Positions 1 to 50,397 of a stretch of 50,397 nt of DNA are shown here, piece by piece. This DNA is from Deltaproteobacteria bacterium (GTDB lineage Bacteria > Myxococcota_A > Polyangia > Polyangiales > JADJMO01), in contig JANYDK010000054.1 of NCBI GenBank assembly GCA_025363655.1, positions 1 to 50,397 on the forward strand, written 5' to 3'. A program made the translations under genes and the position numbers. Below the pieces are notes generated by a model. It saw only the letters and a list, made by a program, of their open reading frames with translations, ran no database searches and was not told where the DNA came from. Numbering within the stretch: the first letter of the stretch is position 1; each line of letters begins with the position of its first letter.

Positions 1-2
1 CC

Positions 3-1106
3 GCCGATCTTCGCGACGTGGAGCGTTCGGGTGAAGGGCTCGTCTCCACGACTTTCGGGGCGTATCCGGCGCGCACGCCGGATTGGGTGCGAGCCACCGT
101 GGTCCTCAGCCTCCTCAAGCTCGAGTGGGGTCGGGCGAAGAGTGCCTGTCCGGGATTGCCGTCTGTCGCGAGTGGGCAACTCGATCAAGCCATTGCCGAT
201 TTGACGAGCGCCATCGCGGCGAAGGACCAACAGAAGGCGGTGACCTCGGCCAACCAAGTGGGGCTCGCGGTGCCTGACATCTTCGACTATTTCAAGCCCG
301 ATGCGCCCAAGGAGATCGTCCGTATGGACGCGGTCTACCGCCAGGTCGGCATCGACGCGCACTTCGGAAAGCTCGATGACTCGAAGAAGGGCTTCGAGTC
401 CCTCAAGGTCGACTATGCGAATGCCAAGTCGAAGATCGACGCGAAGGTGCCGGCCTGTCATCGGGTCGCTGGCACCGCCACGGTCGAGGGCGAAATCGAG
501 GCTTCGTACAAGAACCTCGAAGCGGCCTATCCAGCGAAAGATGCGGCCACGATGGAGAAGGAAAGCGAGAACGGCGCCCTCGAAATCGACACGCTGGAGC
601 TCCTCTTCGACTGTCCGCCGGATGGACCCGCAGCGGGCAAGGGCCTTGGGGCCGTGTGCAAGGTGGGAGCGGATTGCGTCGGTGATGGCCTCGTTTGCGA
701 CCCAGCCAATGGGAAGTGCGCACCGGATCCAGCCACTGCCAAGATCGGCGTGAAGTGCACGAGTACCATCGATTGCGGCACCAACTCGCGCTCGGCGTGC
801 AACACCGAAGCAGGCGACCAATACCCGGGCGGCTACTGCTTCATGGAGCCGTGCAACGACATCAACGTCTGTCCGCCAGGTGCGACTTGCGTCTCGCTCG
901 GAGGAGAAACGCCCGGATGCTTCCTCTCCTGCAAGACCGATGCAGACTGCCGCACGAGCGAGGGCTACGTCTGCCAGCTCTTCAGCACGACGCCGCCGAC
1001 CGGCTTCGGCCCTTCGGACAAGGGCTGCGCATTCAAGTGCACGCGCGATGACGATTGCCAGAAGCCACTTACGTGTGACGTCGCTGCTGGCAAGTGCAAG
1101 CCATGA
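3..1106 (+). CDS. Cys-rich secreted protein, 5' end outside the window
   Basis: The frame is open from the first bases of the window, so the true start and any signal peptide lie upstream. The first GTG inside the window (18) has no visible ribosome site. The first ~200 residues are Ala/Lys/Glu-rich and probably helical. The last ~150 residues carry repeated C-x-x-D-x-D-C units (for example CKVGADC, CKTDADC, CTRDDDC), a pattern common in myxobacterial surface and secreted proteins. The stop overlaps the start of the next gene by 4 bp (ATGA), so the two are probably co-transcribed. No enzymatic motif is visible. Function is unknown; extracytoplasmic binding or structural scaffolding is inference from the disulfide-type repeats. 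Confidence 0.8.
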   Translation, partial: ADLRDVERSGEGLVSTTFGAYPARTPDWVRATVVLSLLKLEWGRAKSACPGLPSVASGQLDQAIADLTSAIAAKDQQKAVTSANQVGLAVPDIFDYFKPDAPKEIVRMDAVYRQVGIDAHFGKLDDSKKGFESLKVDYANAKSKIDAKVPACHRVAGTATVEGEIEASYKNLEAAYPAKDAATMEKESENGALEIDTLELLFDCPPDGPAAGKGLGAVCKVGADCVGDGLVCDPANGKCAPDPATAKIGVKCTSTIDCGTNSRSACNTEAGDQYPGGYCFMEPCNDINVCPPGATCVSLGGETPGCFLSCKTDADCRTSEGYVCQLFSTTPPTGFGPSDKGCAFKCTRDDDCQKPLTCDVAAGKCKP

Positions 1107-1657
1107 CGGCGCCAGTCGGCCGCCGCCGCTTCCTGCGCATGGCAGGTGCGGCGGCCGGTGCGGCTTCGTGCGTGACCGGCGGCACCGAACCGCGCCAGAC
1201 GTGTGGAACACCCGCCACCGGTGGCGGGCTCGGCTACTGCCTTCTCGAGAAACGTGAAATCCGGGTGCTCGGTGCAGCCCACCTCGCGACCAACCAAGCG
1301 ATGCTCACGGGAATCGACGACCAGAGCGCGGTGATCGTCGCGCGCGACGAGCGGGGATTCTATGCGCTGTCGGCGATCTGCTCCCACGCATGTTGCGCCG
1401 TGGTCCTCTGCAACGACGACGCTTGCTCCGACCCGCGTACCAGCCCGGATGGTTGCGCAGCCCCGAAGGCGACGCCTCTCGTCGCCGGCGGCGGGATCGC
1501 GTTCATCTGCCCGTGCCACGGCAGCGCGTTTGCGGCGGATGGAAGCGTCCTGTCGGGTCCTGCTACCGCCGGGCTGCCCGCGGTCCGCATGCGAATCGAC
1601 GGCCCGGACGTGATCGTCGACCTCTCGCGTGGGGCAAGCTCAGGCACGCGCGCATGA
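1103..1657 (+). CDS. Rieske [2Fe-2S] protein with Tat-type signal
   Basis: I chose the ATG at 1103 (184 aa) because it overlaps the previous stop in ATGA; a GTG lies three codons upstream. The N-terminus has RRRFLRMAG followed by an Ala/Gly-rich hydrophobic stretch, the form of a twin-arginine signal, so the folded protein is probably exported. The cluster ligands are C93-x-H95 (CSH) and C136-P-C-H139 (CPCHGS). The gap between the two boxes is about 43 residues and holds several extra Cys, longer than the usual ~15-20, and box 1 lacks the normal C-T-H-x-G-C form. A redox role is family knowledge. No cytochrome bc partner gene is nearby, so the electron partner is unknown. Confidence 0.88.
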   Translation: MTAPVGRRRFLRMAGAAAGAASCVTGGTEPRQTCGTPATGGGLGYCLLEKREIRVLGAAHLATNQAMLTGIDDQSAVIVARDERGFYALSAICSHACCAVVLCNDDACSDPRTSPDGCAAPKATPLVAGGGIAFICPCHGSAFAADGSVLSGPATAGLPAVRMRIDGPDVIVDLSRGASSGTRA

Positions 1658-1854
1658 GTTCGCGCCGAGCGCACGCAAGCCGCCGCTCTCCCCCATTGAG
1701 AACTTCATCACCCTTCCGTAATTGACTGTTCGTGCAGCGACGCAACGGCTCATCGAACCGTCCGCATACTCAATGTCCACTGCCACTACGATCGCATGCA
1801 ACGGCCACGAAATCATGGTTGCGTGTCGACTCGAGCAAAGTCATTGTCGGCGAC

Positions 1855-2922
1855 ATGCTTCCCCCTGAACCTCGGCGCACGCGAAATTGGATGAGCTACC
1901 CCGTCGTGATCGGCGCTGTTGCGGCGCTGACGAGTGCGTCGTGCGCGGTCTCGAACGATCGATCCCCGGCGTCCGATTCACTCGACGCCGGCGGCGACGG
2001 CGGGTTCGCCTTCGACACCGGCAGGTCTGGTGACACGGGGACATCGAACGATGGCGGGCTGATCATCGACGGCGGCACGGATTCGGGGGCGCCGTTGGGC
2101 ACTTCCGTGATTTACGCAACGACGGACACCGAACTGTGGTCGATGGACCCCGCCACGAAAGCCGTGACCAAAATCGGCGCGTTCGACTTCGGGAGCGGGT
2201 CGGCCGAAAACATGACCGATGTCGCAGTCGACGCGGGCGGTGCGGTGTGGGTCAACTCGACGAATCACGTGTATCTGGCTGCACTCCCAGCCTCTGGGTC
2301 GGGCCCAGTGGTCCTCACCCTCAAGCTGACGTTGCCGAGTAGCTCGAAGTTCTACGCGCTCGGATTCGCGCCGGCGGGAGTTCTGGAGAGCGGCGAGGGA
2401 CTCGTCGCCGGGGACAGCCTGGGTGACCTCTATTACATCCCCGCCTCCTCGCCGACGCCGACCTTGCAGAAGCTCGGCGGCTTCGGTCCATGCAAGACGG
2501 GCGATCCCTCGCCGTGCAAGTCGGGCGACTTCTGGGAGCTCTCGGGAGACGTCGTCTTCTATTCGGTGGACGGTTCACCTCGAGGCTTGGCCACCCTACG
2601 GGCCTGTACCAAGAGTGCGTGCCAGAACACCAACGATGTCGTCGCGGAAGTCGACATGACGGCGCTCGCGACCAAGAACCCGTCGGCCAATCTCCGTAAG
2701 CAGATTCTCGGTAGCGGCACCGGTTTTTCGCGGATCTTCGGCGTCGGCGCCTGGGAAGACAAGGTGTACGGATTCTCCTTCGCCGAAAAGACGGTGCCGG
2801 CGCAGCTCGTCTCGATCGACGGGACTGGGACGGGCACGTCGTTGCAGTCCTTCGCGTCGTTGACCGGCGGTTGGACGGGCGCCGGAGTGACCACCAAAGC
2901 CAAGATCAGCGTCATCAAATGA
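1855..2922 (+). CDS. Lipoprotein with Asp/Gly linker and propeller-like domain
   Basis: I prefer ATG 1855 (355 aa): it gives a basic n-region (RRTR), a hydrophobic core and a lipobox-like TSASC. ATG 1891 is an alternative, and the frame extends upstream to a GTG at 1732 without signal-like sequence. Residues ~35-80 are a low-complexity Asp/Gly/Ser/Thr linker. The remainder has repeated short beta-type stretches, including a segment beginning VIYATTDTELWSMD, typical of outer-membrane-tethered propeller proteins. It stands alone between the Rieske gene and the small gene at 2939. No catalytic motif was seen. Confidence 0.75.
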   Translation: MLPPEPRRTRNWMSYPVVIGAVAALTSASCAVSNDRSPASDSLDAGGDGGFAFDTGRSGDTGTSNDGGLIIDGGTDSGAPLGTSVIYATTDTELWSMDPATKAVTKIGAFDFGSGSAENMTDVAVDAGGAVWVNSTNHVYLAALPASGSGPVVLTLKLTLPSSSKFYALGFAPAGVLESGEGLVAGDSLGDLYYIPASSPTPTLQKLGGFGPCKTGDPSPCKSGDFWELSGDVVFYSVDGSPRGLATLRACTKSACQNTNDVVAEVDMTALATKNPSANLRKQILGSGTGFSRIFGVGAWEDKVYGFSFAEKTVPAQLVSIDGTGTGTSLQSFASLTGGWTGAGVTTKAKISVIK

Positions 2923-2938
2923 CCTCGAGCTCGGTCGC

Positions 2939-3217
2939 ATGAACGCCCGTAAATCGGCATTGTTGCTGTTCGAAGGCACGCGATTTTGGATCGAGACCAC
3001 CGACGGCGGTAGGACGATGACGGTCGTGCAAACCGTGGCTGGGCGCAACGTCTCACTCGGCTCGATCCAGCTCGGCCTCGACTACTCTTCGAAGGCGGTG
3101 CGGCAACGAGATGAAGGCTTGCTGAGTCGGCTTGCTGCTCGTCTCTTCGCGGAGCGCGGCCGACGCCTCGCGCCAGCCACTATCGTGCATTTGGCTCCGA
3201 GGAGAATCGATTCATGA
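2939..3217 (+). CDS. Small hypothetical protein (92 aa)
   Basis: This is a short frame starting ATG 17 bp after the preceding stop. Its TGA overlaps the ATG of the lipoprotein at 3214 (ATGA), which is the main reason to believe it. The product has no signal peptide, membrane segment or Cys motif. It contains VVQTVAGRNVSLGSIQLGLD, then a basic helical tail (LLSRLAARLFAERGRR). I do not recognise the family. It could be a small cytosolic partner of the downstream lipoprotein operon, or a chance frame. Confidence 0.45.
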   Translation: MNARKSALLLFEGTRFWIETTDGGRTMTVVQTVAGRNVSLGSIQLGLDYSSKAVRQRDEGLLSRLAARLFAERGRRLAPATIVHLAPRRIDS

Positions 3218-4026
3218 ATACCTTCCGGCGTAATTTGGTCTCAGCCTCTCTTCGACACAGCGTGGTCGTGATCGCATGCCTGTCCCTCGTCGGCTGCGGC
3301 GGCAGGCTCTCGACCGCCGCCTTTGACGATCCTGGGCCGGTGGCCGACGCGTCATCGAGCGGCGACGCGAGCGTCGCAGACGGCTCTCCTTCCCCCGGCG
3401 ATTCGTCCGTGCCGCCGGGCTCCGACGCATCGATCAAGCCCGATACGGCCACCGGCCTCGATGCACGCGATGTCGGAGTGACCAAGTGCACCGACGATCG
3501 AGGGTGCGGCGGGCTCACACCCCACTGCGATCCGTCGACGGGCGCGTGCACGGGTTGCACCGCCGCGGTGTGCAAGCCAGCTGCGTTCGTCTGTGATCCC
3601 GCGTCGGGCGCCTGCGTCGAGTGCACGAGCGACGGCGACTGTCGAGGCGGCGTCTGCGATCTCGCGACCCACGCGTGTACGACGAAGTGCAGCGGCGCCG
3701 CGGGCTGTCGACCCCCGTCGGCTTGCGACCCGAGCTCGGGCACATGCGTCGAATGCCTCTCGGACAGCGCATGCCGCGGCGGGCGTTGCGACCCAGCCAC
3801 GCGCGCCTGCGTCGAGTGTTTGACGGTCTCCGACTGCGGTCCGGGCACGACGGTCTGCGATTCAATGCACACATGCACGTTGGAATGCACCGGCGAAGCG
3901 CAATGCGCGCCGTTTCGAGCGCACTGCGACCCGACGTCCAGCCTTTGCTACGAGTGCTATCGCAACGACCAGTGCGGACGCGGAGAAGTCTGTCAGGCCG
4001 ATCACACCTGTGGCGCTGGCGGCTGA
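3214..4026 (+). CDS. Cys-repeat lipoprotein
   Basis: This 270-aa product has a signal peptide ending in the lipobox LVGC (residues ~24-27), a Ser/Asp/Gly linker to ~residue 90, then at least seven Cys-rich units of the form C-D-P-x-[ST]-G-x-C-x-x-C and C-x-x-D-x-x-C. Nothing in it looks catalytic. Such proteins are abundant on myxobacterial surfaces; their ligands are generally unknown. A GGAG-type ribosome site lies in the end of the preceding small gene. Confidence 0.85.
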   Translation: MNTFRRNLVSASLRHSVVVIACLSLVGCGGRLSTAAFDDPGPVADASSSGDASVADGSPSPGDSSVPPGSDASIKPDTATGLDARDVGVTKCTDDRGCGGLTPHCDPSTGACTGCTAAVCKPAAFVCDPASGACVECTSDGDCRGGVCDLATHACTTKCSGAAGCRPPSACDPSSGTCVECLSDSACRGGRCDPATRACVECLTVSDCGPGTTVCDSMHTCTLECTGEAQCAPFRAHCDPTSSLCYECYRNDQCGRGEVCQADHTCGAGG

Positions 4027-4073
4027 CCGCAGCTTTCTCGCAAGGCTTGGGCGTGGTTTTCGGTGCGAATACC

Positions 4074-4082
4074 GGAGAAGGG
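4074..4082 (+). promoter_or_regulatory. Ribosome binding site for the COG4705-like gene
   Basis: GGAGAAGGG lies 9 nt before ATG 4092 and supports that start. Confidence 0.6.
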
Positions 4083-4091
4083 TGTCGATAG

Positions 4092-5336
4092 ATGACCGAC
4101 GCGGCGAATGAGCCTCAGTCTTCCGAAGGTGCACGCGTGCCGCAGGCCGTTCCCAATGCACTTCTCAGCAAGGTGCCCCAGGTAACGGTCTTCTTTTGGA
4201 TCATCAAGGTCCTCTGCACGACTGTCGGCGAGACGGCATCGGATTTTCTCAACGTCAATCTCGGACTCGGCCTGTCGGGCACCTCCGTCGCTGCGGGGGT
4301 TTGCCTTCTCGCGGTGCTGGCGGTCCAATTCAAGGCACGAAAATACACGGCGGGTGTCTACTGGCTCGCCGTCGTACTGGTGAGCGTCTTCGGCACGCTC
4401 GTCACGGACATCTTGACGGACGGCCTCCATTTTCCACTGGAGGCGAGCACGGGCCTCTTCACGGTCGCACTCGGGCTCACCTTCGCCGTTTGGAATGCCA
4501 AGGAGGGCACTCTCTCGATTCATTCCATTTTGACGCCACGGCGCGAGGCGTTCTACTGGCTCGCCATCCTCTTCACCTTTGCGCTCGGCACGGCGACCGG
4601 CGATCTGATGGCCGAAAAACTCGGCCTCGGGTATCTCACGACGGGTCTCATCGTCTTGGGGGTGATCGCGGCGGCCGGAATCGCATGGCGGCTCGGGCTG
4701 AATTCGGTCCTCGGGTTCTGGATCGCCTACATCCTGACGCGCCCGCTCGGAGCGTCGATCGGCGACTACCTCACCCAGTCGAAGGCGGACGGGGGGCTGG
4801 GGCTGGGTGCGACGCTCACGAGCGCCGTGTTCCTTTCGGCGATTCTCCTCGTCGTCGTCTACCTCGGGGTGACTCGCCGCGACTTCATTGCCGAACCGCC
4901 ACCTCCGCCTGCCAATGAGAAGAAGCGAGCGGCGGTCCTTCAGCTCGTCGCGGTGCTGCTTCTCCTCTTGGTCGCGAGTGGAACAGGCTACTTCGCTAGA
5001 CACGCGCAGCTCCGAAGAGAAGCGCAGGCCGCGGTCACTCCCGATCGCCCCTTGGGAGATCTCTCGGACTTCCGCAAGATTGCCGACGACATGCTCGTGC
5101 TCGCTCGTGCCGGCGATTTCGCGGGCGTGAAGACGAGAGCCGACGACTTGGAGAGCGCTTGGGACCGCAATCAGGCACGCATGCAGCCGATGAATCCCGA
5201 GAAGTGGACGACCATGGACGGGGCCATCGACACCGTCCTCAAGAAGGTGCGGTCGTCATCGCCCGATGGGCCTGCGTGCGTCACCGCACTCCAAGAGCTT
5301 CTCACCGTCATCGACGGGTTCGACAAGCGAAAATAG
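4092..5336 (+). CDS. Multi-pass membrane protein (COG4705-like)
   Basis: This 414-aa product has about eight transmembrane helices in residues ~30-265. They are arranged as four related units, each with a conserved acidic signature in a helix: TTVGETASDFL, FGTLVTDILTDGL, LGTATGDLMAEKLG and LGASIGDYL. This matches the uncharacterised 'membrane-anchored protein' family COG4705. After a Pro-rich stretch (EPPPPP) there is one more helix (~280-300) and a soluble C-terminal domain of ~110 residues that I do not recognise; it seems to be an extension of the usual family length. The conserved Asp/Glu and Thr in membrane helices suggest ion or small-solute handling, which is inference only. Confidence 0.82.
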   Translation: MTDAANEPQSSEGARVPQAVPNALLSKVPQVTVFFWIIKVLCTTVGETASDFLNVNLGLGLSGTSVAAGVCLLAVLAVQFKARKYTAGVYWLAVVLVSVFGTLVTDILTDGLHFPLEASTGLFTVALGLTFAVWNAKEGTLSIHSILTPRREAFYWLAILFTFALGTATGDLMAEKLGLGYLTTGLIVLGVIAAAGIAWRLGLNSVLGFWIAYILTRPLGASIGDYLTQSKADGGLGLGATLTSAVFLSAILLVVVYLGVTRRDFIAEPPPPPANEKKRAAVLQLVAVLLLLLVASGTGYFARHAQLRREAQAAVTPDRPLGDLSDFRKIADDMLVLARAGDFAGVKTRADDLESAWDRNQARMQPMNPEKWTTMDGAIDTVLKKVRSSSPDGPACVTALQELLTVIDGFDKRK

Positions 5337-5603
5337 GGCTGCGGTTGCTCGGCGGCGACGAATGGCCGGACTGGCGCTATGGCATTGGGGAATTCGCCCG
5401 ATTGAAAGAAAGGACAACCGAGAGCGGTAGTTCGGCCGAACGTCGACTTGCATGGATTGCAGTTGCGTTCACGGTTGTCCGTCTCAGAAGCGGCATTGCC
5501 ATTCGCACGATCGTGCACGCCATCACTCGCGCGTGACATAGGCACGATGAACAATTGATGTTCGGCGTGCGAATTGTGCTTGAACGTCGCGCCGGCGCCG
5601 CCA

Positions 5604-7103
5604 ATGCTCTTGCGCGTGAAGTACATATCCAACGCTTCCCTCGTCGTCGTGCTCGCCGCCGGATGTGCCAACGGAGGATCCGACGGGGCAGTTGCCAGAA
5701 CGGATTCTGCCATCGACGGGACCATGGATACGGGAGGTGGCGCCGGGGCGTGTCCGCCGTGCGTGACCGACGCTGATTGCGCGAAAGGGTCTGCCTGCGC
5801 GCAGTTCGCTGGCGACATCTACTGCGCTCCGCTCTGTCCGAAGGGTGATGAGTGCAGTTCCGATCGCGCGTGTAGTTCGTCGACGGGCGTCGCGGGCGAC
5901 CAAGTCAGCGTGTGCATTCCACGCGGTGACGTCTGCGGTTCGGTCGTACCGCCGAGTCCGGACGCATCGGCGCCCGACACGAGCGGTCCTTCCGGAGAAG
6001 ATACGTCGGGCGGAGTCCCGCCGGGTGATACCGGTGGCGGCGACCATTGCGGCACGCTCGTCGGTCCCTCGGTCGCGGCAGGCTGCACCTGCGCGAGCGG
6101 ACACACCTGCGGAGCCAACGGCTGCTATTCGAGTTGGTGGTGCGACACGGCGACCAACAAGTGCCACGCGCCGCCGGGGACTGGGACGTGCGGGGGCGGA
6201 GGCACCGACGCCGGACCCCACGTAGACAGCGGACCCGGCGGCGACGCTGGGTTGCCGACCGGGACGGTAGGCCCAGCGGGCGGCACGACGAGTCGCCTCT
6301 ATTTCACGGTCGTCGGCGATACGCGGCCCCCCGTCATCAACGACACGAAAGGGTATCCCGTCGCCGTCATCGACAAGATCTACTCCGACATCGCGGCACT
6401 CTCACCCGTTCCGCTCTTCTCGGTCTCCACCGGTGACTACTGCTTCGCACAGGCCGCGAGCAGCGAATCGGGACCGCAAATCGACATGTACATGGCGGCT
6501 CGCGCGAGGTTCCCGGGCGCCTGGTTTCCGGCCATCGGGAATCACGAGTGCACCGGCGCCGTCACTTCGAACTGTGGTCCGGGCACGACGGATGGTCTGA
6601 CGGTGAACTACACCAACTTCATGTCGAAGATGCTCGGGCCCATCGGCAAGTCTGAGCCTTACTATTCGATTCGAATCAACGCGACGGACGGCAGCTGGAC
6701 ATCGAAGTTCGTTTTCGTCGCCGCCAACGCGTGGTCCACGGCACAACAAACGTGGCTCGACAGCACACTTGCCGCACCGACGACGTACACGTTCGTCATT
6801 CGTCACGAGCCGGCCGCAGCCTCGACCGCGCCCGGGGTGAAGCCATCGGAAGCAATCATGGCGAAGTACCCGTACACGCTCTCCCTCGTAGGCCACACCC
6901 ACACGTACGGACGAAAGGGCGCCCGCGAAGTCGTCATCGGGAACGGAGGCGCCCCGCTCACCGGCACGGTGAACTTCGGCTTCGCGCTGCTCTCGCAGAG
7001 AGCGGACGGAGCCATTCGGGTCGACATGATCGACTACTCGACCGGCGCGTCCGACCCCTCCTTTGGCTTCGCGGTGCATCCCGATGGCTCGCCAGCCCCT
7101 TGA
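5604..7103 (+). CDS. Secreted calcineurin-like metallophosphoesterase lipoprotein
   Basis: The start chosen is ATG 5604 (499 aa), giving a signal ending in the lipobox LAAGC; the frame upstream (from 5574) lacks signal-like sequence. Residues ~30-225 are a Cys-rich and Asp/Gly-rich stalk. The catalytic domain follows, with the metallophosphatase series VVGDTR, STGDY, GNHE, a later RHEP and GHTH, which supply the metal ligands Asp, Asp, Asn, His, His. This is a binuclear metal phosphatase or purple-acid-phosphatase-like fold anchored outside the cell. The substrate is not deducible. The upstream 267 bp (5337-5603) holds no recognisable gene. Confidence 0.87.
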   Translation: MLLRVKYISNASLVVVLAAGCANGGSDGAVARTDSAIDGTMDTGGGAGACPPCVTDADCAKGSACAQFAGDIYCAPLCPKGDECSSDRACSSSTGVAGDQVSVCIPRGDVCGSVVPPSPDASAPDTSGPSGEDTSGGVPPGDTGGGDHCGTLVGPSVAAGCTCASGHTCGANGCYSSWWCDTATNKCHAPPGTGTCGGGGTDAGPHVDSGPGGDAGLPTGTVGPAGGTTSRLYFTVVGDTRPPVINDTKGYPVAVIDKIYSDIAALSPVPLFSVSTGDYCFAQAASSESGPQIDMYMAARARFPGAWFPAIGNHECTGAVTSNCGPGTTDGLTVNYTNFMSKMLGPIGKSEPYYSIRINATDGSWTSKFVFVAANAWSTAQQTWLDSTLAAPTTYTFVIRHEPAAASTAPGVKPSEAIMAKYPYTLSLVGHTHTYGRKGAREVVIGNGGAPLTGTVNFGFALLSQRADGAIRVDMIDYSTGASDPSFGFAVHPDGSPAP

Positions 7104-7113
7104 GATCCTCGAG

Positions 7114-7566
7114 ATGGCGATGACGGCGCCTCGAGGGAAGGTCGTCGCTCGCGCGCGGGCTGCTCTACGAATGCTGCTCGAAAGTCGATCTTGGTTCGTC
7201 GCGCGCCTCGTGCTCGCTTGGCTGCACACGTTCCCGGCGAGGAAGCACCTGGCCGAGCTCGCCGCGGCGCCCTCTCTGGACGAAGCCTGGAAGGGACTTG
7301 GAGCCCTGCTGGCCGTGATCGTCTTCCTGCTTCCCGGCGAACTGGCGAGAGGTGCTCTGCGCCGCGCGGGGCGGTGGCCAGGCATGGTCACGACGTCGCT
7401 ATTCGTGCTCGCAATCGTGCATCTCGTCCCAGCGGTGGACCACCTCCCGCGATGGGTCGTGCACCCGAGCTTCTCGGACGGTTGGCGCGGGATCGGCGCG
7501 GTGGCCGCCACGACGGCTTTCTTCTTCGGTGGGCTGCGCCACGGAGTCGCGCGCCGTCAGCGGTAG
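7114..7566 (+). CDS. Small membrane protein, unknown function
   Basis: ATG 7114 gives 150 aa; an in-frame ATG at 7063 would overlap the preceding gene. The protein has hydrophobic stretches around residues 30-45, 62-80, 95-115 and 130-145, consistent with three or four membrane helices. No family was recognised. Its last ~5 codons run into a different-frame lipoprotein remnant that begins near 7553, so its C-terminus may have been set by a recombination event. Confidence 0.6.
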   Translation: MAMTAPRGKVVARARAALRMLLESRSWFVARLVLAWLHTFPARKHLAELAAAPSLDEAWKGLGALLAVIVFLLPGELARGALRRAGRWPGMVTTSLFVLAIVHLVPAVDHLPRWVVHPSFSDGWRGIGAVAATTAFFFGGLRHGVARRQR

Positions 7567-7690
7567 CGTCACATTGACGGCCTACTCGGCGGCCACCAGC
7601 CTCGACGGCACGCTGGATGTGACGTTCTCCACCGGCAGCGCCAAGGGCACGTTCCACGCGGTGTATTGCGCCGCGGGGAACGAGCTCTGA
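7553..7690 (+). pseudogene. C-terminal remnant of a secreted lipoprotein
   Basis: In a frame different from the gene ending at 7566, the bases encode about 45 residues starting SGSVTLTAYSAATSLDG and ending GTFHAVYCAAGNEL. The pattern of V/T/L strands, then F-D/D-V-T-F, then G-T-F-x-A-x-x-C is a recurring C-terminal form of myxobacterial lipoproteins. There is no start, signal or N-terminal domain, so this looks like the tail left after a deletion or rearrangement. Confidence 0.5.
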
Positions 7691-7705
7691 GCAGCCTCGC
7701 GATGT

Positions 7706-8416
7706 CTACTTGCAGTAGCCAATCTGCTTTGCGCCACTCTTGATGGCCTGACACTTCTTGCCACCCGTGCAGTCGGCGTCGGCCTCGCAGACGATGAACT
7801 GCGTGCCTGAGCACGACGCCGCACAGACGGTCCCGAGGGCGGGGAAGACTTCCTCGTAGGTACATCCCGTACGAACCTTGGGGGTACCGTTGCCGCAACA
7901 GACCTTGCCCGTGCCGCACATCTGCGGCTCGTCGCACTCCCAGCTGCTGCCGGCCTTGGGCGTGGTCGTGGGGCACTTGCTGCCGCCGGCGATGCACGAA
8001 GAGGCCGGCGTCGAGCCGCTCGGCGTGTCGCAACAGATTTGCCCATTGCTGCACGTCGCCGACGAGCCCGCGTCGCCACCGGCGCCAGCGCCCGGACAGT
8101 AGGGGCCAGGGACCACGCCCGCGTCGCCGGCTGCGATCGGGTGCAGCGTCGGGTCGGAGCCGCACGTGCCCCCCGCGTCTGTGCCCGTGTCGGTGGGCGT
8201 GCCTGTGTCGGTGGGCGTACCCGTATCGGCGGCCGTGCCCGTGTCGTCCGGCGTGCTCGTGTCGGCGTGCGTGCCCGTGTCGGCGGGCGTGGTGTCGGTA
8301 CCACCGGTGCCGGTATCCGCCGGCGTCGTGCCGCCACCGTCGGAGCTACTGCTGCAAGCGGCAGCCGACGCGAACGAGAAGGAACAAAGAAGGAGAAAGA
8401 GAGCGGTGCGTTGCAT
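7706..8416 (-). CDS. Lipoprotein with DTGT-type repeat linker and Cys-rich domain
   Basis: This 236-aa product has a signal peptide ending in a lipobox-like SAAAC (Cys 20). A long linker follows, made of D-T-G-T and P-x-D-T-G units and encoded by an 18-bp tandem repeat. The C-terminal ~140 residues hold about 20 Cys with motifs such as CCGNG, CEADADC and CC(D/G). It is convergent with the genes ending at 7566/7690. Probably outer-surface; no catalytic residues were seen. Confidence 0.85.
   Translation of the reverse strand: MQRTALFLLLCSFSFASAAACSSSSDGGGTTPADTGTGGTDTTPADTGTHADTSTPDDTGTAADTGTPTDTGTPTDTGTDAGGTCGSDPTLHPIAAGDAGVVPGPYCPGAGAGGDAGSSATCSNGQICCDTPSGSTPASSCIAGGSKCPTTTPKAGSSWECDEPQMCGTGKVCCGNGTPKVRTGCTYEEVFPALGTVCAASCSGTQFIVCEADADCTGGKKCQAIKSGAKQIGYCK
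8181..8288 (-). repeat. Six 18-bp tandem repeats coding for a lipoprotein linker
   Basis: Six units of 18 bp (8181-8198, 8199-8216, 8217-8234, 8235-8252, 8253-8270, 8271-8288) follow GTGCCCGTGTCGGTGGGC with small changes. They sit in frame in the gene on the minus strand, so unit gain or loss would change linker length by six residues without a frameshift. Confidence 0.85.
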
Positions 8417-8463
8417 TCGAAACCTCGGAGTGTGCTGGTGACGTTGAGACGCGCAGAGACTGG

Positions 8464-9261
8464 CTAGAAAGCACTCGTGGAAAAGCGTTGAGCGATGGCG
8501 TGGTCGGCGCTGCCGAGGTGCACGAGGACGACGCCGTCATGGCCACCTCCGTTGCGGTGCACGTCGTGGAGCCCAGTGCCGTCCGTGTAGGAGAGACCGT
8601 GCACGGAGACATGGGTGGCATCCTTCAGCTCGACGAGCCAACGCGCCACGAGCTCCGCTTTGGCGAACGGCGTGAAGTCGCTCGCGTGGACGCCCAAGTC
8701 GGTCACATAGTCGAAGCGTGCGCTCGACCAACCTTGGGGCGCGCTCGCCGGCGCGAGGTCTTTCGCGAAGATGGCCATCGGCGCGGCCGTCGTCGTGTCG
8801 TTGACGGTGATGGCGACGTCGTAGCGCGACGTGCCGACCTGGATTTGCAGGTGCAGGTGATCGGCGTCGTTCGGGCACGCGCCTCCCGTGCCGGGCGGCA
8901 CGATCGAGACGAGCTCGCCCTCCAGCGCACCGTCGACGTTCTTCGGCAGATCGGCTGCGAGCTGCTTGCGACCGAGACACGGCAGGCGCAGCGGGCCCCC
9001 GACGTCGCTCGGCGCAGGCAAGGTGTCGACGCGGGTGTCGACGCTGGCGTCGACGCTGGTGTCGGTCGTGGGCGCATCGGGTCGCGACGTGGCGTCGCTG
9101 GCGCCATCGACGAGCTCGACGAGCGAGCCGCTGTCTGGCTGACCGGCGCTCTCTCCGACGCTTCCCCCACAGCCGCAGAGGCCGAACATCCACGACGATG
9201 CAGTAGCGGCGAGGCGCGCCGTCACGCGGTACCTGCGTGAACGCAGACAGTGGTCGAACAT
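8464..9261 (-). CDS. Lipoprotein of unknown function
   Basis: The ATG at 9261 gives 265 aa. The N-terminus is basic (RSRRYRVTAR), then a hydrophobic stretch and a lipobox-like GLCGC near residue 30. An Asp/Ser/Thr linker follows, with a short 12-bp-type repeat giving DTSVDASVDT. The remaining ~170 residues form a globular domain with few Cys (PCLGRKQ, GACPND) and a His-rich end including HLHLQ and NGGGHDG. The His content could suggest metal binding, but no known family was recognised. It probably shares orientation and promoter region with the lipoprotein at 7706, 47 bp downstream. Confidence 0.75.
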   Translation of the reverse strand: MFDHCLRSRRYRVTARLAATASSWMFGLCGCGGSVGESAGQPDSGSLVELVDGASDATSRPDAPTTDTSVDASVDTRVDTLPAPSDVGGPLRLPCLGRKQLAADLPKNVDGALEGELVSIVPPGTGGACPNDADHLHLQIQVGTSRYDVAITVNDTTTAAPMAIFAKDLAPASAPQGWSSARFDYVTDLGVHASDFTPFAKAELVARWLVELKDATHVSVHGLSYTDGTGLHDVHRNGGGHDGVVLVHLGSADHAIAQRFSTSAF

Positions 9262-9499
9262 GCGAAATGTCTCCGAGCGAAAGCGTGCGAGAGTGCTCTT
9301 CCTCGGTCACCGCTGCAATCGGGTTTCGTCTCCGTCAGCTTGATGCAGCGAGCACGTTTTTTCGTGCGGATGCGCACGAGACGACGATGCGCATGAAAGG
9401 AAATCGAACGCGAGAGCGATGTCGCCATCGCCGACGTTTTTTTGCACGGCGACGCCGCGGAATGCCCGGGAGCGCGTGGCCTCGGTGATGAAGCCGTCC

Positions 9500-9535
9500 T
9501 TAGGGTTACGGTGGTTAGGGTTACGGTGGTTACGG
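9500..9535. repeat. 15-bp TTAGGGTTACGGTGG direct repeat
   Basis: Two exact copies of TTAGGGTTACGGTGG (9500-9514, 9515-9529) are followed by a partial third (TTACGG). They lie in the 456-bp gap 9262-9717 between divergent genes. Apart from this repeat and presumed promoters I see nothing in that gap. Confidence 0.85.
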
Positions 9536-9717
9536 TCCAATCGTCACCCGGGGGGGTGTCGCAACCGCGCCGCGCTGTGTCGGTACGCGCGAACGCGGCA
9601 AACGTTTCAACGGGGCGCCCATCCGCCCGTCCTCGCCGGGCATTTGCCGGAGCCGCTCGCGCCGCGGCGAGCGCGACGGTTTCCATACGTGCGCCGAGCG
9701 TCTACTTTGGTCGCGCC

Positions 9718-10311
9718 GTGACCGATCTCGACAGGCTGAGCGCGCCGAGAGCGCAACGAGACGCCGCGCTGTGCCGGCGTCTCGCCTTCCGGGCCTCCGT
9801 GGGCGCTGGGGGGATCACCGTCTTCGTGATCTTCGGCGTCCTCAACCTCTTTGGCGCGATGTTCGTCTGTGTCGGCGCACTCTTCGCGATGGTCGCCACG
9901 GTGGGTGCGAAGCAGGGGCCCCTCGGCGGCGCGCAGGCCTGGCTCGTATACGGCGTGCCGTGGGCTGCATTCGCCGTAGCGTGGCTGCCCTACGCGCTCT
10001 GGGTGCGCCGGAGCGTGCGCGGGCGCGTGGCCGCAGCGCTCCCGCTGTTCGAGGACGGCACGCTCGTCGACGGCACCATCGTCTCCGTCGACGAGCAGCG
10101 CACCGCGAAGAGCCGCACGATCTCCTACCAAGTGACGTTCGCCCACGAGGGCAAGGAGATGAGCTGCGGGACCACCTTCTATCCGGGGTTCAGCGAGAAC
10201 CTCCTGCGGGAGGGCGCGACGGCGCCAGTGCTCTACCTGCCCGGTCACCCGATGGCCGCGACGTTCGCGATCGACGGCGCGATGCGAATCGTGAGCATTC
10301 GCGGCGCGTAG
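9718..10311 (+). CDS. Membrane protein with DUF3592-like domain
   Basis: The likely start is GTG 9718 (197 aa); the frame is open farther upstream through non-coding-looking bases. Two strong hydrophobic segments (residues ~30-60 and ~75-95) precede a soluble domain. That domain has GTIVSVDEQR, a strand-rich middle with ISYQVTFAHEGKEM, and a final VLYLPGHP, an order reminiscent of DUF3592 proteins. It has no operon partner: 289 bp without a gene follow. Function unknown. Confidence 0.65.
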   Translation: MTDLDRLSAPRAQRDAALCRRLAFRASVGAGGITVFVIFGVLNLFGAMFVCVGALFAMVATVGAKQGPLGGAQAWLVYGVPWAAFAVAWLPYALWVRRSVRGRVAAALPLFEDGTLVDGTIVSVDEQRTAKSRTISYQVTFAHEGKEMSCGTTFYPGFSENLLREGATAPVLYLPGHPMAATFAIDGAMRIVSIRGA

Positions 10312-10600
10312 CTCGAAGAGCGGACGGTAGCCCGAGGAAAGCAATTCCGGAGGCCGAAGATGGCGCCGAGGCGAGATCGATCGGCTCGAAGGAAGCAGGC
10401 ATTTGGCCGAGCGCAATCTCCCGCGCGCTTTGCTTCGGGACCTCGACCCGCCGCCCGTGTCCCTCCTACCAGAGCGCCCGCCTCACCTCTGCAGACGTCG
10501 GCTCTCGAGGCTTGATCGGTCTCGACGGGTTCGTGCAGAGCCGGGTCCGGCCGCGGTGGCTCGGGTGACGCCGCTCGGAACAGTCGAAAGGTGGGTAGCA

Positions 10601-11250
10601 ATGGTGACGAAACGATGGGGCACGTACGCCGTAGGGTTGCTCGCTGGTGCTGCGTTCTGCTGCGCGACCGTGGATGCGGAGGCAGCGACCTCGGTGTCAC
10701 TCCACATGAGCACGGGCTGCAACGGTAAGGCCGGAATGCCCCAGGTATCGAAGTACATTTTCGTCCACTGGACGAACGACGGCAAAGACCCGGAGCACTA
10801 CTTCTCGAACGGTGATGGGAGCTATGGGTCGGGGTACCTCTACAACCTCATTCGGGGCATGGAGGGGACCACGGCGATGGGCACGATGTCGACGTACTTC
10901 TCGTTCAGCCCAATCTCGTTCTTCGGCCAATCCTATTGCATCGCTCCTTCGTTCTTCTCGAACACGGCACCCTCGTCCAACGTCGTCGGCTACGTCGCTC
11001 CCGGCCCATCGCTTCCGAACGCGCCGCCCGTGCCCACCAGCGACACCGACGACTCGAAGATCCAGGCGCTCGTCAACTACGTAGCCGCGACGGTCGGCGG
11101 GAACGATCCGAACAACGTCTACGTCATCCTCGGACCGCCGGGATACAACGCGAACGACGGTGGTGGGTGCGGCTATCATTCCAACGCCGGCGACAACAAG
11201 TACATGTTTCTCGGCTACCAGGACACGGGGTTCGCGCCGTGCAACGGCGG
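10601..11250 (+). pseudogene. Truncated secreted EXORDIUM/phosphate-induced-like protein
   Basis: ATG 10601 starts a clear signal peptide (MVTKRWGTYAVGLLAGAAF...ATVDAEA). The mature part includes SKYIFVHWTNDG and the stretch NNVYVILGPPGYN...GCGYHSN...NKYMFLGYQDTG. That order resembles the V-Y-x-V-L-T ... C-G-x-H ... K-Y-x-x-V-G motifs of the EXORDIUM (phosphate-induced protein 1) family. The reading frame then leaves protein-like sequence at ~11250, exactly where a transposase fragment in another frame begins, so the C-terminus is lost. Family assignment is moderate; truncation is more certain. Confidence 0.55.
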
Positions 11251-11409
11251 CACGGCGTCTACGACGTCGGGCGCGACGAGGCGTGGGTCAACGTCGGCAT
11301 CGACCACGACACCACTGAATTCGCGGTGGAGTCGATCAAGCGATGGTGGAGAAACATGGGTCGCAGCGCCTATCCCGAAGGGACCGAGCTGCTGTCAGCG
11401 GTGGCCTGA
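11251..11409 (+). mobile_element. ISAzo13-type transposase fragment
   Basis: In the frame starting at 11251 the bases encode HGVYDVGRDEAWVNVGIDHD and then FAVESIKRWWRNMGRSAYPE. This matches the conserved block of ISAzo13-family (Rhodopirellula-type) transposases around V-x-V-G-x-D-H-D-T-x-x-F-A-V-E-S-I-R-R-W-W. Only ~50 codons remain; the expected LLITADGGGSN continuation has degenerated to LLSAVA and a stop. No flanking inverted repeats were found. It is a non-functional relic. Confidence 0.75.
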
Positions 11410-11451
11410 AAGCGCGCAAGAAGTCACGACGATGCATGGCGACCTCGATGG

Positions 11452-11630
11452 CTACACGGTGCTGCGAAACCGACTTTCCCCATGCTCATCGAAGAACTCC
11501 TCGATGAGCTGCTTGCCGGAGACGTGCAGGACCACGTATCCGTTCCTTCCCACGGCGCCATTCGGGCTTCGTTCGGCCCATTCGACCTTCGCGTTGGCGT
11601 CGCCTTCGGGCTTGAAGTCGGGGACCGAAC
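11452..11630 (-). pseudogene. C-terminal remnant of an unidentified secreted protein
   Basis: The minus strand carries ~58 codons of protein-like sequence ending in RNGYVVLHVSGKQLIEEFFD and DEHGESRFRSTV, with no credible start upstream. The strand-turn-strand pattern resembles the end of secreted metallophosphoesterases, but that is a weak match. It lies next to the transposase relic, consistent with a rearranged patch. Confidence 0.35.
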
Positions 11631-11746
11631 ATGGAGGTCCGCGCGCGCCGATTCGACGGCAAAGGAAAGGCGTTCGACGGGGCGCCGACCGTTCGAGCTG
11701 ACCAATCTCGGGCGCCCGTGTCGCCGGTTCCGCGTAGAGTTCGCCC

Positions 11747-12178
11747 ATGCGCCCGCTCGCCGCACTCCTCGCCGGCTTCCTCTCCCTCCAGACCGCCTCC
11801 TGCTTCACCATCACTGGCACCATCATCGGCGCGTCGACCGATCGCTTCGACAGCGGCACCTCCCAGCCTGCCGATGCGATGATCCTCGACCGCGGTACGC
11901 CGGTGGAGCTCCGCCTGCGCAACAGCAGCGGCGAGCCGGTGCGCGGGGAGTTCCTGCGCCGCACGAAGGACTCGATCGTGGTCGGCGATGCCGAAACCCA
12001 CGTGGAGCGCGAGGTGCTCCTCGCCGACGTCACGATGCTCCGCGCGCGCGTGGGGAGCTATTGGGTCCACGGGCTGGTGGTCGGCCTCCTCCTCGATGTC
12101 GTGACCACCGTGCTCGTCGTCAGCGTCTATTGCGGAGGCCCGAAGAAGAACGGCTACGGCCCTTGCGACGACTCGTGA
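11747..12178 (+). CDS. Small lipoprotein with one membrane helix
   Basis: This 143-aa product starts MRPLAALLAGFLSLQTASC, a signal with lipobox TASC. The middle has RGTPVELRLRN...GEPVRGEFLRRTKDSIVV, a pattern of a small beta domain. A hydrophobic segment (~residues 110-130, GLVVGLLLDVVTTVLVVSV) precedes a short tail ending PCDDS. Family not recognised. The upstream 11410-11746 stretch holds only relics. Confidence 0.7.
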   Translation: MRPLAALLAGFLSLQTASCFTITGTIIGASTDRFDSGTSQPADAMILDRGTPVELRLRNSSGEPVRGEFLRRTKDSIVVGDAETHVEREVLLADVTMLRARVGSYWVHGLVVGLLLDVVTTVLVVSVYCGGPKKNGYGPCDDS

Positions 12179-12268
12179 GGGGTGACCTCGTCGCGTGGTG
12201 ATTGACCGCTCCGAGGACGAGCACCGTGGCGAGCAAAGGCCCTATGGCCGTTTCGTCGGCTTCGTGCC

Positions 12269-12501
12269 TCAGGTCTCGGTCATTGGTTCTGACGTCGTCG
12301 TCTCTTCCTCACGACGACGGCGAGCAGAGTCGGCGACGCACTGCTTGTTCGAGGCGCAGCTGGTGCCGGTTTTGCAGTCACTCTGGCTGTTGCAGACTGC
12401 GCCGCAGCATTTTTCGCCGGCACCCTTCGCAGCACGAGCCCGCACGAGTTGCACGTGAGCGCGCCCTCGCGGTTTTCGTACTGGCACTTCGGGCACTGCA
12501 C
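12269..12501 (-). pseudogene. Frameshifted zinc-ribbon / Cys-rich small gene
   Basis: From ATG 12501 the minus strand encodes a typical zinc-ribbon start, MQCPKCQYENREGALTCNSC (CxxC...CxxC). After ~30 residues the frame becomes Ala/Thr-rich noise, while the neighbouring frame begins a Cys-rich segment (EKCCGAVCNSQSDCKTGTSC) that runs to a stop at 12269. The switch falls at a run of five T (12410-12414, A on the coding strand). One indel there would give an intact protein of ~77 aa. A sequencing error, a real frameshift mutation and programmed slippage are all possible. Confidence 0.5.
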
Positions 12502-12649
12502 CTCGTCCCCTTCCCGAGCTCCGACGCGGCGGAGCCTGGGCGAGAATATCTCTCGACCCGGAAAGGGTCCTATTTTGGAGGACCCGAGCGCGAGGGGTGG
12601 CGCTCTCGCGCCGCGGGAGGCGGACCGGCGGACCTCAGGCGGGCCACGG

Positions 12650-12946
12650 TCACCCGCGCAGCGTGATGGTCACCTTCTTGGAGAAGTTTCCCCAGAAGCG
12701 GCTGTAGACGATGCCGACGTCGCAGCCCGTGGCCGGCACCTCCACGTCCCACGCGCGCCGTCGCTTGAAGAGACCCAGGTCGAGGACCGACTCGAGCTTG
12801 TGAGGGCCGGGCGTCGCCTCGACGACGACGTCGATGCCGGCGAGGAAGCCGCCGTCGTAGACCAGCGCGCCGTCGAGGGTGAGGAGGGCGCGGACGTCGT
12901 TGAGGAAGAAGCCGGGACGGGGGAAGACGAGGCGGACGGCGCTCAT
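12650..12946 (-). CDS. Small conserved-looking hypothetical protein (98 aa)
   Basis: ATG 12946. No signal or membrane segment. The pattern VRLVFPRPGFFLNDVRALL, DGALVYDGGFLAGIDVVVEA, TPGPHKL and a final strand KKVTITLRG looks like a small beta-sandwich in which a 'ligand/host' strand pair is followed by a P-G-x-H-x-L turn. This occurs in short bacterial proteins of unknown role. Two Cys at most, so no metal site is evident. 148 bp without a gene separate it from the zinc-ribbon relic. Confidence 0.65.
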   Translation of the reverse strand: MSAVRLVFPRPGFFLNDVRALLTLDGALVYDGGFLAGIDVVVEATPGPHKLESVLDLGLFKRRRAWDVEVPATGCDVGIVYSRFWGNFSKKVTITLRG

Positions 12947-13170
12947 GGAGGGCGCAGAGTGTCACCGCGGAAAGCGCGCGGCCACCAGCTCGCAGGTGAA
13001 GGACTTCCTCGGGGGCATGCGTCGCAGGAGCACGCGGAAAGCCAATGGCGTCGGGGAGCAGTTCGGCGTCGATTTCAAGGTGTCCATCGATCCGACGCCG
13101 GCGACGAGCGCGAGCAAGGCCTCCGAAACCCGCGAAACGGGGCCACGGCACCTCGCGGCCGCGGGAACGG

Positions 13171-13395
13171 CAGCCGACGAAAGCGCGCCAAGGTGTAGGA
13201 GAGATCTTCGCCGTCGAGCATCTCCATGACGATGAAGGGAAGACCTTCGTGGACGCCATGGTCGAGCATCTGCACCACGTGCGGCGAACGCACTGCAGCC
13301 GCCGCGGCAGCTTCGCGCTAGAAGCGCGCGATCACGTCGGTCTCGTCGAGGAGCTCCTGGGAGAGGAACATCACGACCACCGGCACCTTCAAGCG
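13171..13395 (-). pseudogene. Ser/Thr kinase N-lobe remnant with in-frame TAG
   Basis: Read on the minus strand, the sequence is LKVPVVVMFLSQELLDETDV, IARF, a TAG stop (13318-13320), then REAAAAAAVRSPHVVQMLDH and HEGLPFIVMEMLDGEDLSY. That is the order of kinase subdomains II-V in one unbroken frame apart from the stop, and the usual VAxK lysine position reads Met. Sequence on both sides loses kinase character, so ATP-binding loop and catalytic loop are both missing. A dead fragment. Confidence 0.7.
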
Positions 13396-13414
13396 CGGCC
13401 TGGGCGGTGACGCC

Positions 13415-13843
13415 CTAATCGCTCTCGCCCCCCGCATCAGCACAACGCGGCAAGCACACCGCCCCCCCCTGCTGGGCAACAACGCACCGCCACTTTCCCT
13501 CCTGGCAACTACAGCGAAATCCATTCACCGGCCCCGCACTCGTCGCGCAGCCGCAAAGATACTGAATGGCCATCGAGCACGTAGACGCCTCGGAACAAGC
13601 CCCCGTAGGCAGCGCCTCGATCGGATAGAACGCGCCGCCCGAGAATTTCCCTCCACCGCAGCGCGGCGTGCAAGCTGGATACTTGGAAAGGTCGGCGTCA
13701 CTTTCGACGGGGAAGATCTCAGCCTCGCTGTGGGGAGCACTCGAACACGACGTCGTCGTCGATGGGCCGTTGTCACTGCTGGTCGACGAGCAGCCGGCAA
13801 CCATCGATGGGAGCGCCAGCGCGGTGACGTACGAGAATCTCAT
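13415..13843 (-). CDS. Cys-rich lipoprotein
   Basis: This 142-aa product has signal peptide MRFSYVTALALPSMVAGC with lipobox VAGC, a short Ser/Thr linker, then a compact domain with ~15 Cys (CTPRCGGG, CSMAIQYLCGC, CSCQEGKWRC, CLPRC). The G-x-F-x-C-x-C-Q-x-G-x-W-x-C stretch resembles small disulfide-knotted modules. No catalytic motif. It lies just beyond the kinase remnant on the same strand. Confidence 0.8.
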   Translation of the reverse strand: MRFSYVTALALPSMVAGCSSTSSDNGPSTTTSCSSAPHSEAEIFPVESDADLSKYPACTPRCGGGKFSGGAFYPIEALPTGACSEASTCSMAIQYLCGCATSAGPVNGFRCSCQEGKWRCVVAQQGGAVCLPRCADAGGESD

Positions 13844-14013
13844 CGCCTCTTCTCCTGAAGAACCAGTGTCCTACGACGACCGCGATCTTTCACGGCCCTT
13901 CGACGGAGCCGGCTCGAAGAGCGGAAGCGAGCCTCGATGCTAGCTCTGCCACGACGAACCGGGCTCGCGGCGTGCAGTGGCGCCCCGGCCGCAGATTTTG
14001 CAAACTGCCAGCC

Positions 14014-14562
14014 ATGCGCACTCTCCGCCCCACCACGACATGCCTCACGCTCGCGCTCACGGCATGCATCGTCGGCACTGGCACCGGCTGCGCGTACCGC
14101 ACCCCTGAGGTGCACGTGCCTGCAGCTCTCCCCACGGGCATCTTCGCGGGCGACGTCGATGTCGACGTCCATCTCGATCACCACCGCGCAGACGCAGCCA
14201 CCACCGCCGACGTCACCTCTTGGATGGGAAAAATGCTCCCCAAGAAGGCCGGCAGCCAACCCGCCCACGTCTGGGTGCGCGTCGACGCCGACGAGATGGC
14301 CTCGATGGGCAACGGCTGGGAGGCCTGCAACGTGGCGTGTCTCTTCCCGGTGCTCCTCGGCATGAACGTCGGTCACCAAACGGTGCGCGTGCAAGTCGTC
14401 ATCGAAACGGGCGGGCGGCTGTTCAAGGGATTCGGCGGCGCCGACAAGTGGGGGAGCCTTTGGGCGATGCCGTTGAAGCGGGCTCTCGCGGTGGCGCTCG
14501 ATCGCGCGCTCACCTCGGCCGCGTCGTCGCCGCCGGAGATGCTTCCGCAAACGAAAATTTGA
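14014..14562 (+). CDS. Lipoprotein, unknown function
   Basis: ATG 14014 (182 aa) gives a signal peptide with a Cys-containing end (LTAC or GTGC); an in-frame ATG at 13972 lacks signal features. Mature features are a His/Asp-rich strand (DVDVDVHLDHHRAD), a segment with CNVACLFPVLLGM that could be a short hydrophobic hairpin, and a last helix with LKRALAVALDRAL. No family recognised. It ends 13 bp before the AraC-type regulator, so the two may be one transcript. Confidence 0.7.
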   Translation: MRTLRPTTTCLTLALTACIVGTGTGCAYRTPEVHVPAALPTGIFAGDVDVDVHLDHHRADAATTADVTSWMGKMLPKKAGSQPAHVWVRVDADEMASMGNGWEACNVACLFPVLLGMNVGHQTVRVQVVIETGGRLFKGFGGADKWGSLWAMPLKRALAVALDRALTSAASSPPEMLPQTKI

Positions 14563-14575
14563 GCGTAATCCCGCC

Positions 14576-15412
14576 GTGCTCATTCCCAGCGAGACGCTCT
14601 TCACTTCACCCCGGGTGCGCATCGGGCGCTTTCGCGCTTCGCCGAGCCACCCGCTCTTCGCCGACAGCGGACCGACGAAGGCACACCTCCTCGTCTTCCC
14701 GCGCACCGCCGTCGGCATCGCGCAGGCCGGTCGCCGGGCCGTCGTCGCCGACCCGAGCGTGGTGATGCTCTACAACCGGGGACAAGCGTACCGACGCCGC
14801 GTCGTCGATCCCGCCGGTGACGCGTGCGAGTGGTTCGCCTACGAGACCGACGACGTGCTCGACGCTCTCGCGCTCGTCGATGATCGCGCGGAAGAGCGTC
14901 GCGAAGAGCCCTTCGCCGGCTCGAGCACGCGTGCCATGGCCTCGACGTACCTCGAACAAAGACGCCTTTCACGCGCCCTCGACGAAGGATGCACGAATGC
15001 AGATATAGACGAGTTATGTATCGAGGAGCGCGCGCTCGGGCTCCTCGGCACGGTCACCGCCGGGCTCGCGAACGTGAGACGCGCGAAGACGCCGCGGCAC
15101 GAGGAGATGGTCAGGACAGTCGAGGAGCATCTCGCGCGTTCGTTCGCTGAACGCGTCACCCTCGACGACCTCGCCCGCGCAGTCAGTTGCTCACCCTTCC
15201 ACCTCTGCAAGGTCTTCCGAGCGCTCACCGGTGAGACGATTCACGGGAAGCTGACTACCCTCCGGCTGCGCGCGGCGCTCGAGCGCGTGCTCGACGGCGA
15301 AGACCTCACGCAGGTCGCGCTCGACGTCGGCTTCGCCAGTCACAGCCACTTCACGTACGCGTTTCGTCGTCACTACGGCGAAGCGCCCCGGAGCGTGCGC
15401 GCAAGATCGTGA
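14576..15412 (+). CDS. AraC-family transcriptional regulator
   Basis: The GTG start at 14576 gives 278 aa. The N-terminal ~150 residues form a cupin-like sensory domain (HLLVFPRTAVG..., YNRGQAYRRRV). The C-terminal ~100 residues are a double helix-turn-helix: first VTLDDLARAVSCSPFHLCKV with FRALTGETIHGKL, second LTQVALDVGFASHSHFTYAF and the closing R-R-H-Y-G-E-A-P motif typical of AraC/XylS DNA-binding domains. Role: DNA-binding regulator; inducer and targets unknown. Adjacent candidates are the lipoprotein upstream and the DUF1579-like gene downstream. Confidence 0.92.
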   Translation: MLIPSETLFTSPRVRIGRFRASPSHPLFADSGPTKAHLLVFPRTAVGIAQAGRRAVVADPSVVMLYNRGQAYRRRVVDPAGDACEWFAYETDDVLDALALVDDRAEERREEPFAGSSTRAMASTYLEQRRLSRALDEGCTNADIDELCIEERALGLLGTVTAGLANVRRAKTPRHEEMVRTVEEHLARSFAERVTLDDLARAVSCSPFHLCKVFRALTGETIHGKLTTLRLRAALERVLDGEDLTQVALDVGFASHSHFTYAFRRHYGEAPRSVRARS

Positions 15413-15448
15413 CAGCGCGGGCGTGGCCTCTCGTGGCAGCGTCGTCCG

Positions 15449-16513
15449 ATGCTCCGCGCGACTTGCTTCGCTCTCCGCTTCATATGGCTCGCCGTGCTCG
15501 CCTTGCTTGCCTGCCTCTTCGGCTGCGGCGCGGCGCGCGCGACTCCACCGGCCGGATTCTCGTCGGCGACGTCGTGCGAGACGTCCGAGTACCATCGCCT
15601 CGACTTCTGGCTCGGCGAGTGGAACGTCACGTCGGCGGGCAAGCTGGACGGCACCAACGTCGTCGCCAAAGTGCTCGGCGGCTGCGCGATCGAAGAGCGT
15701 TGGAGCGACGCCGACGGTAGCAGCGGCAAGAGCCTCTTCACCTTCGATCGCGCGCTCGGCAAGTGGAAGCAGACCTGGGCGACGAGCGTCGGAACCTGGA
15801 AAGAGAAACGCGAGATCGAGATCGATTTCGATGGCACGCCCGGCACCGTGCGCTTTCTCGGCGAGGTGCCACGCCCAGGCGGCGGCACCGCGCTCGATCG
15901 GACCACGCTCACGCCGCTCGCCGGCGGCCGCGTGCTCCAAGTCATCGAACGATCGACGGACGGCGGCGCTACTTGGGAGCGCTGGGAGGGCCTCTACGTG
16001 AAGACGAACACCTCGATGGCGTGCAGCGACGCGGCCCATCGCGCGTTCGATTTCTGGCTCGGCGACTGGGACCTCGTGGTGAAGGTGCGCAAGCCCGGCG
16101 AGCCGGAGGCGTGGGACGAAGCGCACGGCGTGAACGAAATTCGCGCGACGCACGGCGGGTGCGTGATCGAGGAGCGCTTCCGCGCCGAGGGCCCCGGCGA
16201 GCCATGGGCAGGCCACAGCGTCTCGGTCTTGGTCGACGGCCGCTGGCGCCAGACGTGGGTCGACGACCAAGCGAGCTACATGCTCTTCGTCGGCGGCTTC
16301 GAGGCCGAGAGCGGAAGCGATGGCGAGAATGGCAAGAATGGCAAGAAGATGATCCTCGAAGGTGAGCCGAAAGAGCGCGATGGGAAGCACTTCCGCATGC
16401 GCATGGTGTTCACCGACGTCACCGCGACGAGCATGCTCTGGCGCTGGGAGCGCACCGACGACGAGGGCAAGACGTGGCGGCCGCGGATGCTCATCACGTA
16501 TCGGCGGCGTTGA
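15449..16513 (+). CDS. Secreted protein with two DUF1579-like domains
   Basis: This 354-aa product has a signal peptide ending near LFGCGAARA (possible lipobox FGC). The body is an internal duplication. The first copy starts DFWLGEWNV and contains GGCAIEERW; the second starts DFWLGDWDLVV with GGCVIEERF. Each ends in an R/K-W-x-Q-T-W-V-type strand. The D-F-W-[LI]-G-[DE]-W start is the hallmark of DUF1579-related beta-barrel proteins, possibly lipid- or small-molecule-binding. A 36-bp gap from the AraC gene suggests co-expression or regulation by it. Confidence 0.8.
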   Translation: MLRATCFALRFIWLAVLALLACLFGCGAARATPPAGFSSATSCETSEYHRLDFWLGEWNVTSAGKLDGTNVVAKVLGGCAIEERWSDADGSSGKSLFTFDRALGKWKQTWATSVGTWKEKREIEIDFDGTPGTVRFLGEVPRPGGGTALDRTTLTPLAGGRVLQVIERSTDGGATWERWEGLYVKTNTSMACSDAAHRAFDFWLGDWDLVVKVRKPGEPEAWDEAHGVNEIRATHGGCVIEERFRAEGPGEPWAGHSVSVLVDGRWRQTWVDDQASYMLFVGGFEAESGSDGENGKNGKKMILEGEPKERDGKHFRMRMVFTDVTATSMLWRWERTDDEGKTWRPRMLITYRRR

Positions 16514-16937
16514 TCGAGACGCGAGGCGCACGAGAAGGGGATGCCGGTCCCCGACAGTTTGCTCGAGTGATCATAGGGGCGGCCGATTGGCCGGTTCGTG
16601 ATGGGGTCTGGCAATGAAACGACGGCCGTCCGCCAGTCCTCTTGCGCCTGCCACCGTCGACGACCGCTCATGTTCCGCGAGCGGCCGGCGGAATCACTAC
16701 CGCGCGAGCCCGACTGCCGACTTCGCCGTCTTCAGCCCCGGCCCATTCGGGTCGGCCCCTTGGATGTCGGTTGCATCCTCCAATCGAATTCGAATGGATG
16801 ACCGCGAACGCGGAAGCTGCTGCATAATCAACTTGTCCACCGAATCCCCGCGATGGACCTCACGCTGCCGGTCGAAATGGGCGGTGATCACATCAACAGG
16901 AGGGGAGGCCTACGGGAAGGACGAGGTGGCGAAGATC
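16514..16937. other. Non-coding or decayed stretch
   Basis: No convincing gene is visible on either strand. Frames here are short and Arg/Pro/Ser-rich, as expected from chance translation of GC-rich DNA. A purine-rich AGGAGGGGAG at ~16899 resembles a ribosome site but leads into the doubtful frame described next. Confidence 0.5.
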
Positions 16938-17359
16938 ATGACGAGCTCGACGAAGCAACCGCCGATCGTCGGGGACCGTTCGCCGGCTTGGGACGGCGAG
17001 ATCGTCTCCAGGTCTTTCGCTTGAAGGACATCGTCGCCGCCACGAAGCGATCGTCGCCACCTCCGGTGAAGGGCAAGCTCAAAGGGCCGGCGGAGCTCGC
17101 ACCGTCGCCTTCGCTCGTCTTCGCCGCCTCGCCCGAAGCGAAGGGAGATCCCGAGATCGATCCGGAGCCGCTCTGCCGTCTCGAGCTCCGCTTCTACGAC
17201 GCCGACGCAGAGGTGATCGATGGGCTGGGCGGCCCACCTGTCGACTTCGTGGAGTATCTCCGCGCCACGCTGCGAAGCGGCGGATTCCGCGCGCTTCAGG
17301 CGAGAAACACCCCCCGCGAAGCTCGACAGCTCGCCGCGCTTGGCGAGCGAGCCACCTAG
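16938..17359 (+). pseudogene. Possible decayed gene, unknown family
   Basis: Three short protein-like stretches lie in two alternating frames: MTSSTKQPPIVGDRSPAW from ATG 16938, then LKDIVAATKRSSPPPVKGKL through ELRFYDADAEVIDGLGGPP and VDFVEYLRATLRSGGF (about 17020-17300), then KLDSSPRLASEPPS. The middle stretch is the most credible coding sequence. Frame changes near 17020 and in the C-run near 17310 would be needed for one protein, so it is either broken or only partly coding. No function assigned. Confidence 0.3.
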
Positions 17360-17625
17360 TTTGCGATCTCGGCGGGCGCAGCCGTCCGCGCCGCGATCGG
17401 CTGCAGTGGGCTCGAGAGCCCGACCTCGCGATTCGCGGCTGATCGCAGAAGCTGCGCCGGCACCGCGATTCTTGCGCGCCAGGCACGGGTCCGTCTCGGG
17501 GTATTCCGAAAAAAAGCCTAATCAAGATAGAGTGGTCGAGCGTCGATCGCTGGCCCTCGTCTTGCTCTATGTCGTTCAATCCAGCGCAAAAATAAGCGCC
17601 AAAGTGAATCGACGCGTGTGAGGGA

Positions 17626-17634
17626 AGAGGAGGG
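17626..17634 (+). promoter_or_regulatory. Strong Shine-Dalgarno before the CBS gene
   Basis: GAGGAGGGG ends 5 nt before ATG 17640 and fixes that start. It is among the strongest ribosome sites in the window. The ~280 bp upstream (17360-17639) hold no gene. Confidence 0.65.
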
Positions 17635-17639
17635 GTTTC

Positions 17640-18143
17640 ATGACGACGTCACCTGTCGTAACGAAAAAATCGCCAACGTCGGCTGCGAACGGCCTAGCCG
17701 AGTCGGAGGCCGTGACCGTGAGCGCGACCCATCAACGTGCGATCTCGCGTTCTTCGAGGCTGACTGTTCGCGACTACATGTCGACAGGCGTCCAGCCGAT
17801 CGCGTCGAACAGCACGATGGCCGATGCTCACTTGCTGATTCGATCTCGACACGTCCGCCACCTCCCGGTCGTCGATGGCACCAAGATCGTCGGCGTCGTC
17901 TCGCTGCACGATCTGCACTTCGCCGAGAGTCGAGGTCTTTCGCCAGCGACTCCGATCGCCGACGTGAAGGACCTCGCCGAGCTCGTGAGCGCCGATGCAC
18001 CGCTCGACGTCGTCGCGCGCGACATGGCGGCGCGCAAACACGCAGTGGTCGTCGTCATGGAGCGAGGCTGCATGATCGGCATCTTCACCACCGTCGATGC
18101 GCTCCGCGCGCTCGCGGATCTCGCGGCGCCGGAAGCGAAATGA
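17640..18143 (+). CDS. Two-CBS-domain protein
   Basis: This 167-aa cytosolic protein has a short disordered N-terminus (~40 residues), then two CBS units. The first has VRDYMSTGVQPIASNSTMAD and RHLPVVDGTKIVGVVSLHDL; the second has DAPLDVVARDMAARKHAVVV and MIGIFTTVDALRAL. CBS pairs bind adenine nucleotides or related ligands in a cleft between the units (family knowledge). The TGA overlaps the ATG of a Ser/Thr-kinase gene (ATGA), so both are translated from one message and probably work together, for example with the CBS unit sensing nucleotide state. Confidence 0.93.
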   Translation: MTTSPVVTKKSPTSAANGLAESEAVTVSATHQRAISRSSRLTVRDYMSTGVQPIASNSTMADAHLLIRSRHVRHLPVVDGTKIVGVVSLHDLHFAESRGLSPATPIADVKDLAELVSADAPLDVVARDMAARKHAVVVVMERGCMIGIFTTVDALRALADLAAPEAK

Positions 18144-19099
18144 GCTCCGCGCCTCGAGCGACGATCGGCGGGCACTATCGATTGGTTCGACCGATCGGCT
18201 GCGGTGGCATGGCGATCGTCTGGGAGGCAGTCGATCTCGCGTCCGGTCGCAGAGTCGCGGTGAAGCTCCTTCGCGACGCCGCGCACCGCCGCGAGAACGT
18301 CGAGCTCCTCCATGCCGAGGCTCGCAGCATCGCCCGCGCCAGCGCGCCTCACGTGGTCGAGCTCCTCGAAGCTGGTGACGACGACGGTGCCGGTCCATTC
18401 CTCGTCCTCGAGCTCCTCCACGGTGAGGATCTCGCCTCCTTTCTCGGTCGCGTGGCTCGTGTTCCCGCCGCGCTGGCCATCGAGATCGCGATGCAGATCG
18501 CCGAGGGTATCTCGCACGCCCACGCGCGCGGCCTCGCACACGGAGACCTCAAACCGGAGAACGTCTTCCTCGAGATCGTGAATGGCGTCGTCTCGATCAA
18601 GATCATCGTCTTCGGCATTGCGCATCGCAGCCAGCACGCGCCCGAGTCCACTCCACCTCCAGGGAGCCGCTCCTGCACCTACGGCACGCTTCCCTACATG
18701 GCTCCCGAGCGGTTGCAGGGCGGCGCACCCGATCCACGGAGCGACGTCTGGTCCGTCGGCGTCATCCTCTACGAGATGCTCGCGGGCCGCCTCCCCTACC
18801 AAACCGACGACGATCCTGCCGAGCAGCTGACCATCCTCACATTCGACGAAGTCGCGCCGATCGCCGAGCTCGCGACTGGCATCTCGCCGTCGCTGTCCCA
18901 GTTGGTCGCGCAGCTCTCGTCCCCCGATCCGGAGCTTCGGCCCGCGGACGGAGCCGCCGTGGCGTCGGCGCTCGCGCGAGAGCTTCGCCACACATCCACC
19001 GACGAATCCGGTTCGTTCGTGCGTGCAGGTGCAAGCACGTGTCCGCACCGTCTCGCCGAGACCGTCGCATGCGGGGGCGGGTCGTCGCACCAAGGCTGA
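18140..19099 (+). CDS. Ser/Thr kinase-like protein lacking the DFG aspartate
   Basis: ATG 18140 (319 aa) is set by overlap with the CBS gene. Kinase motifs in order: glycine loop IGCGGMAIVWEA (19-30), VAVK with K42, helix-C E60, catalytic loop HGDLKPEN (H134, D136, K138, N141), then IVFG in place of the metal-binding DFG (V157, codon GTC at 18608-18610), APE at ~184-186 and SDVWSVGVILYEML. The HRD arginine is Gly. No membrane helix; the ~40-residue tail is Ser/Cys-rich. Loss of the DFG Asp argues for a pseudokinase or very low activity, yet the frame is intact and all other motifs are kept. A sequencing error (GAC to GTC) is the simple alternative. Confidence 0.9.
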   Translation: MSSAPRATIGGHYRLVRPIGCGGMAIVWEAVDLASGRRVAVKLLRDAAHRRENVELLHAEARSIARASAPHVVELLEAGDDDGAGPFLVLELLHGEDLASFLGRVARVPAALAIEIAMQIAEGISHAHARGLAHGDLKPENVFLEIVNGVVSIKIIVFGIAHRSQHAPESTPPPGSRSCTYGTLPYMAPERLQGGAPDPRSDVWSVGVILYEMLAGRLPYQTDDDPAEQLTILTFDEVAPIAELATGISPSLSQLVAQLSSPDPELRPADGAAVASALARELRHTSTDESGSFVRAGASTCPHRLAETVACGGGSSHQG

Positions 19100-19176
19100 G
19101 CTAGGTGCGGCGGGGAGGCGATCAGGGGTCGACCTCTGGCGCCGTCGCTCACGCCGCTCGCCTACACTCCTCCCTC

Positions 19177-19893
19177 ATGATCGAGCTCTTCTATTGGCCA
19201 ACCATCCAAGGACGCGGTGAGCTCATCCGGCTCGCCCTCGAAGACTCCGCAACCCCCTACGTCGACGTCGCCCGAGGCCCGGGTGGCATCTCCGCGATGC
19301 AGGCCGCGATGTCCGCCGAGCACGGGAAGGCAGACGCGCTCCCGTTCGCACCGCCCTTCATCCGCGATGGCGACGTGCAGCTCGCGCACACGGCGCTCGT
19401 CCTGCACTACCTCGGCGCGCGCATCGGGCTTGCTCCCGACGACGAGCGCGGCCGGATGCACGCGCACCAGCTCCAGCTGTCGATCACCGACTTCCATTCG
19501 GAGATCCACGACACCCATCATCCTCTGGGGTCGTCTCTCTATTACGAAGATCAGAAGTCCGAAGCGCTGGCGCGGACCAAGGTGTTCGTGCGTGATCGCA
19601 TCCCGAAGTTCCTCGGCTATTTCGAGCGCGAGGTGCTCCGCGGCGGAGAGGCGACGCTGCTCGGTCGACACTCGTATGTCGATCTGTCGCTCTTCCAAAC
19701 CGTCGAGGGTCTGCGCTACGCGTTCCCGCGCGCGACTGCGGCGATCGAGCCGAAGCTTCCGGCGGTGATGGCGTTGCACGATCGCGTCGCGTCGCGTCCC
19801 AACGTTGCCGCGTATCTTCGCTCGGAGAGGCGGCGACCGTTTTCCGAGCAGGGAATCTTCCGTCGGTATCCGGAGCTCGACGTCGTGCCCTGA
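19177..19893 (+). CDS. Glutathione S-transferase family protein
   Basis: The ATG at 19177 (238 aa) begins the typical thioredoxin-fold start IELFYWPTIQGRGELIRLAL, where Tyr is the likely glutathione-activating residue. A GDVQLAHT-type segment (the 'ES/QS' glutathione gamma-Glu site region) follows, then an all-helical C-terminal domain. The order resembles sigma/S-crystallin-type GSTs. Cytosolic conjugation or isomerisation of electrophiles is family knowledge; substrate unknown. Separate from the kinase gene by 77 bp. Confidence 0.9.
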   Translation: MIELFYWPTIQGRGELIRLALEDSATPYVDVARGPGGISAMQAAMSAEHGKADALPFAPPFIRDGDVQLAHTALVLHYLGARIGLAPDDERGRMHAHQLQLSITDFHSEIHDTHHPLGSSLYYEDQKSEALARTKVFVRDRIPKFLGYFEREVLRGGEATLLGRHSYVDLSLFQTVEGLRYAFPRATAAIEPKLPAVMALHDRVASRPNVAAYLRSERRRPFSEQGIFRRYPELDVVP

Positions 19894-19899
19894 CGACTC

Positions 19900-20083
19900 T
19901 CAGATGTCGCCGCACACCTTCACGTCGATCTCGCCGCTCGACGGTCTCACCAACGGCGGCGGAAGCTGCAGCGAGACGCGCTTCGACGGCGCCAACGCCC
20001 TCCCACCGAATCCAGGCAACCACCTGAAGGCTCGCGTCGATGGGTGTGTACAGCACCGGCGATCGTCGCGATCCGCGTCGCAT
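19900..20083 (-). pseudogene. Possible C-terminal relic on the minus strand
   Basis: Two protein-like stretches occur in neighbouring frames: VLYTPIDASLQVVAW and then GGRALAPSKRVSLQLPPPLV ending in SSGEIDVKVCGDI and a stop at 19900. Together they look like the end of a secreted protein with a strand-rich C-terminus, broken by one frameshift near 20040. There is no start. Beyond it, 20084-20419 shows nothing I can identify. Confidence 0.3.
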
Positions 20084-20419
20084 CGCCGCTCAATCACCGG
20101 GCGCGCCGTGATGCTGGGGCGCGCTTCGAGGACACGCTCATGCCGAACGACACGCAATCGATCCGCCGCCATTCGTCGATTTTTCTCGGCCTCGCGAAGC
20201 GTCGGACGGGAAAATCAGGCAGTACGACCACGTCGAGCGGGACGTCGCGTTCATCGTCGACGTCGAAGGCCTCGGGTGCCCGATCAGGACCACTCGGGGG
20301 CCATGTTCGGGATTCGGGTGCAGCGTATTGAGCCCACGAGAGGACAGGGCGGGACGAGAGGCGTTTTCACGGGGCCAACGCTAGATTTCACGCCGCGGAT
20401 CGGGACGTCACGAGCTCGA

Positions 20420-20815
20420 TCAAGGGGTCGACCCGATCGCGAACTTCGAGATCAGGTAGTACCCCTCGCGAGGGTCGGGGGAGCCATAGGGGCCGGTCCA
20501 TCCCGAGACGTAGACGGCGCGCTGGCCACAGCCGTCGGTCAGGTACATCGCACCGCGGTAGACGCCCTTCTCGTTCAGGGAGATTCGTTGGAGCTTCACC
20601 TGCTCCTTCGGACAAGGAATGTCTGCTGCCGCCTGAGTGCGCAGCGCTTCTTCCCGATCGTTTGGATTCGGCGCAACCGCGATTCCGGCGATGGCCGGCG
20701 GAGGTGCTGGCGTCGCTTCGGGCGGCGGAAGAGACACAGTAGTCTGCGGCGGGAGGGTCGGCGCGCAGTCGACGAGACCGAGGAGGGCGAGAAGCCAAAG
20801 CCGTCGGGGGAGCAT
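20420..20815 (-). CDS. Small lipoprotein
   Basis: ATG 20815, 131 aa. Signal MLPRRLWLLALLGLVDC with lipobox-like LVDC, a Pro-rich linker (LPPPEATPAPPP) and a ~75-residue domain. That domain holds CPKEQVKLQRISLNEKG and GCGQRAVYVSG, with two or three Cys suggesting one disulfide. The C-P-x-x-x-V/I...G-C-G-[KQ]-x-x-x-Y pattern recurs in small myxobacterial lipoproteins. Function unknown. It lies 45 bp downstream of the Rieske gene and may share its transcript. Confidence 0.78.
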   Translation of the reverse strand: MLPRRLWLLALLGLVDCAPTLPPQTTVSLPPPEATPAPPPAIAGIAVAPNPNDREEALRTQAAADIPCPKEQVKLQRISLNEKGVYRGAMYLTDGCGQRAVYVSGWTGPYGSPDPREGYYLISKFAIGSTP

Positions 20816-20860
20816 GATCGAGAACGTATCGCGTCGAGCCGGCAGCTCTCGACGAGGTCA

Positions 20861-21220
20861 TCACGTCGTCGTCGCCACCCCATCCCCCTTCGGGGGTACC
20901 GGCAGCACCAAAATCAGCTCCCCGTCCACCACCTCGACATCCAGCTTCACCAGCGCCGACCCATCGCACGGCCCCATCACGCACTTCCCGTCTTCCACCC
21001 GATAGAGCGCCCCGTGGTGGTGACAGAGCAAATGCCGCTTGTCGACGGCCATCACGTCGCCGTCGCCTAAGTCCAACGTCAGCGGGATGTGCCGGCAGAC
21101 GTTCGCATACGCGTAAAGTCGGCCCATTTTCCTGGCTACCACCGCGCCGCGGGCCTTCACTTTGCCGATCTCGTCGTCCTCGAAGAGGAACGGCGGAATC
21201 ACCGGCACGGCGACCATCAT
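20861..21220 (-). CDS. Rieske-type [2Fe-2S] ferredoxin
   Basis: ATG 21220 (MMVAVPVIPP, 119 aa) is preferred; an in-frame ATG at 21277 would add a non-conserved-looking 19 residues. Cluster boxes are C-R-H (in YANVCRHIPLTLDLG) and C-H-H-H (LLCHHHGALY), the spacing of dioxygenase-type ferredoxins. A following GPCDGSALVKLDVEV matches the P-loop Pro region. No signal peptide, so it is cytosolic, unlike the Tat-type Rieske at 1103. It probably shuttles electrons to an oxygenase, but none is encoded here. Confidence 0.88.
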   Translation of the reverse strand: MMVAVPVIPPFLFEDDEIGKVKARGAVVARKMGRLYAYANVCRHIPLTLDLGDGDVMAVDKRHLLCHHHGALYRVEDGKCVMGPCDGSALVKLDVEVVDGELILVLPVPPKGDGVATTT

Positions 21221-21296
21221 CCCTTCGTCGATGAAGGCGGCAGGGCCACAGGAGACGCGACGACGATCGTCACCCACGAGAGCGGTTCCTCGACGA

Positions 21297-22178
21297 TCAA
21301 CCGCGCGAGCTGCGCCCTGCGGCGCGACGCTGGCCAGCGGGCACTTCCATCGGAGCGCGTTCCCAGGTCTTCTGCGGCTGGGGCGGGTTGCTGCGACGGC
21401 GCGCGGAGTGGGGGCCGGGGATGCGCATCTGCTCGCCGATCATCGCGCGACCGCCGACGCCGACGCCGCCCTCGAAGTAGCGGCGACGGGCAGGAACCGA
21501 GACGAGGACCGAGGCGCGCTCGGCCACGGGCGGCGGCTCTTCGTGATCGCGGAGGACCATCGCGGTGAGGTAGCCGCCGTAGACGCAGCCGGTGTCGATG
21601 CCGGTGGCCCAGGGGTGGACTTGTGCGTCGAGGGAAGCGGCGTGTCCGAAGACGACGTGCGGCGGACCGACCCAGCGCGCGCCCCAGGGGATGGCGCCGC
21701 CGTGATCGCGCGCCTCGCCGCGGACACCGACCGAGCGGATGCGCATCATCATCCCCGGGTCTTGCGACTCGATGGGGATGCCGGGGACGAGGCCGGCGTG
21801 GACGACGAGGGTGCGGTTCTCCTCGAGGAGGTGAGTCACCGGCGTCTCTTCGAGGAGGGCCCAGTCTTCTTCGCGCAAGGACTGCGCAATTTCGGTGTGC
21901 AACCGACCGAGGTCGGGAGCGAGCGCAAATTCGCCACGGGCGCGGGCATTCATGGCGCGGTGCCACGACAGGAGGCGGTCTTCGTGGTTGCCACGGACGA
22001 CGATGGCGCCGGTCTCGCGACAGATCTGGAGGACGCCGCGGCTGTCCGGTCCGCGTGCGACCAAATCACCGACCATCACCAGACGGTCGCTGCCCTTCAC
22101 GAAGGCGACGCGATCGAGGAGCGCGCGGAGCTCGACGGAGCATCCGTGCACGTCTCCGACGATGATCGCCCGACCCAT
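21297..22178 (-). CDS. Metallophosphoesterase (ApaH/PPP-like)
   Basis: ATG 22178, 293 aa. Metal and catalytic motifs in order are GDVHGC (residues ~8-13), GDLVARGPDS, RGNHEDRLL, VVHAGLVPG and FGHAA, the full PPP/diadenosine-tetraphosphatase set. The C-terminal ~70 residues are basic, Pro/Arg-rich and probably disordered. It likely hydrolyses phosphoester or Np4N substrates using two metals in the cytoplasm. The identity (ApaH versus protein phosphatase) cannot be told from motifs. It is the first gene of a probable minus-strand run with the Rieske and small lipoprotein genes. Confidence 0.88.
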   Translation of the reverse strand: MGRAIIVGDVHGCSVELRALLDRVAFVKGSDRLVMVGDLVARGPDSRGVLQICRETGAIVVRGNHEDRLLSWHRAMNARARGEFALAPDLGRLHTEIAQSLREEDWALLEETPVTHLLEENRTLVVHAGLVPGIPIESQDPGMMMRIRSVGVRGEARDHGGAIPWGARWVGPPHVVFGHAASLDAQVHPWATGIDTGCVYGGYLTAMVLRDHEEPPPVAERASVLVSVPARRRYFEGGVGVGGRAMIGEQMRIPGPHSARRRSNPPQPQKTWERAPMEVPAGQRRAAGRSSRG

Positions 22179-22583
22179 CAGGGCACCTTAGGTCGACCCG
22201 AACTTGCCTGCCACGGCCCAAATCTCGTGCCGTCCTCACTACTTAGCGAAGGGCGAAATCTGCGGAGAAGTTGGTGGGAACGATATTTGCTTAATTCCGC
22301 TCCCACAGGACGTAGACCGCCGGCCGCCCCGCCAGACCTAGCCGCGGGCAGTGGGCAGGGCGTGCGCATGGCGTCCGGGGTCTGGGCATGGGGATGGCCG
22401 TCCTTACCGGAGCTTTGTGTCGCGTGCACTCCCTCTCGGCATCGATCACGCCTTCTTCTTCCGCCCGTCGACGCCGTTCGCTAGCATCCGCGCCTCCATC
22501 GGCCCATTGGCCCATTGGCCCATTGGCCCATCGAGGTCGCGCCGGTTGCGCGGCCCACCGAACCGAAGACGAGGCTCCCCGCG
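22179..22583. other. 405-bp divergent intergenic region
   Basis: It lies between divergent genes and so must hold both promoters, but I cannot assign -35/-10 elements with confidence. An A/T-rich patch (ATATTTGCTTAATT, ~22281) is the best promoter candidate. The 8-bp tandem repeat sits at its right end. Confidence 0.5.
22501..22530. repeat. 8-bp tandem repeat GGCCCATT (3.75 copies)
   Basis: Three full copies of GGCCCATT plus GGCCCA end 53 bp before the HEAT-repeat gene's ATG, in its likely 5' untranslated region. Confidence 0.8.
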
Positions 22584-25292
22584 ATGAGCGACGAAGGCAA
22601 TTTCAAGAAGGGTCGTACGACTACCCTGATCGTCGGCGTGCTGGTCGCGGGGGCGGTCGGCGGAGGTATCTACTACCTCGCCAAGAAGACCACCGAGAAC
22701 ACGATGCGGCCGGAAGAGGTGCGCGCCGAGGTGAGCAAGACCCTCGTCAAGCCGCTCCCCGAGCAGATCAAAGACTTCCGCGCCATCCTCGAGAAGAAGG
22801 ACGTCGACGAGCGTCTCCGTCAGGAAGCGATCTTCCAGCTCGCCCGTCTGCGCGACAAAGACAGCCTGCCGGCGATGAAGAAGCTGCTCGCCGACACGAG
22901 CAACCACGCCACGACGCGCGTCATCAGCATGGCCCTCCTCGAGTTCCCGCGCGACGACGTGAAGGACCAGAAGGGCGTCCTCGAGAAGAAGTTCGACGGC
23001 GCAGACAGCAGCGATTTGCCGCAGGTCACGGCGGCGCTCATCTACATCCGCGACAAGGACTACTTCCAGAAGGTCTTCGACGTCTACAAGAAGGACATCA
23101 TGAAGAGCGCGAAGGGGGTCGACGGATCGGCCTCCTTCGATCCGGTCGACCTCGCGGAGCTGACCGATCGGAAGACGTTCAGTGGTTTCGCCAAGGACCC
23201 GCAGGCCGGCGTCCGTCAGCTGGTCGCGGTCGTCCTCTCGACCAAGCCGTCGCCCGAGGACATCGACACCCTGAAGACGCTCCTCCAGGACGCCGACATC
23301 GAGGTCTCGGCCTCGGCGTCGGTCGGAATCGCCAAGCTCAACGACGCGAGCGCTTCGAAAATCCTCGTCGACAAGCTGGCTGCGGCGCAGAAGGAAGACA
23401 ACGAGAACGCCAGCAAGCGCTACATGGAAGCGCTGAAGAACGGCATCGGCGGCGCCGGGCTGGTCTACGCGCTCGAGGTCGTCCCGCAGGACACGCCGAA
23501 CAGCGAAGAGCGTGGTCGCTACGTGCTCGAGCAGCTCCGCGAGCTCGCCGACCCGAGCGCGGCCGCCAAGTACAAAGACTACATCAAGGACAACAAGAAC
23601 CCGCCGCAGTACCGCTCGCAGGTGGCCCTCGCCCTCGCCGACATCGGCGACCCGGACGCGGTGCAGTTCCTCGCCGACCGCATGGACCAGAAGGGCATCG
23701 GGTTCAAATGCGACTCGAACTCGAGCGAGGCGTGCATGACCAACAACCTCGGCTGGAAGAAGCAGCCGCCGGTCGACGCCGACCCGGTCACCTTCCGCGA
23801 GCAGCAGTTCTCGGCGCAGGACATCGGTGACCTCGCGGTCCTCTTCCCCGACAAGAAGAAGGCCTTCCTCGACTACGCCGCGCCCCACCTGAAGAAGTTC
23901 AACAGCTGGTTCCCGCAGCCTTGGCTGGTGGTCGGTCGCTCGCTCGCCTACCTCGGCGACCAAGACAGCATCGACGACTTCAAGAAGCGCGTGAAGGAGT
24001 ACAAGCTCCCCGACGTCGACCTCATCGACCTCGGAAACGACCCGAAATGCGCGGGCGCGAAGGACACGGCGGGGCAGAGCCCGGCGGCGATCAAGGCGTG
24101 CAACATCGCCAACCTCAACTGGCTCGCCACCTCGGCGCGCTACGTCGGCTTCGCCCATGACCCGGCGATGGTCGACGTCATGACGAAGATCCTCGAGCGC
24201 CCGAAGATGAAGAAGGGCACGCCGATGGGCTACTCCGACACGGAGATGTCCAACGTCACGAACCCCGGCTTCCGTATGGCGTACATGTCGGCGACGAACG
24301 CGATGGTGGACGGGATCGCCGAGTGGGGTTCCGAGGCGGGCAAGGCCGCGGACGATCTCCTCAAGGTCATCAAAGACAAAGATCACGGCCCCTTCGTTCG
24401 TCTCGCCGCCGGTCGCGCGCTCGGCATGGCGGGCAGTGACAAGGACGTGCTCGCGGCGCTGAAAGAGCTGAAACCGTCGGCCGACAACGACGCTCGCGTG
24501 GCCGTGCTGATGGCCGCGCAGCATCGCCCGACGGCCGAGGTGGCGGCAGCCGCGCTCGAGTACATCGCCCCGACGCAAGATCCGACGGGACTCTCGGTGA
24601 ACACCTGGGCGGCGCGCGTCGTCGGTTGGGCAGGCACCAAGGGCCTCGAGGACAAGCTCCTGAAGATGCTCGACGACGAGGGCACCCGCATGTACGCGGC
24701 CGTGGCCATCGTCCTCGGCGGCGACGACGACCTCGTGCGTCGCGGCATGGTGCTCTTCGAGCAGAAATCGCGCGAAGCCAAGAAGTGGGAGCCCGAGCTG
24801 AAGATGGTCCAGGGCATCTACCTCGACACCTTCGACTCGCGCGGCATCACCGGCGACGACGTCGACAAGGGTCGCCTCTTCCGCTTCGTGCACAACGCCG
24901 AGGTGATGAAGCGCGCAGGCGCGAGCGACGACAGCAACGAGGCCGGTCACTCCAACCACGAGTGGGCGTCGATTTACCTGACGGCGGGCTTCCGTCGCCT
25001 CGACATGAACGCGACCGTGCCCGGCGGCGTCGACAAGCTCGTGCTTCGCTACAAGCTCAACGCTGCGGCGAAGGGCGGCGACGACGCGACCAAGGCCGCG
25101 GCCATCGACACGCTCAAGTTCCTCAAGGAGCAGGGCTCGATCATGGCACTGCGTGACGAGGCTGGCGTGACCGGCGAGCTCGCGCGCAAGGCGTACTTCG
25201 AGCTTCGTCACCCCGAGGTGGCTGGCCTCGAGGACAAAGAGAAGAAGCCCGGCGAGGGCGAGGACAAGTACTTCTCGAAGCCGAAAAAGTAG
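22584..25292 (+). CDS. Anchored HEAT-repeat protein (902 aa)
   Basis: The ATG at 22584 (MSDEGNFKKGR) is chosen because a membrane helix follows at once (TTLIVGVLVAGAVGGGIYYL, residues ~12-31); the frame upstream runs through the tandem repeat. The rest is a long series of helical pairs of the HEAT/PBS type, with units such as RLRQEAIFQLARLRDKDSL, QYRSQVALALADIGDPDAV and VRLAAGRALGMAGSDKDVL. It is Lys- and Asp-rich, with a possible CDSNSSEAC disulfide near residue 375-383. A large extracytoplasmic or cytoplasmic scaffold anchored by its N-terminus. Partner unknown. Confidence 0.88.
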   Translation: MSDEGNFKKGRTTTLIVGVLVAGAVGGGIYYLAKKTTENTMRPEEVRAEVSKTLVKPLPEQIKDFRAILEKKDVDERLRQEAIFQLARLRDKDSLPAMKKLLADTSNHATTRVISMALLEFPRDDVKDQKGVLEKKFDGADSSDLPQVTAALIYIRDKDYFQKVFDVYKKDIMKSAKGVDGSASFDPVDLAELTDRKTFSGFAKDPQAGVRQLVAVVLSTKPSPEDIDTLKTLLQDADIEVSASASVGIAKLNDASASKILVDKLAAAQKEDNENASKRYMEALKNGIGGAGLVYALEVVPQDTPNSEERGRYVLEQLRELADPSAAAKYKDYIKDNKNPPQYRSQVALALADIGDPDAVQFLADRMDQKGIGFKCDSNSSEACMTNNLGWKKQPPVDADPVTFREQQFSAQDIGDLAVLFPDKKKAFLDYAAPHLKKFNSWFPQPWLVVGRSLAYLGDQDSIDDFKKRVKEYKLPDVDLIDLGNDPKCAGAKDTAGQSPAAIKACNIANLNWLATSARYVGFAHDPAMVDVMTKILERPKMKKGTPMGYSDTEMSNVTNPGFRMAYMSATNAMVDGIAEWGSEAGKAADDLLKVIKDKDHGPFVRLAAGRALGMAGSDKDVLAALKELKPSADNDARVAVLMAAQHRPTAEVAAAALEYIAPTQDPTGLSVNTWAARVVGWAGTKGLEDKLLKMLDDEGTRMYAAVAIVLGGDDDLVRRGMVLFEQKSREAKKWEPELKMVQGIYLDTFDSRGITGDDVDKGRLFRFVHNAEVMKRAGASDDSNEAGHSNHEWASIYLTAGFRRLDMNATVPGGVDKLVLRYKLNAAAKGGDDATKAAAIDTLKFLKEQGSIMALRDEAGVTGELARKAYFELRHPEVAGLEDKEKKPGEGEDKYFSKPKK

Positions 25293-25318
25293 GAAATTCA
25301 GCGCGATTTGCATCGGTC

Positions 25319-25378
25319 ACGAGAGAGGCTCGTCCAAGTCGGGCGGGCCTCTCGCGCTTCACACTTTTTCATTTCACC
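25319..25378 (+). terminator. Likely rho-independent terminator after the HEAT gene
   Basis: A GAGAGGC / GCCTCTC stem around a ~15-nt loop is followed by CTTCACACTTTTTCATTT. Stem plus T-tract lies 30-80 bp past the stop at 25292. Confidence 0.45.
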
Positions 25379-25454
25379 GGCTTGCGCGATGGGCGACCCT
25401 CACCCGTCCAAACACGAACCGCCTGCCCTTTTGCTACCTGCCAGGAGCTTACTC

Positions 25455-26183
25455 ATGAACATGCGCTCGATCGCCAGCGTTGCCGCCCTCGTCCTTCTCG
25501 CCGGCTGCACCCTCGAAACGGTCAACGCGCCTCCGGCAGCAGCTCCGCCTCCTGCGCCCGCGCCTGCACCGGCTCCCGCTCCCGCGGCCGTGGCTGCTCC
25601 GCCGGCGAACGGTGGCTCGATCAGCGCGGGCGCTGCGGTCGTCACGCCCGTCGGCGCCGCGGCGGCGACCGGAACGGTCTCCTGGGGCAACTGGTCGTCG
25701 GCCGGCGGTGAGAAGCCGAGCGACGCGTGCGTGAAGGAGTCGAACAAAGAGCTCTGCTTCGACGCCGTCGACAACAACTGCGACGGGCAAATCGACGAAG
25801 GCTGCGGCTACAACAGCGGTTCGCCTTCGGGGCTCCACTTCATCATCGCCTGGAAGGCCAACGTCGACCTCGACCTCCACGTCGTCGGGCCCGATGGCGC
25901 CGAGGTCAACTTCAAGCAGCGCGCGGGCGGCGCGCTCGTCCTCGACAAAGACTGCCACGGCGACGACTGCCCCGGCGGCAACGTCGAGAACGTCTACTCC
26001 AACGGGGCCATCCTCCGCGGGCACTACAAGGCGTTCGTCCAGCTCGGCAACTCGAAGACGACGAAGGATGCGTCGGTTCCGTTCATGTTCGGCGCCGGTA
26101 TCGGGGCCAAGGCGTACCTCGTGCCCTTCGTCATCAAGAACTCGGCCGGTGAGAAGAAGGGCTTCGAGTTCGACGTCATCTAG
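25455..26183 (+). CDS. Lipoprotein with YfaP/DUF2135-like domain
   Basis: ATG 25455 follows an AGGAG ribosome site at ~25443; the frame upstream is not signal-like. 242 aa. Signal MNMRSIASVAALVLLAGC with lipobox LAGC, then a Pro/Ala linker (residues ~22-50) and a Ca-binding-like NNCDGQIDEGC segment. A C-terminal domain follows with WKANVDLDLHVVGPDG, EVNFKQRAGG, GNVENVYSNGAILRGHYKAF and a final strand. The D-L-D-L-H-V-x-x-P-x-G motif is typical of YfaP/DUF2135-like proteins of unknown function. Likely outer-surface. Confidence 0.83.
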   Translation: MNMRSIASVAALVLLAGCTLETVNAPPAAAPPPAPAPAPAPAPAAVAAPPANGGSISAGAAVVTPVGAAAATGTVSWGNWSSAGGEKPSDACVKESNKELCFDAVDNNCDGQIDEGCGYNSGSPSGLHFIIAWKANVDLDLHVVGPDGAEVNFKQRAGGALVLDKDCHGDDCPGGNVENVYSNGAILRGHYKAFVQLGNSKTTKDASVPFMFGAGIGAKAYLVPFVIKNSAGEKKGFEFDVI

Positions 26184-26195
26184 CCCTTCCCCTCG

Positions 26196-26216
26196 CAGGC
26201 GACTTCATTGCGCCTG
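26196..26216. terminator. Hairpin between convergent genes
   Basis: CAGGCG and CGCCTG are separated by 9 nt, in the 33-bp gap between two convergent stops. It lacks a clear T-tract, so this is only a candidate bidirectional terminator. Confidence 0.3.
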
Positions 26217-27047
26217 TCAGCTCGGAAGCGCGTGCGGCATGCGAGACTCCTCGTGTGCCGCACCGCGTTTTGTCGCCCGCGGTTCGGCCGCCTGTCTCGT
26301 TTCGCGCGTCGCCGCATGCACGCGGTCGAGATAGTTCGAGAGGTTCGTACGTTCGGCGACGCGCTCGGCCTGCCACGGCGTGAGCGGAGTGCGCAGCGAG
26401 TGGACCATCGAAAAAATCGACAGATCGGCGACCGAGAGGTGCTCGCCCATCCAGAACCCGCGCTTCGGCGTGCGTGCTTCTAGGTGATCGAGCAAGAGCC
26501 CGAACGTCGCCCAACACGCTTCCGGTCCCTTGCGCCAGATGTCCCGCGCGACCAGGCTCCCCACGACTTTTTGCCGAATTTTCGGTGCGATCAGCGTGCG
26601 CACGAACCACGGCGCTGGTCCGAAGATGGCCACCCGCGTGCGCGGCCAGTTGGCGTCGTCGGCCCAACGTGCAGCGACGAGGTACCCACTGAGAGAGACG
26701 TCGGCCATCTCCTCCCAGAGGAGCGCCTCGGCCCTGCGCACGGGATCGGTCTCCACCTCGATTGTCCCCGGAGCGAGCTCGGCGATGCGCGCGAGGATGC
26801 GCGTCGAGTCGGCGATCGGGACGTCGTCGACGAGGAGCACCGGCGCCTGCATCGCGGGGTTGAGCTCTCGCAGCTCGCTGGGGTTGCCGATGCGGCGCGA
26901 GGTGTAGGGAAGCCCGGCGACCCGGAGCGCGCGATGCACCTTCATGCAGAAGGGGCTGAGGCTCTCGTGATCGGGGAGGCCGGTCTCGTGGAATTCGCAG
27001 AGGACAAGACTCGGGAGGACGCTCGGGAGGACGCTCGGTTTCGACAT
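26217..27047 (-). CDS. Glutathione S-transferase-like protein
   Basis: ATG 27047, 276 aa. The N-terminal domain resembles a thioredoxin fold: LVLCEFHE, LSPFCMKVHRALRVAGLPY (a C-x-x-x-HR helix), MQAPVLLVDDVPIADSTRI, where the cis-Pro site and the Asp-Ser glutathione site are clear. A long helical C-terminal domain follows with FWMGEHLSVADLSIFSMVHS, the G-x-x-x-T/S-x-A-D-x-x-x-x motif. The first residues repeat SVLP twice (12-bp DNA repeat). It is divergent from the WYL regulator with only 58 bp between, so that regulator probably controls it. Confidence 0.85.
   Translation of the reverse strand: MSKPSVLPSVLPSLVLCEFHETGLPDHESLSPFCMKVHRALRVAGLPYTSRRIGNPSELRELNPAMQAPVLLVDDVPIADSTRILARIAELAPGTIEVETDPVRRAEALLWEEMADVSLSGYLVAARWADDANWPRTRVAIFGPAPWFVRTLIAPKIRQKVVGSLVARDIWRKGPEACWATFGLLLDHLEARTPKRGFWMGEHLSVADLSIFSMVHSLRTPLTPWQAERVAERTNLSNYLDRVHAATRETRQAAEPRATKRGAAHEESRMPHALPS
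27010..27038 (-). repeat. 12-bp repeat CTCGGGAGGACG at the GST N-terminus
   Basis: Two full copies plus CTCGG encode the duplicated SVLP at the start of the GST-like gene. It may indicate a recent slippage, or that the true start is downstream. Confidence 0.7.
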
Positions 27048-27069
27048 GCCCCCTTCGTATCGCGACGCC

Positions 27070-27096
27070 TTGTCAGCCTTATGTCAGTTATGTCAC
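27070..27096. promoter_or_regulatory. Candidate operator: three TTxTGTCAG-type direct repeats
   Basis: TTGTCAGCC, TTATGTCAG and TTATGTCAC follow each other at 9-bp steps in the 58-bp gap between the divergent GST and WYL-regulator genes. Direct TGTCA half-sites next to YafY/WYL regulator genes are a plausible autoregulatory operator. Confidence 0.45.
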
Positions 27097-27105
27097 TGTA
27101 GGGCG

Positions 27106-27804
27106 ATGGCGACGGCGAATGGGAAAAAATCGGCCAAATCTCCGCGCCTCGAGCGGCTCTTCGCCATCGCCGAGCACCTGCGCGCGCGTCGCACCGGGGT
27201 CACTGCGGAGGAGCTGGCCGAACGCTTCGGCGTCACCTTGCGGACGATGTACCGCGATCTCGACGCGCTCCGCGACTCGTCGCTCCCGGTCAACGCCGAG
27301 CGTGGCCGAGGAGGTGGCTACGCGCTCGATCGCACGTATGCCCTTCCTCCCGTCAACTTCACCCCGCGCGAAGCCGCGCTGCTCGTCGCTTGCGCCAAGC
27401 ACGCCATCGACATGCGGCTCCTTCCCTTCGTCGACACCCTCGGCACCGCCGTCGACAAAGTGCGCGGTGCGCTGACGGCGTCTTCGCAGCGCGAGCTCAT
27501 CAAGCACATCGAGACGCTCCACTTCATCGGCATCCCGGCGCGGAGCCCGTCGCCCGAGGTGCGCTCGATCATCGAACGCGCGTGGTTCGAGCAAGCGGCA
27601 GTGACGATTTTCTACCACGGCGCCAACGATGCCTGCACCGAGCGGACCGTCCGCATCCGCTCGGTGGTGATGGAGCGCACCGAGACGCTCCTCAACTGTG
27701 ACGACCTCGACAAGGCCGAGTCCCGCCAGTTTCGGCTCGACCGGGTGCTGAAAGCACGCCTCGCCACGACCGAAGAGCGCGTCGGGGGCCCTCCGTATCG
27801 TTGA
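27106..27804 (+). CDS. YafY-like helix-turn-helix / WYL regulator
   Basis: ATG 27106 (232 aa); an in-frame ATG at 27046 would overlap the GST start and the operator repeats. The N-terminal DeoR-type HTH has TGVTAEELAERFGVTLRTMY then RDLDALRDSSLPVNAERGRG, exactly the YafY-family start. The middle helical region leads to a WYL-like domain (VTIFYHGANDACTERTVRIR). Such proteins sense small ligands or nucleic acids and control neighbouring genes; here the divergent GST is the obvious target. Confidence 0.9.
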   Translation: MATANGKKSAKSPRLERLFAIAEHLRARRTGVTAEELAERFGVTLRTMYRDLDALRDSSLPVNAERGRGGGYALDRTYALPPVNFTPREAALLVACAKHAIDMRLLPFVDTLGTAVDKVRGALTASSQRELIKHIETLHFIGIPARSPSPEVRSIIERAWFEQAAVTIFYHGANDACTERTVRIRSVVMERTETLLNCDDLDKAESRQFRLDRVLKARLATTEERVGGPPYR

Positions 27805-27823
27805 CTCCCCCCCCTCTAGAGCC

Positions 27824-27943
27824 CTACAACCGCTCGCCGCGACGCATCATCGAATCATCGAAAGGTGCGTCGGGAAGCTGGTATTTCAGATCGCCGGTGA
27901 TGCCGGTCGCGCCGTCCTTCGACCACGCCTGGAGATACGCGGA
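27824..27943 (-). pseudogene. Possible short C-terminal relic
   Basis: The minus strand reads AYLQAWSKDGATGITGDLKY then QLPDAPFDDSMMRRGERL and a stop. This is more protein-like than chance translation, but it has no start: its frame continues only as noise into the oppositely oriented EtfD-like gene. The family is not recognised. Confidence 0.25.
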
Positions 27944-30220
27944 ATGAACCCCGTCGCGATGCTCTCGATTCTCGTCGCCGCGCTGGCTGCCTTCGGGTGG
28001 TCGGCCAAAGGACGTCTGCAGCTGCTCGGTATCGGCAGCGAGGAAGGGCGTCTCGACCGTCCCCTGGACCGCGTCGACAACGTCATGCGGTACGCGGTCA
28101 AGCAAGAGAAGATGTACAAGTACCCGGCGGCTGGCCTCGCGCACCAGCTCATCTTCGCCGGCTTCGTCATCCTCCTCTTCCGCACGCTCATCCTCTGGGG
28201 TCGCGGCTTCTTCCCTTCGTTCGGGCTCTTTTTCCTCGCGCCTGGTCAGTACGCCGGCGACATCTACGGCTTCATCAAGGACGTCCTCGCCGTCCTCGTC
28301 ATCGGCGGCGCTTCGTTCTTCCTCTACCAGCGCGCGGTGGTGAAGCCCTCGCGCATGACCCTCTCCGGCGAGGGCATGCTAATCCTCGGCATCATCCTCA
28401 CGATGATGCTCGCCGACATCGTCTACGACGGCGCGGCCATCGCGCTGCACCAGAAGTACTTCGGCTATCAGCAGCTCACGCCCGAGCTCAAGGACTCGGT
28501 CGACACCATCGTCGCCCACCGCGTGCTCGAGGCCCGCGTCGGCGAGGTGCATTGGCACTGGATGGAGCCCGCCGGCACCGCCGCCGCGAAACTCTTCGAG
28601 GACTTCTCGCCAAACACGCTCGTGATCGTCGCCCACTCGGGCTTCTGGGTGCACTCGGCGCTGGTCCTCATCTTCCTCAATCTCCTCCCGCACTCGAAGC
28701 ACTTCCACATCATCACGGCGATCCCCAACATCTTCTTCGCCAGCGTCGCCCCGCGTGGTCGTCTGCCGTTCATCGGTGGCACCGAGCAGCTGATGGAGAA
28801 GGTCGGCGCCGCCAGCGAAGAGGAAGAGCCCGTCGCGCACCCCGGCGTCGGAGCCGGTCGCATCGAGCACCTCTCGTGGAAGTCGATCCTCGATTTCTAC
28901 ACCTGCACCGAGTGCGGTCGCTGCAGCGACAACTGCCCGGCGCACCTCACCGGCAAGCTCCTCTCGCCGAAGCACCTCACGCTCGATCTGCGCAACTACT
29001 TCTACAAGCACCAGAACGAGCTCAACGAGGGTGGGCCGCGCGCGGTCATCGAGGCCAACGTCCGCCTCGAGACCGAGCCCGAGACCGAGAAGGTCGACGA
29101 AGACATCGACTCGCCGCTCATCGCCAAGGTGAAGGCCCCGGTCGATCTCGTCGTTCCGAGCGATCCGGCGACCGGCATCATCCACCCCGACGTGATCTGG
29201 AACTGTACGACCTGTCGCGCCTGCGAAGAGCAGTGCCCGGTGCTCATCTCCTACGTCGACAAAATCGTCGAGATGCGCCGCAACGTCGTCATGGTCCGCG
29301 GCGAGTTCCCGCAAGAGCTGCAGCGCACGTTCACGGCGATGGAGACCAACGGCAATCCGTGGAACCTCTCCCGCCTCGATCGCGCGGCGTGGTCCGAAGG
29401 TCTCGACGTGCCGCTCCTCGTCGAGCACGCCGATGCGCCAGTCCTCTACTGGGTCGGCTGCGCCGCCAGCTACGACGATCGCGCCAAGAAAATCGCCCGC
29501 GCCACCGCCAAGTTGCTCAAAGCGGCGAAGGTCGACTTCGCGATCCTCGGTCAGGAAGAGAACTGCACCGGTGATCCGGCTCGTCGCGCCGGCAACGAAT
29601 ACCTCTTCGCCACGCTCGCCGAGGGCAACGTCGCGACGCTCAACGGCTACGAGGTGGCGAAGAAGAAAATCATCACCACCTGCCCGCACTGCTTCAACAC
29701 GCTGCTCAACGAATACCCCGATTTCGGCGGCAAATTCGAGGTCGTTCACCACACGACCTTCCTCCTCGAGCTGCTCAAAGAGAAGAAGCTGACGCCGAAG
29801 CGTCAGGTGGCCGACGCGCTCGTCTATCACGACAGCTGCTACCTCGGCCGCTACAACGACGTCTACGACGCCCCGCGCGAGATCCTCACGCGCATCAGCG
29901 GTTCGCTCGTCGAAGCCGAGTGGTCGAAGAGCAAGGGCCTCTGCTGTGGCGCCGGTGGCGCGCAGATGTTCATGGAAGAGCACGGCAGCGAGCGCGTGAA
30001 CAAGAAGCGCACGCTCCAGCTCCTCGACACCGGCGCGAAGACCATCGCCTCGGCGTGCCCCTTCTGCATGACGATGCTCACCGACGGTCTCAAGTCGGAG
30101 AACCTCGAAGAGAAGATTCGCCAGATGGACGTCGCCGAGCTCCTCGAGCAGGCGTGTGCGTTGGAGGAGTCGGTGCATGGGCACGCGCATGAAGCGCACG
30201 CGCATGTGGCTGCCGAGTGA
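27944..30220 (+). CDS. EtfD/FadF-like membrane Fe-S oxidoreductase
   Basis: ATG 27944 has GGAG at ~27931. 758 aa. The N-terminal ~260 residues hold five or six membrane helices with several His, as in a NarI-like heme-b domain. Two ferredoxin 4Fe-4S motifs follow: CTECGRCSDNCP from residue 321 and CTTCRACEEQCP from 421. Two CCG-type domains complete the protein (GCAASYDDRAKK...ENCTGD...CPHCF; CYLGRYNDVY...CCGAGGAQMF...CPFCM). This single-chain layout matches EtfD/FadF-type proteins that pass electrons from electron-transfer flavoprotein to quinone in fatty-acid oxidation. No etfAB genes are in view. The tail is His-rich. Confidence 0.9.
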   Translation: MNPVAMLSILVAALAAFGWSAKGRLQLLGIGSEEGRLDRPLDRVDNVMRYAVKQEKMYKYPAAGLAHQLIFAGFVILLFRTLILWGRGFFPSFGLFFLAPGQYAGDIYGFIKDVLAVLVIGGASFFLYQRAVVKPSRMTLSGEGMLILGIILTMMLADIVYDGAAIALHQKYFGYQQLTPELKDSVDTIVAHRVLEARVGEVHWHWMEPAGTAAAKLFEDFSPNTLVIVAHSGFWVHSALVLIFLNLLPHSKHFHIITAIPNIFFASVAPRGRLPFIGGTEQLMEKVGAASEEEEPVAHPGVGAGRIEHLSWKSILDFYTCTECGRCSDNCPAHLTGKLLSPKHLTLDLRNYFYKHQNELNEGGPRAVIEANVRLETEPETEKVDEDIDSPLIAKVKAPVDLVVPSDPATGIIHPDVIWNCTTCRACEEQCPVLISYVDKIVEMRRNVVMVRGEFPQELQRTFTAMETNGNPWNLSRLDRAAWSEGLDVPLLVEHADAPVLYWVGCAASYDDRAKKIARATAKLLKAAKVDFAILGQEENCTGDPARRAGNEYLFATLAEGNVATLNGYEVAKKKIITTCPHCFNTLLNEYPDFGGKFEVVHHTTFLLELLKEKKLTPKRQVADALVYHDSCYLGRYNDVYDAPREILTRISGSLVEAEWSKSKGLCCGAGGAQMFMEEHGSERVNKKRTLQLLDTGAKTIASACPFCMTMLTDGLKSENLEEKIRQMDVAELLEQACALEESVHGHAHEAHAHVAAE

Positions 30221-30236
30221 GCGAGAGACGAGACGA

Positions 30237-31415
30237 CTAACCCCCGTCGCCGCACTTCGACGGTGACGGCGGGCCGGGGTCTTTCAACGTCGTCGGCGGC
30301 ACGATCGGCATCAGGTCGAAGCCGAGGCCGACCGAGATGCCGTCGCAGGTGACGCCGGTCGCCTGCAGGTTCGTCGCGCCGATGACGAGGTCGGGGAAGT
30401 TCTGCACCGTCTTCAGGAGCGTCGTGTAGAGCGTCGTGCCCGGGCAGACCCCGCCATTTTCGGCGATCGGTCGGATGAGCGATTCGAAGCCGGCGATGGG
30501 AAGGCCGCCGGAGATGATGCCATCGGTGGCGGTGGTGTGATCGGCCGAGAGCTTGAAGGTGATGACCGAGCCCTCGAGGATGAGCTCGGTGCTGAACGAG
30601 CCGAGCGGCAACTGCAAATCGTTGCGCTGCGGTTCACCAGACGCCCAGACACCGTTCTTGATGAAGCCGAGATTGAAGACGATCTTCGGCTTCGCGATGT
30701 CCCCGCCGGTGACGGAATCGAGCGCGATTGCCCGCTGATCGGTGCCATCGAACTTCGGGACCCAATCGCCGTCGGTCGGTGAGGCGCGATAGAGGCTGGC
30801 GGGCGCGTAAGGATCGTCGGCGCCGTCGTCGACGTCGTCGATGCGAAAGAGCAGCGTCCCCGAGCCCTTCAGCAGGCCGGCGTTGAGCGTGTCTTCGACG
30901 CCGGGGTTGGAGAGGATGACGATGGGGACGATCTGCGAGCCCCAGTTGTTGTCGCGGCAGAAATCGCCATCGACGAGGACGTCGGTGCTCGCGCCGGAGA
31001 CACGAAGACACGTGCCGACGTTGTCGCGCGACTCCTTGTCACTCGTGCAGACGTGGTCGATGTCGTAGCCCCACTCGCGCCACGCTTCCTTCGACTTGCT
31101 CGAGGTGTGCGTCTGACTGCCGAGGTAAAAGTGCTTCATGAGAAGCCAGATCGTCTTGCCTTTGCCCGAAGCGACGGCTGCGCCGGGGGGACGCGTCGGC
31201 GGCAAGACGTTGACCGGACCGGCGTCACCACCGTCGGCGATCGTCTCCGCAGCGTCGGCTGTATCGACCCGAGGTCCGCTGTCGACCGTGGCGATGTCGG
31301 GCCCCGAGTCGGTCGTCTGACCGCGCGGCTCGAGGCCGTCGTAGCCGAGGATGGCCGCGCAAGCGAAGGGCGCGAAGAGCAGCGGCAGCGCCACCGCGGC
31401 GATCAACCGCTTCAT
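30237..31415 (-). CDS. Lipoprotein of unknown function (392 aa)
   Basis: ATG 31415. Signal MKRLIAAVALPLLFAPFAC with lipobox PFAC, an Asp/Ser/Thr linker to residue ~75, then a large domain with RPPGAAVASGKGKTIWLLMK near its start and several Asp/Gly turns (DGDFCRDNNWG, LFRIDDVDDG). The domain has four to six Cys. It resembles other myxobacterial lipoproteins of this size, but no family or catalytic motif is clear. It is convergent with the EtfD-like gene, 16 bp apart. Confidence 0.78.
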   Translation of the reverse strand: MKRLIAAVALPLLFAPFACAAILGYDGLEPRGQTTDSGPDIATVDSGPRVDTADAAETIADGGDAGPVNVLPPTRPPGAAVASGKGKTIWLLMKHFYLGSQTHTSSKSKEAWREWGYDIDHVCTSDKESRDNVGTCLRVSGASTDVLVDGDFCRDNNWGSQIVPIVILSNPGVEDTLNAGLLKGSGTLLFRIDDVDDGADDPYAPASLYRASPTDGDWVPKFDGTDQRAIALDSVTGGDIAKPKIVFNLGFIKNGVWASGEPQRNDLQLPLGSFSTELILEGSVITFKLSADHTTATDGIISGGLPIAGFESLIRPIAENGGVCPGTTLYTTLLKTVQNFPDLVIGATNLQATGVTCDGISVGLGFDLMPIVPPTTLKDPGPPSPSKCGDGG

Positions 31416-31474
31416 CGCTCGCAGGTTAGCACGACGCCGTCATCCGCCACGTCTCGTGCGTCGTTGCGTCTTAC

Positions 31475-31626
31475 GGAAGCGTCTCGTTTCGCCAAAGATT
31501 GCTCCGCAACTTTGGCCGCTTCCGATGATCTCGCTCCGCTCGGTCACGGAAGCGTCTCGTTTCGCCAAAGATTGCTCCGCAACTTTGGCCGCTTCCGATG
31601 ATCTCGCTCCGCTCGGTCACGGAAGC
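31475..31626. repeat. Tandem 73-bp hairpin unit, two copies plus 6 bp
   Basis: Two identical 73-bp units (31475-31547, 31548-31620) are followed by GGAAGC. Each contains a long inverted repeat, GGAAGC...GCCAAAG...CTTTGGC...GCTTCC, and a second small palindrome (CTCGCTCCGCTCGG). The right copy begins at the stop codon of the esterase gene. It could act as a doubled terminator or be a REP-like mobile element. Confidence 0.85.
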
Positions 31627-32561
31627 ATGGGGTTGCGCTCGAAGAACGAGAGCACCATCGAGGTCGCGTCGAGATCCTTGCTCCCGCCGTAGCCGGTCGA
31701 GCTCGGGCCAGGCCACGTATGACCGAGCTTGAGATCGCGGCAGAGGGTCACCTCGAGCGGGCTCGGGCAGGTCATGTAGCGGACGCACTGGGCGTTGCCT
31801 TGGGCGTAGGTCTCGTTGACCTCGCCGCGCGTGCAGCCATCGGCGGCGAGCCAGGTGTCGATCACGGTCGCCACCGAGCTCCAGCCTTTCGCTTCGGTTC
31901 CCTCGAATTTGACGATTCCGTCGGCCTCGCCGTGCACGTGAAGCACGGAGACGCCGCGCTGAGGCGCGCACGTGGGGATGCCGAGCGTGCCGCCGACCGA
32001 GGCGATCGACGCGAAGAGATCCGAGGCCTCGCAACCGAGCCGATGGGCGAGGAAGCCTCCGTTGGAGAAGCCGGTGGCGTGGATGCGTCGCTTGTCGATG
32101 CAAGCTTCAGCGGCGATCGTCGCCACGAGCTCGCGTGCCATCTTCACGTCGTCGATCGCGAGATCGACCGCGTCGCCGCAGCAGCTCCCGGCGTTCCAAC
32201 TCTTGCCGACGCCGAGGACGCGCGCGATCACCCAGCCGCGCGCCGTCGCCGCCGCGGTGAGCCCGGTCGTTCGTTCGAGCTGATCGGGATCGCCGCCCCA
32301 TCCGTGGAAGGCGAGGAGGAGCGGCTTCGGAACACCTGGATTCGGGGGAGGCGCGTCGACGGTGAAGCTCCGTTCGATGCCACCGGTTACGAAGGTGCGC
32401 GGACCGGTCTGGAGATGCGGCGCCACGCACGGATCGACTGGTTTTTGCGGCGCCATGGTGATCTCGCCGTGCGCTTGGCCGGGTGGATCCTGCGACGCCG
32501 CGCGCGTGCACCCGAACGCGAGGGGCAGGGTGAGCGCGAGGAGCCTGGCGCGCTTCGTCAT
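31617..32561 (-). CDS. Esterase lipoprotein (LpqC / PHB-depolymerase-like)
   Basis: ATG 32561 (314 aa) overlaps the preceding kinase stop (ATGA); the frame upstream is kinase antiframe. Signal MTKRARLLALTLPLAFGC with lipobox AFGC. The alpha/beta-hydrolase domain has the oxyanion region LLLAFHGWGGDP, the nucleophile elbow GFSNGG (the usual G-x-S-x-G), an Asp in HVHGEADGIV and the catalytic-His region DLKLGHTWPG. Such proteins cleave polyhydroxyalkanoate, feruloyl or other esters outside the cell. Co-translation with a receptor-like kinase gene is notable. Confidence 0.88.
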   Translation of the reverse strand: MTKRARLLALTLPLAFGCTRAASQDPPGQAHGEITMAPQKPVDPCVAPHLQTGPRTFVTGGIERSFTVDAPPPNPGVPKPLLLAFHGWGGDPDQLERTTGLTAAATARGWVIARVLGVGKSWNAGSCCGDAVDLAIDDVKMARELVATIAAEACIDKRRIHATGFSNGGFLAHRLGCEASDLFASIASVGGTLGIPTCAPQRGVSVLHVHGEADGIVKFEGTEAKGWSSVATVIDTWLAADGCTRGEVNETYAQGNAQCVRYMTCPSPLEVTLCRDLKLGHTWPGPSSTGYGGSKDLDATSMVLSFFERNPMLP

Positions 32562-34702
32562 CCGCGCATCGTCCCGGCGAGGACCCGACCGTCGGCGTGG
32601 ACCGCATAGACGCGCGCACCCGAGGCGGTGGCGGCGAGGAGCGCCGTTCGCTGCAGGCTCGGTTCGCGACGCACGATCCGCCATACGCGATCCTCCCCTC
32701 GGGCGTATACGAGGCCCGGCGCGAAGCCCCAAACCTGACCGTCCGCCAAGGCGACCAACGCTTCGGGGAGCAGATCGTCTTCCGCGGCGTCGACTTCTTC
32801 CAGCGTGAGGTGCGCGCGGGTGGCGTCGATGTGCCCGATGCCACCTGGTCCGGTCGCCAGGAGCGAACCATCGGCGTCGATGGCGAGTGCGTGGATCGCC
32901 CCGCCTGGAAGCGGCGGTAGCGCGGTGAGCCGACCACGGCCGTCGACGAGCGCGACGTAGGCCTCGTCGGCACGCGCGGAGAGGGCGCTCCCGGCGATGA
33001 TGAATTGGGTGTCGTCGCCGAAGGAGCCGGTGGCTTCGTCGCGCACCATCGCGTGGACGCGGAGCTGCGTGCCGAGGCGCGCGATCGGCACGCCGGTGCG
33101 CCGCGAGAGACGGACGATCATCCACTCGCCGTGCTTCGCTTGCATCGCCACGTGTGCGACGCCGAGCGGGTGCCCCGTGAGTGCGACCGCGTGCTTGGCG
33201 GCGAACGGGAGTCGGAACGTGAACGCGCCGCCGCCGCCGGGAAGGACCTCGATTTCCCCTTCGACGCCGACGACGACGAACGCGCCAGCGCCGCCATGAA
33301 GCACGCCCGCGGTGGCGTCGTCACCGGGTCTCCGCGGCACGACGTGCCACCGGTCGCCGTTCCAAAACGAGAGCCCCGCGCGGGTCGCAGCGAGCGTGCT
33401 GCCGTCGGGTCGGCAGGCGGCCGCGATCAACGAATCGCCGGTGAGCGGTGACGAAATCGCCCATTCCCAAGGTCGAATCGTCACCTCGCGCACGCGCTCG
33501 ACGCTCGAGAGCTGCGCCCGCGGCGGGGCATCGGTCGGCGTCGCGCGTCGCCTCGAGATCGGTGCGAGCGAACGGGTCGCTTCGAGCAGAGGCTCGAGCT
33601 CGTCGAGCAGCTCGTCGACGTCGCGATGGCGCAAGGGCGCGTCGGGCACGCCCTCGCCGATCGCTCCACCGCCGGGGGATCGAGGAGACGTCGCACGCGA
33701 GAGGAGCTCGTCCCAGCGTGCCGCGAGCGCCTGTCCTTCATTCGATGCGAAGGCGTCGCCCATCCCACCCGCGGCCGCGACCTGCGTCAGCCGAGCGAAG
33801 CCGCGCGAGAGGACCTTACCGATGAACACCATCGCCGACGGCGCGTCGTACATCGGCCGGCGCGTGAGAATTTCGTAGATGATCGCGCCGAGCGCGAAGA
33901 CGTCGCTCCAGGGGCCGACGTGATCGCTCGCCCCGGTGCTCGGGCCTTCGAGCTGCTCGAGCGCGGCGTACCCGGTGGTCCCGACGGTGACGTCGAACGT
34001 GTCGCCTACCCCGGCCGCGCGGGCGACGCCGAAGTCGGTGATCTTCGGCAGCTCGTGGGGAGGCTCGCCGCACACCAGGACGTTTCCAGGCTTCAAATCC
34101 CGGTGTACGAGCCCGACAGCGTGCACTGCGCGGAGGCCGCGGGCGATGCCGTCGATGAGCGCCGCCGCGCGCGTCGGTTCGAGAGGTCCAGCTGCCGAAG
34201 CGAGTCGATCTTCGAGCGTCGTCCCGAGAGGTCGACCATCGACGAACTCGATCGCGCACCAAGGGAGGAGCAGGGTCTGCGCGGCGAGATGTGGCTCGAC
34301 GTGCCGCACGGCCATCAACCCGGCGTCGAAGTAGCGGACGACGAAGGGGCTCGGGGGCACCTTCTCGGTGAGCCGCGCCAGCGCCACCACCTCCTTCTTG
34401 AAGGACAGCTCCGCGACCTTCTTCTCGCGCCGCACCATCGAAGGAAGGATCAGCTTGATCACGCAACGCGCACCGAGCGGAGGACGCCCCGGTCTTTCGA
34501 TGGCTTCGACGTCACCGGCGCGCGGCTCGACGCGGGCGAGGAAGGCGACGCCCATCCCGCCGACGCCGAGCTCGGCTTCGAGTCGATAGCCGGTCGGCGC
34601 CGCGCGACTCCCCGACCAATCGGTGACCGAGGCGCCGACGAGCGCGCGGAGATCGCCATCGACGTCGAGGATCCCGTCGCCGGTGGCGCTCACTCGCAGC
34701 AT
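32558..34702 (-). CDS. Ser/Thr protein kinase with C-terminal propeller-like domain
   Basis: ATG 34702 is chosen (714 aa); the frame is open ~430 bp upstream but that part overlaps the start of a divergent gene. Kinase motifs are all present: GVGGMGVAFLARVE, CVIKLI lysine, HRDLKPGN, ITDFGVARA, and SDVFALGAIIYEIL. This is therefore probably an active Hanks-type kinase. The last ~350 residues are strand-rich with repeated A-x-x-x-D-G-x units (CRPDGSTLAATRAG, VALVDGRGRLTAL, ALAIDADGSLLAT), a WD/propeller-like sensor domain. No clear membrane helix lies between the two parts. It is operonic with the esterase. Confidence 0.88.
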   Translation of the reverse strand: MLRVSATGDGILDVDGDLRALVGASVTDWSGSRAAPTGYRLEAELGVGGMGVAFLARVEPRAGDVEAIERPGRPPLGARCVIKLILPSMVRREKKVAELSFKKEVVALARLTEKVPPSPFVVRYFDAGLMAVRHVEPHLAAQTLLLPWCAIEFVDGRPLGTTLEDRLASAAGPLEPTRAAALIDGIARGLRAVHAVGLVHRDLKPGNVLVCGEPPHELPKITDFGVARAAGVGDTFDVTVGTTGYAALEQLEGPSTGASDHVGPWSDVFALGAIIYEILTRRPMYDAPSAMVFIGKVLSRGFARLTQVAAAGGMGDAFASNEGQALAARWDELLSRATSPRSPGGGAIGEGVPDAPLRHRDVDELLDELEPLLEATRSLAPISRRRATPTDAPPRAQLSSVERVREVTIRPWEWAISSPLTGDSLIAAACRPDGSTLAATRAGLSFWNGDRWHVVPRRPGDDATAGVLHGGAGAFVVVGVEGEIEVLPGGGGAFTFRLPFAAKHAVALTGHPLGVAHVAMQAKHGEWMIVRLSRRTGVPIARLGTQLRVHAMVRDEATGSFGDDTQFIIAGSALSARADEAYVALVDGRGRLTALPPLPGGAIHALAIDADGSLLATGPGGIGHIDATRAHLTLEEVDAAEDDLLPEALVALADGQVWGFAPGLVYARGEDRVWRIVRREPSLQRTALLAATASGARVYAVHADGRVLAGTMRG

Positions 34703-34778
34703 GGTAGCGAGAAATCGACGGTAAATCCTCTGCTTGCGCGTGACATCGTGACCGGAGACATACGTCGGCCGTAGTCTC

Positions 34779-34790
34779 GGGAGGAGGGGG
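34779..34790 (+). promoter_or_regulatory. Ribosome binding site of the propeller lipoprotein
   Basis: GGGAGGAGGGGG lies 6 nt before ATG 34797 in the 94-bp divergent gap that must also carry both promoters. Confidence 0.6.
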
Positions 34791-34796
34791 CATCGA

Positions 34797-37220
34797 ATGG
34801 TCACGCGCTCGCAGGATGTCGGCCTCGGCTCGCTCCGTTCGTTCGCCGCTGCCGCGGCCTCGCTCGCGTTCGTCCTCTCGTGCGGTGCGCCGCCGAAGGT
34901 CGAGCCTTCGTCGGGCACCTCGGTCACCGTCACCAAGGGCGAGTGGACGGAGGAAGCTGCGCCGACTGGCTCGGCGAGCCAAGGAGTTGGCGGTCCGGCT
35001 GCGCTGCCGGCGAAGACCTCGAAGGCGACCACCGCCGCCGTGGCGCTCGATCCGGCAGCCAAACCTGCCCTCGGCGCCGCCACGCCGCTGGTCGGTGGCA
35101 ACGCGCCCGACGCACCTCTGCCCTTACCGACCACCGTCGCCGCGACGCGCAGCGCGGTCTTCGCGTTCGGTCGAACCTCGGGCGGCTACGTCGTGCGCGT
35201 GCGTTCGACGAAGTGGACCGACAAGAACGGCAACTGGTCGAACCCGGTGGTCGTCACCTCCTCCTTCGACGACGACGCGGCTCCTGCCGCTGCACCCGAC
35301 GGAGACGTCGTCTACTTCGCGGTCTCTGCCTCGAGTGGCGGAAATACTCGCGTCGTTCGCGTCGATGCTGCGGGAGTCGTCACCGTCCTCGCGCCCAAAG
35401 CCGACGGTTCACCAGGCACGCCGGCCAAGCTCGGTCGCGTCGCCGTCGTCGTTCCACTGAAGTCGCACCTCGCGCTCGTCGGTCAAGACGGCGGCAACAT
35501 CACCCTCGTGCGCCTCGATCGCAACGGCAGCTTCGGCGATGGCGTCGCCAAGCTCCTCGGCCAAGGATCAATCGCCGCGAAGGGCGTGCGCACGCGATCT
35601 CCTCGCGCGGTCGCCGACGACGATCGCGTGCTCGTCGCCTGGGACGGCCAAGAGCTCCCGGGCGCGCTCGAGTCACCGGGCACCACGCCGGAAGAGAAGG
35701 CCGCGGCCAAGCCAGGCATCTACATCCGTCGCTTCGACGGCAACGGCGTACCTGCATCACCGCTCCGTCGCCTGACGCGACCAGGCTTCGAAGCCCACAC
35801 GCTCGACGTCGTCACCGAGCTCGGTGCCTGCGCGATCCTCGGCGCCACCGACAAGGGCTTCGAGATGTTCCGCTTCGTCCGCAAGACCACGGATCTCGGC
35901 CCCTACGGCGGGGGGCTGTTCCTCGCGAGCGCGGCGGCGACCGGCACCGGCTTCGACATTTCGCTCTCCACCGACGCCGTCGGCACACTCGCCGTCTCGT
36001 CGCAGAAGCTGCTGCGCATCGGGCCGGGCGTGAAAATCGTCGCCACCGATCTCCCCTTCAAGCCGCCAGTCGGCGGCAGCGGCAGCTTCGACGAAGTCCG
36101 CGTCGCCCCCGATGGCAGTGGTGCACACGTCTACCTCGGCTCGCGCGGCGGCTTCGGTCTCCTTCCGACGATCGCGCGCCTCGACGGTGAGAAGATGGGT
36201 CCGCTCCTTCCGACGCCGTGGATCGGTCCGCCACCGCAGCGCCTCGTGCTCGCCATCGGACAGGGCAAGAGCGCGCTCGCCCTCGTCCTCGACTCCGCCA
36301 AGCTCCACGCGGTGCGCCTCGACGACAACGGCGCCATCGGCAACGACACTCTGGTGCCGTGGGATCCGGCGAAGCTCGACGAGCTCACGTGGTCGCGCCC
36401 GAAGGTGCCGCGCGCCGTCCTCTCCAACGGCGAGTGGGTCATTTCGCTCACCGACGGTCGCATCGTCGTCCTCACCGGACCCGCCGCCGGCAAGACCGTC
36501 GCGATCGGAGCGGCGCCTGGAAGCGGTTACGGCGGCGAGATCGCGCTCATCCCCGACACGGGGAAGAAAGGGCTCGTGCGCGCCGTTTTCGTTCCCATCG
36601 CCGAGCGCAGCGCATCGCTCGCCACCGCCAGCCTCGATCCGACCACTGGCCTCGTCGTCGAGAAATGGTCGGTGGTCGAGGGAAGTGAGCTCCACTACGG
36701 CGCGCTCGGAAACGCTCGATTTACAGCCCTTCCGCGCGCAGCCGGCGGTCTCTACTTGCTCACCAGCTCGGGACCGAAGGTGACCTTCGCAGCGCAGCTC
36801 TTCGGGCTCGTCACGCTCGACGGCTCTGGCTTCGTCCTCGAGAACAAGCTCGAGACGCCGGCACCGGTGCAAGATCTCTCGCTCGCGCCCTCGACGGGAG
36901 GCGCCGTCCTCCTCGTCAACCTCACCGGTCCCGGCGTCGCTGCCCAGTGGCTCGATCTCGGCGGCGGCTTCCAGACGTCGTTCGCCTATTCGCCTTTCCG
37001 TCTGCGCGGCGATGGGCCGCTCGTGCGCGACAAAACGGCGCTCATCCTCCCCGCGGGCGCGCTCCCGTTCTCGCTCGAAGGCGACGCCGCCGCGCTCGTC
37101 GGAGAGCGTTGTCCCCACTCCCTCGTCATGGGTCCACGCCGAATCGTCTTCGTCTGTCAGGAAGGCAGCGGCTCTTCACCGCTCGCGGCCCGCGTCACCA
37201 CGCACGCGCTCACTTTCTAG
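34797..37220 (+). CDS. Large propeller-like lipoprotein (807 aa)
   Basis: ATG with a strong ribosome site. Signal ending VLSC (residues ~34-37), a Thr/Ala linker to ~90, then repeats with strand patterns such as RSAVFAFGRTSGGYVVRVRS, RIVVLTGPAAG and VLLVNLTGPGVAAQWLDLGG. They suggest a seven- or eight-bladed propeller over ~650 residues. Few Cys except near the end (CPHS...VFVCQ). Divergent from the kinase with a propeller tail: both propellers may bind related ligands (inference). Outer-surface location likely. Confidence 0.82.
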   Translation: MVTRSQDVGLGSLRSFAAAAASLAFVLSCGAPPKVEPSSGTSVTVTKGEWTEEAAPTGSASQGVGGPAALPAKTSKATTAAVALDPAAKPALGAATPLVGGNAPDAPLPLPTTVAATRSAVFAFGRTSGGYVVRVRSTKWTDKNGNWSNPVVVTSSFDDDAAPAAAPDGDVVYFAVSASSGGNTRVVRVDAAGVVTVLAPKADGSPGTPAKLGRVAVVVPLKSHLALVGQDGGNITLVRLDRNGSFGDGVAKLLGQGSIAAKGVRTRSPRAVADDDRVLVAWDGQELPGALESPGTTPEEKAAAKPGIYIRRFDGNGVPASPLRRLTRPGFEAHTLDVVTELGACAILGATDKGFEMFRFVRKTTDLGPYGGGLFLASAAATGTGFDISLSTDAVGTLAVSSQKLLRIGPGVKIVATDLPFKPPVGGSGSFDEVRVAPDGSGAHVYLGSRGGFGLLPTIARLDGEKMGPLLPTPWIGPPPQRLVLAIGQGKSALALVLDSAKLHAVRLDDNGAIGNDTLVPWDPAKLDELTWSRPKVPRAVLSNGEWVISLTDGRIVVLTGPAAGKTVAIGAAPGSGYGGEIALIPDTGKKGLVRAVFVPIAERSASLATASLDPTTGLVVEKWSVVEGSELHYGALGNARFTALPRAAGGLYLLTSSGPKVTFAAQLFGLVTLDGSGFVLENKLETPAPVQDLSLAPSTGGAVLLVNLTGPGVAAQWLDLGGGFQTSFAYSPFRLRGDGPLVRDKTALILPAGALPFSLEGDAAALVGERCPHSLVMGPRRIVFVCQEGSGSSPLAARVTTHALTF

Positions 37221-37362
37221 CGCCGCTCTACCTTTGTGAGGGCGAGGTGGCCGGGAGCGTGAAGCGATGGGCCGTCGTGCTCGTCTACCTCCACGAAGCT
37301 GCCCGCGGCCTGCGTCGGATGGCTCGACGCGCGGCCGATCCTCCACCTACGCTAGGGCCTCC

Positions 37363-39453
37363 ATGCGCAACCGCTCCCTTCGCGCGCTCGCCTTCACTGC
37401 CCTCCTCGGCGCTTCGGCGATCGCCACCGGCTCCACGTTCGTCACCGATGTCCACGCTGCCGACGACCCGTCGTCGTGGACCGTGATGATCTACATGGAG
37501 GCGAACAACAGCCTCGCCAACTTCGCCCTCGAGACCTTCTCCGAGATCTTGAAGGTCGGAAAGAAGAAGGGCCTCACGATCATCGTCCAGGTCGACACCG
37601 GCAAGCACAAGGTCGTCGACGGCATCTCGGGAATGCCCAAGGGCTCCGGCGTCAAGCGCGTGGTCGTCCACAAGGACAGCGTCACCGAGGAAGAGAAAGA
37701 CGTCGGCGACGACATGGTCAGCCCCGAAGGGCTCGCCAACTTCATCGAGTGGGGCGTGAAGCAACACCCCGCCGATCGCTACGCCGTCATGCTCTGGGAC
37801 CACGGCGCCGGTTGGCACGGCTGCTGCGAAGCCGAGACCCCGTCGCTGCGCGCGATGTCCCTCAAAGACATCTCCAAAGGCTTCAAAAAAGGCCTCGAAC
37901 AGTCGGGCGAGAAGGAGATCGATCTCGTCGGCTTCGACGAATGTCTGATGGCCGAGGTCGAGGTCGCGCACGCCCTCGCGCCCTACGTGCACGTCATGGT
38001 GGCGAGCGAAGAGCTCGAGCCGGGCGAGGGCATGGACTACGAGAAGTGGCTCGGCGCCATCGCCTCCGATCCGACGATGAAGCCGACCGAGGTCGGCAAG
38101 GCCATCGCCGACGGCTACGTCAATCACGTCGAAGGTCAGTCCGGCAACCCGACGTACACGCTCTCGGTGCTCAACCTCCACAAGCTCGAGGCGCTCGAAA
38201 CGGCGACCGGCAAGATGGGCAAGCAGCTCTCCAAGCTCGACGACTGGAGCGCGGTCGGTGCGGCCCGCGCGAAGTCGGACGAGTTCGGTGGTCAGGACAA
38301 GGACGCCTTCAACGTCATCGACCTCGGTCAGTTCGCCAAGAACGCGAAGAAGCTCGACGGCGTCGACGCCGCGGCCGACGTCCTCACGGCGATGGACGAG
38401 CTCGTCACCTACTCGGTCGCCGGCCCGATGCACAAAGGCGTCAAGGGCCTCTCCATCTACCTGCCGCAACAGAACGTCGACAGCGAGTACGAGTCGGTCG
38501 GTTTCAACGACAAGTGGACGAGCTTCGTCAACAAGTACGCCGACGGCGCCGGCAAGGACACGACGCCGCCCGACACCGACGACGTCACCTTCACCAACGA
38601 TGACGACAGCTCCGGCGGCGGCGGCGGCGGTGGCGGCAGCGGCGAGCGCACGATGCTGACGCTCGACGGCCTCGACAAATCGAAGGACGTGAAACAAATC
38701 TCCGTCGTCCTCGCGGAAGACGTCAAAGGCGAGCACGTTTTCCTCGGCGAAATCCCGGTCCGCGACGCCGCCGGCATCGCCGAGGGCGCCGACACCAGCA
38801 AGATCAACGTCGACTGGAACGGAAAGTGGCCGATGGTCACCGACGGCACCAACACCAAGATGGTGCCGCTCTTCGCGATCAAGCAGTACGAAGACAACGG
38901 CCACAAGATGGCCATCGTCGAGATGCCGGCGGACTACGCCGAAGACGGCACTACGTTCGACAGGCCCATCCGCGTCCAATTCGCCGTCGACCTCGCCACC
39001 AACGGCGGCAAGATGATCAGCGCCTTCGAAACGAAGAAGGGCGCGGCGGGCGCCGTCAAAATCGACACCGGCGCCGTCCGCGCGTCGATCGTCGACGTCA
39101 ACGACAAGGGCCCGTACACGAAGAAGGTCGGCACCGAGATCTTCAAGGGCAAGCTCGAGATCGTCGCCTCGGCGCTCCCCGACAAGGAGTACATGGTCGG
39201 CGTCCACATGACCGACTACGCCGGCAACAGCGCCACCAAGCTGGTCAACGTCAAGCAGATGCTGGCGGTGGTCGAGGCCGAGAAGAAGAAGGCGACGGCC
39301 GGCTGCGGTCTGAAGAAGAAGCTCGGCTGCGCCATCGACCCGGGCGAAGACAGCGACGCCCTCGGGTTCGCGATGGGCGGTGGCTTCCTTGCGCTGGCCC
39401 TCGTTCGCCGCCGCTCCCGCCGGGCTCTCCCCGAAAAATCACTCAAAAATTAA
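37363..39453 (+). CDS. Clostripain-family (C11) peptidase with C-terminal anchor
   Basis: ATG 37363 (696 aa) gives the signal MRNRSLRALAFTALLGASAI...HAADD; an in-frame ATG at 37267 is not signal-like. The peptidase domain has WTVMIYMEANNSL, the catalytic His in LWDHGAGWHG (H147) and the catalytic Cys in GFDECLMAEVEVA (C194), as in clostripain and gingipain relatives. A poly-Gly linker (~residue 423) leads to a beta domain. The end has CGLKKKLGCAIDPGEDS, a hydrophobic stretch and RRRSRR, a MYXO-CTERM-like sorting tail that would be cut and attached to the surface. Arg- or Lys-specific proteolysis is family knowledge. Confidence 0.9.
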   Translation: MRNRSLRALAFTALLGASAIATGSTFVTDVHAADDPSSWTVMIYMEANNSLANFALETFSEILKVGKKKGLTIIVQVDTGKHKVVDGISGMPKGSGVKRVVVHKDSVTEEEKDVGDDMVSPEGLANFIEWGVKQHPADRYAVMLWDHGAGWHGCCEAETPSLRAMSLKDISKGFKKGLEQSGEKEIDLVGFDECLMAEVEVAHALAPYVHVMVASEELEPGEGMDYEKWLGAIASDPTMKPTEVGKAIADGYVNHVEGQSGNPTYTLSVLNLHKLEALETATGKMGKQLSKLDDWSAVGAARAKSDEFGGQDKDAFNVIDLGQFAKNAKKLDGVDAAADVLTAMDELVTYSVAGPMHKGVKGLSIYLPQQNVDSEYESVGFNDKWTSFVNKYADGAGKDTTPPDTDDVTFTNDDDSSGGGGGGGGSGERTMLTLDGLDKSKDVKQISVVLAEDVKGEHVFLGEIPVRDAAGIAEGADTSKINVDWNGKWPMVTDGTNTKMVPLFAIKQYEDNGHKMAIVEMPADYAEDGTTFDRPIRVQFAVDLATNGGKMISAFETKKGAAGAVKIDTGAVRASIVDVNDKGPYTKKVGTEIFKGKLEIVASALPDKEYMVGVHMTDYAGNSATKLVNVKQMLAVVEAEKKKATAGCGLKKKLGCAIDPGEDSDALGFAMGGGFLALALVRRRSRRALPEKSLKN

Positions 39454-39468
39454 CTCAGTAATATCCAT

Positions 39469-39492
39469 CGGTTGGCGAAAAATCGCGAACCG
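39469..39492. promoter_or_regulatory. Near-perfect palindrome upstream of the sigma-factor gene
   Basis: CGGTTGGCG and CGCGAACCG are separated by AAAAAT (one mismatch). It lies 16 bp past the peptidase stop and 67 bp before the sigma-factor ATG. It may be an operator or a terminator; no T-tract follows. Confidence 0.35.
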
Positions 39493-39558
39493 AGGGCGGG
39501 GTGGTTAGCCTCTTCGGAATAACCCGGGACCACCCCAGGTTGCCCCAAGCAACACACC

Positions 39559-40221
39559 ATGGGCATCTTCGCTTTCCGATCCAAGCCGAAGCAGTCCGAC
39601 GCTGCGAAGGAGTTCGAGGACAACGTCCTCACGCACCTCGACAGCATGTACGCAGTGGCGCGCCGTCTCACGCGCGACCCCAGCACCGCCGAGGACCTCG
39701 TCCACGACGCCACCCTCAAGGCGCTGAAGGCTCGCCATCAGTTCGAGCCGGGCACCAACTTGAAGGCGTGGCTCCTGCGGATTCTCACCAACACGTTCAT
39801 CAACAGCTACCGCCGCGGCGGCCTCGAGCGCAGCACGGTCGAGAACGCGCAAGACGGCACCGACCCGGTCAGCGACGGGTGGATCAGCGCCGCCTCGATG
39901 CGCGCGATGCGCGAGCCCGAAGAAGAGGCGCTCCGCCCCGTCCTCCGCGAAGAGCTCTCACGCGCCGTCGACGAGCTGCCCGACGAGTTCCGCGTCGCCA
40001 TCGTCCTCTGTGACGTCGAAGAGCTCTCCTACAAGGAGATCGCCGACGCCATGGGCACGCCGATCGGCACCGTGATGTCGCGCATCCACCGCGCCCGCAA
40101 GATTCTCCAAGACCGCCTCCGCACTCACGCGATCGAGGCCGGTATCATCGAACCAGACGCAACTGACGAAGCGCACGAGAACAACGTCGTTCCCCTGGCC
40201 GCTAGGAGGATCGCGCGATGA
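39559..40221 (+). CDS. ECF-type RNA polymerase sigma factor
   Basis: ATG 39559, 220 aa. Region 2 is seen in NVLTHLDSMYAVARRLTRDP with STAEDLVHDATLKALKARHQ, and region 4 in ELPDEFRVAIVLCDVEELSY, KEIADAMGTPIGTVMSRIHR and ARKIL. Layout and length fit the extracytoplasmic-function sigma family. The TGA overlaps the start of the anti-sigma gene (ATGA), the usual sigma/anti-sigma arrangement. The last ~25 residues (DEAHENNVVPLAARR) are an extension. Target genes unknown. Confidence 0.93.
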   Translation: MGIFAFRSKPKQSDAAKEFEDNVLTHLDSMYAVARRLTRDPSTAEDLVHDATLKALKARHQFEPGTNLKAWLLRILTNTFINSYRRGGLERSTVENAQDGTDPVSDGWISAASMRAMREPEEEALRPVLREELSRAVDELPDEFRVAIVLCDVEELSYKEIADAMGTPIGTVMSRIHRARKILQDRLRTHAIEAGIIEPDATDEAHENNVVPLAARRIAR

Positions 40222-41063
40222 GCAACTGTCGTTCAACCCAACGGGCTCTGCCGCCCTACGTCGATGGGGAGCTCGAAGCTTCGGACACCCTCCACGTCGA
40301 TGGTCACCTCGATGGCTGCCTGAGCTGCAGCGAGCGCGTCGCCTTCTCGCGCTCGATGAAGAACGCGCTCCGCACCGAGCGCAAACATACCGTCGCCCCC
40401 GACTCGCTCCGTGCGCGCATCCAGCGCAGCGCCGAGCGTACGCGTGCGAGTGAGCAGGTCCGTCGCCCGTCGTGGCAGAGCGCCATTCCCTGGGCCGCGG
40501 CGGCTGCCATCGCCATCGGCATCGGTGGTGGAACGCACGCCTTCGGCTCGCACGACTCCGGCAAAGGCGGCGGCGACTCGGTCAACGCCGCCGCTGCGCA
40601 CAGCGTGATGCTCGATGAGTTCGCGGGTTACCACGCGCGTCCGCTTCCGCCCGAAGAGCTCGATCCAGTCCGCGTCAACTCCATCTTCTCGCCCATCGTC
40701 GGCGTGCCGGTGCACCCGAAGAACTTCGCCGCGGCCCTCATGGAAGGGCAGCCGACCTCGATGAGCAAGTTCGGCGGCGGTCGCCTCATGCGCGTGCACA
40801 GCGAGCCCGCAGCGACGCTCTTCTACGACGTCGACGGCCAGCGCGTCACCGTCTTCGTCTTCGATCCGCAGCGCATCCGCATCCGTTCGGCGTGCTGCCT
40901 CTCGTCGCAGGTCGTGCGCAGCACGCACGGCGAGAACAAGACCATCCTCGTCGGTCGCGCCAAGGGTTATCCGCTCGCCGCCTTCGAGCGCGACGGCATC
41001 GGCTACGCCGTCTCCGCCGACATGTCCGAAAAAGACGTCATCGGCATCGCCTCGAATCTCTGA
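40218..41063 (+). CDS. Zinc-binding anti-sigma factor
   Basis: ATG 40218, 281 aa. The N-terminus carries a ZAS-type zinc motif (CRSTQRALPPYVDGELEASD, then HVDGHLDGCLSCSERV; H-x3-C-x2-C). One membrane helix follows at ~residues 90-107 (AIPWAAAAAIAIGIGGG), then an extracytoplasmic domain of ~165 residues with a CC pair (SACCLSS) and a strand-rich end. It should hold the upstream sigma factor inactive at the membrane. Its stop is one base from the convergent uvrB stop. Confidence 0.92.
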   Translation: MSNCRSTQRALPPYVDGELEASDTLHVDGHLDGCLSCSERVAFSRSMKNALRTERKHTVAPDSLRARIQRSAERTRASEQVRRPSWQSAIPWAAAAAIAIGIGGGTHAFGSHDSGKGGGDSVNAAAAHSVMLDEFAGYHARPLPPEELDPVRVNSIFSPIVGVPVHPKNFAAALMEGQPTSMSKFGGGRLMRVHSEPAATLFYDVDGQRVTVFVFDPQRIRIRSACCLSSQVVRSTHGENKTILVGRAKGYPLAAFERDGIGYAVSADMSEKDVIGIASNL

Positions 41064-41064
41064 C

Positions 41065-43341
41065 TCACCGCCGCTTCGCGTAGTTTCCGCGGCGGCCGCG
41101 ATCTTTGCTCCCGTCGCCGGCGCGCTTGGCTTTGTCGACGGTCCCAGTTCCGCCGTACGCCGCGCTGCCGACGCCCTTCGCATAGACGCCCTTCGGCGCG
41201 CCAATCGCTCCCTCGCCCTCTTTTTCCAGCTCCTTCTCCAGCGTGCGTAGCTCGTCGCGGAGGGCGGCGGCTCGCTCGAAGTCGAGGGCCTCGGCGGCCA
41301 TCAGCATCTGCTCGCGGACGAGCTCGATGCGCTCTCGCCCCTCGACGCCACGGGGATCCTCGCCAGGTCGCAGCTTGGGGATCGCCATGTAGTCGCGCTC
41401 GGCGCTGCCGGCCGCCGACATTTCGAGGATCGGCTTGCTCACCGTCGTCGGGGTGATGCCGTGCTTCTCGTTGTGTGCTGCCTGCAGCTTGCGACGACGC
41501 GTGGTCTCGTCCATCGCCAGCTGCATCGCCGCCGTCACCTTGTCGCCGTACATGATGACCTCGCCGTTGGCGTTGCGTGCGGCGCGGCCGATGGTCTGGA
41601 TGAGCGAGCGCGGCGAGCGGAGGAAGCCCTCCTTGTCGGCGTCGAGAATGGCGACCAGCGAGACCTCCGGCAAGTCGAGCCCTTCGCGGAGGAGGTTGAT
41701 GCCGACGAGGACGTCGAACTCGCCGCGGCGGAGATCGCGGAGGATGTCGATGCGCTCGAGCGTGTCGACGTCGGAGTGGAGATAGCGCACGCGCACGCCG
41801 AGCTCGCGGTAGTACTCGGTGAGATCTTCGGCCATCCGCTTGGTCAGCGTCGTCACCAGGACGCGTTCGTCGCGTTCACAACGGAGCCTGATTTCCGCGA
41901 GCAAATCGTCGACCTGCCCGGAGACCGGACGGACGTTGATCATCGGATCGAGGAGGCCGGTGGGACGGATGAGCTGCTCGACGACCACGCCGCCCGTCTT
42001 CTCGACCTCGTACTCGCCCGGCGTCGCCGAGACGAAGATCGTCTGGCGCATGTACTTCTCGAACTCCTCGAAGCGCAGCGGCCGGTTGTCGAGCGCGCTC
42101 GGAAGGCGGAAGCCGTACTCGACGAGCGTCGTCTTGCGCGCATGATCGCCGCGAAACATCGCCCCTACCTGCGGCACGCTCTGGTGGGACTCGTCCATGA
42201 TGAGGAGGAAATCCTTCGGGAAGTAGTCGATGAGCGTCGGCGGCGGGTCGCCCGTCTTCCGGCCCGAGAGGTGGCGCGAGTAGTTCTCGATGCCCTGACA
42301 GAAGCCGACCTGCTCGAGCATCTCGAGGTCGTACATCGTCCGCTGTTCGAGCCGTTGACGCTCGAGCAGCTTGCCGTTCGCCTCCAGCTCCTGCAGCCGT
42401 TCGCGCAGCTCGACGCGAATCGCCTCCATCGCCCGTCCGCGCTCGTCCTCCGGCGTGACGTAGTGCGAACCGGGGTAGATCGAATACTTGTCACGCACGC
42501 CGAGCACCGTGCCGCGGAGCGGATCGACCTCCTTGATGGCCTCGATCTCGTCGCCGAAGAACTCGATGCGCACCGCGACGTCCTCGGACGACGCCGGATA
42601 GACCTCGACGACGTCGCCGCGGACGCGAAACGTGCCGCGATGGAAGTCGACGTCGTTGCGGTCGTACTGGCACTCGACGAGCGCCCGGAGCAGCTCGTCG
42701 CGCCGACGTTCTTCGCCTTTTTTGAGGTCGATTCGCATCTCGAAATAGGTCTCGGCGGAGCCGATGCCGTAGATGCAGCTGACGGAGGCGACGATGATGA
42801 CGTCTCTTCGCGAGAGGAGCGATCGCGTGGCGCTGTGCCGCATGCGATCGATGGCGTCGTTCTGGATCGAGTCCTTCTCGATGTAGGTGTCGCTGACCGG
42901 GACGTAGGCCTCGGGCTGGTAGTAGTCGAAGTAGCTGACGAAATACTCGACGGCGTTGTCGGGAAAGAGCTCGCGGAGCTCGCTGTAGAGCTGCGCCGCC
43001 AGCGTCTTGTTCGGCGCCATGATCAGCGTCGGGACGTTCTTGCTGGTGATGACGTTGGCGATGGTGAACGTCTTGCCGCTGCCGGTGATCCCGACCAGCA
43101 CCTGCGCCGGGTCCCCGCGCGAGAGCCCCGCTTGCAGTTCGGCGATCGCCCGAGGCTGGTCGCCAGTGGGCACGAAGGGGCTCGAGAGCCGGAACGAGGT
43201 CGGCGTGTCCGTGAAGACGAGCTCGCGATCTCCCCGATCTCCCCGATCCGGGCGATCGGCGCGATCACCGGACTTGGGCTTCGAGGTGGGCTTCGGGGCG
43301 GGCTTGGAAGAGGGGGTGGGGCGAACCTTGGGAGCGGCCAT
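41065..43341 (-). CDS. uvrB: UvrB, excinuclease ABC subunit B
   Basis: ATG 43341 (758 aa); the frame upstream is not conserved. After ~35 Lys/Pro/Asp-rich residues, unusual for UvrB, come [12 protein letters not shown], Walker A GITGSGKT, the beta-hairpin region [29 protein letters not shown], and the helicase motifs [20 protein letters not shown] and [11 protein letters not shown]-terminal UVR (UvrC-binding) helix pair with [20 protein letters not shown] is followed by a Gly/Lys-rich tail. Role: damage verification in nucleotide excision repair with UvrA and UvrC. Confidence 0.97.
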
Positions 43342-43461
43342 CGACGGGCCTAGCTTGCCACGGCGCTTCACTGGCCGCGCCGGCCGGGGCGAGAAACCCC
43401 CCGTGCGGCTGTCAGCATTGACGCGCCTTGCCCCTCTCTCGTAGCGTTCGGCCGCATTTCG

Positions 43462-45204
43462 ATGGCAAATCAAGGCCCGGAAAGTCGCAAAGTCGCGGGC
43501 GCCACAGGGCCCACGCGGGGAACCGTCGCCCTCGTCGACGCGCTCGGTGCGGTCGTTCACACCGAGATGCTCTGTGCTCGCGCGCTTTGGGCGCCGAGGC
43601 CGCAGCAACTCCCCGTCGTCGCGCCCGCGTTCGACGAGCCGATGACCTGGCTCGGGCACGACCTCGACGATGCCCGCGCGGCCATCGCGGCCTGCGAAGA
43701 GGCCGCCGGAAAAGGTCTGCGGGTCGCCGCCGTCCTCTCGGCGCGTGCCCTCGCCGAAGCGCGCGCCCACGTTCGTCGCCTGGTCGACGACCGACGCGCC
43801 GTCGTCCTCCACGTCGTCGTCGGACCGCCCGGCCGCTGCGCCACGCCCGCGGACTATGCCGACGTCCATGCGCTCGCGGATCTAGGCGTCGGCGTCCTCG
43901 TCGCCCGTGACGCGCAAGACGCCGCCGATCTCACCATCGTCGCGCATCGCGCCTCCGAAGATGCCGAAGCGCCGATCCTCGTCGTGCACGACGGTTTCCC
44001 TTCGTCCTGGGCGCGCGATCGCGTGTTGCTCCCCGATGCGCCGCTGGTCCGCGCCGCGCTCGAGCCCGCGCCGCCGCTCCTCGCGTCTTCCGAGTCGACC
44101 TCGCTCCCGGGACATCGTCGGGCGGCCGGTCGTATTCCGTTCGCGCTCTCGTCGGCGATGCGTGCCTTCGAGCGCCTCGGTCGTCGTCGCCTCGACGCCA
44201 TCGATGCCTACGAGACGAGCAACGCCGAAATCATCCTCGTGTGCGCCGGCGCCATGGCCGAGACCGCGCGCGCAGTCGTCGATCACGCACGTGGCAGCTC
44301 ACCGGCGCTCGCCATCGGGCTCGTGCAAGTCGTCTCGCTCCGTCCTTTCCCCGGTCCGCAGCTGGTGAAGGCCGTCGGTCGCGCGCGTTCGGTCGCCGTC
44401 ATCGAGCGCATCGACATGCCCCTCGCCCAGAGCGGACCGCTCGCCGTCGCGGTCAAAGCCGCCTTCGCCGACGCCCTCACGTGGACTCCCGGATACCCCG
44501 GAATCGGTCGAATTCCCGTCGTTTTCTCCGGCAGCATCGATCCGACCTTGGACGAAGCGACGCCGAGCGATCTGCTCGCGATCGTCGACAACCTCCTCCT
44601 CGGTGAGCACGGCTCGCGCGTCTTCCACCTCGGTGGCGAGCATCCGCACGGCGGTACGCTGAACTCATCGACGGGTCGTGGCATTCGTACCGCGGGCACC
44701 TTGGTCGTGCGCGCGCGGGTCGGCGCTCTCGGCATCTCCAAGCTCGCCACCGCGCTCGCAGATGCCTACGGCCGCAACGTGCGCGCGACGCCTCTCGCCG
44801 ACGGCGAGAGCTTCGACATCGTCCTCTCACCCGATCCGATCCACGCGCACCACACCTCCGACGTCGTCGACGTGCTCGCGCTCGCGAGTCCGCCGCTGGC
44901 GGGCGATCTCGAAGCGCTTCGCGATGGTGGGGCCGTGGTCCTCGCGCGCGGCGCCACCGATTTGGACGCCGCCGCCAAGGCCGGTCTCCGCGCACGCAAC
45001 GCCAAGCAGGTGGCGGTGAAGGACGATCCCTTCGCGCTCCTCGGCGGAATCCTTCGCGTCGCGCCGCCGGCTGGGCACGATCGCGCCCAACTCCTCGCCG
45101 ACGTCGAACGTTCGCTGCAGCCGCTCGTCGCGGGCGACGCCGAGCTCCGCGCTGCGCTCGTCCTCGTCTCCGAGTCGCTCGACGCGGCCACGTCGCCTGC
45201 GTGA
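43462..45204 (+). CDS. Shortened pyruvate:ferredoxin oxidoreductase-like protein
   Basis: ATG 43462, 580 aa. It follows the order of NifJ-type PFOR domains I-III. A first domain ends with [20 protein letters not shown] and [12 protein letters not shown], matching the PFOR D-x-x-A...D-G-F-R/P-[ST]-S block. Domain II has [20 protein letters not shown] and [21 protein letters not shown] gamma-like domain has [20 protein letters not shown]. The ferredoxin (two 4Fe-4S) and TPP-binding (domain VI) parts are absent, and no partner subunit is adjacent. It may therefore be non-catalytic, or need subunits elsewhere. Divergent from uvrB, with 120 bp between. Confidence 0.8.
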
Positions 45205-45234
45205 AGGCGTCGAGCGTGAAGGCGTGAAGGCCTC

Positions 45235-46047
45235 ATGGAGCGCGCGGTCGTGATCGCCGAGCTCGTCGATGCGAGCTTCGCCTACGCCGCCCGCCCCGTG
45301 CTTTCTCACGTCGATTTGACGATCGATCGCGGCGACGTCGTCGTCGTCTTCGGTCCCAACGGCGCCGGCAAGACATCGCTCCTCCGCGGGCTCGCCGGCA
45401 CGCTCGCGGCCGAAACCGGTTCGGTGCTCCTCGCCGGTGAGGACGTGACGAAGCTCGAACGCGTCGAGATCGCTCGCCGCGTCGCCGTCGTCCCCCAAGA
45501 AGTGCCGGCGGCGCCGGGATTCAGCGTCCGCGAGGTCGTGATGATGGGACGCGCCCCACACCAAGACGGCTGGCTCCGCGTCTCTGCGCGCGACGAACGA
45601 ATCGTCGACGAGATGCTCGTCCGTTGCGGCGTCGAGGGGCTCGCCGGACGCACCTTCGACGCGCTCTCCGGCGGGGAGCGCAAGCGCGTCCTCTTCGCCC
45701 AAGCCTTCGCGCAAGAGCCGCGGCTCCTCCTGCTCGACGAACCGAGCGCCTTCCTCGATCTCCGCCACGCGCTCGAGCTCTTCGAGTTGCTGCGGGCCGA
45801 AGCTGCACGTGGTCTCGCGGTGGTGGCGACCGCGCACGATCTGCTCCTCGGCGCTCGCTACGCCACCCGTGCGGTCTTGCTCGACGAAGGGCGCGTGCGT
45901 GCGCTCGGAGCGGTCGACGACGTGCTCACCGAGCGACATCTGCGTGACGTCTTCGGGACTGCGATGACGACACTGTCCGATGCCGATGGGAACGGTGCGC
46001 TCCTTCCGACCGCCTTGCTCCGTCGGACTCGCGGCGAGCCTCGATGA
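45235..46047 (+). CDS. ABC transporter ATP-binding protein (FecE/BtuD-like)
   Basis: ATG 45235 is preceded by GAAGG repeats. 270 aa: Walker A GPNGAGKTS (~residues 40-48), Q-loop VPQEVPAAPG, signature LSGGERKRV (C-loop LSGGE), Walker B LLLLDEPSAFLDLRH and the switch His in TAHD. The VV-Q-x-x-P and short MGRAPH pattern is typical of iron-siderophore, heme or cobalamin importers. No permease or binding protein is next to it, so it is an orphan here. It lies 30 bp after the PFOR-like gene and may share its transcript. Confidence 0.93.
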   Translation: MERAVVIAELVDASFAYAARPVLSHVDLTIDRGDVVVVFGPNGAGKTSLLRGLAGTLAAETGSVLLAGEDVTKLERVEIARRVAVVPQEVPAAPGFSVREVVMMGRAPHQDGWLRVSARDERIVDEMLVRCGVEGLAGRTFDALSGGERKRVLFAQAFAQEPRLLLLDEPSAFLDLRHALELFELLRAEAARGLAVVATAHDLLLGARYATRAVLLDEGRVRALGAVDDVLTERHLRDVFGTAMTTLSDADGNGALLPTALLRRTRGEPR

Positions 46048-46070
46048 ATCGATGATATGCTCGACCCTCG

Positions 46071-46463
46071 ATGGGCCAGAATCGCCTGTTCTTTCCGCAG
46101 ACCCTCCTCGACACGTGGATCTCCGACGATCGCGTGGAGCTCGTCGGTGACGAGCTGACGCTGCGCGCAGAGGGGCGTCGCTATCGCATCATCGAAGCGG
46201 TCCACGTCCTCCGTGAAGTCGCGGGCGCAGGCGATGCCGCCAAGCTCGTCGGCAAGGTGAAGACGAAAGCGCAGCTCGCCGGGGTCTCTGCCGAGATCCT
46301 CGAGTCGTCGATGATCGTCGGCGACGACGCCTACGACGTCGCCCCCGGCTTCATCGGAGAGCCCGTGGGGGCCTTCGCCGAGCGCGCACCGAACGCGAGC
46401 CTGGTGCCGAACGCGCAGAACGACGAAGAGATGCTCGCGCAGTTCCTGATGAAGAGCCTCTGA
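46071..46463 (+). CDS. Conserved-looking hypothetical protein (130 aa)
   Basis: ATG 46071, 23 bp after the ABC ATPase. The product starts MGQNRLFFPQTLLDTWISDD followed by ELTLRAEGRRYRIIEAVHVL and later ESSMIVGDDAYDVAPGFIGE. That looks like a PilZ-like or small strand-helix cytosolic domain, but I cannot name it. No signal, membrane helix or Cys. Clear coding bias. Convergent with the ATP-grasp gene, 11 bp apart. Confidence 0.8.
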   Translation: MGQNRLFFPQTLLDTWISDDRVELVGDELTLRAEGRRYRIIEAVHVLREVAGAGDAAKLVGKVKTKAQLAGVSAEILESSMIVGDDAYDVAPGFIGEPVGAFAERAPNASLVPNAQNDEEMLAQFLMKSL

Positions 46464-46474
46464 TAGGGCCAGTT

Positions 46475-47707
46475 TCAGGCCACTTCGACGCCGCGCACAC
46501 GCAGCCGGGCTGCGCCGAGGAGCCACCCGACGTCATCGACGACCGGCGCGACGCGACTGGCGTCGAGACGCACGAGTGTGTCGGGCAAGAGGTGGACGAT
46601 GCGCGCGAGCCGCACCACCAAGTCGACGAGCGTTTGCAGCCTCGGCGTCCCCTCGCCGGGCAGCGCGCCACGACCCTCGAAGCGATCGAGCGCCGCGGCG
46701 GCTTCGTCGGCGGTCTCGGGCAAAGGACAGACGAGCGGCCGGGCGAGCTTGCTTCCGATCGGGTCGTCGAGCCCGATTTGCAGGACGGCGGGACCATCTC
46801 CCTCACGCTCGATGCGGAGGCGCAGGAGCGGCATCGTCGCGACGTGCCTTGCGACGACCACGCCGAGCATGCGCGCGCCGTTCTTGCTGCGGCGAGCCTC
46901 GCGCGTGACGCCACGGAAGGCCTCGCGGACTTCACCCGGCGTGCGTAGCTCGATCGCAGCGAGCGCCGGGGTCTCCACCGCCGAGACGTCGGGGCTCGCC
47001 ACGTAGAGGTCGATCGGATAGCGAACTGCACGTGCATGGGCTGCTGCCCGTGCGGCATCCTCGGCCAGTCGCCACGGCGGAAACGTCACGCCGAAGGCCT
47101 CGAGCAGACGTCGCGACGACGGCTCGCTCAAGGTGCGACTCGGACCGAATGCGATCGCGCGCGCGCGCTCTTCCGCGCCCGGGGGGAGATCGACGTGCGC
47201 GACGGCTCCTTGCGGCCGCACGGCTCCTCGCGCGCGGGCCTCGCGCAGCGCAGCTTCCGCTTCCGGAGCTTCTCCGAGATCGACCGGCGTGTGCGCGCGC
47301 GTCACCATCCACAAACGTCCGTCGGTTTCCTCGCGGAGGAGCGTCGGAGCCGTCCGTGCCCCCTTGTCGCCTAAAAATGGCGCGATCGCGCGCTGCGCAC
47401 GGAGCGAGACGCCCTCGGCGAGCGCGATCACGTCCCCGATCTCGCGAATGGCCTCGACGCGCAGCGCGTGGGCGATGGTCCCCGACGCCGAGACGCGGAG
47501 CGGCCTGCCACCCTCGCCGATCCCGACGACGAGGCCGAGGCGCGCACCCGCAGCGGTGATGGTGGCGGCAAGCGCGGCGTGACCGACGTCCTCGACATCG
47601 CCGATGTCGAGCAAGAGACGCAAGGGACGCAGCGGTCGATCGATGGCCTTGGCCCCCGGGCGCGCGGTCACCTTCTCCTTCACGTCTTTCGCCCGCGTCG
47701 CGCTCAC
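46475..47707 (-). CDS. Degenerate ADP-forming acyl-CoA synthetase-like ATP-grasp protein
   Basis: The GTG start (47707) overlaps the deacetylase stop (GTGA). 410 aa. An N-terminal alpha/beta domain (RLLLDIGDVEDVGHAALAAT) is followed by an ATP-grasp half resembling the beta part of ADP-forming acetyl-CoA synthetases and Pat proteins. Its features are LSEPSSRRLLEAFGVTFPPW, AIELRTPGEVREAFRGV and the closing RLQTLVDLVVRLARIVHLLP. The phosphohistidine loop and Lys-rich nucleotide residues of active enzymes are not apparent, so activity is doubtful. Co-translated with an HDAC-type deacetylase, hinting at acyl-group metabolism or protein acylation control. Confidence 0.72.
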   Translation of the reverse strand: MSATRAKDVKEKVTARPGAKAIDRPLRPLRLLLDIGDVEDVGHAALAATITAAGARLGLVVGIGEGGRPLRVSASGTIAHALRVEAIREIGDVIALAEGVSLRAQRAIAPFLGDKGARTAPTLLREETDGRLWMVTRAHTPVDLGEAPEAEAALREARARGAVRPQGAVAHVDLPPGAEERARAIAFGPSRTLSEPSSRRLLEAFGVTFPPWRLAEDAARAAAHARAVRYPIDLYVASPDVSAVETPALAAIELRTPGEVREAFRGVTREARRSKNGARMLGVVVARHVATMPLLRLRIEREGDGPAVLQIGLDDPIGSKLARPLVCPLPETADEAAAALDRFEGRGALPGEGTPRLQTLVDLVVRLARIVHLLPDTLVRLDASRVAPVVDDVGWLLGAARLRVRGVEVA

Positions 47708-48720
47708 CGTGGCTCCGACCGTGCGAGCACCGCGCGCTCGATCTCGGCCTGGTGGCGCGGATCGAGCTTGCGGCCCTCGTCCTTGATTTCTCGGCTCTCC
47801 ACCAACGCGCGCGCCGACGCCTCGAGGCAGGTCGCGAGGCCTTCGAGATCGTAGCCGCCCTCGAGAATGAGACCGACCGGACTCCGCGTGCGCTCGGCGG
47901 CGCCGACGATGCTGCTCACCATGTCGGCGAACCCGTTCGGCGTGACGTGCATCGACGCCAGTGGATCACGCTCGAACGCGTCGAAGCCGCCCGAGACGAG
48001 CACCACGTCGGCGGCGAACTCGGCGAGGGCAGGGGTGACCACGCGTCGCATGGCCTCGTGATAGACGTCGTCATCGGCGCCCTGCGAGAGCGGCACGTTG
48101 ACGGTGGTGCCCAAGCCTTCCCCTTCGCCTCGATCGTCGACCGCGCCCGTGCCCGGATAGAACGGCCACTGGTGCAGCGAGACGTAGAGCGTGTTCGGAT
48201 CGGAGTAGTAGATGGCCTGCGTGCCGTTGCCGTGGTGGACGTCGATGTCGACGATCGCCACCTTCTTCGCGCCACCTTCACGCGCTCCCTCGGCGGCGAG
48301 AGCGGCGTTGTTGAGGAGGCAAAAACCCATCGCCCGATCGGGCTCGGCGTGATGCCCCGGTGGTCGCACCAGCGCCACGCCACGGGTCGCTGCACGCGTC
48401 GCGAGCGCCCGCCCGAGCGCAGCCGAGCCACCAGCCGCGCGCAGGGCAGCCTCGACGCTTCGCGGCGCGACGTAGGTGTCGGGATCGATCATTCCGCGCA
48501 CGCCTCGCAGCTTCTCCAGCTTGTCGAGGTAGCTCGCGGTGTGGACCCGCTCGAGGATCGCGCGCTCGGCGTCGGCGGGCGGCAGCGTCCTCGTCGTCAC
48601 GCCGGAACGCACGACGCCTGCGCGAGCTGCGACGAGCCGTGCCGGCCTCTCGGGATGATTCGACGTCGAGGCGTGCTCCTCGAAGAGCGCGTCGTCGACC
48701 AACAAGACCTCACCAGCCAT
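47704..48720 (-). CDS. Histone-deacetylase-family (AcuC/HdaH-like) hydrolase
   Basis: ATG 48720 (338 aa); an in-frame extension upstream is unlike the family. The set of HDAC motifs is complete: HPERPARL, RPPGHHAEPDRAMGFCLLNN (the H-H active pair), VDIDVHHGNGTQ (zinc Asp/His), SGGFDAFERDPL (second zinc Asp) and LEGGYD (catalytic Tyr). It should be an active zinc deacetylase acting on acetyl-lysine, acetylpolyamines or related amides in the cytosol. It is the first gene of a two-gene unit with the ATP-grasp protein. Confidence 0.94.
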   Translation of the reverse strand: MAGEVLLVDDALFEEHASTSNHPERPARLVAARAGVVRSGVTTRTLPPADAERAILERVHTASYLDKLEKLRGVRGMIDPDTYVAPRSVEAALRAAGGSAALGRALATRAATRGVALVRPPGHHAEPDRAMGFCLLNNAALAAEGAREGGAKKVAIVDIDVHHGNGTQAIYYSDPNTLYVSLHQWPFYPGTGAVDDRGEGEGLGTTVNVPLSQGADDDVYHEAMRRVVTPALAEFAADVVLVSGGFDAFERDPLASMHVTPNGFADMVSSIVGAAERTRSPVGLILEGGYDLEGLATCLEASARALVESREIKDEGRKLDPRHQAEIERAVLARSEPR

Positions 48721-48983
48721 CTTCGCCACGATCGCGTGTCCCCATCCGCGTGTCACGGACCTCGTTTCCGACGGGGAAAACGGCCCTCTCGGGGCCGGAA
48801 AATGCACGCCACGAGGTCTCGATTCCACGTCTTGCCCAGTTCTTCCGCGTTCTGGTAGCGTCGACGTCACGCGACGCGGAACGTTTCGCGGCAGCTTTCG
48901 GGGGGATTCGACGGCTCGCGGCCGACGACGTGCCCTTCTGTCGAATCGGACACCGCGAGGAAGCACATCGGACGAGGATCGTC

Positions 48984-50397
48984 ATGCGCCTCAAAATCAT
49001 TCTGACCCACGCGATCGTCGTACTTCTCGTGGGAGTCCTCTCCTTCGTCATCGTCCGCTCCAAGCTCACTGGCGCGGACGACATTGCGGCCACCAAGGCC
49101 GCGGCCGAGCGTGGCGCCTCTGGAGCTGCCGGCGTCATGCAGCTGCAGCTGCTCCGCGCCGAGCTCTGGCTCGCCGAGCAGGGGGGCGGTGACGTCCTCC
49201 GTGATCGCCTCTCCAACGTCGAGCTCCTCCAAGACAAGGGCCGTCGCGAGAAGACGACCGCGACGCTCGACGACCTCAAGCGCCAGGCCACCGACGCCAA
49301 GTCCATCTTCGCCACCGGCCCCGATCTCGCCGCCGTCGTCGACGCGTCGGGCAAGGCCGTCGGTCGCAGCGACAACGTCCAGGCCTACGCAGGCGAAGAC
49401 TTCGGCGCCAGCTACCCGGCGCTGATGGACGCGCTGAAAGAGAACCGCGCCGGCTCCGACCTCTGGCTCGACACCAAATTCAGCCATAAATACCTGGTCA
49501 GCTACGCGCCGGTGAAGGACAAGGACGGCAAGGCGCTCGGCATGGTCCTCTTCGGCTGGACGCTCACCGATCAGAGCATCGCCAGCGTCGCCGACGGTGG
49601 CGCGGTGCTCGTCGTCGTCGAAGGCGGCTCGCCGAAGGTGAAAGCCAAGGCCAACGACGCGGTCGCCACGGCCATCGCCGGTGACACCGAGAGCGCCCTC
49701 AAGGACGGCATCCTCCGCGCGCTCAAGAGCGGCGCCGACTCTGCGCAAGGCGGCACCTACGTCGCTGGCATCAGCGCGCTCCGCAACATCGGCAACGGTC
49801 AGAACGCCGCCCTCATCGTCGGCAAGAAGACCACCGGAATCTCCGAGCACGCCAACGACTTCGCGCTCCCGATCCTCCTCGCCACCGCGGTCGGCATCGT
49901 CGGCGTCTTCATCGCCGGCTGGCTCCTCGGCAGCTACGTCACCGAGCCGGTCGGCAAGATGGAAGAGACGTTGCTCCAGGTGATCAACGGCAACACCAAC
50001 GCGCGCATCCAGATCGAGCACGCCGAGCTCGGTGGCCTCGCGTTCCGCATCAACCAGCTGCTGAACACCGTCCTCGGCGTCGAAGAAGACGACACCGACG
50101 ACGAAGGACGACCGTCGGCGCCGCCTGCACCGTCGCACTTCCAGGAGGCCCTCTCCGTCGACTCCGGCGGTGGGGACAGCAGCGCAGCGGCAGCGCTCGC
50201 CGCGGAGCCCGAGGCTCAGTACTACGGGCGCCTCTACCAGGAGTACATCGACGCCAAGCGCGCCAACGGCGAGAAGGTCGACGGCATCACGCAGGACGTC
50301 TTCGTCCAGCGCATCAAGGGCATGGAAAAGGACGCCGCGGCGAAGGCCGGCAAGCCCGTCCGCTACCAGGTCCAACGTCGCGACAAGCAGGTCGTCC
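48984..50397 (+). CDS. Membrane sensor with MXAN_5187-like C-terminus (3' end outside the window)
   Basis: ATG 48984; no stop before the window end, >=471 aa. A first membrane helix (~residues 5-24) is followed by an extracytoplasmic PAS/Cache-like domain to ~290. Motifs there include VVDASGKAVGRSDNVQAYAG and VSYAPVKDKDGKALGMVLFG. A second helix (~295-318, PILLATAVGIVGVFIAGWLL) leads into a HAMP-like segment (EPVGKMEETLLQVING). An acidic linker precedes a domain with YYGRLYQEYIDAKRANGEKV and PVRYQVQRRDKQVV, which resembles the C-terminal domain seen in myxobacterial MXAN_5187-type proteins. No kinase or methyl-accepting domain is seen in the part present. Confidence 0.8.
   Translation, partial: MRLKIILTHAIVVLLVGVLSFVIVRSKLTGADDIAATKAAAERGASGAAGVMQLQLLRAELWLAEQGGGDVLRDRLSNVELLQDKGRREKTTATLDDLKRQATDAKSIFATGPDLAAVVDASGKAVGRSDNVQAYAGEDFGASYPALMDALKENRAGSDLWLDTKFSHKYLVSYAPVKDKDGKALGMVLFGWTLTDQSIASVADGGAVLVVVEGGSPKVKAKANDAVATAIAGDTESALKDGILRALKSGADSAQGGTYVAGISALRNIGNGQNAALIVGKKTTGISEHANDFALPILLATAVGIVGVFIAGWLLGSYVTEPVGKMEETLLQVINGNTNARIQIEHAELGGLAFRINQLLNTVLGVEEDDTDDEGRPSAPPAPSHFQEALSVDSGGGDSSAAAALAAEPEAQYYGRLYQEYIDAKRANGEKVDGITQDVFVQRIKGMEKDAAAKAGKPVRYQVQRRDKQVV

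Follow-up and report, generated by a model that had tools for sequence, protein, structure and literature searches.

A CBS-pair protein gene overlapping the gene for a Hanks-type kinase without the DFG aspartate in a kinase-rich Polyangiales genome

Results

The window analyzed here, a 50,397-nucleotide stretch of DNA from a draft genome of the Polyangiales, carries on its forward strand a gene for a CBS-pair protein that overlaps the gene for a Hanks-type Ser/Thr kinase by the four bases ATGA, and this kinase shows an isolated loss of the DFG aspartate in an otherwise intact domain. The most likely reading, which we hold tentatively and in which function is inferred, is that the two genes form a bicistron for a CBS protein resembling a sensor and for a kinase with an impaired metal site and a true valine at position 157. 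The CBS-kinase pair is most likely real and restricted to one lineage, and its kinase may still bind ATP.

The CBS gene (17640 to 18143; P0002, 167 amino acids) is preceded by the Shine-Dalgarno sequence AGGAGG at 17628 to 17633, six bases upstream of its ATG at 17640, and contains two CBS matches (17766 to 17915 and 17985 to 18116). The kinase gene (18140 to 19099; P0001, 319 amino acids) starts in the ATGA at 18140 to 18143, which also holds the CBS stop codon, as the initial annotation had claimed. That annotation had further placed the CBS ribosome site among the best in the window, a fair description: a window scan found four sites at which AGGAGG stands before the start of an open reading frame of at least 90 amino acids, and this is one of them. 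Together, the overlap and the strong ribosome site point to coupled synthesis of the CBS protein and the kinase. Base composition by codon position was coding-like for both genes (GC of 0.66, 0.49, and 0.76 at the three positions in the CBS gene and 0.73, 0.52, and 0.79 in the kinase gene), and a sigma-70 scan returned no promoter-like site. Downstream of the kinase gene, on the same strand, lies a gene with a glutathione S-transferase C-terminal domain (19174 to 19893).

P0001 matched the Pfam Pkinase profile (PF00069) at 147.1 bits, against a curated cutoff of 31.7, over profile positions 1 to 253 of 263; this full domain above the cutoff identifies it as a Hanks-type Ser/Thr kinase, and the protein consists of the kinase domain alone and a short tail of low confidence. 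The glycine loop, Lys42, Glu60, His134, Asp136, Asn141, Phe158-Gly159, and the APE glutamate (Glu190) are all retained. In an alignment with the first 128 kinase loci of its own genome (130 rows), P0001 keeps 18 of 20 near-invariant kinase columns, the departures being R135G and D157V. The former falls in the catalytic loop HGDLKPENV (18539 to 18565), where Gly135 replaces the HRD arginine and Asp136 and Asn141 are kept; the latter makes the DFG site read VFG (GTC TTC GGC, 18608 to 18616). HGD in place of HRD fits a kinase without control by activation-loop phosphorylation, and the DFG aspartate binds magnesium. The initial annotation had read the glycine loop, the lysine, the helix-C glutamate, and VFG for DFG correctly, but it had called HGD a kept motif, although the HRD arginine is a glycine. 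By virtue of Val157, P0001 is a pseudokinase under a sequence definition that takes loss of the VAIK lysine, the HRD aspartate, or the DFG aspartate as the mark of the class (accessible text of PMC12599244).

An AlphaFold2 model built from 28 sequences predicted a kinase fold with confidence (mean pLDDT, 82; pTM, 0.83); the activation loop and the tail scored low, and such a model cannot show metal binding. Its nearest solved folds were Mycobacterium tuberculosis PknA and PknB (6b2q; TM score by target, 0.89), and the nearest solved sequence was PknA (7.8e-38). With 18 of 20 columns retained and a confident predicted fold, the kinase gene does not look decayed. The intact remainder of the kinase also fits a sequence error or a very recent change: the departure is confined to one codon (GTC, 18608 to 18610) that a single base change would turn into Asp, the assembly is a draft of 150 contigs, and the genus is represented by one genome in our comparison. 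It is conceivable, if somewhat unlikely, that Val157 is a sequence error or a strain-level variant, the population having Asp and the gene encoding an ordinary active kinase. Simple arithmetic speaks against this, as an error would strike at least one of 169 such codons with a probability of about 0.005 if the per-base rate were 1e-5 and of about 0.045 if it were 1e-4, and so does HGD, which puts the catalytic site off the norm elsewhere too.

Loss of the DFG aspartate is rare among the kinases that we read in the same genome. From 168 loci (8 + 120 + 40) we obtained 173 aligned rows, or 172 distinct rows after removal of one duplicate, and 169 of these carry a residue at the position in question (the genome's kinase total is at least 155 among the matches listed). 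Aspartate occupies it in 166, glycine in 2, and valine in P0001 only, making 3 losses in 169 domains. Both glycine cases (L163 and L281) lack the HRD aspartate as well and are decayed at several motifs; L217, also decayed, is without the HRD aspartate. The closest paralogue of P0001 in the genome is 38% identical. A glycine in HRD, unique to P0001 among the first 128 loci, was rejected as a distinguishing feature once 4 of 169 domains on the 168 loci were found to have it. Three loci look like true pseudokinases: L163 (G000:C79:16950-18050) reads HRR with GFD, L281 (G000:C38:94900-96100) reads HGA with GLG, and L217 (G000:C49:76250-77450) reads HLR. At L174 (G000:C84:27650-28800), an in-frame TAG interrupts the kinase domain, and the halves align as two rows.

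The linkage itself was set against chance. The genome holds 11 CBS-domain loci (21 domain matches, grouped) and, in 9.0 Mb, at least 155 kinase matches among those listed, which gives a range of 155 to 248 kinases (matches listed versus first-look candidates). Under the assumptions of a gene every 1.15 kb and of 60% of neighbors on the same strand, we estimated the probability that at least one of the 11 CBS genes has a same-strand kinase gene next downstream at 0.12 to 0.19. A kinase is found no more than 2 kb from three of the 11 CBS loci, against an expected 1.0 to 1.5 (P for three or more, 0.06 to 0.18). Adjacency to a kinase is, by chance, no more than modestly unlikely in this kinase-rich genome, and the linked CBS gene, which is not beyond chance by itself, is weak evidence; the accessible text of PMC2887360 advises caution over gene proximity to kinases in myxobacterial genomes. 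That caution, the sheer number of kinases, the three CBS loci found near kinases, and the decayed kinases L163, L217, and L281 all favor another view, that one kinase out of a great many recently lost its function next to a CBS gene that lies there by chance, with no special mechanism. Against such a loss stand the direct same-strand overlap behind a strong ribosome site and a kinase without other sign of decay, and we consider it unlikely.

Two further CBS genes were considered as copies of the pair and rejected: one on contig C61 (L244), which has a same-strand kinase downstream but no overlap with it and whose protein is absent from the P0002 matches, and one on contig C144, which has a divergent kinase (L147 and L245). 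The kinases beside these CBS genes read DFG or DWG. At L244, the CBS gene (4178 to 4594, minus strand) lies between two ordinary kinases (2247 to 3890, minus strand; 6248 to 8176, plus strand), one with DFG and one with DWG.

P0002 contains two stretches that match PF00571 in Pfam and is by this two-domain content a CBS-pair (Bateman) protein. The G, F, T, and D of the CBS2 motif G-x-F-T-x-x-D are present in all 31 aligned CBS sequences, P0002 included, and S/T-x-x-D occurs in both of its CBS domains. In CBS1, 26 of the 31 sequences have an arginine where P0002 alone has His90, which makes even nucleotide binding by P0002 uncertain. The nearest solved relatives are AcuB-like or stand-alone two-CBS proteins (5awe, 9s4w, and 2ef7), at weak similarity (best, 1.2e-11). 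Four genes scanned beside or near CBS relatives encode two universal stress proteins (L029 and L037) and two response-regulator receivers (L029 and L034), neighbors that indicate a stress and signaling context. P0002 is a probable adenine-nucleotide or energy/stress sensor.

Relatives of the kinase were sought at three taxonomic levels that take in its own genome: 5 genomes of the family, 183 of the order, and 317 of the class, with 12 and 7 candidates per genome scored in the two larger sets. No orthologue of P0001 was found in the 317 class genomes or in one genome-contig scan, outside matches being at most 42% identical. Among the candidates scored, other genomes of the class gave at best matches of 38 to 42% identity, no better in kind than the paralogue in the same genome; the genome-contig scan kept 80 loci, with best segments at most 41% identical and a best named match in a Polyangiaceae bacterium (36%). 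Valine at the DFG aspartate position was absent from the 98 kinase rows outside the genome (loci L039 to L122; Asp in 72, Gly in 18, and a gap in 8), and the open reading frames of these loci gave no CBS match at E values up to 10. Many Streptomyces and Kitasatospora loci in L095 to L118 have a pseudokinase domain with HGE, GFG, and mostly Thr for the VAIK lysine.

Of 56 genomes searched, its own among them, 54 had CBS relatives, whose identity to P0002 in other genomes reached 43%, and a genome-contig scan with the CBS protein gave no match. At 28 of 29 CBS loci (L010 to L038), flanks of up to 1.5 kb held no adjoining kinase. L017 (G042) was rejected as a second pair: there, at the end of a contig, a gap separates the CBS gene from a different kinase on its 3' side, and the genes do not overlap; L016 and L034, from the same genus, have no kinase at the corresponding place. 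A search of the 317 class genomes for the coupled arrangement (end of the CBS gene, ATG, and glycine loop of the kinase) matched one, the genome of the window; it required exact motif codons and could miss divergent pairs. A conserved CBS-pseudokinase module, one that recurs in other genomes, is thus not what we found. The initial annotation had looked to homologues for conservation of the valine and of the gene overlap; with no orthologues, neither Val157 nor the pairing can be shown to be selected.

Discussion

In the reading that we favor, a stand-alone CBS-pair protein, probably a sensor of adenine nucleotides or of energy or stress, would be made together with the kinase and would interact with it. 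The kinase would retain its fold and ATP pocket, would be inactive or nearly so, and may serve as a scaffold or binding switch under CBS control, in loose likeness to the kinase on which the CBS gamma subunit of AMP-activated protein kinase acts in trans. Counting for a switch, the valine of P0001 is unique in 169 domains, the other two losses of the DFG aspartate are accompanied by loss of the HRD aspartate, and HGD for HRD is a second departure in the catalytic site. The switch reading is weakened by the lack of an orthologue with valine and of a conserved pairing. When the initial annotation proposed a nucleotide-responsive switch that uses the kinase fold for binding only, it was right about the overlap, about a fold and motifs intact bar the DFG aspartate, and about a CBS partner, whose CBS2 motif is kept as in all 31 sequences; conservation of the pair did not follow, and "binding only" is not secured, because a kinase without only the DFG aspartate can remain active, as CASK does.

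P0001 could accordingly be an atypical active kinase that transfers phosphate without the DFG aspartate, through Asn141 or with no metal, in the manner of CASK, and that the CBS protein regulates. In favor of this, its glycine loop, beta-3 lysine, HRD aspartate, and asparagine are intact; CASK is exceptional, and the accessible literature offered no bacterial precedent, which leaves an active kinase improbable. Quite doubtful, too, is a bacterial two-protein energy switch in which a CBS adenine-nucleotide sensor would control a coupled non-RD kinase whose ATP binding dispenses with the DFG metal site and which either passes on a conformational signal or carries out metal-independent phosphotransfer. 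If real, the pair would parallel in bacteria, by analogy, the control that a CBS protein exerts on a kinase in trans, and it would exemplify loss of the DFG aspartate alone in a bacterial kinase, in a field where bacterial pseudokinases are largely unexplored by experiment (accessible text of PMC12599244). For now, the pair is a singleton, its key residue known from one draft genome, and a true switch, a recent loss, and a sequence error are all conceivable explanations.

Literature searches on Hanks-type kinase operons with a CBS domain and on CBS domains with serine/threonine kinases in myxobacteria found nothing, and one on pseudokinases with CBS domains in bacteria gave no such pair in titles and abstract openings; among the matches listed for bacterial CBS/Bateman proteins and AMP-activated protein kinase, all concerned the latter. 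The accessible main text of the bacterial pseudokinase review PMC12599244 does not mention CBS. Its families ActPs1-3, GLW, CP1, DYD, and DLHK share with P0001 a bacterial Ser/Thr kinase fold with a catalytic residue lost, but there they are grouped by divergence at all three motifs or at the motifs that bind ATP and metal, whereas P0001 loses the DFG aspartate only. CASK, a pseudokinase without the DFG aspartate that is nevertheless active (accessible text of PMC4718504), has the VAIK lysine and glycine loop intact, as P0001 does; unlike P0001, it is a eukaryotic MAGUK protein from an unrelated context.

P0002 resembles the AcuB-like or stand-alone two-CBS proteins weakly and differs in that CBS domains are the only ones that Pfam finds in it. 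The kinase domains nearest to P0001 in both sequence and fold, those of M. tuberculosis PknA and PknB, differ in that P0001 is a kinase domain alone and has HGD and VFG rather than HRD and DFG. In AMP-activated protein kinase, a CBS gamma subunit regulates the kinase in trans, and here, too, a separate CBS protein is made with a Ser/Thr kinase; the present protein has two CBS domains, not four, and its kinase lacks the DFG aspartate. Any regulation in trans would be a likeness of analogy and not of kinship.
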